IMG/VR virus record: IMGVR_UViG_3300027806_000009
Span: 1 to 49,787 of that record
Length of the DNA: 49,787 nt
Direction: 5' to 3' (one strand)
DNA from: a virus
The position numbers and the translations under genes are program-made. Below, piece by piece: positions 1 to 49,787 of this stretch (position 1 is the first letter of the stretch; every line of letters starts with the position of its first letter). The notes under the pieces are model-generated. The model saw nothing but the letters and a program-made list of their open reading frames with translations. It searched no databases and had not been told where the DNA came from.

Positions 1-127
1 GAAGAAGCAGACAAACGCGAAGGAACTGGCGGACCAACTCGAACACCAGAAGTTTCAGATAGGGTGCCTTCGCACCGAGATCAGGAACGAGGCGGAGAGG
101 ATTTGGAAGATCGGTAGCGACGACCAC
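1..127. repeat. Left copy of 127-bp terminal overlap
   Basis: These 127 bases are identical to 49661-49787. The overlap lies inside one gene and reads through it in frame, so the window is a circularised contig written with both copies of the join. It is probably not a biological terminal repeat, because 127 is a common largest k-mer size in short-read assemblers (inference). Confidence 0.95.
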
Positions 128-205
128 ACGCCACCGATGGTCAAGGCGATCACTCGCGGCTTGTATGCGGAACTCGACCTGATCCTCAGGAGGTACGAGC
201 CATGA
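1..205 (+). CDS. 3' part of junction-spanning small protein (hypothetical)
   Basis: This is the continuation of the gene that starts at 49656; joined across the circle it is a short basic and acidic protein ending in RRYEP. In-frame codons begin at position 2 and the TGA is at 203-205. It begins with a lysine run and then KELADQLEHQK, which recalls the helical segments with AD(R/Q)L in the products at 4437 and 4868. It looks helical or coiled-coil, with no recognised domain. It overlaps the gene before it (49384-49659) by 4 bases (ATGA), so it belongs to the same operon. The function is unknown. Confidence 0.8.
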   Translation, partial: KKQTNAKELADQLEHQKFQIGCLRTEIRNEAERIWKIGSDDHTPPMVKAITRGLYAELDLILRRYEP

Positions 206-249
206 CCACCCCCACCCCGCAGTGCTGGAGGCCGGTGCTAGATCAATAA
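202..249 (+). pseudogene. 15-codon ORF ending in the 47-bp repeat; likely gene remnant
   Basis: An ATG overlapping the previous stop opens a 15-codon frame (MTTPTPQCWRPVLDQ) that stops at the TAA inside the repeat at 244-290. The gene at 370-747 ends in the same way, with a glutamine codon and TAA in the second repeat copy. This frame may be the leftover end-to-end stub of a gene lost by recombination between repeats. It could also be a meaningless translationally coupled frame. Confidence 0.3.
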
Positions 250-290
250 CCCCGCCGCGTGGCGGACACGCCCGAGAGGGCAGAAAGTGA
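244..290 (+). repeat. 47-bp direct repeat, copy 1
   Basis: This stretch matches 742-788 base for base as read by eye. It starts with a stop codon context (CAATAA), contains a small hairpin (CCGCC / GGCGG), and ends with GGGCAGAAAGTGA, where a GTG start overlaps a TGA. A related tail, AGGGGCAGAAAGTGA, lies at 47875-47889. The two full copies bracket the gene pair at 287-747, so the segment looks like a movable cassette. Confidence 0.9.
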
Positions 291-373
291 AGTGGAAGAT
301 GGAATCTCTTTTACAGGAAGCGTTGAGGGTGGGGGAAGCGAAGCCATCAAACACAAAGGAGAACGGGGCGTGA
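287..373 (+). CDS. 28-residue peptide gene (hypothetical)
   Basis: A GTG at 287 opens a frame that starts MKWKM and stops at 371-373; an internal ATG at 299 is the alternative start. The product at 47886 starts MRWKM after the same upstream tail, which supports the GTG start in both. It overlaps the next gene by GTGA. No domain or function is visible, and the whole frame could be only a coupled leader for the 370-747 gene. Confidence 0.4.
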   Translation: MKWKMESLLQEALRVGEAKPSNTKENGA

Positions 374-747
374 TCGTTACCCCAAAGGTGCGCCATCTCG
401 TTGCACACCAAGTAACCGAAGCATCGGCGGTTGCTGTTGCGGCATGGTGCCACGGCGGAGTGGAGGCAAGCACCTCGTTTATGGGGGAGTACCCGACAAA
501 GACCCACCCACGACCAAACTACTTTCAGAGATTCAACGCCAAAACCCAGGTGATTGTTGTAACGGATATCGGAGATGTCGCGGAGATAGGGGACTGGGTG
601 ATCCATGACAGCCCCCTGTTTTACGTAGTGGATCGGCACGAGTTTGAGGACCGCTTCGACATCTGGTGTTCAGACATCGTGCCCCCTGCATCCGACCGGG
701 TTGCTGCAAAAAGGAAGAAGGCACCGAAACGCCCCGCCCCCCAATAA
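370..747 (+). CDS. Hypothetical protein, 125 aa
   Basis: The start is GTG 370, chosen because an AAGGAG lies 8 bases upstream; the longer reading from GTG 259 would run through the 47-bp repeat and has no ribosome site. The protein has a hydrophobic beta-like middle (QVIVVTDIGDVAEIGDWVIHD) and a lysine- and proline-rich tail. I do not recognise the family. Its last codon and TAA lie in the second 47-bp repeat, so gene and repeat form one unit. Confidence 0.65.
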   Translation: MIVTPKVRHLVAHQVTEASAVAVAAWCHGGVEASTSFMGEYPTKTHPRPNYFQRFNAKTQVIVVTDIGDVAEIGDWVIHDSPLFYVVDRHEFEDRFDIWCSDIVPPASDRVAAKRKKAPKRPAPQ

Positions 748-788
748 CCCCGCCGCGTGGCGGACACGCCCGAGAGGGCAGAAAGTGA
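742..788 (+). repeat. 47-bp direct repeat, copy 2
   Basis: This is the second copy of the repeat at 244-290. It contains the stop codon of the 370-747 gene and sits just upstream of the start at 795. Here the GTG inside the repeat (785) opens only a 15-codon frame, and the real downstream gene uses the ATG at 795. Confidence 0.9.
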
Positions 789-794
789 GTATCT

Positions 795-1148
795 ATGAGT
801 CAGACAAAATACAGAAACGGCCAGTCCAATGAAGTGATCGCCCGCAACTACACCGACAACATGGGCAACCCGGCAGGCGGCTACGCCCACGGCCCCGGCA
901 TGTGCATCGCGTGGCAGGACGGGCCGCGCGGCAAGACACCGGACGGCTTGCTTGGCCCGGCTACCGGCGCGTTAGTTGAGGATGCACTGGTCGCTGCTCG
1001 GGAGAGGCTGGACTTCTTCCAACAGAGCGAGTTTGCGGACGATGACACCGCCGCGGCCATACGGCACATCAACTGGGCGATCGACGCGCTGGACGAGCGG
1101 GCGAAGAAACGCGCCGCTCGTGGCGTGCTTGGGCAGAACGCGGTCTAA
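795..1148 (+). CDS. Small phage protein; possible Acb2/Tad1-hairpin or DUF7681-like relative
   Basis: This 117-residue protein starts at ATG 795. The N-terminal part has GPGMCIAWQDGP. The C-terminal part (about 60-110) is helical: VEDALVAARERLDFFQ, then DTAAAIRHINWAIDALDERAKKRAARGVLG. From memory, many phages carry small proteins with the same plan: GPG..W..GP, then E(D)V...RL.fyQ, then ..AI..L..AL..L..R...R..GV. Some of these are annotated with the Acb2/Tad1 hairpin or DUF7681. If that is right it could bind cyclic-nucleotide immune signals, but this is inference. The family match is moderately likely and the role is unproven. Confidence 0.6.
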   Translation: MSQTKYRNGQSNEVIARNYTDNMGNPAGGYAHGPGMCIAWQDGPRGKTPDGLLGPATGALVEDALVAARERLDFFQQSEFADDDTAAAIRHINWAIDALDERAKKRAARGVLGQNAV

Positions 1149-1197
1149 CACCCCCCCCCCCCGCCCACAGCGCGGGGCCAGATTCAAGGAGAAACGG

Positions 1198-1425
1198 ATG
1201 AAGAAGAAAGCGAAGAAGCGAGCCGCTCACACACTCTACGACGCGAGAACGATTGTCAGGTGGGCAGACACCGTGGGCGGCGGAACCGTGGTTTGGCACC
1301 GCGTCGGCCTTGCCGTTTGCTTTGCCCGCAGACTTGCGGCTGGGTGTCGAACCCTCGGAACAAAGCACGCTTGGGTGCAGTGGCCCTACGCCCTGAAACT
1401 AGCAAAGGAGTGGACCCGTGGCTAA
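1198..1425 (+). CDS. Small basic protein, 75 aa (hypothetical)
   Basis: The ATG at 1198 follows a good ribosome site (CAAGGAG). The protein opens with a lysine- and arginine-rich stretch (KKKAKKRAA) and continues with a mixed hydrophobic region containing two Trp. It may contact nucleic acid, but no motif proves this. A run of twelve C bases (1151-1162) lies in the gap before it. It overlaps the next gene by 8 bases. Confidence 0.6.
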   Translation: MKKKAKKRAAHTLYDARTIVRWADTVGGGTVVWHRVGLAVCFARRLAAGCRTLGTKHAWVQWPYALKLAKEWTRG

Positions 1426-1693
1426 GTCTAAAAGGGCGACATCCGTACAGAGGATTGCCCGCGAAATCTACCCAGAAGGCACCATGACAGACGCTGTAGC
1501 CGCAATCAGGCTGTCCCGGCGCATCCGGCGCGTGGTCAATGCGGCGGTCAAGGATGAACGCAATCGGTGCGTTCGCATCCTGTGTCGGTGGCACAAGTCA
1601 GCACAGTCGGCACGTACGCCACTCGGGCGGGACGTGTGTGAACACCTCGAAGCGATTATGAAGGAAGTCTGGAATCCCAAAAAGTACCCATGA
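1418..1693 (+). CDS. Basic helical protein, 91 aa (hypothetical)
   Basis: GTG start at 1418 overlapping the previous gene. The sequence is rich in Arg and Lys and probably mostly helical (AVAAIRLSRRIRRVVNAAVKD), with two Cys. It ends in a 4-base overlap with the next gene. Several phage operons carry similar small basic proteins near their replication genes, but I cannot assign this one. Confidence 0.6.
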   Translation: MAKSKRATSVQRIAREIYPEGTMTDAVAAIRLSRRIRRVVNAAVKDERNRCVRILCRWHKSAQSARTPLGRDVCEHLEAIMKEVWNPKKYP

Positions 1694-1899
1694 CCCTCCC
1701 CAACGGCATCCAGTGGCCCGACGAGCCGGGCACCTACCCGATGGGCAAGACAGGCCCGCACGGGATCACGCCCAACCAGTATTGGGTGATCCATCAAGGG
1801 GGTGGGGTGTGCATGGCCCACCTCGACCCCTGCCCGCTCGTGGCAGCGTGGAGGGCCGTCGCGTGGGCGAGGAAGCAGGCAGAGAACGCAACCCCATGA
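1690..1899 (+). CDS. Hypothetical protein, 69 aa
   Basis: ATG 1690 overlaps the previous stop. The protein is short and rich in Gly, Pro and Trp (WPDEPGTYPMGKTGPHGITPNQYWVI) with a helical C-terminus. It precedes the replication gene at 1896 with an ATGA overlap and is probably translated with it. No family recognised. Confidence 0.6.
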   Translation: MTLPNGIQWPDEPGTYPMGKTGPHGITPNQYWVIHQGGGVCMAHLDPCPLVAAWRAVAWARKQAENATP

Positions 1900-2666
1900 A
1901 CCGACCGACCTTCACCATCCAGGTGCCCGGCTACCAGCCCGTAACGGTTACGCTGGAGCCTTCCGCCGCCCTCACCCCACCCACGGCACCCCCCGGCGAT
2001 GCGGACGCGGCAGGGGCCAGCGGCGGGGGGAAGGTGGGCAAGCGTGGCGGCATGACCAACGCCGAGAAGTGCCGCGCCTACCGCGCCCGTCAGGCCGGTG
2101 TCGCGCCGGTGTCGCGCGGTGTCGCGAACGGTGTCGGAACGGTGTCGCGCGACACCGCCGACACCGTTGGGGGGGTAGGGGGGGTTCTTTCTTCGGAGAC
2201 TCCAATCCTCGAAATCAGGTCAGAAATGCAACAAACACCCAAAAACAGACTCTCTCTGCGCGACACCGCGACACCGACACCGACACCGCGCGACACCATT
2301 GCGACACCGGTAACCATCGCCGACATCATCGAGGCTTTCCCGCCCAACGCGGGCACGCCGCCTAGCACCAAGCAGGTCAGCCTGGCCGTGCGTGCGGTCT
2401 GCATGATGCAGGCGTGCAGCCAGGATCAGGCGTTGGAGTTTGTCTACCGCCGGGTGAAGTCTTACGCCGCAGGGTCGAGGGTCGAAACCACGCAGGCCCA
2501 GTTCCGACCGAGTTGGAGCAGGTGGGTGGAGAAAGACGCCTTCGGCCCCGAGATGCCCGCGTGGTGGTTCCAGCGGAACGCCAAGGCCGCGCCCGAGTCT
2601 GCCAACGAGCAGGTAAACCGCGAGATGGGCGGCGGGTTCCAGCCTGGACGCAGGAGGGTGATATGA
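1896..2666 (+). CDS. Putative replication initiator protein (lambda O-like by position)
   Basis: A 256-residue protein. Residues about 50-66 (GGMTNAEKCRAYRARQ) resemble the basic opening found in many DNA-binding replication proteins. Residues about 67-135 are a low-complexity Thr/Pro/Asp/Val linker that encodes the repeats at 2097-2308. The C-terminal part (about 140-240) is folded and helical with several Trp. The next gene is a DnaC-like loader, overlapping by 4 bases, which is the order of lambda O and P. I see no decisive catalytic motif, so initiator function is inferred from gene order and from the iterons inside the gene. Confidence 0.55.
   Translation: MNRPTFTIQVPGYQPVTVTLEPSAALTPPTAPPGDADAAGASGGGKVGKRGGMTNAEKCRAYRARQAGVAPVSRGVANGVGTVSRDTADTVGGVGGVLSSETPILEIRSEMQQTPKNRLSLRDTATPTPTPRDTIATPVTIADIIEAFPPNAGTPPSTKQVSLAVRAVCMMQACSQDQALEFVYRRVKSYAAGSRVETTQAQFRPSWSRWVEKDAFGPEMPAWWFQRNAKAAPESANEQVNREMGGGFQPGRRRVI
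2097..2308. other. Putative replication origin: inverted clusters of GGTGTCG iterons
   Basis: Five GGTGTCG copies start at 2097, 2108, 2118, 2130 and 2141, spaced 10-12 bp, so they lie on one face of the helix. Eight copies of the complement CGACACC start at 2150, 2159, 2261, 2269, 2275, 2281, 2291 and 2302. Bases 2141-2156 are a perfect 16-bp palindrome. Between the clusters (2166-2258) lie two G7 runs and a relatively A-rich stretch that could melt. Iterons inside an initiator gene followed by a helicase loader is the lambda origin plan. Origin function is inference. Confidence 0.6.
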
Positions 2667-3601
2667 ACACCCAGCAGCAGAACAACGCCAACACCATCGC
2701 CGCCCTTGTCGCGGCCAACGTCAGCCAGCGCATCGACCAGGAGGCCAAGCAGGCCGCCCGCACGCCCGATCAGGTCCATCACGACCGGCTGGCCGAACTC
2801 CAGGCCAGGGCGCAGGCTGCCAACCCCGAGCCGCACGTACCCCGCATACTGCGGATCACCGAGGCGGTTGAGATGGTCCAGAGAACCACCGGCTACACGC
2901 CCGAGGAGATGGAGGCCCGGCGGCTGGCCCAAGAGGAACGGGAGCGGCAGTACAAGCAGCAGCAGGCCCAGCAGGTCATCGAGGCCAGGTGCCGGGCGTG
3001 GCACGGTTGCGGCGCGTCCGCCCGCACGCTGGCGATGATCGAGGTGCATGGGTACACCCTCGCGGGGAGGCTTGCAGATTCCAAGCAGCAAGCCGTGCTC
3101 TCGGAACTCTCCTCCTGCTGGGGCACAACCATCGGGATCATCGGGCCGAACGGCACCGGCAAGTCAACGCTCTCGGCCTTGCTTGCTTGGTGGTGGATCG
3201 ACAACAGCCGGGGCACGGTGAGGGTCATCGACGCGGCGGCGTTGTTCGACGACTACACCGACCGGGTCTGGGGTAAGACGACCGGCTCGGTCGAGTGGTA
3301 CAAGGAGTGGGCGGACGTTGGCCTGCTGATCCTCGACGAGTTCGACGCGCGGTACAGCCAGGGGACCAACGAGACGGCGGTCTCGCACGCGGGCCGTGTG
3401 GACCACGTCATCCGCCGGGTGCTGATGGACCGGGACGCGGGAATGAAGCACACGGTAATCGTGGGCAACCTGACGCCCGAGTCGTTGGACAGCGCGGTGG
3501 GCGTGAAGATCGCGGATCGGATGAACGAGGCAGGTGCCATCGTGGTGCTTGCGGGTCAGAGCCTTCGCGGCTCGGGAAAGGATGGCAACGCCAATGTATG
3601 A
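2663..3601 (+). CDS. DnaC/IstB-like AAA+ helicase loader
   Basis: A 312-residue AAA+ ATPase. The first 140 or so residues are helical and Gln/Glu-rich, followed by a small Cys/His-containing segment. Walker A is GPNGTGKST, with the lysine at 168. Walker B is LLILDEFD, with D225 and E226. A sensor-like VIVGNLT and an arginine in IADRM follow. This layout fits loaders that place the host replicative helicase on melted origin DNA. ATG 2663 has GGAGG upstream and overlaps the putative initiator. No helicase, primase or DNA polymerase is encoded in the window, so it probably recruits host DnaB (inference). Confidence 0.8.
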   Translation: MNTQQQNNANTIAALVAANVSQRIDQEAKQAARTPDQVHHDRLAELQARAQAANPEPHVPRILRITEAVEMVQRTTGYTPEEMEARRLAQEERERQYKQQQAQQVIEARCRAWHGCGASARTLAMIEVHGYTLAGRLADSKQQAVLSELSSCWGTTIGIIGPNGTGKSTLSALLAWWWIDNSRGTVRVIDAAALFDDYTDRVWGKTTGSVEWYKEWADVGLLILDEFDARYSQGTNETAVSHAGRVDHVIRRVLMDRDAGMKHTVIVGNLTPESLDSAVGVKIADRMNEAGAIVVLAGQSLRGSGKDGNANV

Positions 3602-3956
3602 AGAACACACAACCATCGACGGACAGTTGGTCCTCGTTGAAGGGGAAGGCGCGCCGCTATTCCGCATCAGAGCCCCCTTGATAAACCAACTGTTTCCCTG
3701 CACTTTCGGTCCAGCCGACGCGCAGCGCGCAAAGTCCGCTTGCACGGGCCGCATAGAGGCGACTGGAATCATGCAGTCAAACTCTCTCGGGCAGCCGGTT
3801 GGCTTCGTGGTCGAACGCTTCGACATCATCCCGCCAGCAACCGACCTGCCGACGCTGGACGATCTTGGCGGCGTAAATATCACGGATGGGGTAGACCCGT
3901 CCGAGTTTGTTGGGAAACTCCGTGAGGGCGAGAGCGAACGAAAGGATGGTGGGTGA
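3594..3956 (+). CDS. Hypothetical protein, 120 aa, in replication operon
   Basis: Two in-frame starts exist, ATG 3582 and ATG 3594. The AAAGGA at 3577-3582 gives sensible spacing only to 3594. The protein is beta-rich at the front (GQLVLVEGEGAPLFRIRAPL) and has an acidic tail. Its place directly after the helicase loader, overlapping it by 8 bases, suggests a replication-associated role such as a DNA-binding accessory. No single-stranded-DNA-binding signature can be confirmed. Confidence 0.6.
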   Translation: MYEEHTTIDGQLVLVEGEGAPLFRIRAPLINQLFPCTFGPADAQRAKSACTGRIEATGIMQSNSLGQPVGFVVERFDIIPPATDLPTLDDLGGVNITDGVDPSEFVGKLREGESERKDGG

Positions 3957-4234
3957 TGGGCGTTCCGAAGATTCAGTGGCGGGAGATTGACACGCGCACA
4001 AAGTACTACCGCATCAGGGCCGAGCCTGACGGGGTTGAACTGATATGCGACAACGATGGCCACGGGTGGCAGTGGCACATGCGATGCCACGAAGCGGGAG
4101 CGGATGCCCACACGTCCGGCAGTGGGTTTTATAGCACCATTGACGAGGCGCGGGACGCCTGCGAATACGCCTTCAGCCGCGAGTGGAAGGCACGGCAGTA
4201 CGACGCAGCACAGAAACACGAAGGGAGCAGGTGA
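3956..4234 (+). CDS. Hypothetical protein, 92 aa
   Basis: ATG 3956 is preferred; GTG 3953 would add one residue. The protein is rich in His, Trp and Cys (GHGWQWHMRCHEAGADAH) and has a helical end rich in Ala and Glu. It closes with HEGSR, whose codons double as the ribosome site of the next gene. Function unknown. Confidence 0.6.
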   Translation: MGVPKIQWREIDTRTKYYRIRAEPDGVELICDNDGHGWQWHMRCHEAGADAHTSGSGFYSTIDEARDACEYAFSREWKARQYDAAQKHEGSR

Positions 4235-4437
4235 TGGACAGGACAGTTGGAACATGCTCGCGGTGCGGAGGCCCGGTTACGGTGCCCGCCGTGTGGAACG
4301 GGACGATCCCGCCCACGCCAACATGCGGGAGATGTGGGGCTGTGGCGGTCAGTGGGCACGGCCCACGGATCGAGACCGAGAGGCCACCAAAGCAGTGGGC
4401 ATCATCGCACACCAAGCCAATCGAAGGGAGCAAGTGA
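4234..4437 (+). CDS. Small zinc-ribbon protein, 67 aa
   Basis: Two CxxC pairs (CSRCG near residue 8, CGRCG near residue 33) form a probable zinc ribbon. The rest is Pro- and Thr-rich and disordered. It ends IEGSK; those codons carry the AAGGGAG ribosome site of the next gene. Such small zinc ribbons are common in phage early regions; the target is unknown. Confidence 0.65.
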   Translation: MDRTVGTCSRCGGPVTVPAVWNGTIPPTPTCGRCGAVAVSGHGPRIETERPPKQWASSHTKPIEGSK

Positions 4438-4868
4438 TGGCGAAGGAACTGAAAGACATGAGCGTAGAGGAGTTGGTATTCGAGGCTTGGGAGGAGGGCT
4501 TGGCTGACGCTGTAGAAGTCGGAGGCTTCGATGAAATCAACGCTATCACCGCCGAACTCACCCGCCGCATCACCGAAGCCAACGCCCGTGCCGATCGGCT
4601 CGCGGCGGAGGGCAAGATTCCCAATGGGCATGTCATGCTGCCGGGCGGAGAGGTGGTGAAGGTATTGGGCGAACTTCCAATAACGGCGGATCGTTCAATC
4701 GCTGGTATTCACGCGGAAGTGTACGTCAACACCCTATCGGGTACGCAGAGTGGATTTGTCAATCCACACGTGCTGCTATCGACCGGGGACCGCCAAGATG
4801 GGTGGCATATTTCCGCCTCCTACGCCACCCGCGAAGCCGCCATCAAGAACGCTAAAGGGAGCAAGTGA
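4437..4868 (+). CDS. Hypothetical protein, 143 aa, paralogue family with 4868 and 45928
   Basis: The N-terminal helical segment KELKDMSVEELVFEAWEE, followed by ITAELTRRITEANARADRLAAEG, is shared in outline with the products at 4868 and 45928. The C-terminal half is beta-like (GIHAEVYVNTLSGTQSGFV). A strong AAGGGAG precedes the ATG within the previous coding sequence. The gene seems to be one member of a duplicated small family. No biochemical role can be read. Confidence 0.6.
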   Translation: MAKELKDMSVEELVFEAWEEGLADAVEVGGFDEINAITAELTRRITEANARADRLAAEGKIPNGHVMLPGGEVVKVLGELPITADRSIAGIHAEVYVNTLSGTQSGFVNPHVLLSTGDRQDGWHISASYATREAAIKNAKGSK

Positions 4869-5536
4869 TGGACCTGAAGAAGATAAGCGACGAAGATTTG
4901 TGGGAACGCCTACTTGGAATGGTCCAAGACCCATGCGTTGCCATGGCCAGCAAGATCATGGATGAAATCGACCGCCGCATCACCGAAACGGAAAAGATGG
5001 CCGACCAACTCCGCGCTTGCCTAGACGGGGACGACTACAACCACGCGCCCCTACTTGCTAGGGGCCTACTGCGGTCGAAGATGTCCGCGCTGAGCGAGGA
5101 ACACTACGCCGCCGAATGGTTAGACGGCACGGGGATCGTGCTTTGGGGAATGTTGGGTGGCGAGCCTCGGGATTGGGGGATGCAGACGGTAAGCGAGGAA
5201 ACGCTGCAACTGCTGCGAACACTGGCTTTTGAGTCCGGCGGATGGTGGCAGGACGATAAGACGTTTGTTCCGCTGGCAGAGTGGTGGAACAAGCAAGGCG
5301 CGATGACATTCAACCCGCTCAGCGACTTCACCGAAGCCAACGCCCTCGCCGATCGGCTCGCGGCGGAGGCGGGGGCGGCGAGGAAGTTGATTGTTGCGCT
5401 GCGGGACATTATTAGGGATTACAGCGTTGTAATACCTATGAAAGTCTCTGTTGCACAAAAACTGAAAGAGACGGTTGACGAGTATGAAAAATGTGCCATC
5501 GCCATCAACGCCGCTGGCGACTTGGGGGCGAAGTAA
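4868..5536 (+). CDS. Hypothetical protein, 222 aa, duplicated-helix family
   Basis: It starts MDLKKISDEDLWERLL, with EIDRRITETEKMADQL near residues 35-50 and FTEANALADRLAAEAG near 155-170; both segments match the helical motif in the 4437 product. The middle (about 75-145) has the pattern YAAEWLDG...GGWWQDDKTFVPLAEWW, a Trp-rich module inserted between the helices. The last 60 residues look like a coiled coil. It is probably a fusion or insertion product of the small paralogue family. Confidence 0.6.
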   Translation: MDLKKISDEDLWERLLGMVQDPCVAMASKIMDEIDRRITETEKMADQLRACLDGDDYNHAPLLARGLLRSKMSALSEEHYAAEWLDGTGIVLWGMLGGEPRDWGMQTVSEETLQLLRTLAFESGGWWQDDKTFVPLAEWWNKQGAMTFNPLSDFTEANALADRLAAEAGAARKLIVALRDIIRDYSVVIPMKVSVAQKLKETVDEYEKCAIAINAAGDLGAK

Positions 5537-5901
5537 TGACAGAAAAATATCGCATCGTCCGTATCCCTACTCCCGACCCCGATGTGTACGACGAGTTTGC
5601 TGTGGTTGGCCCCGGTGGATACTACGAAGACGGTTTCACCACGCACGTTACCGCGTTATTTCATGCGTTGAAGATGGCAAACGACGCACTGGATTCCTCC
5701 CGCGTCCGCGAGACGGCGAAGGAGTTGCCGGATGGGGATTACGGCGACCGCGTACTGGGGTTTGACCGCCGCTGCCAGCAGTGGCGAGAGGCCGACGTGG
5801 GCTGCATCCGAGGCATGGAGGGCAGGCTTCTCGGCAAGGGCTACTACACCCACTGGATGCCCAAGCCACCCGCACCGAAGGAGGCCAGCGATGTGGGATG
5901 A
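5536..5901 (+). CDS. DUF551-like protein, 121 aa
   Basis: The C-terminal YYTHWMPKPPAP resembles the THWMPLP-type ending of DUF551, a common small phage domain of unknown function. Upstream are GGYYEDGF and a Trp-containing segment. A second likely family member lies on the minus strand at 35186-35665. The ATG overlaps the previous TAA, so the gene is co-translated with its neighbours. Confidence 0.55.
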   Translation: MTEKYRIVRIPTPDPDVYDEFAVVGPGGYYEDGFTTHVTALFHALKMANDALDSSRVRETAKELPDGDYGDRVLGFDRRCQQWREADVGCIRGMEGRLLGKGYYTHWMPKPPAPKEASDVG

Positions 5902-6004
5902 CCTGACCAGAAAAGAGAAGATCATTTTTGCCGTGGACCTGGGCCTGCGCATCGCCACGCTGGCGGCGATGGTCGCATTTGTCGTCGTACTTATCAAGGG
6001 ATAG
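5891..6004 (+). CDS. 37-residue single-span membrane protein
   Basis: The ATG at 5891 follows GAAGGAGG. The first 12 residues are charged (MWDDLTRKEKII), then one hydrophobic span of about 22 residues (LGLRIATLAAMVAFVVVLI) and a KG tail. It would insert in the inner membrane with a charged N-terminus. It could affect lysis, exclusion or a host membrane target; nothing decides between these. Confidence 0.65.
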   Translation: MWDDLTRKEKIIFAVDLGLRIATLAAMVAFVVVLIKG

Positions 6005-6016
6005 AAAGGTGGAGAA

Positions 6017-6292
6017 GTGAAGCCGAAGAAACTGAGGTTCTACAAGGTCAACAGTGTTGGACCAGAGACATACGACGATTGGGAGGCATGTCCGACGAAA
6101 AACGTCAACTACTCGATTAGCCGGGACTTAGGCCCATTCACCAGGAAAAACCACTTCACTTGGAGGGCACTGGAAAATGGGGTCCGACGCTTTGGCCGGT
6201 GCATAACCAAGGCGGACGCAACCGCCATTTGCCAGAAGCGTTGGGATGCCTTTGTCGCCAAGCAGGTGAAGGCCATGATGGAGAAGGCATGA
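6017..6292 (+). CDS. Hypothetical protein, 91 aa; relative of the 35828 minus-strand gene
   Basis: GTG 6017 follows AAAGGTGGAG. It begins MKPKKLRFYKV and ends with a helical segment CQKRWDAFVAKQVKAMMEK. The minus-strand product at 35828-36154 begins MKPKKLEFARV and contains CQKHWEREAQKQVDAIF, so the two are paralogues of similar length. The function is unknown. Confidence 0.65.
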   Translation: MKPKKLRFYKVNSVGPETYDDWEACPTKNVNYSISRDLGPFTRKNHFTWRALENGVRRFGRCITKADATAICQKRWDAFVAKQVKAMMEKA

Positions 6293-6507
6293 CCCCACTC
6301 CAACCCGGCACCCGCGTGAAGCACGCCATGTCAACCGACGAACACGACACCTACCACGGCATCGTGCTAGAGCGTCAGGAAACACACAGAATCGACAGCA
6401 CGCAAACCACCTACACCGTCAGGTGGATCAAGCCGAGTGGCGACCCGTCAGACGGAAGCACGTCGCACAATCGGGCAGAACTGGTGGAAGTGGAGAAGGA
6501 ACTATGA
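6289..6507 (+). CDS. Small beta-barrel-like protein, 72 aa
   Basis: The pattern PGTRVKHAM...YHGIVLER...TYTVRWIKPSG suggests a small SH3-like or KOW-like barrel (inference from strand pattern only). It overlaps both neighbours by 4 bases. A role in binding nucleic acid or protein is possible but unproven. Confidence 0.6.
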   Translation: MTPLQPGTRVKHAMSTDEHDTYHGIVLERQETHRIDSTQTTYTVRWIKPSGDPSDGSTSHNRAELVEVEKEL

Positions 6508-6869
6508 GCAAGCGCAAGCCACGAGCAACACCCGCAGGCATACCGCGATCGCGCAGCACGTTCACCCGCAGGCAACGCCGGGCGTTCTGGGCGATGGACC
6601 TTGATCCGAACTTCTGGCGTGAGCATTGCTACAGCCCCATCACACACGAGGACGCGGAGGCCGCTGTGTTGCGCGCCGAGGCCATATTCACCGAGGCGTT
6701 GCAGAGGGCGGCAATCGATCGCACCTCTGTCGAGACAAACATCCCCATCGAAGAACTGCACCGGATGGAGGCAGAGGTTCAAGCGGGGACCGTCAGCCGG
6801 GGGTTTGCCAACTCGGTGGTGTGGTTGTTCAAGAAGTACCCCAAGACCCTAAAGAAACTCGCGGAGTAG
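6504..6869 (+). CDS. Hypothetical protein, 121 aa
   Basis: ATG 6504 follows GAAGGA. The first 28 residues are strongly basic (SKRKPRATPAGIPRSRSTFTRRQRR), the rest is helical and ends in a lysine-rich helix. The composition suggests nucleic-acid contact. I do not recognise a family. Confidence 0.6.
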   Translation: MSKRKPRATPAGIPRSRSTFTRRQRRAFWAMDLDPNFWREHCYSPITHEDAEAAVLRAEAIFTEALQRAAIDRTSVETNIPIEELHRMEAEVQAGTVSRGFANSVVWLFKKYPKTLKKLAE

Positions 6870-6871
6870 AC

Positions 6872-7075
6872 ATGACCACCCCACCCGAGAAGCCCAGTGC
6901 CGAACTCCGCAGATACGCCCAGCGAATCGAGCGAATGAACGCCTCAACCGGCGTACACACTTGGTACGGGTGCAAGAAGTGCGGCAAGCCCACGCGCGGG
7001 GGTCAAGACAACTGCCACATCTGCCTCTACGATGAGGCCGATCGGATGGAGCGGGAGGAAGGGGGGAGAGGGTGA
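6872..7075 (+). CDS. Small zinc-ribbon protein, 67 aa
   Basis: CKKCGKPTRGGQDNCHIC forms a Cys4 zinc-ribbon candidate around residues 34-52, flanked by charged helices. It overlaps the next gene by 4 bases. Together with the products at 4234, 44762 and 47520 it is one of four small Cys4 proteins in the genome. Confidence 0.65.
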   Translation: MTTPPEKPSAELRRYAQRIERMNASTGVHTWYGCKKCGKPTRGGQDNCHICLYDEADRMEREEGGRG

Positions 7076-7674
7076 AAGCCACCAACCTGCTAGAGCAAAG
7101 GCGGCTGGAGCAGGCGAAGATCGCGCCTCCGGTGCTGCCCAAGCCCAAACCCCCGGCCAAGCCACGCCCAGCCCCGACCAACGCGCGGGCGATCGTCAAG
7201 CCCACGCCGGGGCACATGGGGGTGGTGTGGCCCGCGCACCCGCGCCGGGCAGCCAAAGAGCCAGCCGTCAGCGAGGAAGTCAGCCGGAATATCAACGCCC
7301 TGTTTGACTGCTGGTGTGTGCATCTTTGCATTAGCCGTGGCTTCGTGTTAGACTTGGACGAGAGCAAGATGCCGGAGTCAAGCCGCGAGGCGTGCAGACG
7401 CACAATCTGGTGCGCACTGCTGGAGATGGGGTGTGAGGAAGTGAAAATCGCGGGCACTTTCCGCGTCTACCGGAACGAGATCAGGAACACGGCGTATCAC
7501 TTCAGGCACGGTACGCGCTGGTGGCAATACAATAACCAAGGGAGGCAAGGATGCTCAAAGAACTCATCGGTGGACTTGACCGATCAACCGGCACTAGCGA
7601 GGCCGAAAGCCTCTACAACAAGCAGATCGCGCTCGAATCCAGGTACGCGGGCCGTGGGTTTGCCGATGCGATAG
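7072..7674 (+). CDS. Hypothetical protein, 200 aa, overlapping the RNA polymerase start
   Basis: GTG 7072 overlaps the previous stop. Residues about 15-65 are Pro/Ala/Lys-rich and disordered; about 68-150 form a Cys- and Trp-containing folded part (LFDCWCVHLCISRGF). The last 40 residues are translated from sequence that also encodes the start of the RNA polymerase, a 124-base overlap far longer than any other here. That tail is Ser- and Arg-rich and looks like non-evolved coding. The overlap may couple polymerase translation to this gene. Confidence 0.55.
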   Translation: MKATNLLEQRRLEQAKIAPPVLPKPKPPAKPRPAPTNARAIVKPTPGHMGVVWPAHPRRAAKEPAVSEEVSRNINALFDCWCVHLCISRGFVLDLDESKMPESSREACRRTIWCALLEMGCEEVKIAGTFRVYRNEIRNTAYHFRHGTRWWQYNNQGRQGCSKNSSVDLTDQPALARPKASTTSRSRSNPGTRAVGLPMR

Positions 7675-10133
7675 CCGAAGCGCAGGAGAACATCAGGAAG
7701 GGCAAGGGCGGTCGTCTGCGGCCTGCCGAACGGATGATCGCCCTGTGGTTCGGTGAGATGGAATCGGTCGTGCGTCAGGCGGTGAAGATCGCCAAGTCCG
7801 ACCCCGACAAAGTATCGGCCCACTACGCGCCGGGCCTTGCGCTGGTCGTGGGCACAAGCCCGAAGATCGCCACGGCCACGGCGATGATGACCATGATCTC
7901 GCGGGTGATGCGAGACCCTAGCGGGTCGTCCTATACATCGTGTGCGACCGAGATTGGCAACCTGCTACAAGCCGAGGCCGAGGTGATCGCCATGCGGAAA
8001 CTGCTACGACAGCGGACAAAGCGTTGCCGCGAGGCGGGCGACTTGGCCGGGATCAGGCGGGCATCGCGGACGCGGAAGAAGGTCAACGAGTTTGGCGACA
8101 GGCACCTAATTCACAAGGCCGCTGCGAACATGACCGCCGCCGAGGGGATGATCCTAGAGACGCGGGGGAAGATCGAGCGCACCCGCGCCGGGGCGTGGCT
8201 GATCGAACTGGTCAAACAGACCTGCATCATCGTCAAGCAGGACAAAACCGAGGTTGACGCTTTCCGGGTCGCCAAGGAGCCGGGGGTAAAGAAGCGCAGG
8301 CTGGTCCTCTACGCCCACCCCGACATGCTTGCCCACTTGGACAAGGGGATCAAGGCCCGCGCCGCTATCCGGCCCCGGTGCCCGATCATGGTCGTCCAGC
8401 CCCCATCGTGGGCCGACACCCAAGCGGGTGGGTATCTGGTGATCCGCAAGGGGATCGTCGCCAACGCCGGGCCTATGCACAAGGCTGAACTTGCGCGCCA
8501 CGACATGAGCCGGACGTTTAGGGGCATCGACGCGATGAACCGGCCCGCGTACCGAATGTGTGGCCCGATTCTGGACACCTTCAAGCATCTGTGGTGTGAT
8601 GAGCAATCCTGCCCGGTTCTCCCAGCGCAAGAAGACCCGATCGCCCCGACGTTCCCGCACGCGGACATTGTTCCGAAGGACAAATACTACCGCTGGAAGC
8701 GTTCGGAGGAAGGGGCAACGTGGCTGAAAAGCGTCGAGGGTTCGCGGTGGCGGATGCTCTGGCGTGGGCACATCTCCAAGGTGCGGGAACTGAAGGCAGA
8801 CCGCAAGGGGATGGTGATGCTGATGAGCGCGGCGAAGGACGCGGGCACCTCGGCGTTCTGGATACCAAACCGCCTCCAATGCCAAGGTCGCCAGCAACCC
8901 ATGACCCAGCACTTGAACGGCCACGCAACCGACTTGGCCGAGGCGATGCTGTTGTTCGACCGACCGGTTGAGCCGGGTGAGGACGGGCGGGAGTTCATGG
9001 CCCTGCAACTGGCAAACGCCTGGGGCCTAGACGGGTGGGATAAACGCCCCTTGGCCCAGCGGGTCCGGTTCGTCGATGAACACCGGCAGATGATCGAGGC
9101 CGTGGCGCGCGACCCGCTGAAGAACCGCGAGTGGATGATGGGGGACAAGAAAACGCGGTGGCAGTTCCTAGCCGCGTGCATGGCGTGGCATGACCCGGAG
9201 ATGGCCCGGCACGCGCCATCGTCGGTTGATTGCTCGTGCAACGGCCTACAGCACAGCGCGGCTATGTCGCGGGACGAGAATCTTGGGCGGCTGGTGAACC
9301 TTATGGACACCGGCAGGCGAGAGAACGTACACGGCGACGCGGCTGCGTTGCTGCTGAAAAGGGTGCAGGCCGACGCGGCGAGGGGCGACAAGTGGGGCAC
9401 GCAGATGGTCGGCCATGTAGACAGCAACCTGTGTAAGCAGCCGGTGATGACCGAAACCTATGGCGTTACCCACCGTGGCCGGACGGAGCAGTTCGCGGCC
9501 AAACTGGAGGATCGCGGATGGACCTCGCCCAGCGGCGGGCCTTCGCCAGAGGCGTACTGGGCCAGTTCGTACCTTGCCAAGATGATGCCCGACGTGATGA
9601 ATGACCTTGGGCGTTCGGCGAGGGAGATGATGCTTTGGCAGCAGGAGAGCGTCAAGCGAATCATCCGGCAAACGAACCAGCCAATCGGGTGGCTCACGCC
9701 GATCATCGGCTTCCCGGTGGTGATCGAGAAAATTCAGGAGAAAACCCGGCAGATTCGCACCTGCGAGCATCGGCTTTCGATGTTCGTCCCGGTCGAGGAC
9801 ATGGTGATCGACTGCGACGCGACGGTTACGGCGATTGCGGCGATGCACACCCACTCTCTCGACGGCACCCACAATATGCTCAACGCGATGGAGTGTGCCC
9901 GGCGCGACATCGACTACCGATCAAAGCACGACCAGTTTACGACCCACTCGGGCCGGATGCGGGAGGCAAAAAAGATATTTGCCGAGCAGTTTGTCGAACT
10001 GCACAAGTCCGACCTGCGGCTCGACCTCGCAAACCAGTGGACCGAGCGGTACAAGGTGGACCTGCCACCCCTGCCGGAGCGGGGGACGCTTGACCTGAAC
10101 GCCGTACTAACAAGTCCCTACTTTGCCAGTTAG
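7551..10133 (+). CDS. T7-type single-subunit DNA-directed RNA polymerase
   Basis: 860 residues, close to T7 RNA polymerase. The start ATG 7551 has GGGAGG upstream. Motif A is VDCSCNGLQHSAAM with the metal-binding D560. Motif B is KQPVMTETYG with K629 and Y637 at T7 spacing, but the arginine that lies four residues before this lysine in T7 is a serine here. Motif C reads MHTHSLDGTH, so the expected H-D pair is absent and the nearest aspartate is D771, two places later. The gene lies just before the structural genes, as in phiKMV-like phages, and should transcribe the late genes from promoters I could not identify. Confidence 0.95.
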   Translation: MLKELIGGLDRSTGTSEAESLYNKQIALESRYAGRGFADAIAEAQENIRKGKGGRLRPAERMIALWFGEMESVVRQAVKIAKSDPDKVSAHYAPGLALVVGTSPKIATATAMMTMISRVMRDPSGSSYTSCATEIGNLLQAEAEVIAMRKLLRQRTKRCREAGDLAGIRRASRTRKKVNEFGDRHLIHKAAANMTAAEGMILETRGKIERTRAGAWLIELVKQTCIIVKQDKTEVDAFRVAKEPGVKKRRLVLYAHPDMLAHLDKGIKARAAIRPRCPIMVVQPPSWADTQAGGYLVIRKGIVANAGPMHKAELARHDMSRTFRGIDAMNRPAYRMCGPILDTFKHLWCDEQSCPVLPAQEDPIAPTFPHADIVPKDKYYRWKRSEEGATWLKSVEGSRWRMLWRGHISKVRELKADRKGMVMLMSAAKDAGTSAFWIPNRLQCQGRQQPMTQHLNGHATDLAEAMLLFDRPVEPGEDGREFMALQLANAWGLDGWDKRPLAQRVRFVDEHRQMIEAVARDPLKNREWMMGDKKTRWQFLAACMAWHDPEMARHAPSSVDCSCNGLQHSAAMSRDENLGRLVNLMDTGRRENVHGDAAALLLKRVQADAARGDKWGTQMVGHVDSNLCKQPVMTETYGVTHRGRTEQFAAKLEDRGWTSPSGGPSPEAYWASSYLAKMMPDVMNDLGRSAREMMLWQQESVKRIIRQTNQPIGWLTPIIGFPVVIEKIQEKTRQIRTCEHRLSMFVPVEDMVIDCDATVTAIAAMHTHSLDGTHNMLNAMECARRDIDYRSKHDQFTTHSGRMREAKKIFAEQFVELHKSDLRLDLANQWTERYKVDLPPLPERGTLDLNAVLTSPYFAS

Positions 10134-10145
10134 GAAGGAACTGTC

Positions 10146-10343
10146 ATGGAAGAGCCGTTTGACTTTTTCTCGAAGCACAAGCCACTTGCGAGCATCACCC
10201 GCCACGAGGACAAAAAAGGCAAGCCTACGGGTAAATACGTACTGCACCTATTCCGACCGGGGCTTTCCGGATCGACCGTTCTTACGCGAGGGCAAATGAC
10301 TGGGCTTGCCGACATCATCTTGCACATGACCAAAGAGGACTGA
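10146..10343 (+). CDS. Hypothetical protein, 65 aa
   Basis: ATG 10146 follows TAGGAAGGAA. The small protein has MEEPFDFFSKHKPL, then alternating strand-like segments (KYVLHLFRPG, STVLTRGQMTGLADIIL). No family recognised. It is the last gene before the AT-rich inverted-repeat element at 10354-10400. Confidence 0.6.
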   Translation: MEEPFDFFSKHKPLASITRHEDKKGKPTGKYVLHLFRPGLSGSTVLTRGQMTGLADIILHMTKED

Positions 10344-10353
10344 TCTTTACCAG

Positions 10354-10400
10354 TTTTCAATGTTTTCTGAAAGTTCAGAAACTACTGAAAGTGTTGAAAA
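10354..10400. promoter_or_regulatory. Nested inverted repeats before the structural genes
   Basis: An AT-rich gap separates 10343 and 10438 in an otherwise GC-rich genome. It holds a palindrome with arms TTTCTGAA (10364-10371) and TTCAGAAA (10374-10381) and 2 bases between. This is nested within outer arms TTTTCAA (10354-10360) and TTGAAAA (10394-10400). CTGAAAG occurs twice. It could be an operator, a terminator-like hairpin or a late promoter. It marks the boundary between the polymerase and virion modules. Confidence 0.55.
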
Positions 10401-10437
10401 TGTGGCAATGGCAGTTCTGGCGAGGGGATGAGATCGC

Positions 10438-10926
10438 ATGACCGCTTCACTATTGCGGTTGTACGGTGAATATCCGTACATCCATATCTGCGCCATGACA
10501 CCAGGTACCCCGTACTCCCGCGCCGTCGCCCAGTGGATAGGCGAAAAGCCTACCCACTGCTGGCCGGTCGTTGGCGGCATTCATTTCCACATCTTGTTTC
10601 CGGTAAATGTTTGGGCTGCCGCCGCTATGCTACCAGAAACCGGCTGGGTGCGTGTGAAGGTCCACCCCCAGCGAATGATGACCGCCGTTTCGCTTTGTTA
10701 TCGGTCCTTGGATACCATGCGGCACAGCCCAAAGGCTTCGGCACGGTGGTACAAAAAAGACCCTAGACCGGGGCGTAGGCCGGATGATTGCGTGGCCCTG
10801 TGCCTTCGCGTGCTGGCCCACGTAGGGGTTCACCTGCCCCGCCCGATTGTTACACCAGGAGACGTTCTCAATGCCCTTGCCAAGCACCCTCGCGCCGCTG
10901 GTCAAGCCGCCAAACCCGCTGATTGA
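10438..10926 (+). CDS. Possible permuted NlpC/P60-like cysteine hydrolase, 162 aa
   Basis: The N-terminal part has SRAVAQWIGEKPTHCWPVV (an Ala/Trp helix then a His), and the C-terminal part has RPDDCVALCLRVLAHVGVHL followed by VTPGDVLNAL. A His early and a Cys at the start of a late helix, then P.D.L, is the layout of permuted papain-like proteins of the YiiX/NlpC type. If so C118 or a neighbour would be the nucleophile. The claim rests on pattern only. Its place next to the portal suggests a virion or lysis role. The last 56 bases overlap the next gene. Confidence 0.5.
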   Translation: MTASLLRLYGEYPYIHICAMTPGTPYSRAVAQWIGEKPTHCWPVVGGIHFHILFPVNVWAAAAMLPETGWVRVKVHPQRMMTAVSLCYRSLDTMRHSPKASARWYKKDPRPGRRPDDCVALCLRVLAHVGVHLPRPIVTPGDVLNALAKHPRAAGQAAKPAD

Positions 10927-11116
10927 GGCGTGGCGCAAGGCCGGGGTAGACAAGTCGGTGGCTGAGAAGATCGTCCGGGCTACCCAAGGTGTCATCGCCA
11001 ACCCCGAACTGCCTATCGGCGCGGATCAGGCTGGCCGCGATGCGTACTTCCTCGCCCTTGGCGGTTATCACATGCTGCGCGATCTGTTCGAATACGCCAC
11101 GGCCAACAAAGAATGA
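10871..11116 (+). CDS. Small helical protein upstream of portal, 81 aa
   Basis: ATG 10871 is chosen for the AGGAGA 9 bases upstream. The protein is helical (LIEAWRKAGVDKSVAEKIVRATQGVI, then GGYHMLRDLFEYA). T7-like phages often carry a small gene immediately before the portal, some of them virion assembly factors. This overlaps the portal gene by 4 bases. The exact role is unknown. Confidence 0.6.
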   Translation: MPLPSTLAPLVKPPNPLIEAWRKAGVDKSVAEKIVRATQGVIANPELPIGADQAGRDAYFLALGGYHMLRDLFEYATANKE

Positions 11117-12762
11117 CAAACTACACCCAGCCCGACCCCCTCAAATCGGGGGACGTTCGGAGGGCCTACGACGACCTTGTTCCCACGCGGCGGATGCACA
11201 ACAACTTCGCCGAGAGCGTCGCCCGCGAGGTTGACCCACGCGCGTTCCCGCCCGAGATTACGAGCGACGGCGATACGTTCCTGCAACCCGCACAGTGGGA
11301 GGGTTCGCTTGGAGATCAGGCGTTCGTCGGTCGGTACGTCGCCAACGCCTTCCCCGCCACGGGCGAGCCTTGGCTTGATCTAGACATTGACGACAGGCGC
11401 GAGCAGAACGCGGACCCGCAGGTGGTACAGTACGTGCGGGCCTTGGTTCGTAACTACGGAACAACGATCAACAACCGCCTCTACTCGGCCAACACCAAGG
11501 GCCTTGATTCGGGCGGGTTCCAGCGTCGGATGCACGCCGTAGCCAAGCAGTTGAGCATTGTCGGCGGCTGCATCGTGCGAGGGCTTCCCGGCCTTCGAGT
11601 CGAGGTTATTGACCGCCGCCGCTACGTCGTCCACCGCAATCAAGCGGGCGACGTTGAGCAGATCATCACCACCCACCGGATCGACCCCCTGCGCCTGCCC
11701 GCCGATCGGATGGCGAAGATTCAACTCCCAGAAAAGTGGATGGAGAAGAAGATCGAAGATCGGCGAGTGGTGGTCTACACCTCGCAGACACAGGTGATGG
11801 AGGGAGATGACAAGGGAAAGTTCAAGTTGGTTGAGGAATGCAACGGTAACACTATCTTCGAGCAGACTACGCCGGTTGCAACGATGTGGAACCCCTGCTG
11901 GTCGCTCACGCAGGACCAGATGGGCGAGGTCGGGGCAATGGGGCAATACCTCACGCTGCTGCAAGAACTGGCCTTTGTCCAAGACGTTATCCGCAAACTG
12001 ACGGCCCTGAACACCGATGTTGCTGTCGGCATCGACAACAACATGCCGCTGTCCCCCCGCCAGTTGTTCGGCGGCGAGTGGGGCCGGACGATCCGTGGCG
12101 TGAACGTAACGCCCGACGGTCGGATCGGGAACATCGGCGTTCTCGAACTGGACAAGTCAGCCGCGCTCCGCGAGGCGTACCAGTATTACCAGACGCTTCG
12201 GCAGACGGCGTTCCAGGTGTTCGGCATCGGATCGTCGATCGCGCCCCAGAAGGAGCGCGTTACCGCCGAGCAGATCAACTTGATCCGGTCGGATATCTCC
12301 GAGCGTTCGTACTCGCTGCTGATCGCCAGTTACGACTCACTTATGCAGCCAATGGCGCAGTGGGCCTATTGGCAGGCGGTCAAGGACGGGATCATTGAAC
12401 TGCCAGAGGAAGGCACGCCCGAGGCCGAGTTGCTTTCCAAGACGATTATCCCCCGCGTTCTGACCGGATCGGCTACTATTGCAAGCCAGCGTCGGGTAGA
12501 AAAAATCTACAGTCTGTATCAGGCCGCACAAGTCATCCCCAAATCTGCCGAAGTTCTCAACCACAGCATCATCTTCCAGCAGATCGCCACAGATATCGGC
12601 CTTGGGCAGATTCCCGGCTCTGTTTACACGGAAGCCCAGATGCAGGCCAAAGAGCAGCAGGCGATCCAGATGCAGACCAACGCACAGGCCCAACTCGCGG
12701 GTGTCAACGCTGCGGCGCAGGCCCAGCAGTCAATCATGGAACAGCAAGGCACAGGAGGCTAA
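11113..12762 (+). CDS. Portal (head-tail connector) protein
   Basis: 549 residues, near T7 gp8 (536). Supporting features are its position before scaffold and capsid, the conserved-type segments TMWNPCWSLTQDQMGEVGAMGQYL, RVTAEQINLIRSD and ERSYSLLIASYDSLMQPM, and a Gln/Ala-rich C-terminal helix (QMQAKEQQAIQMQTNAQAQ). Twelve copies would form the packaging ring through which terminase drives DNA. Confidence 0.9.
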   Translation: MTNYTQPDPLKSGDVRRAYDDLVPTRRMHNNFAESVAREVDPRAFPPEITSDGDTFLQPAQWEGSLGDQAFVGRYVANAFPATGEPWLDLDIDDRREQNADPQVVQYVRALVRNYGTTINNRLYSANTKGLDSGGFQRRMHAVAKQLSIVGGCIVRGLPGLRVEVIDRRRYVVHRNQAGDVEQIITTHRIDPLRLPADRMAKIQLPEKWMEKKIEDRRVVVYTSQTQVMEGDDKGKFKLVEECNGNTIFEQTTPVATMWNPCWSLTQDQMGEVGAMGQYLTLLQELAFVQDVIRKLTALNTDVAVGIDNNMPLSPRQLFGGEWGRTIRGVNVTPDGRIGNIGVLELDKSAALREAYQYYQTLRQTAFQVFGIGSSIAPQKERVTAEQINLIRSDISERSYSLLIASYDSLMQPMAQWAYWQAVKDGIIELPEEGTPEAELLSKTIIPRVLTGSATIASQRRVEKIYSLYQAAQVIPKSAEVLNHSIIFQQIATDIGLGQIPGSVYTEAQMQAKEQQAIQMQTNAQAQLAGVNAAAQAQQSIMEQQGTGG

Positions 12763-12768
12763 CAGAAG

Positions 12769-13671
12769 ATGGCAGATGAAGTTCCCAATCCGACGACCAC
12801 CCCAACGCCCACGCCCCCGGTTTCGACACCGCCCGCAGGCGGCACGCCCGCAACGCCGCCGCCCAAGCCGGAGCCGTTGGCGGGCAAGTTCTCGCCCGAT
12901 GCCAAGGGCATTGCCGACTTCTCCGCTTCGTTGACCGCTATCGCCGAGAAACGCGGCCTTGGCAAGATCAACCTCGGCACGCTGACCGAGGATCAGGCCC
13001 GCGCGATGGTTCCTATCTACAACCAGTTCGCTGGCGACCTGAGTAAGCCGCTCAACCCGATCACGCCCGATGCGCCGGTGCAGGCCGCGCCGCCGGTGGT
13101 GTTTTCGATGAAGGAGGCGATCGAGAAAGTTGGCATCGAATCCCTGAGCAAGTCTTTTGCGGCGATTGAGATGGGTAAAGACCCTGAGAAGGCCGATGCC
13201 GAAGCCTTCGCGTCGGTGTTCAAGAATGTTAGCAATGAGGAGTGGGGGACGCAGGGCCTCAAACTCGTCTACATGGGCAACAAGTACGAGCGCGCACAAG
13301 CACAGACCGCCGCCCGCGCAGCAGCCGGTAGCAAGGCCGCAGAGATCGAGGCGTTCGGCAAGACTATCCCCGGCTGGGAGCAGCGGTTCAACGGCGCAGA
13401 CCCAGCCCAAATCGGCCCGGCGTTTGCCGAGGCGGAACTTGCGTATCTCCGCAAGAGCGCGGGCATCCCGAGCGTCATTGCAGCCGGTGGCAACAGCGGT
13501 AACGTCGCGTCCGGGGTGCAGCCGTTTACAACCGGCATTGAAATCATCAACTCACAGCGAGAGGTCGAGAAGCGGCTTGGACCGGGCAAGGCCATGTTGG
13601 ACCCGTCGTACAAGGCACGATTCCACGCCACACCAGCAAAAGTCAAGGCCGAAGCCCAGCGTCCCCACTAA
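12769..13671 (+). CDS. Capsid assembly scaffolding protein
   Basis: 300 residues between portal and capsid, the T7 gp9 position. Residues 1-45 are Pro/Thr-rich and disordered (NPTTTPTPTPPVSTPPAG); the middle and end are helical and charged, as scaffolds are. GGAGG lies upstream of the ATG. It should guide procapsid assembly and leave the mature head. Confidence 0.8.
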   Translation: MADEVPNPTTTPTPTPPVSTPPAGGTPATPPPKPEPLAGKFSPDAKGIADFSASLTAIAEKRGLGKINLGTLTEDQARAMVPIYNQFAGDLSKPLNPITPDAPVQAAPPVVFSMKEAIEKVGIESLSKSFAAIEMGKDPEKADAEAFASVFKNVSNEEWGTQGLKLVYMGNKYERAQAQTAARAAAGSKAAEIEAFGKTIPGWEQRFNGADPAQIGPAFAEAELAYLRKSAGIPSVIAAGGNSGNVASGVQPFTTGIEIINSQREVEKRLGPGKAMLDPSYKARFHATPAKVKAEAQRPH

Positions 13672-13692
13672 ATCAGAACCCAAGGAGTTTTC

Positions 13693-14082
13693 ATGCTTAC
13701 AGCGCACGACCTGTTCAAGATCAGCCACCAGACAAACGCCGAGATTGTGTTCTACGGCGACGGCACAAGGGACAAGGAGTTCTACGTTGTCGGCTTTGCA
13801 CGCGACAAGTCATCCCTGAAACAACTCAAAGAGTTCAAGGGCCAGACCCGCGACGAGGTGATGCAGAAGTCTCACGAATGGCTGCGCGACGAGTTCAAGG
13901 TCGAGGTCCACGCCCTCAACGACGTGGAGAAGTTGGAGAAAGAGGTCGCTGAACTCCGGTCGCAGGTAGCGGCCCTTGCCGCCCCGGCAGCCGTCAAGGA
14001 GTCTGCCGACGCGCCCACCGTGAGTACGGTCGCGGCTTCACCGCCGACAGTCTCAGAGAAGAAGTCAAAACAAACAAACTGA
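13693..14082 (+). CDS. Hypothetical head-region protein, 129 aa
   Basis: It lies between scaffold and major capsid. The first 75 residues mix strands and helices (AEIVFYGDGTRDKEFYVVGF). Residues about 78-98 form a heptad-like coiled coil (VEKLEKEVAELRSQVAAL), followed by a disordered Ser/Thr/Val/Lys tail. It may be a second assembly factor or a minor head protein. Confidence 0.65.
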   Translation: MLTAHDLFKISHQTNAEIVFYGDGTRDKEFYVVGFARDKSSLKQLKEFKGQTRDEVMQKSHEWLRDEFKVEVHALNDVEKLEKEVAELRSQVAALAAPAAVKESADAPTVSTVAASPPTVSEKKSKQTN

Positions 14083-14092
14083 TTGAACGCTC

Positions 14093-14120
14093 CCGGCTCG
14101 CCCAACGGCGGGCCGGTTGT
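14093..14120 (+). terminator. GC hairpin before the capsid gene
   Basis: Arms CCGGCTCGCC (14093-14102) and GGCGGGCCGG (14107-14116) pair with one G-T wobble across a CAAC loop, followed by TTGTTT. This looks like an intrinsic terminator or a processing hairpin after the 13693 gene. It would let capsid mRNA be controlled separately. Confidence 0.55.
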
Positions 14121-14281
14121 TTACGCCAGCGGTTCCGGCTTCGGCCCGACACCAAAGGCGTTCGCCAACGTCGAGCCATGAGGCAAACCGGCCACCCTCG
14201 CAAGAGGCCCGGTAAGCGCGTGATCCCTTGAACGAGGCGTGTTGTTAGCAACACCCCCACCAACTTCAAGGAAACACACCC
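14121..14281 (+). promoter_or_regulatory. Capsid leader region
   Basis: There is no gene in this 161-base gap. It contains a hairpin with arms GTGTTG and CAACAC (14239-14254), then CAAGGA as the capsid ribosome site. Phage-polymerase promoters would be expected here, but no repeated consensus was found. Confidence 0.4.
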
Positions 14282-15340
14282 ATGTCTAGTTTCAACCCGG
14301 TCAACGTAACGAACCCGAACCTCTCGGGTTCCGACCCGATTGGTCAACTCCGCGATCAGATGGCAAACGATGTCATCTCGATGTACGCAAACAAGGCTTC
14401 TCTCTACACCGCCGGCCTGACCGTAAGCAAGCCCGCAAGCAACGGCGAGAAGTCCGTGGCGTTCGTCCGCTACGGTCGTACAGCACACAACCCCGCGAAC
14501 AAGGCCGTTACGGGCGTTCCGGTCGATCAGCGTCCGGCACCGCAGGACACGGTTCTTGTGCCCGTCGTCCCATCCGAGTGGCAGCGCGCCGCGATTGACC
14601 AGGAAATCAATCTCGACACCGCTATCCCGATCATCCAGCCCCACACGCAGGCGACGTTCTCGAACATGATGGAGCAGTGGGACCGTCGGTTCCTCCGCAC
14701 CCTCACGCTCAACTCGCAGGCGGCTGCGGTGTCGGGCATCAGTTCGGCCCCGGCTTCAGTAACTATCACTTCTGGCGGCGCAACACAGGTATCGACTTTC
14801 TGCCCGATCACCACGGCGGGCGGCGACGCGCTGCTGACAAAGATTGCAGAACTCAGGCTTGCCATGATCGACCTCGAAGAGGGCCTTGACGAAGGCAGCC
14901 TGCGGCTGATTGTCCGTCCTGCGGTTCTGGCATCTATCCGCCAGAGCAACAGGTTCATGTCGCGCGACTACAACAGCGAGGCAAACGTCCCCGCTGCATA
15001 CGTCGGTCAGATCGAAGGGATGCAGGTTCTTTCGGTCCACGAATCGCTGTGGCCCAAGACCAACATCACGATCGGCACCGGCACGGCGAACGACACGGAC
15101 AGCAACTACCTTGTTGACGCTCGGTTCGCCAGCACCGCAGGCGCGCCCGGCCTGTTCATTGTTGCTGTTGGCAACGACGCCGGTCCCGTCGCTGAGAGCA
15201 GCGCACCGAACCGCCAGGGCCTTGAAATCCGTCCGTACTTCGACGACAAGACCGACACGGTGTTCATCCAGACCCGCCAGCGTTACTGCATGCGCCGCTT
15301 CGTTCCTTCCCGCTCCGGCGTTCTCTGGTTCAAGGGCTAA
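14282..15340 (+). CDS. Major capsid protein
   Basis: 352 residues, the size of T7 gp10A (345). Typical segments are VVPSEWQRAAIDQEINLDTA, LRLIVRPAVLASIRQSNRFMSRDY and YVGQIEGMQVLSVHESLWP, the last matching the T7-type strand before the C-terminus. It has its own leader and terminator-like hairpin upstream, consistent with high expression. A small hairpin (15388-15401) follows before the next gene. Confidence 0.9.
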   Translation: MSSFNPVNVTNPNLSGSDPIGQLRDQMANDVISMYANKASLYTAGLTVSKPASNGEKSVAFVRYGRTAHNPANKAVTGVPVDQRPAPQDTVLVPVVPSEWQRAAIDQEINLDTAIPIIQPHTQATFSNMMEQWDRRFLRTLTLNSQAAAVSGISSAPASVTITSGGATQVSTFCPITTAGGDALLTKIAELRLAMIDLEEGLDEGSLRLIVRPAVLASIRQSNRFMSRDYNSEANVPAAYVGQIEGMQVLSVHESLWPKTNITIGTGTANDTDSNYLVDARFASTAGAPGLFIVAVGNDAGPVAESSAPNRQGLEIRPYFDDKTDTVFIQTRQRYCMRRFVPSRSGVLWFKG

Positions 15341-15415
15341 TCCAAGTCTCGTTGCTGTCGTTTTCTTTTCACCCATCAAACACACCACCGCCACAAGGCG
15401 GAATGGAGATATCCC

Positions 15416-15871
15416 ATGTCTATTGGTAATGCTTACACCCCGACCGATCGGGTCGTGGATGCGAACGGTCAGTCGATCCTCGGTGCGGATGGTCGCCCCG
15501 ACGTTACTCAGGTGGTTCAGGTAACTCGCGTCAAGAACGGCGTTCGTCCCGGCACGGCACCGAACCAAGTCGCGTACTTGGACGAGGTTTACTCTGTCCC
15601 CACTGGTTGCGGATTTGTTGTCGTTCGGCACTTTTCCCAGACAGCCGCACAGTTGGCAGCCGGAACTCAAACCTTCTCACACGCCGAGTTGGTGTTTCCG
15701 GTCTATACAAACACCACGACCCTGAACGCGGGCGTTGGTGGCGATACCACCGCCCGCCTCAACATCAACATGCCGATCGGCACTCGCGCCACTACTACTG
15801 ACGGCGAGGTTCACGTCAAAGTTGCCGAAACCTCAACGCCGTTCGTTGTCGTCGGCGCGCAGATCACCTAA
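15416..15871 (+). CDS. Hypothetical structural protein, 151 aa
   Basis: Strand-rich sequence with many Thr and Val (VVQVTRVKNGV, EVHVKVAETSTPFVVVGAQI) immediately after the capsid gene, ended by a strong terminator at 15891. The position and composition suggest a head decoration or neck protein. No sequence family is certain. Confidence 0.65.
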   Translation: MSIGNAYTPTDRVVDANGQSILGADGRPDVTQVVQVTRVKNGVRPGTAPNQVAYLDEVYSVPTGCGFVVVRHFSQTAAQLAAGTQTFSHAELVFPVYTNTTTLNAGVGGDTTARLNINMPIGTRATTTDGEVHVKVAETSTPFVVVGAQIT

Positions 15872-15890
15872 CCCCCTCTACCTCCTCCTG

Positions 15891-15923
15891 CCCGCCAGCG
15901 TGCGAAAGTGCGCGGCGGGTTTT
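15891..15923 (+). terminator. Rho-independent terminator after capsid operon
   Basis: Outer arms CCCGCC and GGCGGG enclose an inner wobble-paired stem around a GAAA loop, followed by TTTTG. It sits 20 bases after the stop of the 15416 gene, the position of the T7 phi-terminator after the capsid gene. Confidence 0.75.
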
Positions 15924-15950
15924 GTCTCGTTTACTACCCGGAGTATCAGA

Positions 15951-16172
15951 ATGTCAATCAGCGACGTTGGCGTGCTTGTAACACTGATTGTTACCGGCGC
16001 AGGCATGGTCTACAAACTCGGACAGATTCACCAATCCAGCCAAGCGATTGGAGATCAAGTAAAGAACCTTGGCAGCAAACTCGAAGAGTTGATGGGAAAA
16101 CACGACGCGATCGCATCTCGTCTGGCTCGGGTCGAGGCGTGGCACGAGGCCCAGAACCAACGGACGCGCTGA
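15951..16172 (+). CDS. Small membrane-anchored coiled-coil protein, 73 aa
   Basis: Residues about 5-23 (DVGVLVTLIVTGAGMVYKLG) form one membrane span. The rest is a predicted coiled coil (IGDQVKNLGSKLEELMGKHDAIASRLARVEAW). One short N-terminal span plus a cytoplasmic or periplasmic helix fits a pinholin-like or spanin-like lysis component, but also an unrelated anchor. GGAG lies about 8 bases upstream. Confidence 0.6.
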   Translation: MSISDVGVLVTLIVTGAGMVYKLGQIHQSSQAIGDQVKNLGSKLEELMGKHDAIASRLARVEAWHEAQNQRTR

Positions 16173-16208
16173 TCGACAGCACCACACAAGCACTCGAAGG
16201 AACACACC

Positions 16209-16739
16209 ATGATTAGGACCGTTGGCGATAGCCGAACCCTGCAACCTGTCAGGAACAACCACGCGAACGCGCTGCCCAGCACAAATGCTGACGGCACGCT
16301 TGTTGGCATCCAAGCAGACCAAAATGCCTTTGGCATGTGGACAGTCGCGGATATCCCACAACTGTCCGGCATTGAGATCGTGCCGATGGTTACTGCTGCT
16401 AAGTCAACAACGTTTGCGGTGTATGCCTCTATCCCGATTGCTGGAGCATCGGGCAACTTTACCTACCAGCGTATTTGCACGTTTACCGCAACACCTCCAA
16501 CAGTTTCGCCACAGGCCGCTGGATACGCAACAACGGCACTTGGGCAATCCCTGAACTACTGCACAATCTCGCTATTGGTCAACGAGACGGGCAACGCAGC
16601 CGCCGTTCTTTTGGCTGGTCCTACTGGTCAGCAGTCGGTCCTCATCGACCCACAGGACTACGACAACCTCGTGATTATGTCTAGGGGCGCAGACTCGGGC
16701 ACCTTCACCTCGATCTGGACCCGTCAGTTGAACGTCTAA
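16209..16739 (+). CDS. Hypothetical virion protein, 176 aa
   Basis: A beta-rich Thr/Ala/Ser protein (TVADIPQLSGIEIVPMVTAAKSTTFAVYASI) ending FTSIWTRQLNV. It lies in the structural block after the capsid region and is probably a head fibre, decoration or tail component. GGAACACACC precedes ATG 16209. No named family. Confidence 0.6.
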   Translation: MIRTVGDSRTLQPVRNNHANALPSTNADGTLVGIQADQNAFGMWTVADIPQLSGIEIVPMVTAAKSTTFAVYASIPIAGASGNFTYQRICTFTATPPTVSPQAAGYATTALGQSLNYCTISLLVNETGNAAAVLLAGPTGQQSVLIDPQDYDNLVIMSRGADSGTFTSIWTRQLNV

Positions 16740-16763
16740 CCGCACCGACAGGTAGGAAAAACC

Positions 16764-17486
16764 ATGAGCAGAAAACGCTTTGGACTTGGAACAAGGGTCA
16801 GCCTATCCGGAATAACTGGCGACGCGATACCGACGTTGCAAATACGCGGCGCGAACCAGACCGCGCCGGTGGTAAGTGTTGACTCAACGTCGTTCCCGCA
16901 AGACGCGACGGTCTTCTTGCAAGTCCGCGTAAACGGCACGCGCCTTATTGAGTGCTCTGGCAATCAGACAATGTTTTTGGGACCGTTTGCCGTGAACGGG
17001 AACAGTGAGTGGTTACAATCCACTGGCAGGTTTATTGCTACTAACTCGACCTCTGGCCAAGGCCCCACAATCCCACAGATCAACGTTTACGCAACGGGAT
17101 CGCATACTGCTCTGGCTTATCGGTTGCATCACGGTGTAACTGGTGATTTTACAACGCAAAATCCTACCGGAACCTTTCAGTGGGGCATCAACTCTGCCAA
17201 CGGTGGGTTACACGCCCGGTTTGCAACGACCGCGACTTCGGGCACTGCAACGCGCGGGACGGTCGCTCTGACCGCTGGCACCGTTACCGTTACAAACACC
17301 TACGTTGCCACGGGCGATCGCGTAATCATCAGTTTTGTAACTGGCAGCGGCACGCTGTCAAGCCAGTACGAGTGTACGGCTATTGTAAACCTGACCAGTT
17401 TTACGATTACCGGGAAACTCGCTACAAACCTCATCAACGTCGCAGACAACTCGACGGTTTATTGGGAAATCATCCGCCCCGCCTAA
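16764..17486 (+). CDS. Tail-fibre-like protein, 240 aa
   Basis: The C-terminal 80 residues follow the pattern RGTVALTAGTVTVTNTYVATGDRVIIS...SFTITGKLATN...STVYWEII. That repeat-like domain ends many phage fibre and collar proteins. The N-terminal part is strand-rich and probably attaches to the particle. It sits directly upstream of the spike gene. Confidence 0.65.
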   Translation: MSRKRFGLGTRVSLSGITGDAIPTLQIRGANQTAPVVSVDSTSFPQDATVFLQVRVNGTRLIECSGNQTMFLGPFAVNGNSEWLQSTGRFIATNSTSGQGPTIPQINVYATGSHTALAYRLHHGVTGDFTTQNPTGTFQWGINSANGGLHARFATTATSGTATRGTVALTAGTVTVTNTYVATGDRVIISFVTGSGTLSSQYECTAIVNLTSFTITGKLATNLINVADNSTVYWEIIRPA

Positions 17487-17516
17487 ACCACCACCCCTCA
17501 CCAAAGAAAGCCACTT

Positions 17517-19334
17517 ATGCCCCAACCCATGCTCTCGGTTCTGCTCTCCGCAAACACCGTCATCTTGGCCAGTATGCTCGGACTCAAGACCGACCTCAGC
17601 GCACAAACGCAGGCAGCTAACACGCAGGCGGTCCAAGACGTACTGGACAACCTCAACAAACTCGGCGGCGGGACGCTGTTCTTCGACCAGCCGGGCACGT
17701 ACACCGTCGGGCCGGAAAGGTGTAACACACCGGGCACACCCAACTACCGCGTCAACTCCTCTCTGGTGATCTATTCCAACACGACGATCGAGGGGGTCAA
17801 CGGCGTAACGCTGCGCCGGGCCAACAAATCCAACTGCTACTTCCTGCGCAACAACCTGGCCGGGGACTCGACGCTGCGGGATAAGAATATCACAATCCGC
17901 AATATCAACTTTGACTTCAACCATACCGACGGAACGGGCGGCAACTCGAATGCGCAAGGTCCAACCCCTCGCGGTGCTGGGTTCTGGTGGGATGACGGCA
18001 TCTGGTTTGACCGCGTGGACGTCCTGACGATTACAGACGGGACGTACGTGCGGGCCGCCAAGTACCTGATCTGGATTACCAACTGCACCGATGGGTACTA
18101 CGCCCGCCTAAGAATGACGAACACCAACTCCGACGGCCTCCACTTTGGGGCTGGGTGCTGGCGGCACCGCACCGACAACATCTACGCAAAGGTCCACGAT
18201 AACGCTCTGCCGATCATTGTCAACGAGGGAGCATATCGCAGCACAGTCAGCAACCAGTTCTGCCAGTCCCCCACGGGCAGTTCGGGCGAGTTTGTGTTTA
18301 CCAACACCGTGCTGGATAACTGCTTTGAGGCATTCCGGTTTGCTGGTTCTACCGGCAACACGATCAGCAACGTGCTTATTGACGGCGTTACGGGCACGTC
18401 CTCAACAGGAACCTGGTGGTCTATCCGCGATGACAACGCCGACGTAGGCAACGGCACGCCTGCGGGGATCATCGGCGGGACGCACACCGGGATCATCATC
18501 CGCAACGCCAGCGTGGTCTGCCCGGTAGCCAACTACACCGGCGGGATCAGTGCGATAAACTGCAAAGACATCACGCTTGAAAATATCCATACCGCGCCCG
18601 ACAACGATCTGTTGATGATGTTCCCCGCCGTGGCGGGGATGGACTTCATCAAGATCGTCAACTGCTCGGCGGCGCGGGCGTGGCGCGGGTGGGTAACGCT
18701 CAGCGGGACAATCGACCAGGTATCCGAAACAGGCTCTAACGTGCGGCTTGGTCCAGATGGCCGGCTGGTCCAGTGTGCGGCTGACGCCGTCAACGGCGTG
18801 CCGGTTCCTTGCGCGATCGGCGGTATCTCTGTCTCGGGCGGGGCCGTTACTCTCGCGCCTGGGTCCGCTCACAGCAGCGATTTTATCTTCCGCACCGATC
18901 CGGGCGTGGTTGTCAGTCGTGGCGTGTCTTGCACAAAGGACGTGAGCGGTGTAAGCGGCATCATCGACGCGCAGCACACATCCGAGATCGCGTTCAGGTT
19001 GCCCTTCCTTTGGGCGGGCGATAGTGGTGCAACTTCGCACGTCATTTACCAGCGGAACCCAAACAGCAAGTCGTACATCGACGCGACCGGGCTTGTCTAC
19101 AAGGACTGGAGCAAGTTCAACGATCGCGGACTCGTTGGCGATGTAACCGGGACCGGGTATGTTCGGGTCAACGGAAACATCCGTATTCGGGGGAGACATG
19201 TTATTGCTGGCCAACCGCCTTCCGCGTCGGTCATCAACGGGGACAGTTTCTACAACACCGACACAAGCGGACTTGCGCCGTTTACGGCTGTTGGAAGGTA
19301 TGTCCACAAAGGCGGGGCGTGGGTCGCCGCCTGA
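17517..19334 (+). CDS. Tailspike-like protein with pectate-lyase beta-helix
   Basis: 605 residues. Residues about 35-75 (NTQAVQDVLDNLNKLGGGTLFFDQPGTYTV) are the classic opening of the pectate-lyase-3 type right-handed beta-helix. The following 330 residues show repeating strand turns rich in Asn and Ile (NITIRNINFDFNH, NTISNVLIDGVTG, DITLENIHTAP). The last 90 residues form a separate end domain with TSGLAPFTAVGRYVHKGGAWV. It probably recognises or cuts a surface polysaccharide. Catalytic residues cannot be assigned by eye. Confidence 0.75.
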   Translation: MPQPMLSVLLSANTVILASMLGLKTDLSAQTQAANTQAVQDVLDNLNKLGGGTLFFDQPGTYTVGPERCNTPGTPNYRVNSSLVIYSNTTIEGVNGVTLRRANKSNCYFLRNNLAGDSTLRDKNITIRNINFDFNHTDGTGGNSNAQGPTPRGAGFWWDDGIWFDRVDVLTITDGTYVRAAKYLIWITNCTDGYYARLRMTNTNSDGLHFGAGCWRHRTDNIYAKVHDNALPIIVNEGAYRSTVSNQFCQSPTGSSGEFVFTNTVLDNCFEAFRFAGSTGNTISNVLIDGVTGTSSTGTWWSIRDDNADVGNGTPAGIIGGTHTGIIIRNASVVCPVANYTGGISAINCKDITLENIHTAPDNDLLMMFPAVAGMDFIKIVNCSAARAWRGWVTLSGTIDQVSETGSNVRLGPDGRLVQCAADAVNGVPVPCAIGGISVSGGAVTLAPGSAHSSDFIFRTDPGVVVSRGVSCTKDVSGVSGIIDAQHTSEIAFRLPFLWAGDSGATSHVIYQRNPNSKSYIDATGLVYKDWSKFNDRGLVGDVTGTGYVRVNGNIRIRGRHVIAGQPPSASVINGDSFYNTDTSGLAPFTAVGRYVHKGGAWVAA

Positions 19335-19445
19335 CGTGCGGTCGTTCACGATCACGCCGCGCCGGCTTTGCCTCAAAGGTTGTGTTAGACGTTTCGATTG
19401 CGACGGAATAACTACTTGGCGTTCGGTAGCACAAGGAGATTTACC

Positions 19446-20219
19446 ATGAGAACCAAGCGCGATAATCTAAGGTCTGCACTGTTCTTTATCCTCGGATTTG
19501 CTCTAGTGCAAGCACTGTTTCTGCTCACGGGCTGCTCGCCACCGACGGTCGATAGCCCGTTCACCGGCAAGCCCGTAACCGGCGATCAACTGCTGGCCCA
19601 GGTCGCCAAGGCCGAGGCGCAGGTGGTCAAAGAGGAAGCAGAAGACAAGGCGAAGGCCGAGGCTGCTGTCCGCGCCGCGACGGCCAAGGCTGAGGCTGAG
19701 GTCAGGCGCATCACCGCTCAGACCAAAGTGGATCAGGCCAAGCGCGAGGAACAACTGGCCGACGTTGTTGCGGCGGCGGCTGTCAACACGGAGAACATCA
19801 TGGCCGAGTTCGCGGCCTCGCGTGCGATCCGAAAGGCCGCAAGCGAAGCACTGAACGCGCAGAAGGAAGATGCTTTTGCGGTCTTGCAAGCCGAGGATGC
19901 CAAGCGTATGGCGTGGGCCAACTTCGGCGGGAACATCCCCATTGTAAAGCAGTTGGCCGCGTCGGCTGGTTTCGACACAAGCACGCTCGCCGGGCTTCTT
20001 ATCGGCGGCGGCGGGGGTGTCGCTTGGCAAAACAGCCGGTCCCGCAAACGCGAGAATGAGGCGAAAGAAGCGTCTCGCAAGCGCGAGGACGATTTGTGGG
20101 ATGAGGCCACCGCCAAAGCGAAGGCGGAAGCGGACGCACAGCGGGCACGAGCCGATGGACTTCAGGCCCAACTTCTTGCCTTGATGACACCGCCCCCAGC
20201 CGTTGCACCCAAAGGGTAA
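19446..20219 (+). CDS. Lipoprotein with long coiled coil, 257 aa
   Basis: Residues 11-29 are hydrophobic and end in the lipobox LLTGC with C30, so the mature protein should be lipid-anchored. Residues about 48-165 are an Ala/Glu/Lys coiled coil. A glycine-rich hydrophobic stretch (about 177-195, TLAGLLIGGGGGVAW) could be a second span, and another charged coil follows. A lipoprotein with a long coil recalls spanin-type lysis proteins, but this one is unusually long. CAAGGAG precedes ATG 19446. Confidence 0.6.
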   Translation: MRTKRDNLRSALFFILGFALVQALFLLTGCSPPTVDSPFTGKPVTGDQLLAQVAKAEAQVVKEEAEDKAKAEAAVRAATAKAEAEVRRITAQTKVDQAKREEQLADVVAAAAVNTENIMAEFAASRAIRKAASEALNAQKEDAFAVLQAEDAKRMAWANFGGNIPIVKQLAASAGFDTSTLAGLLIGGGGGVAWQNSRSRKRENEAKEASRKREDDLWDEATAKAKAEADAQRARADGLQAQLLALMTPPPAVAPKG

Positions 20220-20222
20220 ACC

Positions 20223-20915
20223 ATGACCACACTCGAAGGCGTAAACACCATCCTTCGCGGCGTGGGAATCGACCCGGTTGCTTCCATCCCCACACCCGGC
20301 ACGGGTGATATCGACACCGACCGGGCTTCGGTCCAGTTCGCACGCTCCCTGACCCAGATTCAGCGCGGGGAGTACCAGCCCGAGATTCGCTGGGCTACCC
20401 ATTCGATTGTCGTCTCGTCCTACACCGGCAACCCGATCAACGGCGAGATCGTCAATCAGACGACCAGCGGGGCGACGGCAATCCTGCACTACTTCACGGG
20501 CGGCAAGGCTTGGCTGGTGGTGCAGACGGGCACGCTGGCGGGGACCGATAACCTGACGGGCCAAACCTCGGCTGCGGTGCTGACGACCGGGGCGTTGACC
20601 GCGCTCCCACAGATGGGCGTGGCCGATTGGGCGATTGACGCACTCCCGCCTGCGATGGCCGAGTACGTTGCGGCCCACGCTGCAACCCGGTATCAACAGG
20701 CGTGGAAGCGTGGCCGGATCGACGACCAGTTTCTTTCGCGTCTAGAGGCCGAGGCCCGGCAGGCGTTCATGTTCGAGGACAACCTTATCGGACGCTGGAC
20801 CCAACTCTACACCGCGCACCAGTTGAACCTCCGCGATGCCGGTATCCCCGGTCGGTGGGGTTCGTCTAACGCTCGGCTCGGTCTCAGTGGCCGGTCAACT
20901 ACTTGGGAGGATTGA
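20223..20915 (+). CDS. Tail tubular protein A (T7 gp11-like)
   Basis: 230 residues; T7 gp11 has 196. The front (LEGVNTILRGVGIDPVASI) and the end (AEYVAAHAATRYQQAWKRG...FMFEDN) match the gp11 adaptor pattern. An inserted segment at about 58-125 (NGEIVNQTTSGATAILHYFTGG) is a small beta module found in other structural proteins. It forms the ring between portal and nozzle and overlaps tubular protein B by one base. Confidence 0.85.
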   Translation: MTTLEGVNTILRGVGIDPVASIPTPGTGDIDTDRASVQFARSLTQIQRGEYQPEIRWATHSIVVSSYTGNPINGEIVNQTTSGATAILHYFTGGKAWLVVQTGTLAGTDNLTGQTSAAVLTTGALTALPQMGVADWAIDALPPAMAEYVAAHAATRYQQAWKRGRIDDQFLSRLEAEARQAFMFEDNLIGRWTQLYTAHQLNLRDAGIPGRWGSSNARLGLSGRSTTWED

Positions 20916-23900
20916 TGGGCAACCCGACGACCGCCAGAATCCCGTTCTTGAACGGGGGACTCTCGCGGCAGCCCGACGAAACCCGGCAGGTTGCACAGTT
21001 GAAGGTGTGCAACGATTCGGAAGTCTCGATCGAACTGGGCACGGGCAAGCGGCAAGGGACGCGCCACCGCGCGGTGTTTGCATCTTGGCCCACTGGGAAC
21101 ACCTACGACGGGTTCGCGGTCAACACCGACCGATCGGAGTCCTACGACCTTGTGATGGACTCTGCCGGTGTGCTTCGGATTGTCGGCGACGACTACTCCG
21201 AGTGGGTGGTCTACAACTCCGGTCAGACCGCTGGGTATCTGGCTACGAACGCTGGCACGGCCAAGTGCATCGCCTGTATGCTCGGGGACGGCGCGGTGGT
21301 GGCAAGCCAAGGGATCAACCCGTCTGCCTCGGCCACGCCGTTCGTATCGACCACGCGGGAGTGCAAGGACTTCTCGGAGGTCGAGGGCGTTACGCTCCAG
21401 CCGGGCCAGATTGCCCGCGCCCGCCTGCGGTATCTCTCTGACCCTCCGGGGTTGTACCGCTACCAGCCGGGCAAAGGCACGCACGCGACGCTGACGTTCG
21501 GTGCTTCGCAAGTGGGAGACGGCAGCGGCCCGTTGCGCAACTTCTCGGAAACCTTTCGTAACCCAAAGGGTGCGCGGGTCAAGTTTGCCCGAGTGGTGCA
21601 TGAGCAAAACACCTGCTCCTACGACAGCGGCACAAAGAAGATCACGGTCAGCGTCCCGACGTACCCAAACAACATCGAACCGGGCGAGCAGGTTTTCATC
21701 ACCGGCACGGGTGCAGGTGCTTACACGATTGCGTCGGCTACGTCATCGACGATAACGTTGGTAGATGCCATCCCCGGAGCACCGGCAAACGTCAACGTCC
21801 GTGGTGTTGGCCGTGAGGTTGAAGTGGCGATTGATTTTGCCAACACGCCAATCGACGATCTTGCACAGGCCGGTGCCCGCGTGCAACAGGCTTTCCGCGA
21901 TCAGGGGCTTCCCAACGTAGCGGCTTCGTTTGCGGTCAGCACGCCAGGGACTAACCAGACGTGCCGACTGACGCTCACCTCTAACTGGGGTGGCCCTCTC
22001 GCTGGCTTTCCTGCCAACGAGTTTGTGCGGCCACCAGCCGCCGGAAGTTCGTATGACGCGTCGAAGAACGAGGCTGGCTGCCCATTCAACGCCACCACCG
22101 CAGCCCGCAGCACCGGCGCGGCTCCTGGCACGGGCACCGGCGCGGTCCAGTTCCAAAACTCGCCACGAAGCCGCTGGGTGCCGATTGGCGAGCCTGACCA
22201 GGACACGGGCCAGCCGAACCTCACGACACTCCCGGTCAAGGTGGCACGAGTTCGCGGGGACTACGCCACTGCGCCTGCGGAGATGGGCGCGATTGCCCAG
22301 TACCGATTTAGGGACGTGGGGACGACGTTCTGCGTCGATGAACTGGGGCGGGCGAACGGCACGTTCAGTAGTGCGATGGCCGTTGCTGGCACGCCACTGA
22401 GCGGTTCGGGAATCACTGGTACTTCTGGCCTGGTGTTCACCAGCAAGACCATGAGCAGTACGGTCTACCGGCCGCTCTCAGGCTGGGGTCCGATCAGTTT
22501 TGAGTTCTGGCTTCGCGGGACCGCCAGCGGCAACGGCGACCTGTTCCGCATGGTCGGAACGCCGGGCCGGACGTTCTTCTCCGGCGCGTCAGCACCGGCA
22601 GTCGTCATTGCCCAGACCACGGCGGGCAAACTGTCGATCGCGTGCGGCAATCAGTTGGCCGAAACTCAGTCAGCCGTCACGGGCCTCTACGGCGGTTCGT
22701 GGAAGCACGTCGTCATCACGTTTACGCCGGGCACAACCTCGGCAACCTGCACAATCAACGGCGTGAATGAGCCGTTGACCCTGACCCTTCCCGGTGTCGG
22801 GCCTCCCAGTGCTTTCGGCACCCCAGCGGGCGACTCTTACAACACCGTTCTTGGCGGCAACTGGACGGGCGACATCGCCGAGTTCGCCATCTACGACGGG
22901 TCGATGGGCAACTCGATTGCCCTCTGGCGGTACAACCAGTTCAACGCCACAGCACAAAGCCCAATGGCCTGCGTCCGGCACCTTCCCTGGCAGCCGAGAC
23001 GCTCGGGCGATGAGCAAAGCAACCCGGCGAGCAAGTTGCTTACGCAGGGCTTGCCCATCCGCGCGATCCAATCGTGGCAGGGTCGGCTGGAGATTGCCGC
23101 TGGCAACTTGCTGGCGTTCTCGGCTGGTAACCGCGACTACACCCGGCTGTATACCCAAGACGTAACAACCACCCTGGACGACGACCCGTTCGACCAGCCC
23201 ATCGGTGAGGATTCAGGCGGGGCGATCCGCTCGATGCTCGCCTTTGACAAGACGCTGCTGGTTACTACGGCGGGGCGCACGCAGTTTTCTATCGGCTTTA
23301 CCGAGGCACTTGCGCCCTCTCGAATATCGGTTATCCCCGCACCCGAAGAATCGATTATCGACGTGCAGCCCGCCCGCATGGGTGAGCGTGCGTACTACAT
23401 CAAGCCCACGGGCGGGTTCGTCCAGTTGGTCGAGTACGAACTTGACCCGAACGGCGACCGGATTGCTGGCGTGAGCCAGAGCGTCGGACGGCATGTATTC
23501 GACCTGATTAGCACGACGAACCTGCTGATGGCGAGCGCGCCGGATACCCAATCGGTGCTGCTGGTTGCGCGGGGCACGGGCACGGCCTACCTCTACCGCA
23601 CGGCGTTTATCAACGGCGAGCGTCGGCTTGCCGCGTGGTCAGTCCTGACCTTCAACGGTGCGGACATCCGGGCGGTGGTATCTCGCGGTACACAGGCGCG
23701 GCTCTACACCCTGCGCGGTTCGGCGATGGTGCTGGAAACCTTCGACATGGGCGGCGAGGCAACGCCAGCGGGTTACTCGTATCTACCGCGTATGGACGGC
23801 CAAGTAACGTCTGCACAGTGCGTCAGCGTCTTGTTTAGCAGCGGTACTACGACTTGGACGCTTCCCACGGGCGTAACCTCTGCTGGCCTGACGACGATCG

Positions 23901-24319
23901 TGAAGGCCAACGGGACAGTGCTGCTGGGCACCCCATCGGGCAGCACGGTAACGGCCACGGGCGACCACACCTCCGTGGGCACTACGCTGGGCCGACCGAT
24001 CGACTGGGACGTTCAACTCTCTGCCCAGTTCCTTCGGGATAACCAGGATCGTTCGTTCATCTCGCCCGACTTCCACCCGCGCGAGATCACCGTTCGGTAC
24101 GCGCGGAGCGGGTACTTCAAGATCGGATGGGTGGTCAACAACCGTACAGAGGTGTTCAAGGTGGTCGATCTTGGGGCAACGCCGGTCAGCGGCAAGAAGG
24201 ACATCTACGGCGGTGGCCCAGCCGACCGGACCACCATCCGCATCTCATCGTCCGATCCGCGCCCGGCCTACGTCGGTGGTATTGACACCAGCGGCGACCT
24301 TGTTCAGGAGCGTGTCTAA
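20915..24319 (+). CDS. Tail tubular protein B (T7 gp12-like) with LamG-type insertion
   Basis: 1134 residues; T7 gp12 has 794. ATG 20915 follows TTGGGAGG. The front (RIPFLNGGLSRQPDETR) and the back (LPIRAIQSWQGRLEIAAGNLL, VQPARMGERAYYI) are gp12-like nozzle sequence. Residues about 455-675 form an inserted concanavalin/LamG-type domain: ISFEFWLRG, GGSWKHVVITFTPG, GGNWTGDIAEFAIYDG. The insertion explains the extra length and may bind host glycans. The nozzle contacts tubular protein A and the spike. Confidence 0.85.
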   Translation: MGNPTTARIPFLNGGLSRQPDETRQVAQLKVCNDSEVSIELGTGKRQGTRHRAVFASWPTGNTYDGFAVNTDRSESYDLVMDSAGVLRIVGDDYSEWVVYNSGQTAGYLATNAGTAKCIACMLGDGAVVASQGINPSASATPFVSTTRECKDFSEVEGVTLQPGQIARARLRYLSDPPGLYRYQPGKGTHATLTFGASQVGDGSGPLRNFSETFRNPKGARVKFARVVHEQNTCSYDSGTKKITVSVPTYPNNIEPGEQVFITGTGAGAYTIASATSSTITLVDAIPGAPANVNVRGVGREVEVAIDFANTPIDDLAQAGARVQQAFRDQGLPNVAASFAVSTPGTNQTCRLTLTSNWGGPLAGFPANEFVRPPAAGSSYDASKNEAGCPFNATTAARSTGAAPGTGTGAVQFQNSPRSRWVPIGEPDQDTGQPNLTTLPVKVARVRGDYATAPAEMGAIAQYRFRDVGTTFCVDELGRANGTFSSAMAVAGTPLSGSGITGTSGLVFTSKTMSSTVYRPLSGWGPISFEFWLRGTASGNGDLFRMVGTPGRTFFSGASAPAVVIAQTTAGKLSIACGNQLAETQSAVTGLYGGSWKHVVITFTPGTTSATCTINGVNEPLTLTLPGVGPPSAFGTPAGDSYNTVLGGNWTGDIAEFAIYDGSMGNSIALWRYNQFNATAQSPMACVRHLPWQPRRSGDEQSNPASKLLTQGLPIRAIQSWQGRLEIAAGNLLAFSAGNRDYTRLYTQDVTTTLDDDPFDQPIGEDSGGAIRSMLAFDKTLLVTTAGRTQFSIGFTEALAPSRISVIPAPEESIIDVQPARMGERAYYIKPTGGFVQLVEYELDPNGDRIAGVSQSVGRHVFDLISTTNLLMASAPDTQSVLLVARGTGTAYLYRTAFINGERRLAAWSVLTFNGADIRAVVSRGTQARLYTLRGSAMVLETFDMGGEATPAGYSYLPRMDGQVTSAQCVSVLFSSGTTTWTLPTGVTSAGLTTIVKANGTVLLGTPSGSTVTATGDHTSVGTTLGRPIDWDVQLSAQFLRDNQDRSFISPDFHPREITVRYARSGYFKIGWVVNNRTEVFKVVDLGATPVSGKKDIYGGGPADRTTIRISSSDPRPAYVGGIDTSGDLVQERV

Positions 24320-24855
24320 TGACCGGAACAGAGATTGCAATTGCGAGCCTGATTATATCGGCGATAGGTACGGGAACGGCCATTGCCGGGCAGCAGCAGC
24401 AGAACCAGCGGGCAAAGAAGGCCGAGAACAACGCGCGTGAGGCGGGGCAGATTCAGGCCGCGCAGCAGGCGGCGGCGGACGCAAAGGAACGCGAGAGGAT
24501 CAACCAGCAGGTCGCGCAGCAGCGGGCACTGGCCGGGCTTCTTGCCGAGGCCAGCGGCACGCCCACGGGTGCCGGGCTTTCGGTCCAGAACTCCATTGTC
24601 CGCCAGGGCGCGGCAGACCTCGTTACCCTCTCTGGCAACGCCGGTCGGAACCAACTGGCGATTGGCAGCAACACCAACGCGAACATCATCTCCGCACAGG
24701 GTCGGCGGATCGACCCGCTTACCGGGGCGTTCTCGGCTGCGATCCAGGGCGCATCAACGTTCTACGATGTCAACTCGTCGCTGACCGAACTGAACCGATC
24801 CACAACCCCGCCCGCGCCACCGCCTATCTCTGGAGGCATGGGTCCACCAGCATAA
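24319..24855 (+). CDS. Internal virion protein A (T7 gp14-like)
   Basis: 178 residues (T7 gp14 196). An N-terminal hydrophobic stretch (TEIAIASLIISAIGTGTAIAG) is followed by a Gln/Ala-rich coil. Then comes LLAEASGTPTGAGLSVQNSIVRQGAADL, a segment typical of this family. It would be ejected first and form the outer-membrane pore for DNA entry. It lies at the gp14 position, upstream of the gp15- and gp16-like genes. Confidence 0.8.
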   Translation: MTGTEIAIASLIISAIGTGTAIAGQQQQNQRAKKAENNAREAGQIQAAQQAAADAKERERINQQVAQQRALAGLLAEASGTPTGAGLSVQNSIVRQGAADLVTLSGNAGRNQLAIGSNTNANIISAQGRRIDPLTGAFSAAIQGASTFYDVNSSLTELNRSTTPPAPPPISGGMGPPA

Positions 24856-24858
24856 ACC

Positions 24859-27132
24859 ATGAGCGGATTCAACAGCGGAACCGGCTACTACCTCGGGGCG
24901 GGTCGAGGCACCCTGCCACTTCCGGGGCCTTCGCAGATTGGCCAGAACGCGCCGGGTGTTACCGCTGCGGACCCCGGCCAGGATCGCAACGCCGCACTTC
25001 TCGCAAAGGCGTTTAGCGATGCGGTCGATACCGGCGTGGGCATCACGCGGGATATTACCCGGCAGAATCTTCGGGCTAGGCAGGAGCAGGAGTTCCAAGA
25101 CGCGAAGGCGTTGCAGCAGCAGGAGAAGGCGGCACGGGAGGCAGAGCGTGCGCAGCGTGCTATCGACGCGGCGGATGAGTCTGCCGCAAGCCTCTACGTC
25201 AGCCAGAACCTTGCATCACTTGGCGACCAGATCAAGGACGGTGCCGTTACCGTCAACGCATCTGACCCGAACAAGGATATTGAGAGGATTGCCCGCACTT
25301 GGTCGCAGGGCCAGAGCAAGGCGTACCACGATCAGATCGTCAAGTTGATATCCGCGCCGATTGCTGGCCTTGCTGTAAACGTGCGCGAGAAGGGCAAGGC
25401 CGAAGCCACCGACGCGGCTGTTAGTGCAATGGCAACCGACATTGTTGCTGGCGTTCCAGTTGCGGACGTGGCGGTAAAGGCCGGAAATATGTTCCTCCGT
25501 CCAGAGGATTTCCGAAAGTCTCAATACATTGCAGCCGACGCGCTGGCAATCAAGGGGGAAAAGGAACGGCTGCAAAGCCTGCTGAGCAGCATTGAGAACG
25601 TCAGCCCGGTATACGCCGAGACGCGGCTGAAGCAGGCCGACGCTGCTATCGAGGCACAGAAGAACAAGCAATCGCAGGAGTTCCTAAACCGCTACTGGGG
25701 CGAGTTCAACAACGGGACAAACCCCGACTCCCTACGGTCAATGGTTGACGATGCGGTGAGGACTGGGCAGATCACAAACGGCACCGCCGCGCCGCTCTAC
25801 CAGCAGTTTGATCGTCAGATTGAGGCGATCGCCGACTCTACCGCCGCAAGTTCGTTTATGCAGTCCGCATCCGATGAGGTGGCTTTTGGAATAATCAACT
25901 CGGCCACCAACGGCCCGGTGGTGCTTACTGGCAGCACGGTTGTTCTCCCCAGCGGAAAGACCATGCCGATCCCCGAGGAGCAGAAGAAGTCGTTTGCGAT
26001 TGCGAAAATCCGCGAGATGTCCGCAGGCGCGGACGGTTCGTTCGACATCCCAAAGTATACAAAGGTGATGAACGACAACAATCTCAAAGACCCGGACCTT
26101 CAGCGTACATCGACGGGGTTTGCCGCACGCCTTGACGCGGGCGATGTTACGACAGCCGATGTTGCCTTTGTTCAGAGGTTTGCGGACTTTTACCGAGCCA
26201 AGCCCGGATGGGCTGGCAACCACGTTGCCGATAGTGCAGACCACGACGCGCTGGTAGCGATTGCCGAGATTGTAAACAACGATCCAAGGTACGGGATCAA
26301 GAACGCAATCAGTGATATCCGCAACTCTCGAAACAACGTGAAAGTCAACGGTCCAAAGGAGAAAAATCCGTTTAGTGCGTTTAGTGTGATCCAATCACAG
26401 ACCGGCATCGCATACACCGAGCGTCCAGGCCCGGCAGTTCAGAGCCTTGCCCGCACGCTCAACGCGCTCAATACGGTTGGCCTAACAAACGACCAGATTT
26501 CCGAGCGTGCCAGCAAGATCATCGCCGAGGGCTACGTCGTGAGCGGCAAGGACTTGTACCGCAAGGCACCGCTCTCGCCCGGCGTTGTGGAAAACTTCGA
26601 CGTTCTCAAAGACGTTATTCTCACTCAGTATGCCGAGGAAAACGGCAAGTCTGCATACCCCGGCGCGAAACCCGGATTCTTTTCCAGGTTTGCCACCGGC
26701 GCGCTCAACGCCGCCCGGATGACCAATGTTGCCAGCATTCTGTATACAGACTCGACGATCAAGGCGGTTACGCCTGCGCTGCAAGGCACGACGGCAAAGG
26801 ACTTCCGGCTGATTGAGACGGGCGACGGGGAGTACGGCGTTTACAGGATCGACGGAACATCTGTGCCAATGACTGCCACGTTCAAGGCGCAGGCGTTGAA
26901 CGCCGCGTGGCAGGACATTCAGGACGGAAAATACGCCGAGGCGTTCAAGGCCGCGCTGGAGCGGAAGAACGGACCAAAGAACCTGTTTGACATTCAGACG
27001 AGGGCGGCGATTGCCAAGGAAGCACAGGACGCTGCTACTCTCTCGGCACTAGAGAAAGAACGCAAGATTGCATCGCTTCGTTTACAGGGCTGGACCGATA
27101 GCGACCTACGGGAGTTTGGCTACATCCAATGA
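24859..27132 (+). CDS. Internal virion protein B (T7 gp15-like)
   Basis: 757 residues (T7 gp15 747). The front is a disordered Gly-rich arm followed by a long Gln/Glu/Arg helix (LRARQEQEFQDAKALQQQEKAAREAERAQ split by short turns). The rest is mainly helical. Gene order and size identify it as the ejection protein that forms the periplasmic tunnel with the 1521-residue protein next to it. Confidence 0.8.
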   Translation: MSGFNSGTGYYLGAGRGTLPLPGPSQIGQNAPGVTAADPGQDRNAALLAKAFSDAVDTGVGITRDITRQNLRARQEQEFQDAKALQQQEKAAREAERAQRAIDAADESAASLYVSQNLASLGDQIKDGAVTVNASDPNKDIERIARTWSQGQSKAYHDQIVKLISAPIAGLAVNVREKGKAEATDAAVSAMATDIVAGVPVADVAVKAGNMFLRPEDFRKSQYIAADALAIKGEKERLQSLLSSIENVSPVYAETRLKQADAAIEAQKNKQSQEFLNRYWGEFNNGTNPDSLRSMVDDAVRTGQITNGTAAPLYQQFDRQIEAIADSTAASSFMQSASDEVAFGIINSATNGPVVLTGSTVVLPSGKTMPIPEEQKKSFAIAKIREMSAGADGSFDIPKYTKVMNDNNLKDPDLQRTSTGFAARLDAGDVTTADVAFVQRFADFYRAKPGWAGNHVADSADHDALVAIAEIVNNDPRYGIKNAISDIRNSRNNVKVNGPKEKNPFSAFSVIQSQTGIAYTERPGPAVQSLARTLNALNTVGLTNDQISERASKIIAEGYVVSGKDLYRKAPLSPGVVENFDVLKDVILTQYAEENGKSAYPGAKPGFFSRFATGALNAARMTNVASILYTDSTIKAVTPALQGTTAKDFRLIETGDGEYGVYRIDGTSVPMTATFKAQALNAAWQDIQDGKYAEAFKAALERKNGPKNLFDIQTRAAIAKEAQDAATLSALEKERKIASLRLQGWTDSDLREFGYIQ

Positions 27133-30100
27133 GCAGAACCAACGCCGACTTCCGATTTCAGTTTGACCCGCAGCCCCCGGACCCGGCAAGGGACGCGGCA
27201 ATCCAGCGGGACATTGCGGAACTTGCCGCGCAGCGGAACCAGTCGTACTTCAACTTCGGTTTCAGGTCTGACCTCGGGGCCTTTGGCGGCGCGCTCGACT
27301 ATCTTGATCGGTACGCCGGGGCGACGGCCCAGATGTTTGCCGACTTTGGGGTAGACACGGGGCTTGACCTCAACTACGTCAAGAACGAGATTTTCAACAT
27401 CCCAACGCGCCAAGGCGACATCATCCAGGGCGGGCCGATGGACATTGGCCGGGATGGCACGCTTACCCCAAGTGCCGACAGCGGCCTATCTGACCGGCTC
27501 GCCAACGTCCCACGCGCGATGATCGAAGGTCGGCACGTTCTCCAGCGGATTGTGATGAACAACACGCTGGCGGCGGTTGGGTACGATCCGTACTTCCGGC
27601 TGACCGAGGACATTCTTCGCCGGGAGGCGGTTGACCGTTCCGGCGAGTTGTTGCCACCCGAATCGTTCTCGAAGTTCAGCGAGGCCACAAGCCTCTCCCA
27701 TCTTCGGGTGCTGGTTGAGCGCGAGCGTCAGGATGCCGAGGCATCGCGGCGGTTGCAATCCAACTTCGGTACCGTCGGCTCTATTGCCGTGGGATTCGTC
27801 GTCAGCCAAGCCGACCCGATCAACGCCCTTGCCGGGTTTGCCGGTGGCGCGGTCGAGGACGTTGCCAGGGGTGCGTTGCTGGCCCGTGGGTTGACCAAGG
27901 TTGGCCTCGCGGCAGAAACCGGGCAGATCGTCAGCCGGGCTACCCGCCTGAGCCTGCTGGCAAAGAGCGGGGTTATCGGTGCGGGCACGGGCGCGGGGGT
28001 CAACGTCGCCACCGGGCTGGGGCTGGCATCACTGGCTGGCCGAGACTATTCGCTACAAGACGCGATCCTTGACACGGCTATCGGCGCGACGTTCGGATCG
28101 TTCCAGGGCCTATCAGAGAGCGGCACAACGCTCATGGCCGCATCAACCATTCGCCGGATGGTGGCTGAGGAAGGTCTGGTTACGCTCCCCAAGGGCGAGT
28201 TCTTCTTCGATCAGGTGCCGGGGCACAGGCCCGATGCGACGGTCGAGGAACTTCGGATAGCCGATATCCGCGCATCCATCAACCGGCTTGCGGATGCCAA
28301 CCCAGGCAACGAGATTGAAGCGTTGAGGGACATGGGCTGGCTAAAGGACCGCAAGATCACGCTAGAGGATGGAAGCACGGTTGAAATAACCAAGGTCAAC
28401 GGTGCTGGCTTTGTAGAGATAAACGGGGTCAAAACCAGCCGCGAGATTACGCTGGAGGCCGTTGATTCCACCGGCACTCGCCACACGGTAACTCTGGACT
28501 CCGTTCGCCCGTTCTTCACCGAGCAAACTCCAAGCCCGGTTGCAGGTGCAGACGTTCGGTTATCGGACGGAACAATCGGCACTATTGACTCCATCGACAA
28601 CGGCATAGCAACGGTCAAGGTCGGGGACGCGACAAGCACCGTGCCCCTGAGCGAACTGGCGTACCAGCAAGGTCCGGCCTTGCGGCTCAAAGGCGAGACG
28701 AGTTTCGACGAAGTGGGCCGGGCGACGGTTGCCCTACTGAAAAGCAAGGATATATCGACCGCGATCCACGAGAGCGGGCACGTTTTCCGTGGCACGCTGA
28801 GGGATATTGACGCGAACCTTGCCGACGAACTCAACGCTCTCTACGGCGAGGTCGGCGATCGGTGGTCTGTGCAGGGCGAGGAACGCTTTGCCCGCGCGTT
28901 CGAGAAGTACGTTGCCGATGGGAAGGCACCTAACTCCACGCTCCAGAAGGTGTTTGACACCCTCTCGGGTTGGATCAGGAGTGTCTACGCACGGGTCAAG
29001 GGTTCACCGCTCCGAACCGAACTGACGGGCACCGAGGTATCGGTCTTTGACCGGCTGCTGGACGGGAAGCCCGAAGGCGATCTTGTTGGCGGTCGTGGCA
29101 CCAACTACGAACGCGTGAGCGGGCAACTCCGGCAGATTCTTGGCAAGCAGGCGGACCAGATCATCCCGATCATCGAGGCCAACGCATCGGCGTGGTCCCG
29201 CGCGAAGGGCAAAGACATTGACCTCTACTTCCGCGACGTGCTGGAGAATGTAACCGAGACGCGGGCGGGTGCGGTTCGCACGCTCCAGCAGACCGAACTC
29301 CCGGAAAATGCGTTCGACTTCGACTTTGCCGGAGCATCGGACCAGAAGGCATCGTTCACTCCGGCCCGCATCGGCATCGCCGCACGGTTCGGCTCAGACG
29401 CATCGGCGTGGATTCGCCGCGTGGGCAACATGCTTGTCGAGGACGCGGTTATCAAGAAGGATGGATCGTCGCAGGGGTCCGAGCCTGCCAGCGCGGGCGT
29501 GATCCGCAGAACAAGGTCGGCACTAACCCAGCGTTCACGCGACATCGAGCCGTTGTTCGAGTTGTGGTCGAAGGCTCGCGGGGATTCTGCCTGGCTCAGT
29601 AACGATCTTCGGGTCAAGGCCCACGACGAGTTCCAGAAGGCGATCACGCAAGAAGTCCGCAACCCCGGCAAGACCAACGACAAGATTGTTGCCTCGGCAG
29701 CCAAGTTGCAGCGGCAGCATTGGGACGAGTTCTACAACTACGCTGCGGACAACCTGATCCCCGGATTCGAGCGTGGTGCCGCGCTGAAGGACTACGCACC
29801 CCGCATCTACGACCGGGCGTTGATCCATGAGGCGATCGCCAAGCACGGGCGCGACAAGGTTCTTGACGTATTCGAGTTGGGCATCAGCAACATGCAGGCC
29901 GGGCTTGCGCCGGGAGTTGCGCGTCGGGTGGCCGACGGGATACTCGAAGATATCATGGACCTCAAATCCTCGGTTCTGAGCCACGACCGGGGCACGTTCA
30001 ACGGCGAAACTTTGGCGGCGATCCTGAAGGATCGTGGCATTGCCCAAGCGGACATCGACGCAGTTGTTGGCAAGGTGGTTGGGCAGGCTAACGCCAACTC

Positions 30101-31694
30101 TGCCGAGTCCCGCACGATCAGCCGTGGCAAGCGTCGGGTGTTCCTTGATGAGAGTGCCGACACGGGCACGATCAAACTCAGCGACCTGCTGGAGAACAAC
30201 GCCGAGAAGTTGTCCGAGCATTACGCCCGCTCGATCTTTGGCGAGGCCGCAATGCAGGCGGTCTACCGGGAACTGGACCCAACGGGCCAGAAGATCAACA
30301 GCGCGGACGGGCTGCTGAAGCGTGCCAAGGAGGAAATGCGCAAGACGAACGCGGGCGACCAGCGCATCAGGAACCAACTGACGCGGCTGGACTTTGCCAT
30401 CAAGTCGATCAAGGGCATCCCGATTGAAGACCCAAACTCAGACTGGGTGTCGGGCCTGCGCCGCATCCGCGACCTAAACTTCCTCGTCCGTGGGGGCGGG
30501 TTCGGCATGGCGGCGTTGATGGAAACCGCCGTGATCCCGGCCCGTGCTGGCTTTCGCGCAACTATTGCGCAGATTCCCGCAATGGGCGAGATGCTTCAAG
30601 CGATCCGTCGCGGCGAGCGTGTCAGCGACGAATACATTTCACTGCTACAGGAAATGGCCGGGCTTGGCGATAACCGGATCACTCGCGCCGTCATGGTTGA
30701 GCAGGGGAGCAGGGAGTCCGCGTCGCTTCCAACGGGCACCCGGATGGGTGCGAAGTACGACCGCTACGCGGGCAACGTCCGCAACGTCTTTTCGGACATG
30801 ACCGGCATTGCGCCGCTCACCGACTTCTCGACGTTGTTTGCCGGGTCGGCGTTGATCGACAAGTTTCAGCGGATTGCCGAGAGCGGCGATCGTCCGAGCA
30901 ACGCCCGGCTGTCGGACTACAACCTCGACCGTGCGCAGTGGGATGAGATTGCCAAGGAACTCCGCGCCCACGGGAACGCCGCAGAGCGCAAACTTGGGAT
31001 CGAAAACTGGACGAACCTCCAGGCCCGCGCGGACTTTGTGCAGGCGATCAGCCGCAAGTCTCGGCAGATCATTCACGAGGGCGATATTGGCCTCAACCCC
31101 TACTGGATGAACACAACGGCGGGCAAGACCGCGATCCAGTTTCGGACGTTCGCCGTGGGTGCGTGGGAGAAGCAGTTTCTATCGAATCTGGCCGTTCTCC
31201 GCTCCAGTGGTGGTCGGGACATGGAGGCGTTCTCGTCGTGGTTTGCCATGATCGTGGCGGGCCTTGGCGGGTACATGGCGAATGTCTACCTCAACAGCAT
31301 CGGGCGCGATGACCGAGAGGAATACCTTGCCGACCGCCTCAGCACCGAGAACATCGTCCGGGCGATCGTCTCCCGCGCGGCGTTTACCTCCCTCATCCCA
31401 TCGCTCTACGACTCGGCTGCTGCGCCTTCTGGGCTGCCAACGATTATGCCCATGCGGTTCAGCGGGCTGGAGTCTGACCCGATCCTCGGTAACCCAACAT
31501 TTGCACTCTACATGGAGGCCAAGGGCTTGCCGTTCCGTATGATCCGGTCTGCACTCGACAGCGGGTACGACTTCAGCAAACAGGATTTGCGAGCGTTGCG
31601 GGCCTTGATCCCACTCCAGAACATGCCGGGCATCACCAATGTGTTCAACCTGTTCAACAACAATCTCCCGCAGAGCAGCACGGAGGGCCAGTAA
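27129..31694 (+). CDS. Internal virion protein C (T7 gp16-like) with HExxH metallopeptidase motif
   Basis: 1521 residues (T7 gp16 1318). Its size and place after the gp15-like gene identify it as the largest ejection protein. Residues 545-552 read TAIHESGH, a zinc metallopeptidase HExxH site (H547, E548, H551). Downstream, EERFARAFEKYVADGKAP supplies a possible third ligand glutamate, as in metallopeptidase domains of large phage polyvalent proteins. I see no transglycosylase motif of T7 gp16 type. The second half is helical, with a possible membrane segment (MIVAGLGGYMANVYL). Confidence 0.8.
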   Translation: MSRTNADFRFQFDPQPPDPARDAAIQRDIAELAAQRNQSYFNFGFRSDLGAFGGALDYLDRYAGATAQMFADFGVDTGLDLNYVKNEIFNIPTRQGDIIQGGPMDIGRDGTLTPSADSGLSDRLANVPRAMIEGRHVLQRIVMNNTLAAVGYDPYFRLTEDILRREAVDRSGELLPPESFSKFSEATSLSHLRVLVERERQDAEASRRLQSNFGTVGSIAVGFVVSQADPINALAGFAGGAVEDVARGALLARGLTKVGLAAETGQIVSRATRLSLLAKSGVIGAGTGAGVNVATGLGLASLAGRDYSLQDAILDTAIGATFGSFQGLSESGTTLMAASTIRRMVAEEGLVTLPKGEFFFDQVPGHRPDATVEELRIADIRASINRLADANPGNEIEALRDMGWLKDRKITLEDGSTVEITKVNGAGFVEINGVKTSREITLEAVDSTGTRHTVTLDSVRPFFTEQTPSPVAGADVRLSDGTIGTIDSIDNGIATVKVGDATSTVPLSELAYQQGPALRLKGETSFDEVGRATVALLKSKDISTAIHESGHVFRGTLRDIDANLADELNALYGEVGDRWSVQGEERFARAFEKYVADGKAPNSTLQKVFDTLSGWIRSVYARVKGSPLRTELTGTEVSVFDRLLDGKPEGDLVGGRGTNYERVSGQLRQILGKQADQIIPIIEANASAWSRAKGKDIDLYFRDVLENVTETRAGAVRTLQQTELPENAFDFDFAGASDQKASFTPARIGIAARFGSDASAWIRRVGNMLVEDAVIKKDGSSQGSEPASAGVIRRTRSALTQRSRDIEPLFELWSKARGDSAWLSNDLRVKAHDEFQKAITQEVRNPGKTNDKIVASAAKLQRQHWDEFYNYAADNLIPGFERGAALKDYAPRIYDRALIHEAIAKHGRDKVLDVFELGISNMQAGLAPGVARRVADGILEDIMDLKSSVLSHDRGTFNGETLAAILKDRGIAQADIDAVVGKVVGQANANSAESRTISRGKRRVFLDESADTGTIKLSDLLENNAEKLSEHYARSIFGEAAMQAVYRELDPTGQKINSADGLLKRAKEEMRKTNAGDQRIRNQLTRLDFAIKSIKGIPIEDPNSDWVSGLRRIRDLNFLVRGGGFGMAALMETAVIPARAGFRATIAQIPAMGEMLQAIRRGERVSDEYISLLQEMAGLGDNRITRAVMVEQGSRESASLPTGTRMGAKYDRYAGNVRNVFSDMTGIAPLTDFSTLFAGSALIDKFQRIAESGDRPSNARLSDYNLDRAQWDEIAKELRAHGNAAERKLGIENWTNLQARADFVQAISRKSRQIIHEGDIGLNPYWMNTTAGKTAIQFRTFAVGAWEKQFLSNLAVLRSSGGRDMEAFSSWFAMIVAGLGGYMANVYLNSIGRDDREEYLADRLSTENIVRAIVSRAAFTSLIPSLYDSAAAPSGLPTIMPMRFSGLESDPILGNPTFALYMEAKGLPFRMIRSALDSGYDFSKQDLRALRALIPLQNMPGITNVFNLFNNNLPQSSTEGQ

Positions 31695-32254
31695 TGCCAA
31701 TCATCTCCCTCACCCCCGACGCGCTGCGGACGTTCATCTCGCGCACGGGCGGGCGGCTGGACAAGTTGGAGCAGCGATCTACCGCTGCGGCATCTGGCGT
31801 CTTGCCCGACAACGTGGAACGGTGGGTGAAATACACGACCGCGTTCGACACGCCCAGTCTTGTTTCGCACGTCAGCGGGGTAGCGATGGTCGAGGTCGCT
31901 TCGATACCGGCGGATAGCGTCGCAACCGGGTTGCGGTTTGTTGTGCCGACGTTCTTTACTGGTGGGCCAATAACGGATGTCGAGGTCAATCTTTCAACAC
32001 TGATTGTGGGCGGAAGTCTTGTTGCGTCGTCGTCGTTTACTTCTGGCTCGTCTTCGTTCACCATCTACAGCGCGACGGCACCCGCAAATCTTGCAAGGAA
32101 CGGGCTGATCGTCGCTGGCTCTGCGCCAACGCCGGTCGAGTTTGAGTTTGTTTTTTATGGTGGGTCTGGAGCGGACCTTGTGGCCGGGCAACTAGAGACC
32201 TATGTCCGGCTTTCGATCCCACAGAGTACCGGCACGACACTCCCGACGGCATAA
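31694..32254 (+). CDS. Hypothetical virion protein, 186 aa
   Basis: A short helical front (LTPDALRTFISRTGGRLDKLEQRS) that could attach to another protein, then a strand-rich Ser/Thr/Val body (VEVNLSTLIVGGSLVASSSF). It lies between the ejection proteins and terminase, where T7 places its tail fibre gene. A small tail appendage or capsid protein is plausible. Confidence 0.6.
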   Translation: MPIISLTPDALRTFISRTGGRLDKLEQRSTAAASGVLPDNVERWVKYTTAFDTPSLVSHVSGVAMVEVASIPADSVATGLRFVVPTFFTGGPITDVEVNLSTLIVGGSLVASSSFTSGSSSFTIYSATAPANLARNGLIVAGSAPTPVEFEFVFYGGSGADLVAGQLETYVRLSIPQSTGTTLPTA

Positions 32255-32268
32255 CCACAAGGACACCC

Positions 32269-32547
32269 ATGCCACGTAAACCTGTCCCCTGGGTCGCCGG
32301 TGCAGACTCACACGGGGATATGCGGTGCCCGTCCACGGATCGACGAGGGAGATCATCTACTTCAAGGAGGTTTACAATGCCTCTGCCGTGGCGGGACGTA
32401 GAGGACTTGCTGGACGACGTAGACCTTGAACCAAACGACAGAACCTACAGACTGGGGAACCTGTGTCAAAGAAACCTTCGGGCGATCCGGCCAAGCAACT
32501 GCGCTCGGCGTTCGCCATTATCGAGGAACACCTGGGCCGCTTCGTGA
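32269..32547 (+). CDS. Hypothetical protein, up to 92 aa, start uncertain
   Basis: Two starts are in frame. ATG 32269 has CAAGGA upstream; ATG 32377 has a stronger AAGGAGG and gives a 56-residue acidic protein (MPLPWRDVEDLLDDVDLEPNDRTYRL). The segment between the two starts is Arg/Ser-rich and not protein-like, which favours 32377. The 3' end overlaps the next gene by 85 bases. Confidence 0.45.
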   Translation: MPRKPVPWVAGADSHGDMRCPSTDRRGRSSTSRRFTMPLPWRDVEDLLDDVDLEPNDRTYRLGNLCQRNLRAIRPSNCARRSPLSRNTWAAS

Positions 32548-32714
32548 TCGTCAGCGAACCGACGCACAAGGCTGAGTCGGTCAAGCCGCAGGTGATTATC
32601 CACGGGCACCCGGACCCGTTTAGCGAGAACGACAAGTTTCTCACCGACCGCCAGCGCACTATGCTTTCGCAGGCATTGAGCATGACCGAGCCGAAGGAAA
32701 AGGAGCCGGAGTGA
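32463..32714 (+). CDS. Hypothetical protein before terminase, 83 aa
   Basis: GTG 32463 start. The protein has a helical front (AKQLRSAFAIIEEHLGRFVIVSE), a strand region (KPQVIIHGHPDP) and a charged helical end. It is co-translated with the terminase genes. It could be a packaging accessory or a lysis regulator; no motif decides. Confidence 0.6.
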   Translation: MSKKPSGDPAKQLRSAFAIIEEHLGRFVIVSEPTHKAESVKPQVIIHGHPDPFSENDKFLTDRQRTMLSQALSMTEPKEKEPE

Positions 32715-33097
32715 TAGACCCAAAAAGCCTGCCCCAGAAGGAGATGGTCGAGTACCTTCGGGGCTTCCCGCTCGACGCGCTCAGCGAGGCGTGCCTTCTG
32801 ATTGAGCCGGGGATGAAGCGGGCAATCGAAAGCCGGATGCTGGTCCTCATGTCCAAAAGCGTCGCCGAAGGGCGGGTAACGAACTACGACAAGAACTTTG
32901 AGATACTCGGCTACCGCGACTTCTCGCCGACGGACTTCCAGCGCATGGCGCAGGCACTAGAGAAGTTCAAGTTGACCGCCGCGATCGAGAGCGTCGGCAC
33001 GGCGGACGATCAGGTGCTATCGGCACTCCGCAAGTCCGGCAGGCAGGCACGATCGGAACTGCCCGACCCGGCAGACGGTCTAGGGGATAGAGGGTGA
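32711..33097 (+). CDS. Terminase small subunit (T7 gp18-like), putative
   Basis: 128 residues, GTG start at 32711, overlapping the large subunit gene by 4 bases. It is helical and charged (FPLDALSEACLLIEPGMKRAIESRMLVLM) with a disordered acidic tail. Sequence identity to known small subunits is not obvious, so the call rests on position directly before the large subunit. Confidence 0.6.
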   Translation: MIDPKSLPQKEMVEYLRGFPLDALSEACLLIEPGMKRAIESRMLVLMSKSVAEGRVTNYDKNFEILGYRDFSPTDFQRMAQALEKFKLTAAIESVGTADDQVLSALRKSGRQARSELPDPADGLGDRG

Positions 33098-34926
33098 GCC
33101 TCGACCGCTTCTACGACCCGGACTATACCGCGTCGATGCAGGCGTTCAGGAAGAAGGCACTGGACAGTTTTGCATACTGTGTGTCATACTGCTGGGAAGT
33201 CCTCGACCTCCAGAGCAAGGCCGCACTCTCGCCAATCGAACTGGACATGGCGAACTACATCGCCCACGGCCCCTCGCGCCGGTTCCTGTTCGCGTGGCGT
33301 GAGAGCGGCAAGTCGATGATCGGCACCCAGTTGTACCCGCTGTGGTACATGCTGAAGTACCCCGACCACAACATCCGCATCCTCAGCAAGTCCGGTGGGC
33401 AGGCGCAGAAGTTCGTCGTCGGGATCAAGACGATGATGCAGCAGATACCGCTGTTCCAGCAGTTGATGCCGCCAAAGAACGGCCCGCACCGCAACAACAC
33501 CACGTTGTTCGACTCGGGCCTTCTGAAACTGCCCAACCGCGAGCCGACGTTGCAGGCGCAGGGGGTCGAGGGCCAACTGGCAGCCGGTCGCCACCACCTC
33601 TGCATCATCGACGACGGGGAAACGGATCAGAACTCCATCACGGCGGACGCCAAGGCCGGGCTGCTGAACATCTACTCGCAGGTCTATAACATGGCCTACA
33701 AGTCCAACGGGCTTGTGCCGAACCTGCTGGCGATCGGCACCTACAACCCGGCACAGTCGATCTACCCGACGCTGTTCAACAAGGACGCGGGGTACGGCTA
33801 CGCCGTCCGGTCCTACCCGATCGTCTACCCAACGCACAAGCAAAGGGCGCGGATACCGGGCCTTGCGCCGGTGATCGCGGCCAAGATCGACTCGGGCGAG
33901 GCCACGCCGGGCGAGGCGGTCAACCCCGAGCGGTATAGCCCGGAAACGATTGCCGACATCCTCAGCCAGCCCCGCAGTCAGGTCGAGCGGCACTACATAG
34001 GTATCCCAGACTCCAGCGGCGACAATGACTTCCCGCTCCGCCTGGGTGATCTGCTGGTCTACCCATGCTCCGAGGGGATCGCCCCGGTGCAACTAGCGTG
34101 GGGCGCGACCTCGGGCGACGACCCGACGCTGCTGGACATCCAGACGGTCGGGCAGGCGGGAGACAGGTTCCGCCGCCCGATCTACGCCGACGCGAAGTTC
34201 GGGACGCTGATAAACCGCCACGCCCGGATTGACCCGGCAGGTTCGGGCGGGGACGAAACGACGTGCGCCATCGGCGGGACGCTCGGGGGCAAGTTGTTCG
34301 TCCAAGAACTTCTGGGCCTTCGGTTCTCGCCGACGGGTGCCGAGCCGGAGGCGACGACCCAGGCGTTACTCCGCACGCCGGACAGCAAGACACCCGTGAG
34401 CCGGTCCTACGGGTTGCGGCTGATCGCCCAACGGCTCAAACTTCGCAAGACGACCAGTTGTACGGTCGAGTCCAACGCCGGGGGTGAGTTGTTCGCCCAC
34501 GCGCTTCAGCAGGAGATCACCCGGATATCGGACCAAGAGTGGTCCTGCCGGGTGGACTGCAAGCCCTCGACGAAGAACAAACAGAGCCGGATCATCGACT
34601 CACTGGAAGGGCCGTTCCAGAACCACCAGATTGTGTTTGACCCGACGGTTGCCGCAGACCAAATCCTTCAGGGCCAGTTGGCGATGACCGCCAAGGGCGT
34701 GGAGTTGCAGCACGATGACCGGGCGGACGTGCTGGCGTCGTTGGTCAACGACCTCTCGACGCACCTGCACTTCATCCCCGAGCAGGCGGCTCAGGTCGCC
34801 AGGGACCGGATACAGGCGTGGGAGGAAGATTCCCGGCCTAGCAAGGACGAGCAGCCGTACACGCTGGGGGGGAGGTTCTTGGGCAGGTCCAGGGCCTACA
34901 GCGGGCGTAGTCGGTGGGAGGATTGA
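33094..34926 (+). CDS. Terminase large subunit (T7 gp19-like)
   Basis: 610 residues (T7 gp19 586). The ATPase Walker A is WRESGKSM with K73, and Walker B is LCIIDDGE with D173 and D174. The nuclease domain begins at ARIDPAGSGGDETTCAI with D380, the T7-type DPSG.G.DET motif. It packages DNA through the portal and cuts concatemers. It is the last rightward structural gene and ends in a perfect hairpin. Confidence 0.92.
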   Translation: MSLDRFYDPDYTASMQAFRKKALDSFAYCVSYCWEVLDLQSKAALSPIELDMANYIAHGPSRRFLFAWRESGKSMIGTQLYPLWYMLKYPDHNIRILSKSGGQAQKFVVGIKTMMQQIPLFQQLMPPKNGPHRNNTTLFDSGLLKLPNREPTLQAQGVEGQLAAGRHHLCIIDDGETDQNSITADAKAGLLNIYSQVYNMAYKSNGLVPNLLAIGTYNPAQSIYPTLFNKDAGYGYAVRSYPIVYPTHKQRARIPGLAPVIAAKIDSGEATPGEAVNPERYSPETIADILSQPRSQVERHYIGIPDSSGDNDFPLRLGDLLVYPCSEGIAPVQLAWGATSGDDPTLLDIQTVGQAGDRFRRPIYADAKFGTLINRHARIDPAGSGGDETTCAIGGTLGGKLFVQELLGLRFSPTGAEPEATTQALLRTPDSKTPVSRSYGLRLIAQRLKLRKTTSCTVESNAGGELFAHALQQEITRISDQEWSCRVDCKPSTKNKQSRIIDSLEGPFQNHQIVFDPTVAADQILQGQLAMTAKGVELQHDDRADVLASLVNDLSTHLHFIPEQAAQVARDRIQAWEEDSRPSKDEQPYTLGGRFLGRSRAYSGRSRWED

Positions 34927-34950
34927 ACTATCCGGCAGTACCGGATAGTT
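34926..34950. terminator. Perfect inverted repeat at end of terminase gene
   Basis: Arms AACTATCCGG and CCGGATAGTT are perfectly complementary over 10 bp with a 5-base loop. The first base is the last base of the terminase stop. There is no U-run, so it may act as a processing or mRNA-end hairpin, or be a protein-binding site. Confidence 0.6.
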
Positions 34951-35004
34951 GGATTCCTGCGACACAAAAACCCCGTTCCCGGGCTTGAAAACGCGGATTC
35001 CGGG

Positions 35005-35029
35005 CTGTCGCGTCGCAAAGGTGCGACAG
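35005..35029. repeat. Second hairpin in post-terminase gap
   Basis: CTGTCGC and GCGACAG can pair with an 11-base loop. The gap 34951-35067 otherwise holds AAAAACCCCG and no gene. Its place after terminase makes it part of the end of the late transcript. Confidence 0.5.
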
Positions 35030-35067
35030 TCGTGCAGGGTCGGGCTATGATGGGGCAAGGAGCAGCC

Positions 35068-35196
35068 ATGACCACCTCAAACCCAACCGGCAAGCCAACC
35101 ACCGCGTCAGCCACCACCCCGCCCGGACGGACGATCGCCTTGCCCATCAACCTGTTGGGCAAGGTGTGGCTTCGGTATGTGCCAATCAGCCCTTGA
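35068..35196 (+). CDS. 42-residue protein (hypothetical)
   Basis: ATG 35068 follows a strong CAAGGAG. The peptide is Thr/Pro-rich at first, then hydrophobic (TIALPINLLGKVWLRYVPISP). It is the last rightward gene and overlaps the 3' end of the minus-strand DUF551-like gene by 11 bases. Only the ribosome site and the open frame support it. Confidence 0.45.
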   Translation: MTTSNPTGKPTTASATTPPGRTIALPINLLGKVWLRYVPISP

Positions 35197-35665
35197 TGGG
35201 TAGGGGTTTCCAGCAGGTTACACACGGTAACTCGACTTTGAGATCGCCCATTGCGGTTCCCTTGATGGTCTTGAACCAAGTAAAACCCGGACTCCGCCAG
35301 TTGGAATGGTTGCCTGGCGGCTCTCTTTTCTCTGTATAGGCGACCTCAACGCTACCGCCCATGTTGATCGTGAACGCCAGCACTTCGACACCCGGATCGG
35401 GCAACTTGTCTTCGACCTTGAACCAACTGTCGTTTACCCGATGCTCGACGGTGGGCGGAGTGGTTTGGATACCGCGAGTAAAATCGGGCAGCGGGCGAGG
35501 CGCAGTGATCCGCTCCTTCAGATGCTCAGACACCGCCTTGATCGCCGCCAACCGACTTTGGGCTATAGCCCTCTGGAACTCTCCCTCCCCATCAACTAGT
35601 GCAGCCTCCCGGTCTTGGGCACGCTCCAGCAGGCCCAGCACGATAACGATGTCGTTGGTGGTCAT
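35186..35665 (-). CDS. DUF551-like protein, 159 aa
   Basis: The sequence WFKVEDKLPDPGVEVLAFTINMGGSVEVAYTEKRE, taken in parts, followed by a Trp-rich region and a final VTCWKPLPIKG, fits the DUF551 plan (W..v...LP..g..VL, ending in THWMPLP). The front is helical. AAGGAGG precedes the ATG on the minus strand. The 5536 product is a likely plus-strand relative. The domain function is unknown. Confidence 0.7.
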   Translation of the reverse strand: MTTNDIVIVLGLLERAQDREAALVDGEGEFQRAIAQSRLAAIKAVSEHLKERITAPRPLPDFTRGIQTTPPTVEHRVNDSWFKVEDKLPDPGVEVLAFTINMGGSVEVAYTEKREPPGNHSNWRSPGFTWFKTIKGTAMGDLKVELPCVTCWKPLPIKG

Positions 35666-35827
35666 ACCGCCTCCTTACCCCAAGTCTACCCCCCAACCCC
35701 GGTGCCGTCCAACGGCTTGATAGGGTTTGCCCCGCCGGGGAGTTTACACACCCGCTACGATCGCCCAGAAGCCTCCCCAATCCCCGGACGGCCCACGGGT
35801 GGGCAAAGGGCGCAGAACGCCTCCCCG

Positions 35828-36154
35828 TCAATCGTGGGGCGATTGTGGGGCAGGTCGGGGGATTGGGTTGCACAGTTCACGAAAGATGGCATCAACCTGC
35901 TTCTGGGCCTCACGTTCCCAATGTTTCTGACAGGCAGCAACCCCGAACTCCAAGGTCGGGCATGGTCCGTAGTCCTCGGCTTTCATACGACTTGGCGGAA
36001 CCACCCGCATCCAGTGGAAGCCGCCACGCCAGAAGTGGACCATGTAGGTAAAACCCTCTAGCGGGTTGGCAACCCATACATCCTGCGCAGCGGGTGCCTG
36101 CCCTTCGCCCGTCTCCAGATAAACCCTGGCAAACTCCAACTTCTTCGGTTTCAT
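35828..36154 (-). CDS. Hypothetical protein, 108 aa; paralogue of the 6017 gene
   Basis: It begins MKPKKLEFARV and contains a central Phe/Trp-rich part (FTYMVHFWRGGFHWMRV) and a helix CQKHWEREAQKQVDAIF; both ends match the 6017 product. GGGAGG precedes the ATG. It is the first gene of the only leftward operon, whose promoter should lie in the region to the right. The 162-base gap to the next leftward gene (35666-35827) shows no convincing gene. Confidence 0.7.
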   Translation of the reverse strand: MKPKKLEFARVYLETGEGQAPAAQDVWVANPLEGFTYMVHFWRGGFHWMRVVPPSRMKAEDYGPCPTLEFGVAACQKHWEREAQKQVDAIFRELCNPIPRPAPQSPHD

Positions 36155-36344
36155 TGCGCCTCCCTGTGCCCAAGTCTAGCAGCAACTTACAGAGAAGCAA
36201 GTTCGGATCACAGGTGATACAACTCCCGCCAGTTCTACCCATGAAACGGGAAAAACGATAGAACTGCGCGCAGAGGTGCAAGGTGAGGCACTTTTGCAGA
36301 TGACCGAGTTTTCAGATGCGTGTCATTGTGGGGGTATCGATCCA

Positions 36345-36780
36345 AGGCTGGCCGCGTGCTTCCCCCCTCTACCCCCCCGTCGAGCGTGCCGCGTGTGCCT
36401 GCGGTCTGGCAAACCGCGTGCATCCGCTGTGTTTGCTGCACTTCTACGCTCTGTGTGCTGTGTTGTGTGCAGTGTGCGTGCTGCTTCAGCCCGGATTCGT
36501 CGAGTGTGTGTGCTACTTGAGAGTGAGTCGCAGCGTACGTGCGCGTGTGCGTTCGTATTACCCTTTTTTCCCTTCCCTTTCTTCCCTTTCCCCAGTCCGG
36601 CACACCTTACCCTTTTTTCTTCACGTTCTCTCTGTGCTGCTTTCTCTCTCTGCGTGTGCGTGTGCGTGCATCCGTCCTTGCCAGCACCTTGCACCTGGTG
36701 CACGACCCTTGCACCTTTGCGCGTGTGTGCAACCCTTGACAGATGCGTGTAGGAGTCGAGGGTGTTTGCTTCCTTCCTTT
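36345..36780 (+). other. A-poor, pyrimidine/GT-rich skewed tract
   Basis: A hand count for 36361-36720 gives 32 A in 360 bases. Inside are a pure 33-base pyrimidine run (36561-36593), a 21-base perfect purine/pyrimidine alternation of GTGTGC type (36651-36671), repeats of CCTTGCACC, and a small palindrome with arms TGCACC and GGTGCA around one T. Such sequence favours triplex, Z-DNA or R-loop formation. No protein-coding sense is visible. Confidence 0.8.
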
Positions 36781-36795
36781 GCACCCGAACATACC

Positions 36796-36832
36796 GGGGG
36801 CGGAGGGGGGGGGAGGGGGTGTGGGGGAGGGG
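36796..36832 (+). other. G-quadruplex-prone run
   Basis: The plus strand has runs of five, nine, five, five and four G separated by one to three bases. This satisfies the usual rule for an intramolecular G-quadruplex. It ends the skewed tract and lies about 90 bases before the AT-rich promoter zone. Confidence 0.75.
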
Positions 36833-36980
36833 TGTTTGGCTTAGCGTGCGTCTTGGGTTGTTTCATGCTTCGTTCCTTCGCATGATTTGCCACTCGCATA
36901 TATTAGACACTTTATCGGGGTGTTATCGGCCATTCTTGCGCTGTAGATATGCTAACGGAATGCGAGCAAACGTGCTAACT

Positions 36981-37065
36981 TGATAGGTTGGCAAGAATCT
37001 TTGGAAATATCGTGCGGATTGTTGGCATTGTTGCCGATAGTGTGGTATGATAGGTTGTCGGGAAT
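36981..37065 (+). promoter_or_regulatory. Direct-repeat operator candidate over early promoter
   Basis: Two 18-bp near-identical sites, 36981-36998 and 37048-37065, share TGATAGGTTG and GAAT with three differences. The second overlaps the -10 box at 37046-37051. TTATCGG is also repeated at 36912 and 36923. Repeats at a promoter suggest repressor control (inference). Confidence 0.5.
37022..37051 (+). promoter_or_regulatory. Sigma70-like early promoter
   Basis: TTGGCA (37022-37027) and TATGAT (37046-37051) are separated by 18 bases. The start of the first early gene follows 43 bases later with AGGAG upstream. This would let host RNA polymerase transcribe the early region. Confidence 0.6.
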
Positions 37066-37093
37066 GATCCCGGCCACAATAGGAGTATCGACG

Positions 37094-37456
37094 ATGAGTA
37101 AGTACCTTTACCCCAATCGTGCATCAGCCGAGTCTGCATACCGCGATGAGTCTGCCAAGGTTATGGCAGCCGAATGGATGCTTTGCCACAAGCCCGAGTG
37201 GACTGGATCAACTGGCAAAATCAAGGGCAGCGACTCGCGCTACACCATGCGGGCATGGGTTCGGTCGTCGGGTTACGTGAACTATGCCATTACTCACGAG
37301 TGCGATGGACAGCATCCTAGCACCACGATCGGCACCGACCTCCGCAAAGATGGGGCAGCCCGTGCAGCCATTTACGTACCGGGGCACGATACCGAGTTGT
37401 GCGCAGTCCGTGAACTCTGGCACGATGCTCTGGCGTTCGCGTCTGGCGCATTCTAA
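37094..37456 (+). CDS. First early gene, hypothetical protein, 120 aa
   Basis: ATG 37094 follows AGGAGT. The protein has YLYPNRASAESAYRDESAKVMAAEW at the front, a strand-rich Ser/Arg/Thr middle, and ends with HDALAFASGAF. Its position right after the divergent promoter makes it the first rightward early product. T7-like phages use this slot for host-takeover proteins, but no family is recognised. Confidence 0.65.
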   Translation: MSKYLYPNRASAESAYRDESAKVMAAEWMLCHKPEWTGSTGKIKGSDSRYTMRAWVRSSGYVNYAITHECDGQHPSTTIGTDLRKDGAARAAIYVPGHDTELCAVRELWHDALAFASGAF

Positions 37457-37484
37457 CCACCCCACCCCCGCCACCCTTTACCAA

Positions 37485-37527
37485 GGCTGGCGCGGATTGT
37501 TTCTTCACCACTTTCAGGAGGATCACC
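37485..37527 (+). promoter_or_regulatory. Intergenic linker with GGCTGGCGC and SD
   Basis: The gap contains GGCTGGCGCGGATT and then TTTCAGGAGG. The same linker order recurs at 38811, 39549 and 40518 before other early genes. CGCCA upstream can pair with TGGCG, so it may form a small hairpin. Confidence 0.5.
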
Positions 37528-37528
37528 A

Positions 37529-37939
37529 ATGCCAAAGCCAGCCGCACGTACCGTTGCCGCGTTCGATCGTATCGCCGGTAGTTCGATGTTCCGAACAGAC
37601 GGTGCGGATATCGACCTCTGCCCGGCACTGATCGAACTGGCCCAAGCCGTCCATGCCGAGCCGTCCGATAACGATGCGTGGCTTAGCCTTGGCGAGTTTG
37701 GGGAGTTCACCTGCCCCGACCTGATCGTAGGGGCATATTGGGCCTTGAGCGAGTGGCATGCGGGCCAGTATTCGCCCGAGTACGCCGCATTGTCCGCGCT
37801 GGGCGATGTATTCCAGCCCGGCATGAGTTCGCAGCCCACCGATGACGAACAGCCCGAATACTACCCGTACAAGGCAATCGGCGAATACTTCGCAGCCAAG
37901 GCTAGCAAACCAAGGGGGTTGGATTCGGTAGAGGTCTAA
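37529..37939 (+). CDS. Hypothetical early protein, 136 aa
   Basis: The protein is acidic. It has an ordered middle (DIDLCPALIELAQAVHAEP, LIVGAYWALSEWHAGQYSPEY) and a tail rich in Asp, Gln and Tyr. A strong TTTCAGGAGG precedes the ATG. Small acidic early proteins can be DNA mimics or host-enzyme inhibitors, but nothing here proves that. The stop lies at the start of an 82-bp repeat. Confidence 0.6.
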   Translation: MPKPAARTVAAFDRIAGSSMFRTDGADIDLCPALIELAQAVHAEPSDNDAWLSLGEFGEFTCPDLIVGAYWALSEWHAGQYSPEYAALSALGDVFQPGMSSQPTDDEQPEYYPYKAIGEYFAAKASKPRGLDSVEV

Positions 37940-38020
37940 CCCCACCCGCGCCGGCCCAACGGCCCGCGCGTGTATTCGTTGGCGATGCTGCCAGCGTAAA
38001 CACAGGAGGATCGAATATGG
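37939..38020 (+). repeat. 82-bp perfect direct repeat, copy 1
   Basis: Identical to 38365-38446. It includes a strong hairpin (CGCGCCGGCC, loop CAAC, GGCCCGCGCG with one mismatch), then a GTAAAC segment, AGGAGGATCGAAT and the ATG of the next gene plus one base. It carries a whole leader: hairpin, SD and start. Confidence 0.95.
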
Positions 38021-38361
38021 CACGGAGCGTAACACTGGAAGATGGTACGAAAGCCTATGCATTTGGGCGCGATGGGCTGTACGTCGCTAGCCCGGAGCGC
38101 GCGGGCAAGCGTTACCGGGTGAGTGGCTACGACGGTATCGCGTTCTACGTCGCCGGGGCCATCGTCGAACCTACGGAGGTCTACGACGACGAAACAGGCG
38201 AGCACGTCGGATACGACTACTGCCCATCCGGTAGCCTTGCGTGCGTGATGGTTGGGGATGACCGGATACACGCAGTAGAGGGGGACGAGGTGGCCGAGAT
38301 TGGGGAAAATGACTATTGCCACGAGTGCGGGCAGATCGGGTGCAAGCACGATGGGCGATAG
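38017..38361 (+). CDS. Hypothetical early protein, 114 aa, with Cys/His end
   Basis: Strand-rich sequence (VTLEDGTKAYAFGRDGLYVA, YDGIAFYVAGAIVEP), acidic, ending YCHECGQIGCKHDGR. The final CxxC...CxH could bind zinc. Its start codon lies inside the 82-bp repeat. No family recognised. Confidence 0.6.
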   Translation: MARSVTLEDGTKAYAFGRDGLYVASPERAGKRYRVSGYDGIAFYVAGAIVEPTEVYDDETGEHVGYDYCPSGSLACVMVGDDRIHAVEGDEVAEIGENDYCHECGQIGCKHDGR

Positions 38362-38364
38362 CCC

Positions 38365-38446
38365 ACCCCACCCGCGCCGGCCCAACGGCCCGCGCGTGTA
38401 TTCGTTGGCGATGCTGCCAGCGTAAACACAGGAGGATCGAATATGG
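38365..38446 (+). repeat. 82-bp perfect direct repeat, copy 2
   Basis: The second copy of the leader at 37939-38020, 426 bp downstream. It supplies the hairpin, ribosome site and ATG of the 38443 gene. Recombination between copies would delete the 38017 gene exactly. Confidence 0.95.
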
Positions 38447-38787
38447 TTCCCAATCTGCTAACCCTTCCAGCCCGCATCGTCTCGGAAGCCCGCTCGGGCG
38501 TTGCCTTTCACTACATCGAATCTAATGGCTATTCGGATGCCCATAAGCACGAGTTAGCCACTACGCTGGCCAAGGTCGCCGTGGATGCCATGATGCGCGA
38601 CCCTTGGGCGCGTGTTACTCTGGTAACGGATCAACACCACGGGGTTGGCATCAGCGTAGGGGATAGCAAGGAACGCCCGACGGTTGAACTTCTGCGCATC
38701 CCGGCATCGTGGCCGGTAGATCACGCCGCATCGGCCATCCGTAAGGAACTGTCTCGGGTGCCGATCTATCGCAACCACACCACCTAA
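38443..38787 (+). CDS. Hypothetical early protein, 114 aa
   Basis: A mixed helix/strand protein (HKHELATTLAKVAVDAMMRDPWARVTLVTD, then TVELLRIPASWPVDHAASAIRKEL). It has the same length as its upstream neighbour and the same leader, but the proteins do not look alike. Function unknown. Confidence 0.6.
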   Translation: MVPNLLTLPARIVSEARSGVAFHYIESNGYSDAHKHELATTLAKVAVDAMMRDPWARVTLVTDQHHGVGISVGDSKERPTVELLRIPASWPVDHAASAIRKELSRVPIYRNHTT

Positions 38788-38866
38788 CCCACCCTGCCCC
38801 CGCCTGAAAAGGCTGGCGCAGGCTTCCCGCGTGCAATGCCGCACGAGGATACCAGGAGTAGGAACC

Positions 38867-39091
38867 GTGAACATTGGCGAACATAAAACGCTGGAAAGTG
38901 CCGTATCGACTATGCAAATGCTCCGTGGGTGCAAACCCTTCCAATACTCGGGCAAATGGCACGTTGCCGTAACACTGGACGGCCAAGGCGTTGCCTACCG
39001 CAACCGCCACGACTTATCGCGCCGCATGGCTAAAGACATCCAGGCAACCGCGCAGGGCTGCGGCTCCTACCGCGTGGCAACGGTTGGCTAA
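38867..39091 (+). CDS. Hypothetical early protein, 74 aa
   Basis: GTG 38867 is chosen because CCAGGAG lies upstream; the frame is open further but without a ribosome site. The protein has GKWHVAVTLDGQGVAY and a basic helix (NRHDLSRRMAKDIQATAQ), and ends CGSYRVATVG. The upstream gap has GGCTGGCGC and a short hairpin (GCCT / AGGC). Confidence 0.55.
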   Translation: MNIGEHKTLESAVSTMQMLRGCKPFQYSGKWHVAVTLDGQGVAYRNRHDLSRRMAKDIQATAQGCGSYRVATVG

Positions 39092-39098
39092 CCCATCC

Positions 39099-39150
39099 GG
39101 CGCGGCCTAACCGCCGCGCCCGATCTTCACCGGCCCTAATGCGGGGCCGG
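39099..39150 (+). promoter_or_regulatory. Tandem GC hairpins between early genes
   Basis: GGCGCGGC and GCCGCGCC pair perfectly with a 6-base loop (39099-39120). CCGGCCC and GGGCCGG pair with a 7-base loop (39130-39150). TTTCAGGAG follows. They may end transcripts, protect mRNA ends or guide processing. Confidence 0.6.
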
Positions 39151-39172
39151 CGCACTTTCAGGAGTAGGAACA

Positions 39173-39544
39173 ATGGGAACGATCACGAAAACGAATGAGC
39201 GGCAGGCCAGGCGGCTTTTGGTGGCGGCAACGATCGCCAAGCGGTCTACGGCGTGCTCCCCGTGGGGCGCGGCCACAGATGCGGCCCGGCTCCGCACCCT
39301 TGCCAAGCGGCTGGACACCTACAACGAGGCGGTGTGTAACCGGCCAATGTCCGAACGCGAATACAAGGCGGCGGATGGTTGGCAGCGCGAGGTGGAGCGG
39401 ATCGCCCACCTCCACGGCGCATCGGTTCACTTCGGCGGCGACCCGCGCGGCCCAGCGGTGCGGCTCTATTGGCCCGACATGATCCCCGCTGGCGGCGACC
39501 CCGACACCTACTCGGATCGGATGCTACCCGTCGAGATCGACTAA
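39173..39544 (+). CDS. Hypothetical early protein, 123 aa
   Basis: The first 60 residues are basic and helical (TNERQARRLLVAATIAKRS, ARLRTLAKRLDTYNEAV); the rest contains VHFGGDPRGPAVRLYWPDM. ATG 39173 follows TTTCAGGAG. No family recognised. Confidence 0.6.
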   Translation: MGTITKTNERQARRLLVAATIAKRSTACSPWGAATDAARLRTLAKRLDTYNEAVCNRPMSEREYKAADGWQREVERIAHLHGASVHFGGDPRGPAVRLYWPDMIPAGGDPDTYSDRMLPVEID

Positions 39545-39611
39545 ACAAGGCTGGCGCACCCCACCGGGTCCGCCAACCATTCGCACTACGTGAGGGTAAG
39601 GAGTAAGGACA

Positions 39612-39902
39612 ATGCAAAAAATATCCCCGGACACATTGATACGGCTGATGCTGGCAACCGCTCGGCAACCATGCACAAAAAGTAGCGACGATGAGTGGTG
39701 TCTGGAGATGCTAAAACTGTGCGAGACATTTTACAACCAAGGAGCAAACGACCTTGCCATCGTGCGGGATAGGCTGGACGAGTTAGAATCAGAATGCCGG
39801 GTAGCCCTTCGCGTCGTAGAGGGTCCGAATATGCCAAATGGTGCGGCAAAACTTCAACTGATAACGGTTCTTGCGGGCGCAATCAGCAAGGCCAGCGCAT
39901 GA
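39612..39902 (+). CDS. Hypothetical early protein, 96 aa
   Basis: Helical protein (TLIRLMLATARQPCTKSSDDEW, DLAIVRDRLDELESECRVALRVVEG). ATG 39612 follows AAGGAG. The linker before it again has GGCTGGCGC. Unknown function. Confidence 0.6.
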   Translation: MQKISPDTLIRLMLATARQPCTKSSDDEWCLEMLKLCETFYNQGANDLAIVRDRLDELESECRVALRVVEGPNMPNGAAKLQLITVLAGAISKASA

Positions 39903-39962
39903 TCCCCGCCCCATCCCCCCACGGGGGGAGCGGGCCGCAATCACGCGGATAGGAGCAAGGAA

Positions 39963-40283
39963 ATGGACAAGGTTAGCAAGGCTGGCGGACACACACCGGG
40001 CGATTGGCGGGTCAGCCGTGGAGCGGGCGGCGACCCGTTCTCTATCGAGGCTTCGACGCGAACCATCGCGGCTATCAAAACCGTGCGTGATGAGTCTGAA
40101 GCCAACGCTCGCCTAATCGCCGCCGCGCCCGATCTGCTTGCGGCACTGGACGAACTGCTGTACCACCGCCGCTACCCAAGCGGGTTCCTGTCCCAACCGG
40201 CCATCACACGCAACGCCAAGATCGAAGCCGCCGCCAGCGCCGCCATCGCCAAGGCCACCGGCGCGGAAGGGGGTGGGGAGTGA
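39963..40283 (+). CDS. Phage early protein with HTPG...ANARLIAAAPDLL pattern, 106 aa
   Basis: The layout GGHTPGDWRVSRG, then IAAIKTVRDESEANARLIAAAPDLLAALDELL, is a very common small phage domain of unknown role, often near replication or early genes. Front and core match it well here. GGAG precedes the ATG. The 43894 product carries a weaker copy of the same plan. Confidence 0.75.
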   Translation: MDKVSKAGGHTPGDWRVSRGAGGDPFSIEASTRTIAAIKTVRDESEANARLIAAAPDLLAALDELLYHRRYPSGFLSQPAITRNAKIEAAASAAIAKATGAEGGGE

Positions 40284-40492
40284 AGAAGCCAACCGAAACA
40301 GAGGAACAAACAGTAGAAAGGCTGGCGCGTACTCTGCCTGCGTCCGCGCTGCGTCGGTACGTCCGCGTCGCCAGATGGACGGCGTGCAATCTGCGGGAGA
40401 AAAAAGCATCGGCCCACAAGATAGCGTACTGGGACAGCCTTGTAGACGTTTACACGCTTGCCGCTTGCCGAGCCTCAGCCCCCACCACCTAA
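40280..40492 (+). CDS. Small basic helical protein, 70 aa
   Basis: GTG 40280 overlaps the previous stop. Helical and basic (EEQTVERLARTLPASALRRYVRVARWTACNLREKKAS). It contains GGCTGGCGC within the coding sequence. It might be a DNA-binding or regulatory peptide; nothing confirms this. Confidence 0.55.
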   Translation: MKKPTETEEQTVERLARTLPASALRRYVRVARWTACNLREKKASAHKIAYWDSLVDVYTLAACRASAPTT

Positions 40493-40553
40493 CACCCTCC
40501 CCGCCACCCTCAAACGAGGCTGGCGCGGATTCACCCCTTACAGGAGATTCGCA

Positions 40554-40970
40554 ATGTGCAAGACGAACGACGTATTCATCCTGAGAGATTCGGCCTGCGT
40601 CGAAGAACTCCCCGCGCCGCGAGATGGCCGCTGGGTCGCCCGCTGGCTGGTCCTCGGCGATCAGGGGCACGACTACACCGTCGCCAAAGACGCGGCGGGC
40701 TGCTGGGGCTGCTCCTGCCCGCGATGGAAGTTCAAGCGAGAGGAGTGTAAACACATCGCCCGCGTGGCGGATTGGCTTCGCACGGAAACCTACTGGGTGT
40801 CGATCATGACCAAGGCTCGCGGCATGGTCCGGTGGTGCCCGAAAACCGCGCACAAGTCGCTGGACGGCGCGCGGGCCGAGGCGATCAAGTTGCGCACACA
40901 ACGCCGCCGACAGGTCCGTATCGAGGTCAAGCACTTTGACCGCGAACCCACCGCGTTTACTTCCCGCTGA
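40554..40970 (+). CDS. SWIM-type zinc finger protein, 138 aa
   Basis: ATG 40554 follows ACAGGAG. Residues about 55-72 (WGCSCPRWKFKREECKHIARV) give the C-x-C-n-C-x-H order of the SWIM domain, a zinc module that binds DNA or proteins. Strand YTVAKDAAG lies before it, as in other SWIM proteins. The C-terminal part is basic. It may be a regulator near the lysogeny block. Confidence 0.7.
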   Translation: MCKTNDVFILRDSACVEELPAPRDGRWVARWLVLGDQGHDYTVAKDAAGCWGCSCPRWKFKREECKHIARVADWLRTETYWVSIMTKARGMVRWCPKTAHKSLDGARAEAIKLRTQRRRQVRIEVKHFDREPTAFTSR

Positions 40971-41002
40971 TCCCTACGCGCCACGCCCTAGCGGGCCTGG
41001 CG

Positions 41003-41251
41003 CGGATTATAAACGACGACCAGAAAATCACTCTCGCTTACGACCCCACCCACCGCAAGGTGGGGTGCGTGCTGTTGCAGGCAGCCTACGGGCTGGGTTC
41101 TGACAGGGGCCTAGTGATGCTGTGGGATACCCAAAAGTGGCTGCTCGCACCGACTCCGACACTCGGAAAGATGACATTCAGCCGCGCCCAGTGGGAAGAA
41201 ATAGCAAAGTCAGACAACGAAGGGCGGAAGCCCAGAAGGATCACACCATGA
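41003..41251 (+). pseudogene. Headless ORF, probably truncated gene
   Basis: The frame is open from 40940 and reads as sensible protein from about 41003 (RIINDDQKITLAYDPTHRK, VLLQAAYGLGSDRGLVMLW, MTFSRAQWEEIAKS). No ATG, GTG or TTG precedes 41060, and the usual SD after the GGCCTGGCGCGGATT linker is missing. It could start at GTG 41060 or ATG 41171, but the good sequence upstream suggests the 5' end was lost. Confidence 0.5.
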
Positions 41252-41442
41252 CAAACACACTTCCACCGTCCGAAACCACTCCCGCACCCGAGAAGAAGAT
41301 CACCGGCCTGCGCGTGTCGAAACAGCACGCCGCCGAACTCAACGAGGCGCGGGAACTCTACCGCGCTCGGACGAACGTGAGCATCAGCATTAGCGACATG
41401 GTGGGCCTGCTGGCACGCCAATACACAAAGGGCAAGGCATGA
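41248..41442 (+). CDS. Ribbon-helix-helix-like protein, 64 aa
   Basis: ATG 41248 has AGAAGGA upstream. After a Pro/Thr-rich arm, residues about 18-62 read ITGLRVSKQHAAELNEARELYRA then VSISISDMVGLLARQY. That matches the strand-helix-helix of Arc/MetJ-type DNA-binding proteins. It overlaps the integrase start by 4 bases, which suits a regulator of integrase or excision. Confidence 0.55.
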   Translation: MTNTLPPSETTPAPEKKITGLRVSKQHAAELNEARELYRARTNVSISISDMVGLLARQYTKGKA

Positions 41443-42560
41443 CCACCAGGACCGCACGGGGGCAGACCTACCACACCGGCACCTACCGCGATGCGGAGGG
41501 CAAGTTGCACCGCGCCACGCTCGGCAACGTCAAGCACACGACGAAGGCCCAGGCCCGCGCGGAACTGGAAAGGCTGGCGCAGGTTGCCGCGTCCGGCGTG
41601 CTGGCCGAAGGCGAGACTCCCACCGTCGAGGACTGGGGGGCGGTCGTCGTCGATCAACTGCTAGCCGGGCGCGAGCCAACCACCGGGCGATCTTACCGCG
41701 CAACATTTGCGCATCTTTGCAAATGTTTCACGCCCGAACGCCGCATCGGGACGTTCAGCACCGCCGACGTGCGGGCGTTCATCGAACACCTACGCGCCCA
41801 GCCGAACATCGACGGCACGGGCAAGGCGACCGATTGGATGGTGGCCCAGCACTGCCGCAACGCACGCCGGGCCTGGGGGCTGGCGATGCGATACCCCACC
41901 GCCGAACGGCCCTACATCGCCCGTAACCCGTTCGCCATGACCGAACTGCCCAACCCGGTACACGACGAGGGGTTCCGATACATCACACTCGACGAGGCTG
42001 GCGCGATGCTCGCCGCCTGCCAATCGCCCGCCGAGCGGATCACCCTGGGGCTGGCAAGGCTGGCGGGGCTGCGGTTCAACGAACTGGCGCGGGTGCAGCA
42101 AGCAGACTTTGATGGAAAAACGAGGCTGTTATCCATCACGCTCGACCACGAGAGGCGGGGCAAGGGCAGAAGCACCAAGCGGGCGGCGCGTGAGGTTCCG
42201 ATCTGTCCGGCCCTCTGGCTGCTGGTCGAGGCTGGCGCACCGTTCGACCGGCTCCCGCACCTTGCCGACGGGCGGGCCGCGCGGACATGGATGCGCCGGA
42301 TCATGGCCCGCGCCAACGTCGAGGGCGTGCGCAAGCCCTTCCACGACCTGCGCAAGTCTCTGGAGAAGGATTGGCTGGACCAGCATGGGATACACGCCTG
42401 CCGGTGGCTTGGCAACAGCCCGAGCGTGGCGATCACCCACTACCACCAGACCAGCCGGGCCGATGCCGGGCGGGTTACGGGTGTCAACGATCCGGTCGCC
42501 GACTACCAACAGGCGATGGCGCGGCTTGTGGATAACGTGAAAAATCTGGCGCGGGCTTGA
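41439..42560 (+). CDS. int: Tyrosine recombinase (phage integrase)
   Basis: 373 residues. An N-terminal arm-binding part (TYHTGTYRDAEGKLHRATLG) is followed by a SAM-like core-binding domain (about 70-170). The catalytic domain has R212 in LAGLRFNEL, the box H302-D-L-R305, and the nucleophile candidate Y335 in THYHQ. The usual second His of LGHSS is replaced (WLGNSPS). It would insert and excise the phage genome. A candidate attP could not be proven. An excisionase-like gene follows. Confidence 0.92.
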   Translation: MTTRTARGQTYHTGTYRDAEGKLHRATLGNVKHTTKAQARAELERLAQVAASGVLAEGETPTVEDWGAVVVDQLLAGREPTTGRSYRATFAHLCKCFTPERRIGTFSTADVRAFIEHLRAQPNIDGTGKATDWMVAQHCRNARRAWGLAMRYPTAERPYIARNPFAMTELPNPVHDEGFRYITLDEAGAMLAACQSPAERITLGLARLAGLRFNELARVQQADFDGKTRLLSITLDHERRGKGRSTKRAAREVPICPALWLLVEAGAPFDRLPHLADGRAARTWMRRIMARANVEGVRKPFHDLRKSLEKDWLDQHGIHACRWLGNSPSVAITHYHQTSRADAGRVTGVNDPVADYQQAMARLVDNVKNLARA

Positions 42561-42614
42561 ATCTTTTTTGGACGCGGTTACACTCTGGATGAAGGCTGTT
42601 CGTTTCGCTCCGCT

Positions 42615-42640
42615 CTCCCGATGGTGCAAGCCACCGGGAG
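42615..42640 (+). promoter_or_regulatory. Hairpin hiding the SD of the excisionase-like gene
   Basis: CTCCCG (42615-42620) pairs with CGGGAG (42635-42640), extended by TGG / CCA inside. The right arm contains most of the GGGAGG ribosome site for ATG 42647, followed by TTTT. It can act as a terminator of integrase mRNA or as a translation switch. Confidence 0.55.
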
Positions 42641-42646
42641 GGTTTT

Positions 42647-43027
42647 ATGGACCCAGAGGCTTTGAGTCTGATCGTCAAGAACGCGGTCGAGTCCGCTATC
42701 GACGCGAAGATTGGCGAGATGCGGGCCGCAATCCTCGAAGGCGAGTCGTACATCACGCTGGCCGAGGCCGCGCGGATGATCCGGGGGACGATCGGGGCAA
42801 TCCAGCGAGCGAAGAACGACGGGCTGCTCGAAACCCGCAACACCGGGCGGATGGTGGTAACGACGCGCCAATGGGTGAGGGACTTCGTAGACCGCCGTTC
42901 GGCCCGCCTGCGTGAGATCAAGCGGGGGTTTAGGCGGAAGGTCAAGGATGAGGAAGCACCGAAGAAGAAGGACCACGGGAACCCGCTGGTCGGTGTCAAG
43001 GACAAAGCGGGCGCGCTCTCAAGATGA
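42647..43027 (+). CDS. MerR-like HTH protein, possible excisionase
   Basis: 126 residues. A helical front precedes YITLAEAARMIRGTIGAIQRAKNDGLLETRNTGRMVV, split here by its turns. That is the HTH-17/MerR fold used by excisionases and control proteins (residues about 38-75). The C-terminus is very basic. Its place next to the integrase supports an excisionase role. Translation may be limited by the hairpin upstream. Confidence 0.65.
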   Translation: MDPEALSLIVKNAVESAIDAKIGEMRAAILEGESYITLAEAARMIRGTIGAIQRAKNDGLLETRNTGRMVVTTRQWVRDFVDRRSARLREIKRGFRRKVKDEEAPKKKDHGNPLVGVKDKAGALSR

Positions 43028-43075
43028 ACAACGCGCCGCCCCATCCCCCCAAGCCGAGAGGCAGCCGGGGGATTT

Positions 43076-43261
43076 ATGAAGAAGCCCGTCTACAAGATGA
43101 TGGCGCAACTCATGCGCGGTCTGGAGGCCGGGCGTGAGAAAAATAAAAAAATCTCGACCTTTTCCTTGACTTCGCCCCGAATGTATCCGATACTCCCCTT
43201 GTCCGCGATGCTTCTTGACGGGTCAGCATCGCATCCTCGGCAGCCTACACCAATGGACTGA
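43076..43261 (+). CDS. Short basic ORF, 61 aa, doubtful C-terminus
   Basis: ATG 43076 follows GGGGG, whose bases can pair with an upstream C-run. The front is helical and basic (KKPVYKMMAQLMRGLEAGREKNKK). The rest overlaps a promoter and a structured leader and does not look protein-like. It may be a real short gene or chance. Confidence 0.4.
   Translation: MKKPVYKMMAQLMRGLEAGREKNKKISTFSLTSPRMYPILPLSAMLLDGSASHPRQPTPMD
43166..43194 (+). promoter_or_regulatory. Sigma70-like promoter
   Basis: TTGACT (43166-43171) and GATACT (43189-43194) are separated by 17 bases, following an AT-rich A-run. Transcription would start near 43201 and give a leader of about 118 bases before the 43319 gene. Confidence 0.6.
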
Positions 43262-43319
43262 CATCGAGGCGACCGGCACCGTGTCTAGGTGTCGAGATGA
43301 CCTGAGCGAAAGACGCTCA
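43205..43319 (+). promoter_or_regulatory. Structured leader of the 43319 gene
   Basis: GCGATGCT and AGCATCGC pair perfectly over 8 bp (43205-43232). A second stem, TGAGCG / CGCTCA with a 5-base loop (43303-43319), includes the A of the start codon. No normal SD precedes the ATG. This suggests controlled translation, but no known riboswitch class is recognised. Confidence 0.45.
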
Positions 43320-43897
43320 TGGATACGAACAACAAAGTTGATGGACCGAACGGGACAGAGGGCACCCCCGCGAGTACCAGTAGAGACCCGTCAGTCATTC
43401 CTGGGGAAACGGGGGTGCCCTCTACCCCGGACACCAAATGGATGACCGAAGGCGTTGATCCGTTTGACGGGATGCTCCCCGCCGACGTGCGGGAGGGTGT
43501 CGTTTACCAGATGCGTGATGGGCGACCATACCCGTTGCCCAACATCAAGCGGCTCGACACCACGATGCGGCCCATGCCCGACACTGTGGGCAAGGCGATC
43601 GAGCGGGCAAAAGACAAGATCGACTACGACGCGGCGGATATCGGCGTGGCCGCTGTGGTGCTGGCCCAGGGCATCAACCCCGGCGGGTCGAAGGCTGGGC
43701 GGGAGCGGTTGGTGGATGCGGTTACGGCTGCTGAGAAATCGACACCACTTGAAGCGTTCAGGGAGGGCTACGCGATGGGATATTCCCACGCCTTTCACGA
43801 GGCAGAAGTAGAAGGCTCATTGAATCGCATCGTAGAGATGGCGAGTGAGATTCGGGCGAAACTAACTGCGGGCCAACCGAAGGCGTGTGGCACATGA
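43319..43897 (+). CDS. Hypothetical protein, 192 aa
   Basis: The first 40 residues are Thr/Pro/Gly-rich and disordered and encode an inverted repeat. The main body begins MTEGVDPFDGMLPADVREGVVYQM; ATG 43442 is an alternative start. The end is helical (LEAFREGYAMGYSHAFHEAEVEGSL). The gene leads the accessory operon. No family recognised. Confidence 0.55.
   Translation: MDTNNKVDGPNGTEGTPASTSRDPSVIPGETGVPSTPDTKWMTEGVDPFDGMLPADVREGVVYQMRDGRPYPLPNIKRLDTTMRPMPDTVGKAIERAKDKIDYDAADIGVAAVVLAQGINPGGSKAGRERLVDAVTAAEKSTPLEAFREGYAMGYSHAFHEAEVEGSLNRIVEMASEIRAKLTAGQPKACGT
43357..43423. repeat. 14-bp perfect inverted repeat inside the 43319 gene
   Basis: AGAGGGCACCCCCG (43357-43370) and CGGGGGTGCCCTCT (43410-43423) are exact reverse complements, 39 bases apart. 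It lies within the low-complexity front of the gene. It may be an operator, a recombination site or an mRNA hairpin. Confidence 0.8.
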
Positions 43898-44421
43898 ACC
43901 AGACGAAGCACACGCCGGAGCCGTGGGTTTACGGTGGAATGGTAAAGGCTGAAGCGGCGCAGGCGTACGAAGCGTTCTCGCCGTGGATTGAAAATGCTGG
44001 TCCACGAACAACGACCGTAGGTAAAAGCGTCTGTATCGTCGATGCGGATATGAAACGGCTGGTCGCCTGTGTCAACGCCTGCGCCGGCATGACCGACCCC
44101 GAGAAGGAGGTCGCGGAGTTGAGGAAGCAGCGGGATGAACTGCACGCTGCCTGCGCAGCCACCTACGTGCTGATGGAATGGCTAGACACGCAGGACGACG
44201 ACACTGGATTTTTACCGCGAGAGATTGCAAACTGGCTGGTTGATATGTGGCCCGAGATGCGGGCTATTTCTGGGCCAATGAAATACACACATGCAGTTGA
44301 TAGGGCTTTCATCAAGATTGGGAAATCCATTGGAATGAAGGTCGGACAGTTCAATGAGACTTCGATCCGGGAAGCCTTGGGCACTATTGATGCCATCAAG
44401 AACGCAGGAGGTGGGCAATGA
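43894..44421 (+). CDS. Hypothetical protein, 175 aa, HTPEPW front
   Basis: NQTKHTPEPWVYGGMV at the front, then VDADMKRLVACVNACAGM, recalls the HTPgPW...ANArLIaAaPel phage domain seen at 39963. The middle has a short coiled coil (EKEVAELRKQRDELHAAC). The C-terminal half is helical with several Trp. Start ATG 43894 overlaps the previous stop. Confidence 0.6.
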   Translation: MNQTKHTPEPWVYGGMVKAEAAQAYEAFSPWIENAGPRTTTVGKSVCIVDADMKRLVACVNACAGMTDPEKEVAELRKQRDELHAACAATYVLMEWLDTQDDDTGFLPREIANWLVDMWPEMRAISGPMKYTHAVDRAFIKIGKSIGMKVGQFNETSIREALGTIDAIKNAGGGQ

Positions 44422-44765
44422 CAATGATAGACAGAGACAACGATCGGAAAAACCACGCTTACCTTATGTCAGCAAACAAGGACATCGAAGAACTGGTAAA
44501 AATGCTTCGGGCCGAAACGGCTAGGCGGCAGAAACTAGAGGCGATCGTTCGCAGCATGGGGCCAAAGCCCAGGCTCTGCATCTGGCTAAAGTTGGCTGCA
44601 CTGTTCAACATCTCCGGCGCGGGCATGGTCTACTTATCCGCGATCCGCATTGCCGTGGTCGATCAAAGCGGCCCCGTCCTTCCGTGGCTGTTGGTGTTGC
44701 TGGGGTCGGCGTGCTTGATGGTCGCTATCGGTTGCATCCGAGAAGCACACAGGAGCAACCCATGA
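44418..44765 (+). CDS. Two-span membrane protein, 115 aa
   Basis: The first 50 residues are charged and helical (DIEELVKMLRAETARRQKLEAIV). Two hydrophobic segments follow, at about 53-75 (LCIWLKLAALFNISGAGMVYL) and 84-106 (LPWLLVLLGSACLMVAIGCI), with a short basic tail. Small two-span phage proteins can be holins or exclusion proteins. It lies in the accessory block away from the virion genes, which slightly favours exclusion. Confidence 0.65.
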   Translation: MTMIDRDNDRKNHAYLMSANKDIEELVKMLRAETARRQKLEAIVRSMGPKPRLCIWLKLAALFNISGAGMVYLSAIRIAVVDQSGPVLPWLLVLLGSACLMVAIGCIREAHRSNP

Positions 44766-45016
44766 CCCCTACCTGCCCCAAGTGCAACAGCCGCGATTGG
44801 ACCGTCGAGCGAACCGACGACGGCGTACCCGACGACTCACCCTACGGCGGGGCGAGGTACTTCACGCTCGGAGCGTGCGGGGAGTGTGGGTACTCAGAAG
44901 TAATCCCCAACCATCGCATCACCAAAGAACAGGCCCCCGTTTTACTCTCTGACCTGCGGCGAATGAGCGACCTACAGCAGATGATTGTTGAGCAAATGCC
45001 GGACGACCAGACTTGA
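44762..45016 (+). CDS. Zinc-ribbon protein, 84 aa
   Basis: CPKCNSRDWTVERTDDG at the front and CGECGYSEV near residue 40 form a Cys4 ribbon of a type common in small bacterial and phage proteins. The rest is helical (LLSDLRRMSDLQQMIVEQM). It overlaps the previous gene by 4 bases. Confidence 0.65.
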   Translation: MTPTCPKCNSRDWTVERTDDGVPDDSPYGGARYFTLGACGECGYSEVIPNHRITKEQAPVLLSDLRRMSDLQQMIVEQMPDDQT

Positions 45017-45059
45017 CAGGCACCCCCACCCCACGCGGGAACGCGCGGGCTGGGATTCA

Positions 45060-45935
45060 ATGACGACGACCATTACCAACCCGCTGCCAGGGCTTCACAC
45101 GGTACACTACGAGGTCTACCGCCAGTGGCAAGCCGTCAACGCTTCGAGCCTGAAGCACGCCCTTCGTTCGTGGGCGCACTTCCGGCACGAGTTGGACGCG
45201 CCGCCAGTGGAAACCGACGCGCTCCGTCTGGGCCGGGCGTTCCACATGGCCCTGCTGGAGCCTGACCGTGCGGCATCGCTGATCGTCTGCCCGCCCAAGT
45301 TTGACCGCCGCACGAAGGACGGCAAGGCCACAGCCGAGGCGTTCGAGGCGACGCTTACGCCCGACCACATCCAGGTGGACGCGATCGAACGCGAGGACAT
45401 GGGCCGGATGCGGGCACAGATCATGGACAACCCCGAGGCCCGGCTGCTCTTGACCAACGCGAGAGGTGTCAATGAGCAGTCGGTGCTGTGGTGCGATAAG
45501 GCAACGGGCATCGAGTGCAAGGGCCGGATCGACCGGCTACTCGAAACCCGCAGTGCCCGCATCGTCATCGACATCAAGACGGCTGCGGACGCTTCGCCCA
45601 AAAGGTTTGCGGCGGACGCGATCAAGTACGGATACGACGTGCAGGCCGCACACTATGCCGACGCGATCCGCACGCTGCACGCCGACAGTAAGCCTGTGGA
45701 CTTCGTTTGGATCGTCGTCGAGAAAGCCGCACCGTTCGCCGTCATGGTTTACCGGGCGAGCGAGCCGGACTGCCAGCCGGACATGATGACGTTCGGCCAG
45801 TCGCGGCGGGGCAAGTTGCTCCGCGAGTTGAGGGCGTGCCGGGAGAACAACAAGTGGCCGGGCTACGGCGAGGGCATCCTGCCCCTGCGCGTCCCGGCTT
45901 GGGAAGCAAGCAAGATGGAGGTTGGCGATGAGTAA
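45060..45935 (+). CDS. RecE-like PD-(D/E)XK exonuclease
   Basis: 291 residues. The front SSLKHALRSWAHFRHEL...LRLGRAFHMALLEPD is the typical opening of RecE/DUF3799-type nucleases. Catalytic motifs are D158 in KGRIDRL and D171-I-K173 in IVIDIKTA. A Gln/Tyr motif follows in YDVQAAHYADA. It would resect DNA ends for the RecT/Bet protein two genes on. It is translated with the 45928 gene (8-base overlap). Confidence 0.8.
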   Translation: MTTTITNPLPGLHTVHYEVYRQWQAVNASSLKHALRSWAHFRHELDAPPVETDALRLGRAFHMALLEPDRAASLIVCPPKFDRRTKDGKATAEAFEATLTPDHIQVDAIEREDMGRMRAQIMDNPEARLLLTNARGVNEQSVLWCDKATGIECKGRIDRLLETRSARIVIDIKTAADASPKRFAADAIKYGYDVQAAHYADAIRTLHADSKPVDFVWIVVEKAAPFAVMVYRASEPDCQPDMMTFGQSRRGKLLRELRACRENNKWPGYGEGILPLRVPAWEASKMEVGDE

Positions 45936-46284
45936 TCCGAAAGACTTGGACGTAAAAGAAATGACCGTGCCGGAGTTGTGTGATGTTCTCCGGGATCAAG
46001 ACGATTGGGAGGGCGGCGTTACCGCTGAACTATCGGCCAAGCAGAATGAGTGCGAATCGGAAATCATTCGCCGAATCGAAAACGCGAAGGGGTTGGCCCG
46101 TGTACGAAACACGCTAACGGAGCCGCCGACAGGTGAATACTCGGTGATTGCCTACGACAGCAGCGCGGCCAACTGGAAAGAGGTCGATACGACCAGGGTT
46201 CTAAGCACACCCATAAATCCACCGATGGAAGGATACCCATTCTGGATACCACGCCCCCTGTTTGATGGAGTGCCCAATGAGTAA
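45928..46284 (+). CDS. Hypothetical protein, 118 aa, between RecE and RecT genes
   Basis: The front KDLDVKEMTVPELCDVL and ESEIIRRIENAKGLA match the helical motif of the 4437 and 4868 products. The end contains WKEVDTTRVL and PMEGYPFWIPRP. It overlaps the neighbouring genes at both ends (by 8 bases each), so its expression follows the recombination genes. The role is unknown. Confidence 0.6.
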   Translation: MSNPKDLDVKEMTVPELCDVLRDQDDWEGGVTAELSAKQNECESEIIRRIENAKGLARVRNTLTEPPTGEYSVIAYDSSAANWKEVDTTRVLSTPINPPMEGYPFWIPRPLFDGVPNE

Positions 46285-47224
46285 TCTGACTGTGAAGGAC
46301 CGCGAGGACTTGGTTCAGCGGGTGAGCGAGTTGGTCCCGGCTGACATGATGAAGTGGTCGCCAGCCGAGATCGTGCTGATCCGCGAGCGCACGCCCGAGA
46401 AGGTGGACAACACCGCTTTTCTAGGGTTCCTACTGGTTGCGGCGCGTGCCGGGTTGAACCCCATCGAAAACGACATCTACGCCCTGCCGTACTTTGACAA
46501 ACAGAAACAGCGCACCGTAACGAGCATCATCACCGGCATTGGTGGTATCCGCAAGACGGCCCAGCGCACGGGCCGATACCTTGGCATGACGGCCCCAGTC
46601 TACTACGACAGCAAGGGCAACGGGACAGAGATTTGGGTGGGCGGTGGTCCGCCGCACGCCGTCAAGATCGGTGTTCGCGTTCGGGATTGTGCCGAGCCTA
46701 CTTGGGCGATTGTTTACTGGAGCGAGTACGGCGGCACCGAGCAGCAGTGGAAGTGGAAGCCAGTCCACATGCTGACGAAGGTTGCTGAGGCCCACGCGCT
46801 CCGCAAAGTGTTCCCCGAGTGCGGCGGTCTGTACGAGGAAGCCGAGGCCGACGCGATCCAGGGCCGCAAGCCGGTCGAGAACACGGCTGGCACCATCGAC
46901 CTGTCCGCCGAGTTGCGGGAGGTTGAGGCACCGAAGCCCGTGCGTGAGGTTGTGGACGAGGTGAAGCCTGCACGCGCACCCAGCAAGCCCGCGCCGAAGA
47001 TGCCGATTGACCCGACCGAGTTTGTCCAAGCGGTCGAGGACACCTGCTATGGTCGCGGCCTTGACAGCACCACGCCCGGCTGGTTGCTAGCCAAAGAGGT
47101 GCAGCACCGCAAGGTGGCGGACATCCACGGCACGACCACTGCCCAGCGGCAAGCATTCTGGGACAAGTTGCACGACGGCGGCTACGACCAGTACGGCGCG
47201 CCAGAGGGGAGGGCTGGCAAGTGA
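46277..47224 (+). CDS. RecT/Bet-family single-strand annealing protein
   Basis: 315 residues; ATG 46277 follows GGAG. The core FLGFLLVAARAGLNPIENDIYALPYFDK, RTVTSIITGIGGIRKTAQRTG and KWKPVHMLTKVAEAHALRKVFPE (broken here by short gaps) is characteristic of the Bet/RecT superfamily. The C-terminal 100 residues are disordered, Pro/Lys-rich, then a helical end. It anneals single strands made by the RecE-like nuclease, for replication or recombination. Confidence 0.88.
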   Translation: MSNLTVKDREDLVQRVSELVPADMMKWSPAEIVLIRERTPEKVDNTAFLGFLLVAARAGLNPIENDIYALPYFDKQKQRTVTSIITGIGGIRKTAQRTGRYLGMTAPVYYDSKGNGTEIWVGGGPPHAVKIGVRVRDCAEPTWAIVYWSEYGGTEQQWKWKPVHMLTKVAEAHALRKVFPECGGLYEEAEADAIQGRKPVENTAGTIDLSAELREVEAPKPVREVVDEVKPARAPSKPAPKMPIDPTEFVQAVEDTCYGRGLDSTTPGWLLAKEVQHRKVADIHGTTTAQRQAFWDKLHDGGYDQYGAPEGRAGK

Positions 47225-47523
47225 AGCAGCACACCCTCAGATTCCGCCCCACGATCCAGCAGCGGTTCGAGGCGTTCCACGCGGAGAACCCCCAAGTCTT
47301 TACTTGGTTCCGCCGCTTCGCGTCCGAGTTGTTGGACGCGGGGCACGAGAGGCTATCGGCTGATATGCTGATGCACCGGGTCCGCTTTGAGGTGGCGCGG
47401 CATTGGGCGAAGTCGGACGGGTGGAAGATCAACAACGATCTGGTAGCGTCCTACGCCCGCGAGTTGATGCGGGAGCCGAGGTTTGCGGGTGTGTTCGAGA
47501 CGCGGAGGAGGAAAACGGCATGA
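47221..47523 (+). CDS. Hypothetical protein, 100 aa, recombination operon
   Basis: GTG 47221. Helical and basic with a compact pattern (TIQQRFEAFHAENPQVFTWFRRFASELL, HRVRFEVARHWAKSDGWKINNDLVASYAREL). Small proteins with this look often sit beside recombination or Holliday-junction genes in phages. It overlaps its neighbours at both ends by 4 bases. Confidence 0.65.
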   Translation: MKQHTLRFRPTIQQRFEAFHAENPQVFTWFRRFASELLDAGHERLSADMLMHRVRFEVARHWAKSDGWKINNDLVASYARELMREPRFAGVFETRRRKTA

Positions 47524-47756
47524 GGCGTAAGAAACTGAAGAATCTAACGGTGTGCATGGGTTGTGGTCGCAAAGACACGGCGCACCCGAGCGGGATATGC
47601 GGCGACTGCACGGGCAGCCACCACAACGAAAACGCCCATGCGGACAGGAGGCGGAAGCCCAGGAGCCTCAACGAGGACGGGACCAAGCGTGTGGTGGCAC
47701 CCGGCCCGGCACCGGACGAGAACGACGGGATCGACCTGGACAACAACGATGGTTGA
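47520..47756 (+). CDS. Zinc-ribbon protein, 78 aa
   Basis: CMGCGRKDTAHPSGICGDC (residues about 12-30) is a Cys4 ribbon; a His-rich and Arg-rich part and a very acidic end (DENDGIDLDNNDG) follow. It is probably a DNA- or protein-binding accessory. Confidence 0.65.
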   Translation: MRRKKLKNLTVCMGCGRKDTAHPSGICGDCTGSHHNENAHADRRRKPRSLNEDGTKRVVAPGPAPDENDGIDLDNNDG

Positions 47757-47889
47757 CTTTGGACCTGCGGCGGCGTGGACGGCGACACGCGAATGGAGCA
47801 GAACGAATAAGCCACGTTGCTCCGCTAATACCAGCCGGTTCGACTCCGGCCCGCGGGTTTGGACAACGCCCCACAGGGGCAGAAAGTGA
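47749..47889 (+). CDS. 46-residue ORF overlapping a tRNA-like sequence
   Basis: ATG 47749 overlaps the previous gene by 8 bases. The peptide (MVDFGPAAAWTATREWS, ending TTPHRGRK) is Trp/Arg/Ser-rich. Its TGA lies in the GGGGCAGAAAGTGA tail related to the 47-bp repeat. Because a T-arm-like hairpin lies inside it, the frame may be accidental. Confidence 0.35.
   Translation: MVDFGPAAAWTATREWSRTNKPRCSANTSRFDSGPRVWTTPHRGRK
47763..47858 (+). ncRNA. tRNA-like fold, not a clear tRNA
   Basis: GCCGG-TTCGACT-CCGGC (47834-47850) is a perfect T-arm with a near-canonical loop. ACCTGCGG (47763-47770) pairs with CCGCGGGT (47851-47858) as an 8-bp acceptor stem with one wobble. GCGT / ACGC could be a D-stem. 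The anticodon arm fails: only GGAGCA / TGCTCC pairs, with a 17-base loop. It may be a decayed tRNA, a tRNA fragment carried in from a host attachment site, or chance. Confidence 0.3.
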
Positions 47890-48152
47890 GATGGAAGATG
47901 ATCTTTGCATTGCCGGTGGTTGGTTGGATTCTTGGCTTTGTGTTCTACGCCCTCTTGTCTATCCCCACCTACTTCCTCTGGAATGGGCTGGCACCGACCT
48001 ACTTCCCATTCCTTCCGCAACTGTGGCTCAAAATCCCCTTCTGGGACATGGTGTGGCTCTTCTGCCTGCTCAGCATCGTCCGGTCTTTTGTGTTCCCCAT
48101 TTCCACTTCCACTGAAGCGTCGGCATCGGCTTCGGTTGATCGCAAGCGTTGA
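47886..48152 (+). CDS. Small membrane protein, 88 aa
   Basis: GTG 47886 overlaps the previous TGA; ATG 47898 is the alternative. The protein begins MRWKM. Hydrophobic segments are about 5-28 (FALPVVGWILGFVFYALLSIPTYFL) and 47-66 (MVWLFCLLSIVRSFVFPI), and a Ser/Ala-rich basic tail follows. It probably has two membrane spans. The role may be exclusion or lysis. A C5/G5 hairpin follows at 48154. Confidence 0.6.
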   Translation: MRWKMIFALPVVGWILGFVFYALLSIPTYFLWNGLAPTYFPFLPQLWLKIPFWDMVWLFCLLSIVRSFVFPISTSTEASASASVDRKR

Positions 48153-48187
48153 CCCCCACGCGGGGGATTGAGGACACAGGAGGCAGT

Positions 48188-48826
48188 ATGAAACCACACC
48201 GCTACTACGGCACCGACTTCGCAAAGAAGCGCACGCGCAGCATCGCGGGCAAGCGGGCCAAGAAGAACGGCGAGTCTTTTGAGGACCGGCTCGACACAGA
48301 GCACAATACCTACCGCACCAAAGGCAGGGCCGTCATCGACCGGCTCGGCCCGAGGACGGCGGGTAGCCCCAAGAAACTGCGGTACGTCGCGCGTGCGCCG
48401 ATCGACTTCTCGGGGACGATCGCCGGTGGCCGGTCGGTCTACCTGGAGGCCAAGTCCACAAGCCTGCTGGAGAGCGGCAACCCCGTGGGCACGCTGGGGA
48501 TACGGCACGGCGGATTGAACCCCGAGCAGGTGCAGGAGTTGGTTCGGCGATCGAATATGGACGCGCTCTGCCTTGTCCTCTGGTGGAACGGCGTGCAGTG
48601 CGGGGTGTTCATCGTAACGAACCAGTGGTTCGAGGCGGGGGTCGGGACGGGGATCGCGGCGGATCGGTTCGAGTGGCTTCCCAGTGGGTCGATCGACTGG
48701 CTGAGCGTGGTGCCTAACCACCCGACGGGGCTTGCGGCGTTAGCGGTCAACAAGGAGCGGATGCTGGCGGGCATGGAGACGGAGAAGTTGAAGCACCAGA
48801 TCAGGATGCTGGGAGGTGTGGTATGA
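48188..48826 (+). CDS. RecU-like Holliday junction resolvase
   Basis: 212 residues; ATG 48188 follows CAGGAGG. The front has KRAKKNGESFEDRL with an early acidic residue. The PD-(D/E)XK core is APIDFSGTIAGGRSVYLEAKST with D73, E87 and K89. Then LNPEQVQELVRRS and CGVFIVTNQWF follow, the order of RecU and its phage relatives. It would cut four-way junctions made during recombination or replication, before packaging. Confidence 0.82.
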   Translation: MKPHRYYGTDFAKKRTRSIAGKRAKKNGESFEDRLDTEHNTYRTKGRAVIDRLGPRTAGSPKKLRYVARAPIDFSGTIAGGRSVYLEAKSTSLLESGNPVGTLGIRHGGLNPEQVQELVRRSNMDALCLVLWWNGVQCGVFIVTNQWFEAGVGTGIAADRFEWLPSGSIDWLSVVPNHPTGLAALAVNKERMLAGMETEKLKHQIRMLGGVV

Positions 48827-48918
48827 CCCGACAAGAACGCACAGAGTTGAAGGGGCGCTCGTGCGGTCGCAGTTCCCCAATGGGATGCTGGGGCGGAAGG
48901 AGGGTGTGGCGTGAGTGA
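48823..48918 (+). pseudogene. 31-codon ORF, possibly frameshifted
   Basis: ATG 48823 overlaps the resolvase stop and opens a frame of 31 codons. After about codon 11 another frame reads more like protein (LVRSQFPNGMLGRKEGVA, ending at the GTGA start of the next gene). One extra base near the G-run would join the two. This may be a decayed small gene or a sequencing slip. Confidence 0.35.
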
Positions 48919-49387
48919 TGCAGAATACTCAAAGATTTGGGTGGATGTTCATATCGCCCTTCGGGGTGCTGTGGAGGAGGAGTTGGCCCGCCAGTGCGCG
49001 GCGAAGTTGGGCCGAGTGGGTGTTCATGAGCTGCTTGGAGGCTCTTCCCAGGGGCTGTCTGAACGGATACAAGAACTCTCAGACAATCTGAGGAACAAGG
49101 ACGCGGAGATTTCAGTGCTGTATCGGGCGATCGTGGTCCTGGCGGCATCCGCGCGGCTTGGGAACGAACTGAGCGAGTACGCCGCTGCCTCAGAGTTGGA
49201 GAACACCCCTGAGTTTCTAGAGGGGCTGATCGAGCAGTGCCAGGGTGTGCAGGATGCGTACCGCCGAGTCGACGACAACCTGGTTGCCGCCGCGGCCGTG
49301 AAGATCACGCAGGGTGGTGCGGAGGCGGGCGGGGACGCCCGCCCCACCGGTGCACTGCCCACCGAAGAAACTGGAGTCAAGGCATGA
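48911..49387 (+). CDS. Hypothetical helical protein, 158 aa
   Basis: GTG 48911 after GGAGG. Helical throughout (VHIALRGAVEEELARQCAAKLGRVGVHELL, ERIQELSDNLRNKDAEISVLYRAIVVLAASARLG), with a disordered Gly/Thr tail. The middle may form a coiled coil. No family recognised. Confidence 0.6.
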   Translation: MSDAEYSKIWVDVHIALRGAVEEELARQCAAKLGRVGVHELLGGSSQGLSERIQELSDNLRNKDAEISVLYRAIVVLAASARLGNELSEYAAASELENTPEFLEGLIEQCQGVQDAYRRVDDNLVAAAAVKITQGGAEAGGDARPTGALPTEETGVKA

Positions 49388-49659
49388 GCGATAAACCATT
49401 TGATCCGAGGGCCATTCCCTACCGGGCACACTACGACCGGCTGATGACGTTCGCTACCAGCGTTCTCAGCAGAGATGCCGAGATGACTCAGAACATCCAG
49501 GAACTTCTCAAAGAGGACGCAAGGGAGAAGATCAAACTGCCACCCGACGGCAACGACTTCCCGCGCATCCAGGCGGTGCTGGCAGAGATCGGGTTCTGCG
49601 CCGTAATCGACCACATGGCAGAGATCATTGAACTGGAAGAAGGCGGAGCCAAGCCATGA
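49384..49659 (+). CDS. Hypothetical protein, 91 aa
   Basis: ATG 49384 overlaps the previous stop. Helical and acidic (YDRLMTFATSVLSRDAEMTQNIQELLKEDAR, VIDHMAEIIELEEGG). It ends with an ATGA overlap into the junction-spanning gene. Unknown function. Confidence 0.6.
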   Translation: MSDKPFDPRAIPYRAHYDRLMTFATSVLSRDAEMTQNIQELLKEDAREKIKLPPDGNDFPRIQAVLAEIGFCAVIDHMAEIIELEEGGAKP

Positions 49660-49787
49660 AGAAGAAGCAGACAAACGCGAAGGAACTGGCGGACCAACTC
49701 GAACACCAGAAGTTTCAGATAGGGTGCCTTCGCACCGAGATCAGGAACGAGGCGGAGAGGATTTGGAAGATCGGTAGCGACGACCAC
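49656..49787 (+). CDS. 5' part of junction-spanning small protein (hypothetical)
   Basis: ATG 49656 opens the gene that continues at position 1 and ends at 205 on the circle. The first 44 codons lie here, and all but the first codon and two bases repeat the left end of the window. GGCGGAG in the previous coding sequence serves as ribosome site. See the entry at 1-205 for the product. Confidence 0.85.
   Translation, partial: MKKKQTNAKELADQLEHQKFQIGCLRTEIRNEAERIWKIGSDDH
49661..49787. repeat. Right copy of 127-bp terminal overlap
   Basis: Identical to 1-127. It shows that the contig closes on itself. The true genome length is 49,660 bp if one copy is removed. Confidence 0.95.

Follow-up and report, generated by a model that had tools for sequence, protein, structure and literature searches.

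A predicted initiator-iteron-loader replication origin within an orphan gene of a T7-type phage lacking a detectable T7 replisome

In the textbook view, T7-type phages bring a replisome of their own. Viral record IMGVR_UViG_3300027806_000009 raises the question of how a phage with a T7-type RNA polymerase (RNAP) and virion may replicate when no T7-type DNA polymerase or primase-helicase, a feature of membership in the T7-like phages, is detected in it, and whether a dense array of short repeats inside one of its genes is where replication would begin. The window analyzed here is the whole stretch of 49,787 nucleotides; its two ends share 127 bp (1-127 = 49661-49787), so that it closes to a circle of 49,660 bp, and the shared stretch may be either true terminal repeats or the assembler's overlap of a circle.

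By its single-subunit RNAP and its T7-type terminase and virion genes, the window fits the T7-like phages (Autographiviridae, wide sense). Alignment of the RNAP to mitochondrial RNAP showed the conserved polymerase motifs, as judged by eye, and the portal gene starts no more than about 1 kb downstream. In addition to the features collected in Table 1, the window codes for tail proteins, internal virion proteins and a Holliday junction resolvase. Profile searches of the scanned ORFs returned no match to DNA_pol_A or DnaB_C in the window, and no DnaB/gp4-type helicase was detected in it, which confirms the sequence-only reading of a T7-type virion and RNAP without either enzyme. The window also contains perfect direct repeats beside small genes, one of 82 bp (37939-38020 / 38365-38446) and one of 47 bp (244-290 / 742-788), and an element, GGCTGGCGCGGATT, shared by positions 37459, 40492 and 40969 near the integrase region, the copies of which are possible promoters or recombinase sites.

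Table 1. Positions of the repeat array and of the genes discussed, in window coordinates
Feature	Coordinates	Strand	Remarks
Orphan initiator gene, 256 aa	1896..2666	+	ATGA overlaps with both neighbour genes
Left iteron cluster	2097..2147	+	Five direct GGTGTCG, spacing 10-12 bp
Two inverted heptamers ending left cluster	2150..2165	-	First one forms 16-bp palindrome
Core (presumed unwinding element)	2169..2258	+	G7-TA-G7, T-rich tract, then A-rich tract 2207-2250
Right iteron cluster	2261..2308	-	Six inverted heptamers
DnaC-like AAA+ helicase loader, 312 aa	2663..3601	+	phrog_50 E 1.2e-17; phrog_3277 E 7.5e-12
T7-type single-subunit RNA polymerase	7551..10133	+	phrog_414 E 5.7e-111; PF00940 E 1e-73
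Portal / head-tail adaptor	11113..12762	+	phrog_449 E 2.2e-36
T7-type terminase large subunit	33094..34926	+	NF033889 257.5 bits (cut-off 150)
Tyrosine integrase	41439..42560	+	phrog_1 E 6.2e-26
Exonuclease VIII-like	44985..45935	+	phrog_412 E 2.2e-69
RecT-like annealing protein	46262..47224	+	PF03837 E 1.7e-22

The repeat array and its core

A recount bore out the thirteen GGTGTCG/CGACACC heptamers claimed at 2097-2308, five in direct and then eight in inverted orientation, forming two inverted clusters, one on each side of a core; the whole window holds 31 such heptamers against 12.4 expected. Spacing in the left cluster is 11, 10, 12 and 11 bp, followed by 9 and 9 bp to the two inverted copies, so that the helix phasing originally proposed holds here; the right cluster, which has overlapping CGACAC units, is irregularly spaced (8, 6, 6, 10 and 11 bp) and not phased throughout. 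The perfect 16-bp palindrome said to join the left cluster to its inverse is present at 2141-2156, and extends to 18 bp (2140-2157) when its flanks are counted.

The heptamers occupy all three reading frames (3, 4 and 6 copies), and therefore the repeat belongs to the DNA and not to the protein. Resampling the codons of the same protein 5000 times gave on average 0.9 heptamers and at most 6, compared to the 13 observed, while no 212-bp segment of 200 simulated order-3 Markov genomes had more than 3. A reading of the repeats as low complexity of the protein or as a product of replication slippage, with no function in the DNA, is hardly credible: the short tandem CGACAC units of the right cluster would suit it, but copies in three frames and both orientations would not, and codon resampling fails to reproduce the array. 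Repeated DNA-level sites within the presumed initiator gene, one feature of lambda-type origins, are thus present.

As to the core, which had been described as a G7 and an A-rich stretch, the A-rich part stands, but the G run is actually G7-TA-G7 (2169-2184). In stability, the 70-bp segment starting at 2185 ranks within the lowest 0.32% of the genome, and A-T skew on the coding strand is 0.68 at 2207-2250; an A-rich coding strand at the core is shared with lambda and with loci L184, L243 and L083. A low-stability A-rich tract next to the iterons, another lambda-type feature, is therefore found in the window.

Initiator, loader and their relatives

The iteron region codes for residues 68-138 of a 256-aa protein, the frame of which is arguably translated, since its gene shares ATGA overlaps with both neighbours. 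This putative initiator has no match in PHROG, Pfam or NCBIfam, the single hit being at E 0.11, and matches no profile of the O-like or replication initiation protein families in PHROGs. A low-confidence structure model (mean pLDDT 36) predicts a helix at residues 55-66, no structure at 67-140 and helices at 141-243, and neither the family profiles nor this model allow a DNA-binding domain to be assigned. The gene directly downstream overlaps it by 4 bp and encodes a DnaC-like loader by both profile match and P-loop, in agreement with the lambda O-ori-P order proposed from the sequence.

Lambda (NC_001416; PMC7466680) resembles the window in that its origin lies within the gene of its initiator, as predicted here, its iterons fall in mixed frames, an A-rich coding-strand tract adjoins them, and O and P overlap by 4 bp. 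However, lambda has four 18-bp iterons in a single cluster beside the AT-rich tract, an arrangement replaced in the window by thirteen heptamers in two inverted clusters on both sides; likewise, the window initiator lies outside the O-like families, and its loader is DnaC-like. On its layout and on comparison with relatives, a lambda-like initiator-iteron-loader reading of the locus is well supported, but the geometry is not that of lambda.

Viral scans with the initiator, the loader or the RNAP alone returned near-identical contigs only. One relative (L002, 97% identical) agrees with the window at all 165 bp of 2148-2312 but differs from it at 31 of 1287 other positions (Fisher p 0.04). Another is L153, a contig of 5.6 kb that was binned into a Phycisphaeraceae MAG; its initiator is 96% and its loader 97% identical, and its 14 intact heptamers include two iterons gained in frame (21 bp), which offset the decay of the first one. 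Right-cluster heptamers are intact in both (6/6), and no relative was found that keeps the protein and loses the repeats. Judging from the binning only, the phage would have a planctomycete (Phycisphaeraceae) host. Two further observations concern the neighbourhood: in L153, the initiator and the loader are parted by a 1.18-kb insertion (3694-4875) holding two ORFs, each about 200 aa long, and in L177 (G001 contig C10) positions 1-691 match contig C50 at 92.6% identity as far as approximately the initiator start codon, past which an RNAP gene stands in the initiator's place, at a sharp mosaic junction.

Neither initiator nor loader matched the phage collection at E 0.01 and 0.001, and the one initiator match at E 10 was irrelevant. 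To find distant relatives of the loader, its sequence and then a three-row alignment were run against 400 genomes of the MAG's order; of the weak matches of the initiator in 400 genomes, the two inspected (L157 and L159) fall, by eye, in unrelated host genes. In L184 (G037 contig C27; its genome is of the same order as G001), the loader is 24% identical to that of the window when the two are aligned. Upstream of it lies an orphan gene which, as in the window, carries a short basic motif ahead of two in-gene clusters around a similar core. Its twelve iterons are GCGTGAC, in clusters 93 bp apart, whereas 100 shuffles gave 6 at most. The two cores align with a score of 37, reached by 0 of 1000 shuffles, a likeness that may partly stem from protein similarity. 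Here a changed initiator goes with changed iterons, the layout being kept. Moreover, the L184 element encodes a tape-measure protein, indicating a long-tailed virion, unlike the T7-type window; the module therefore crosses virion types. In L243, the gene ahead of a loader relative is an O-like initiator (phrog_678 E 1e-17) and contains GGGTGCAGG iterons. Among loader relatives with enough upstream sequence, a clear exact-heptamer array was present in 2 of 23 and a few more equalled the best of their shuffles; most of the remaining ones have no exact-heptamer array upstream, which counts against the origin reading.

Facing clusters of the window's own heptamer were also seen elsewhere. Among the matches listed for a three-heptamer scan, many arrays run in steps of 3 and look like coding repeats, and these were set aside; the list also held intergenic-looking arrays and two initiator-like loci. 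Eight contigs (L003, L009, L010, L024, L053, L089, L093 and L109) carry two facing GGTGTCG clusters, mostly in 11-bp steps, with a spacer of roughly 64-105 bp; the arrays of L010 and L109 lie downstream of a phage-exonuclease-like frame (by tblastn for L109, by eye for L010) and are overlapped by short ORFs only. Such clusters are absent from the two Pelagibacter phage regions checked. A palindrome scan added one further cluster, in the GC-rich phage contig L139 (10420-10620), where TGACACC/CGACACC copies follow a frame that looks AAA ATPase-like by eye.

Iteron clusters of plasmids also serve in partition and repression. The array could accordingly be a platform for an operator, a centromere-like partition site or packaging, with replication starting elsewhere, and GC skew is on the side of this possibility: its extreme values are found at 42.0 and 9.8 kb, so that the skew check proposed earlier lends no support to an origin at 2.2 kb. 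We nevertheless consider it unlikely, as array, AT-richer core and loader recur together twice, in L184, where the iteron is another one, and in L243, where the initiator is O-like; besides, the terminase large-subunit gene is at least about 17 kb away on the circle, and no partition ATPase occurs among the scanned ORFs. It is also conceivable, if quite improbable, that the origin is real and a host protein or another phage protein binds to the heptamers. The failure to recognise a DNA-binding domain in the 256-aa product would suit this, but the basic motif before the iterons in both the window and L184 speaks against it, and iterons that change along with the surrounding gene, as in L184 and L243, fit binding by the gene's own product.

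Altogether, an initiator-iteron-loader origin within the initiator gene is the best reading of 2097-2308, given the upkeep of the array, the overlapping loader and the parallels in L184 and L243, and we give this prediction, made from sequence, a probability of about 0.8. The 256-aa protein would bind the heptamers of both inverted clusters, gathering them all in one complex, upon which the A-rich, low-stability core between them would open. The DnaC-like loader would then place the replicative helicase of the host on the strand thus exposed, and the phage DNA would be copied by the host replisome, leaving the T7-type RNAP to act in transcription only.

An RNA polymerase lineage without T7 replication genes

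An alignment-based scan found RNAPs at 80 or more loci. In 28 of the matches listed (the window, its copy L124 and C10 included), the portal follows the RNAP by 0.7-1.5 kb, and no T7 DNA polymerase or primase-helicase occurs in the available sequence of these loci; for the seven loci with the classic set that could be measured on one strand among the matches listed, the RNAP-portal gap is 6.7-10.9 kb. In an iqtree phylogeny of the listed RNAPs, the 27 non-redundant members make up one side of a split (support 0.999, UFBoot 100), and with midpoint rooting the window branches first among them. Another 44 RNAPs on the tree come from loci with a T7-type DNA polymerase and/or primase-helicase, both being present in LUZ100 and Caulobacter phage S2B. 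On whole records, several of the lineage ones being fragments, DNA_pol_A was found in 0 of 15 lineage records compared to 8 of 8 controls, and DnaB_C in a single lineage record (L280) and in 8 of 8 controls. Overall, the surprise expressed in the sequence-only reading, an origin type unexpected in this virion class, reaches further than a single phage, as absence of the T7 replisome seems to characterise the whole RNAP lineage.

Within this clade, replication genes differ between members. Locus L280 and contig C10 share the window's clade and an RNAP adjoining the portal, and the 29-kb record of L280 has no DNA_pol_A match; unlike the window, however, L280 has a DnaB helicase of its own, along with a replication initiation protein (phrog_2509). 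Primase-related profile matches occur in L273, L274 and L268, partial TOPRIM matches in L273, L274 and L257, and a DNA helicase is matched by profile in L273 and L258, with similar-looking frames in other members.

The nearest RNAPs of the phage collection to four lineage members reach no more than about 31% identity, and a DNA polymerase is annotated in LUZ100, S2B, YIMV22061 and ctgrD200, which are among them. Integrase-carrying T7-like phages have been described with a DNA polymerase (PMC10134795, PMC10142737). LUZ100 and S2B resemble the window in their T7-type RNAP, virion genes and integrase (PMC10134795), but in both of them the genes for a T7-type DNA polymerase and primase-helicase separate RNAP from portal, whereas in the window neither enzyme was found and RNAP adjoins the portal. 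An earlier description of the RNAP-portal lineage may exist, our coverage of the literature being partial. These results probably point to a deep, integrase-bearing T7-type lineage with T7 RNAP and virion, without T7 DNA polymerase and primase-helicase, and with interchangeable, host-dependent replication modules, of which the in-gene iteron origin with its loader would be one.

Implications for T7-type phages

The predicted origin is of the known initiator-iteron-loader type, differing from that of lambda in having an iteron cluster to either side of the core and in its family-less initiator. The two-sided in-gene array with its orphan initiator would provide a compact, testable origin from planctomycete-associated phages. 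Moreover, a lineage keeping the T7 polymerase for transcription and drawing on host replication through exchangeable modules would, if real, uncouple the two components of the T7 strategy, and would show how T7 transcription and replication came together or apart.
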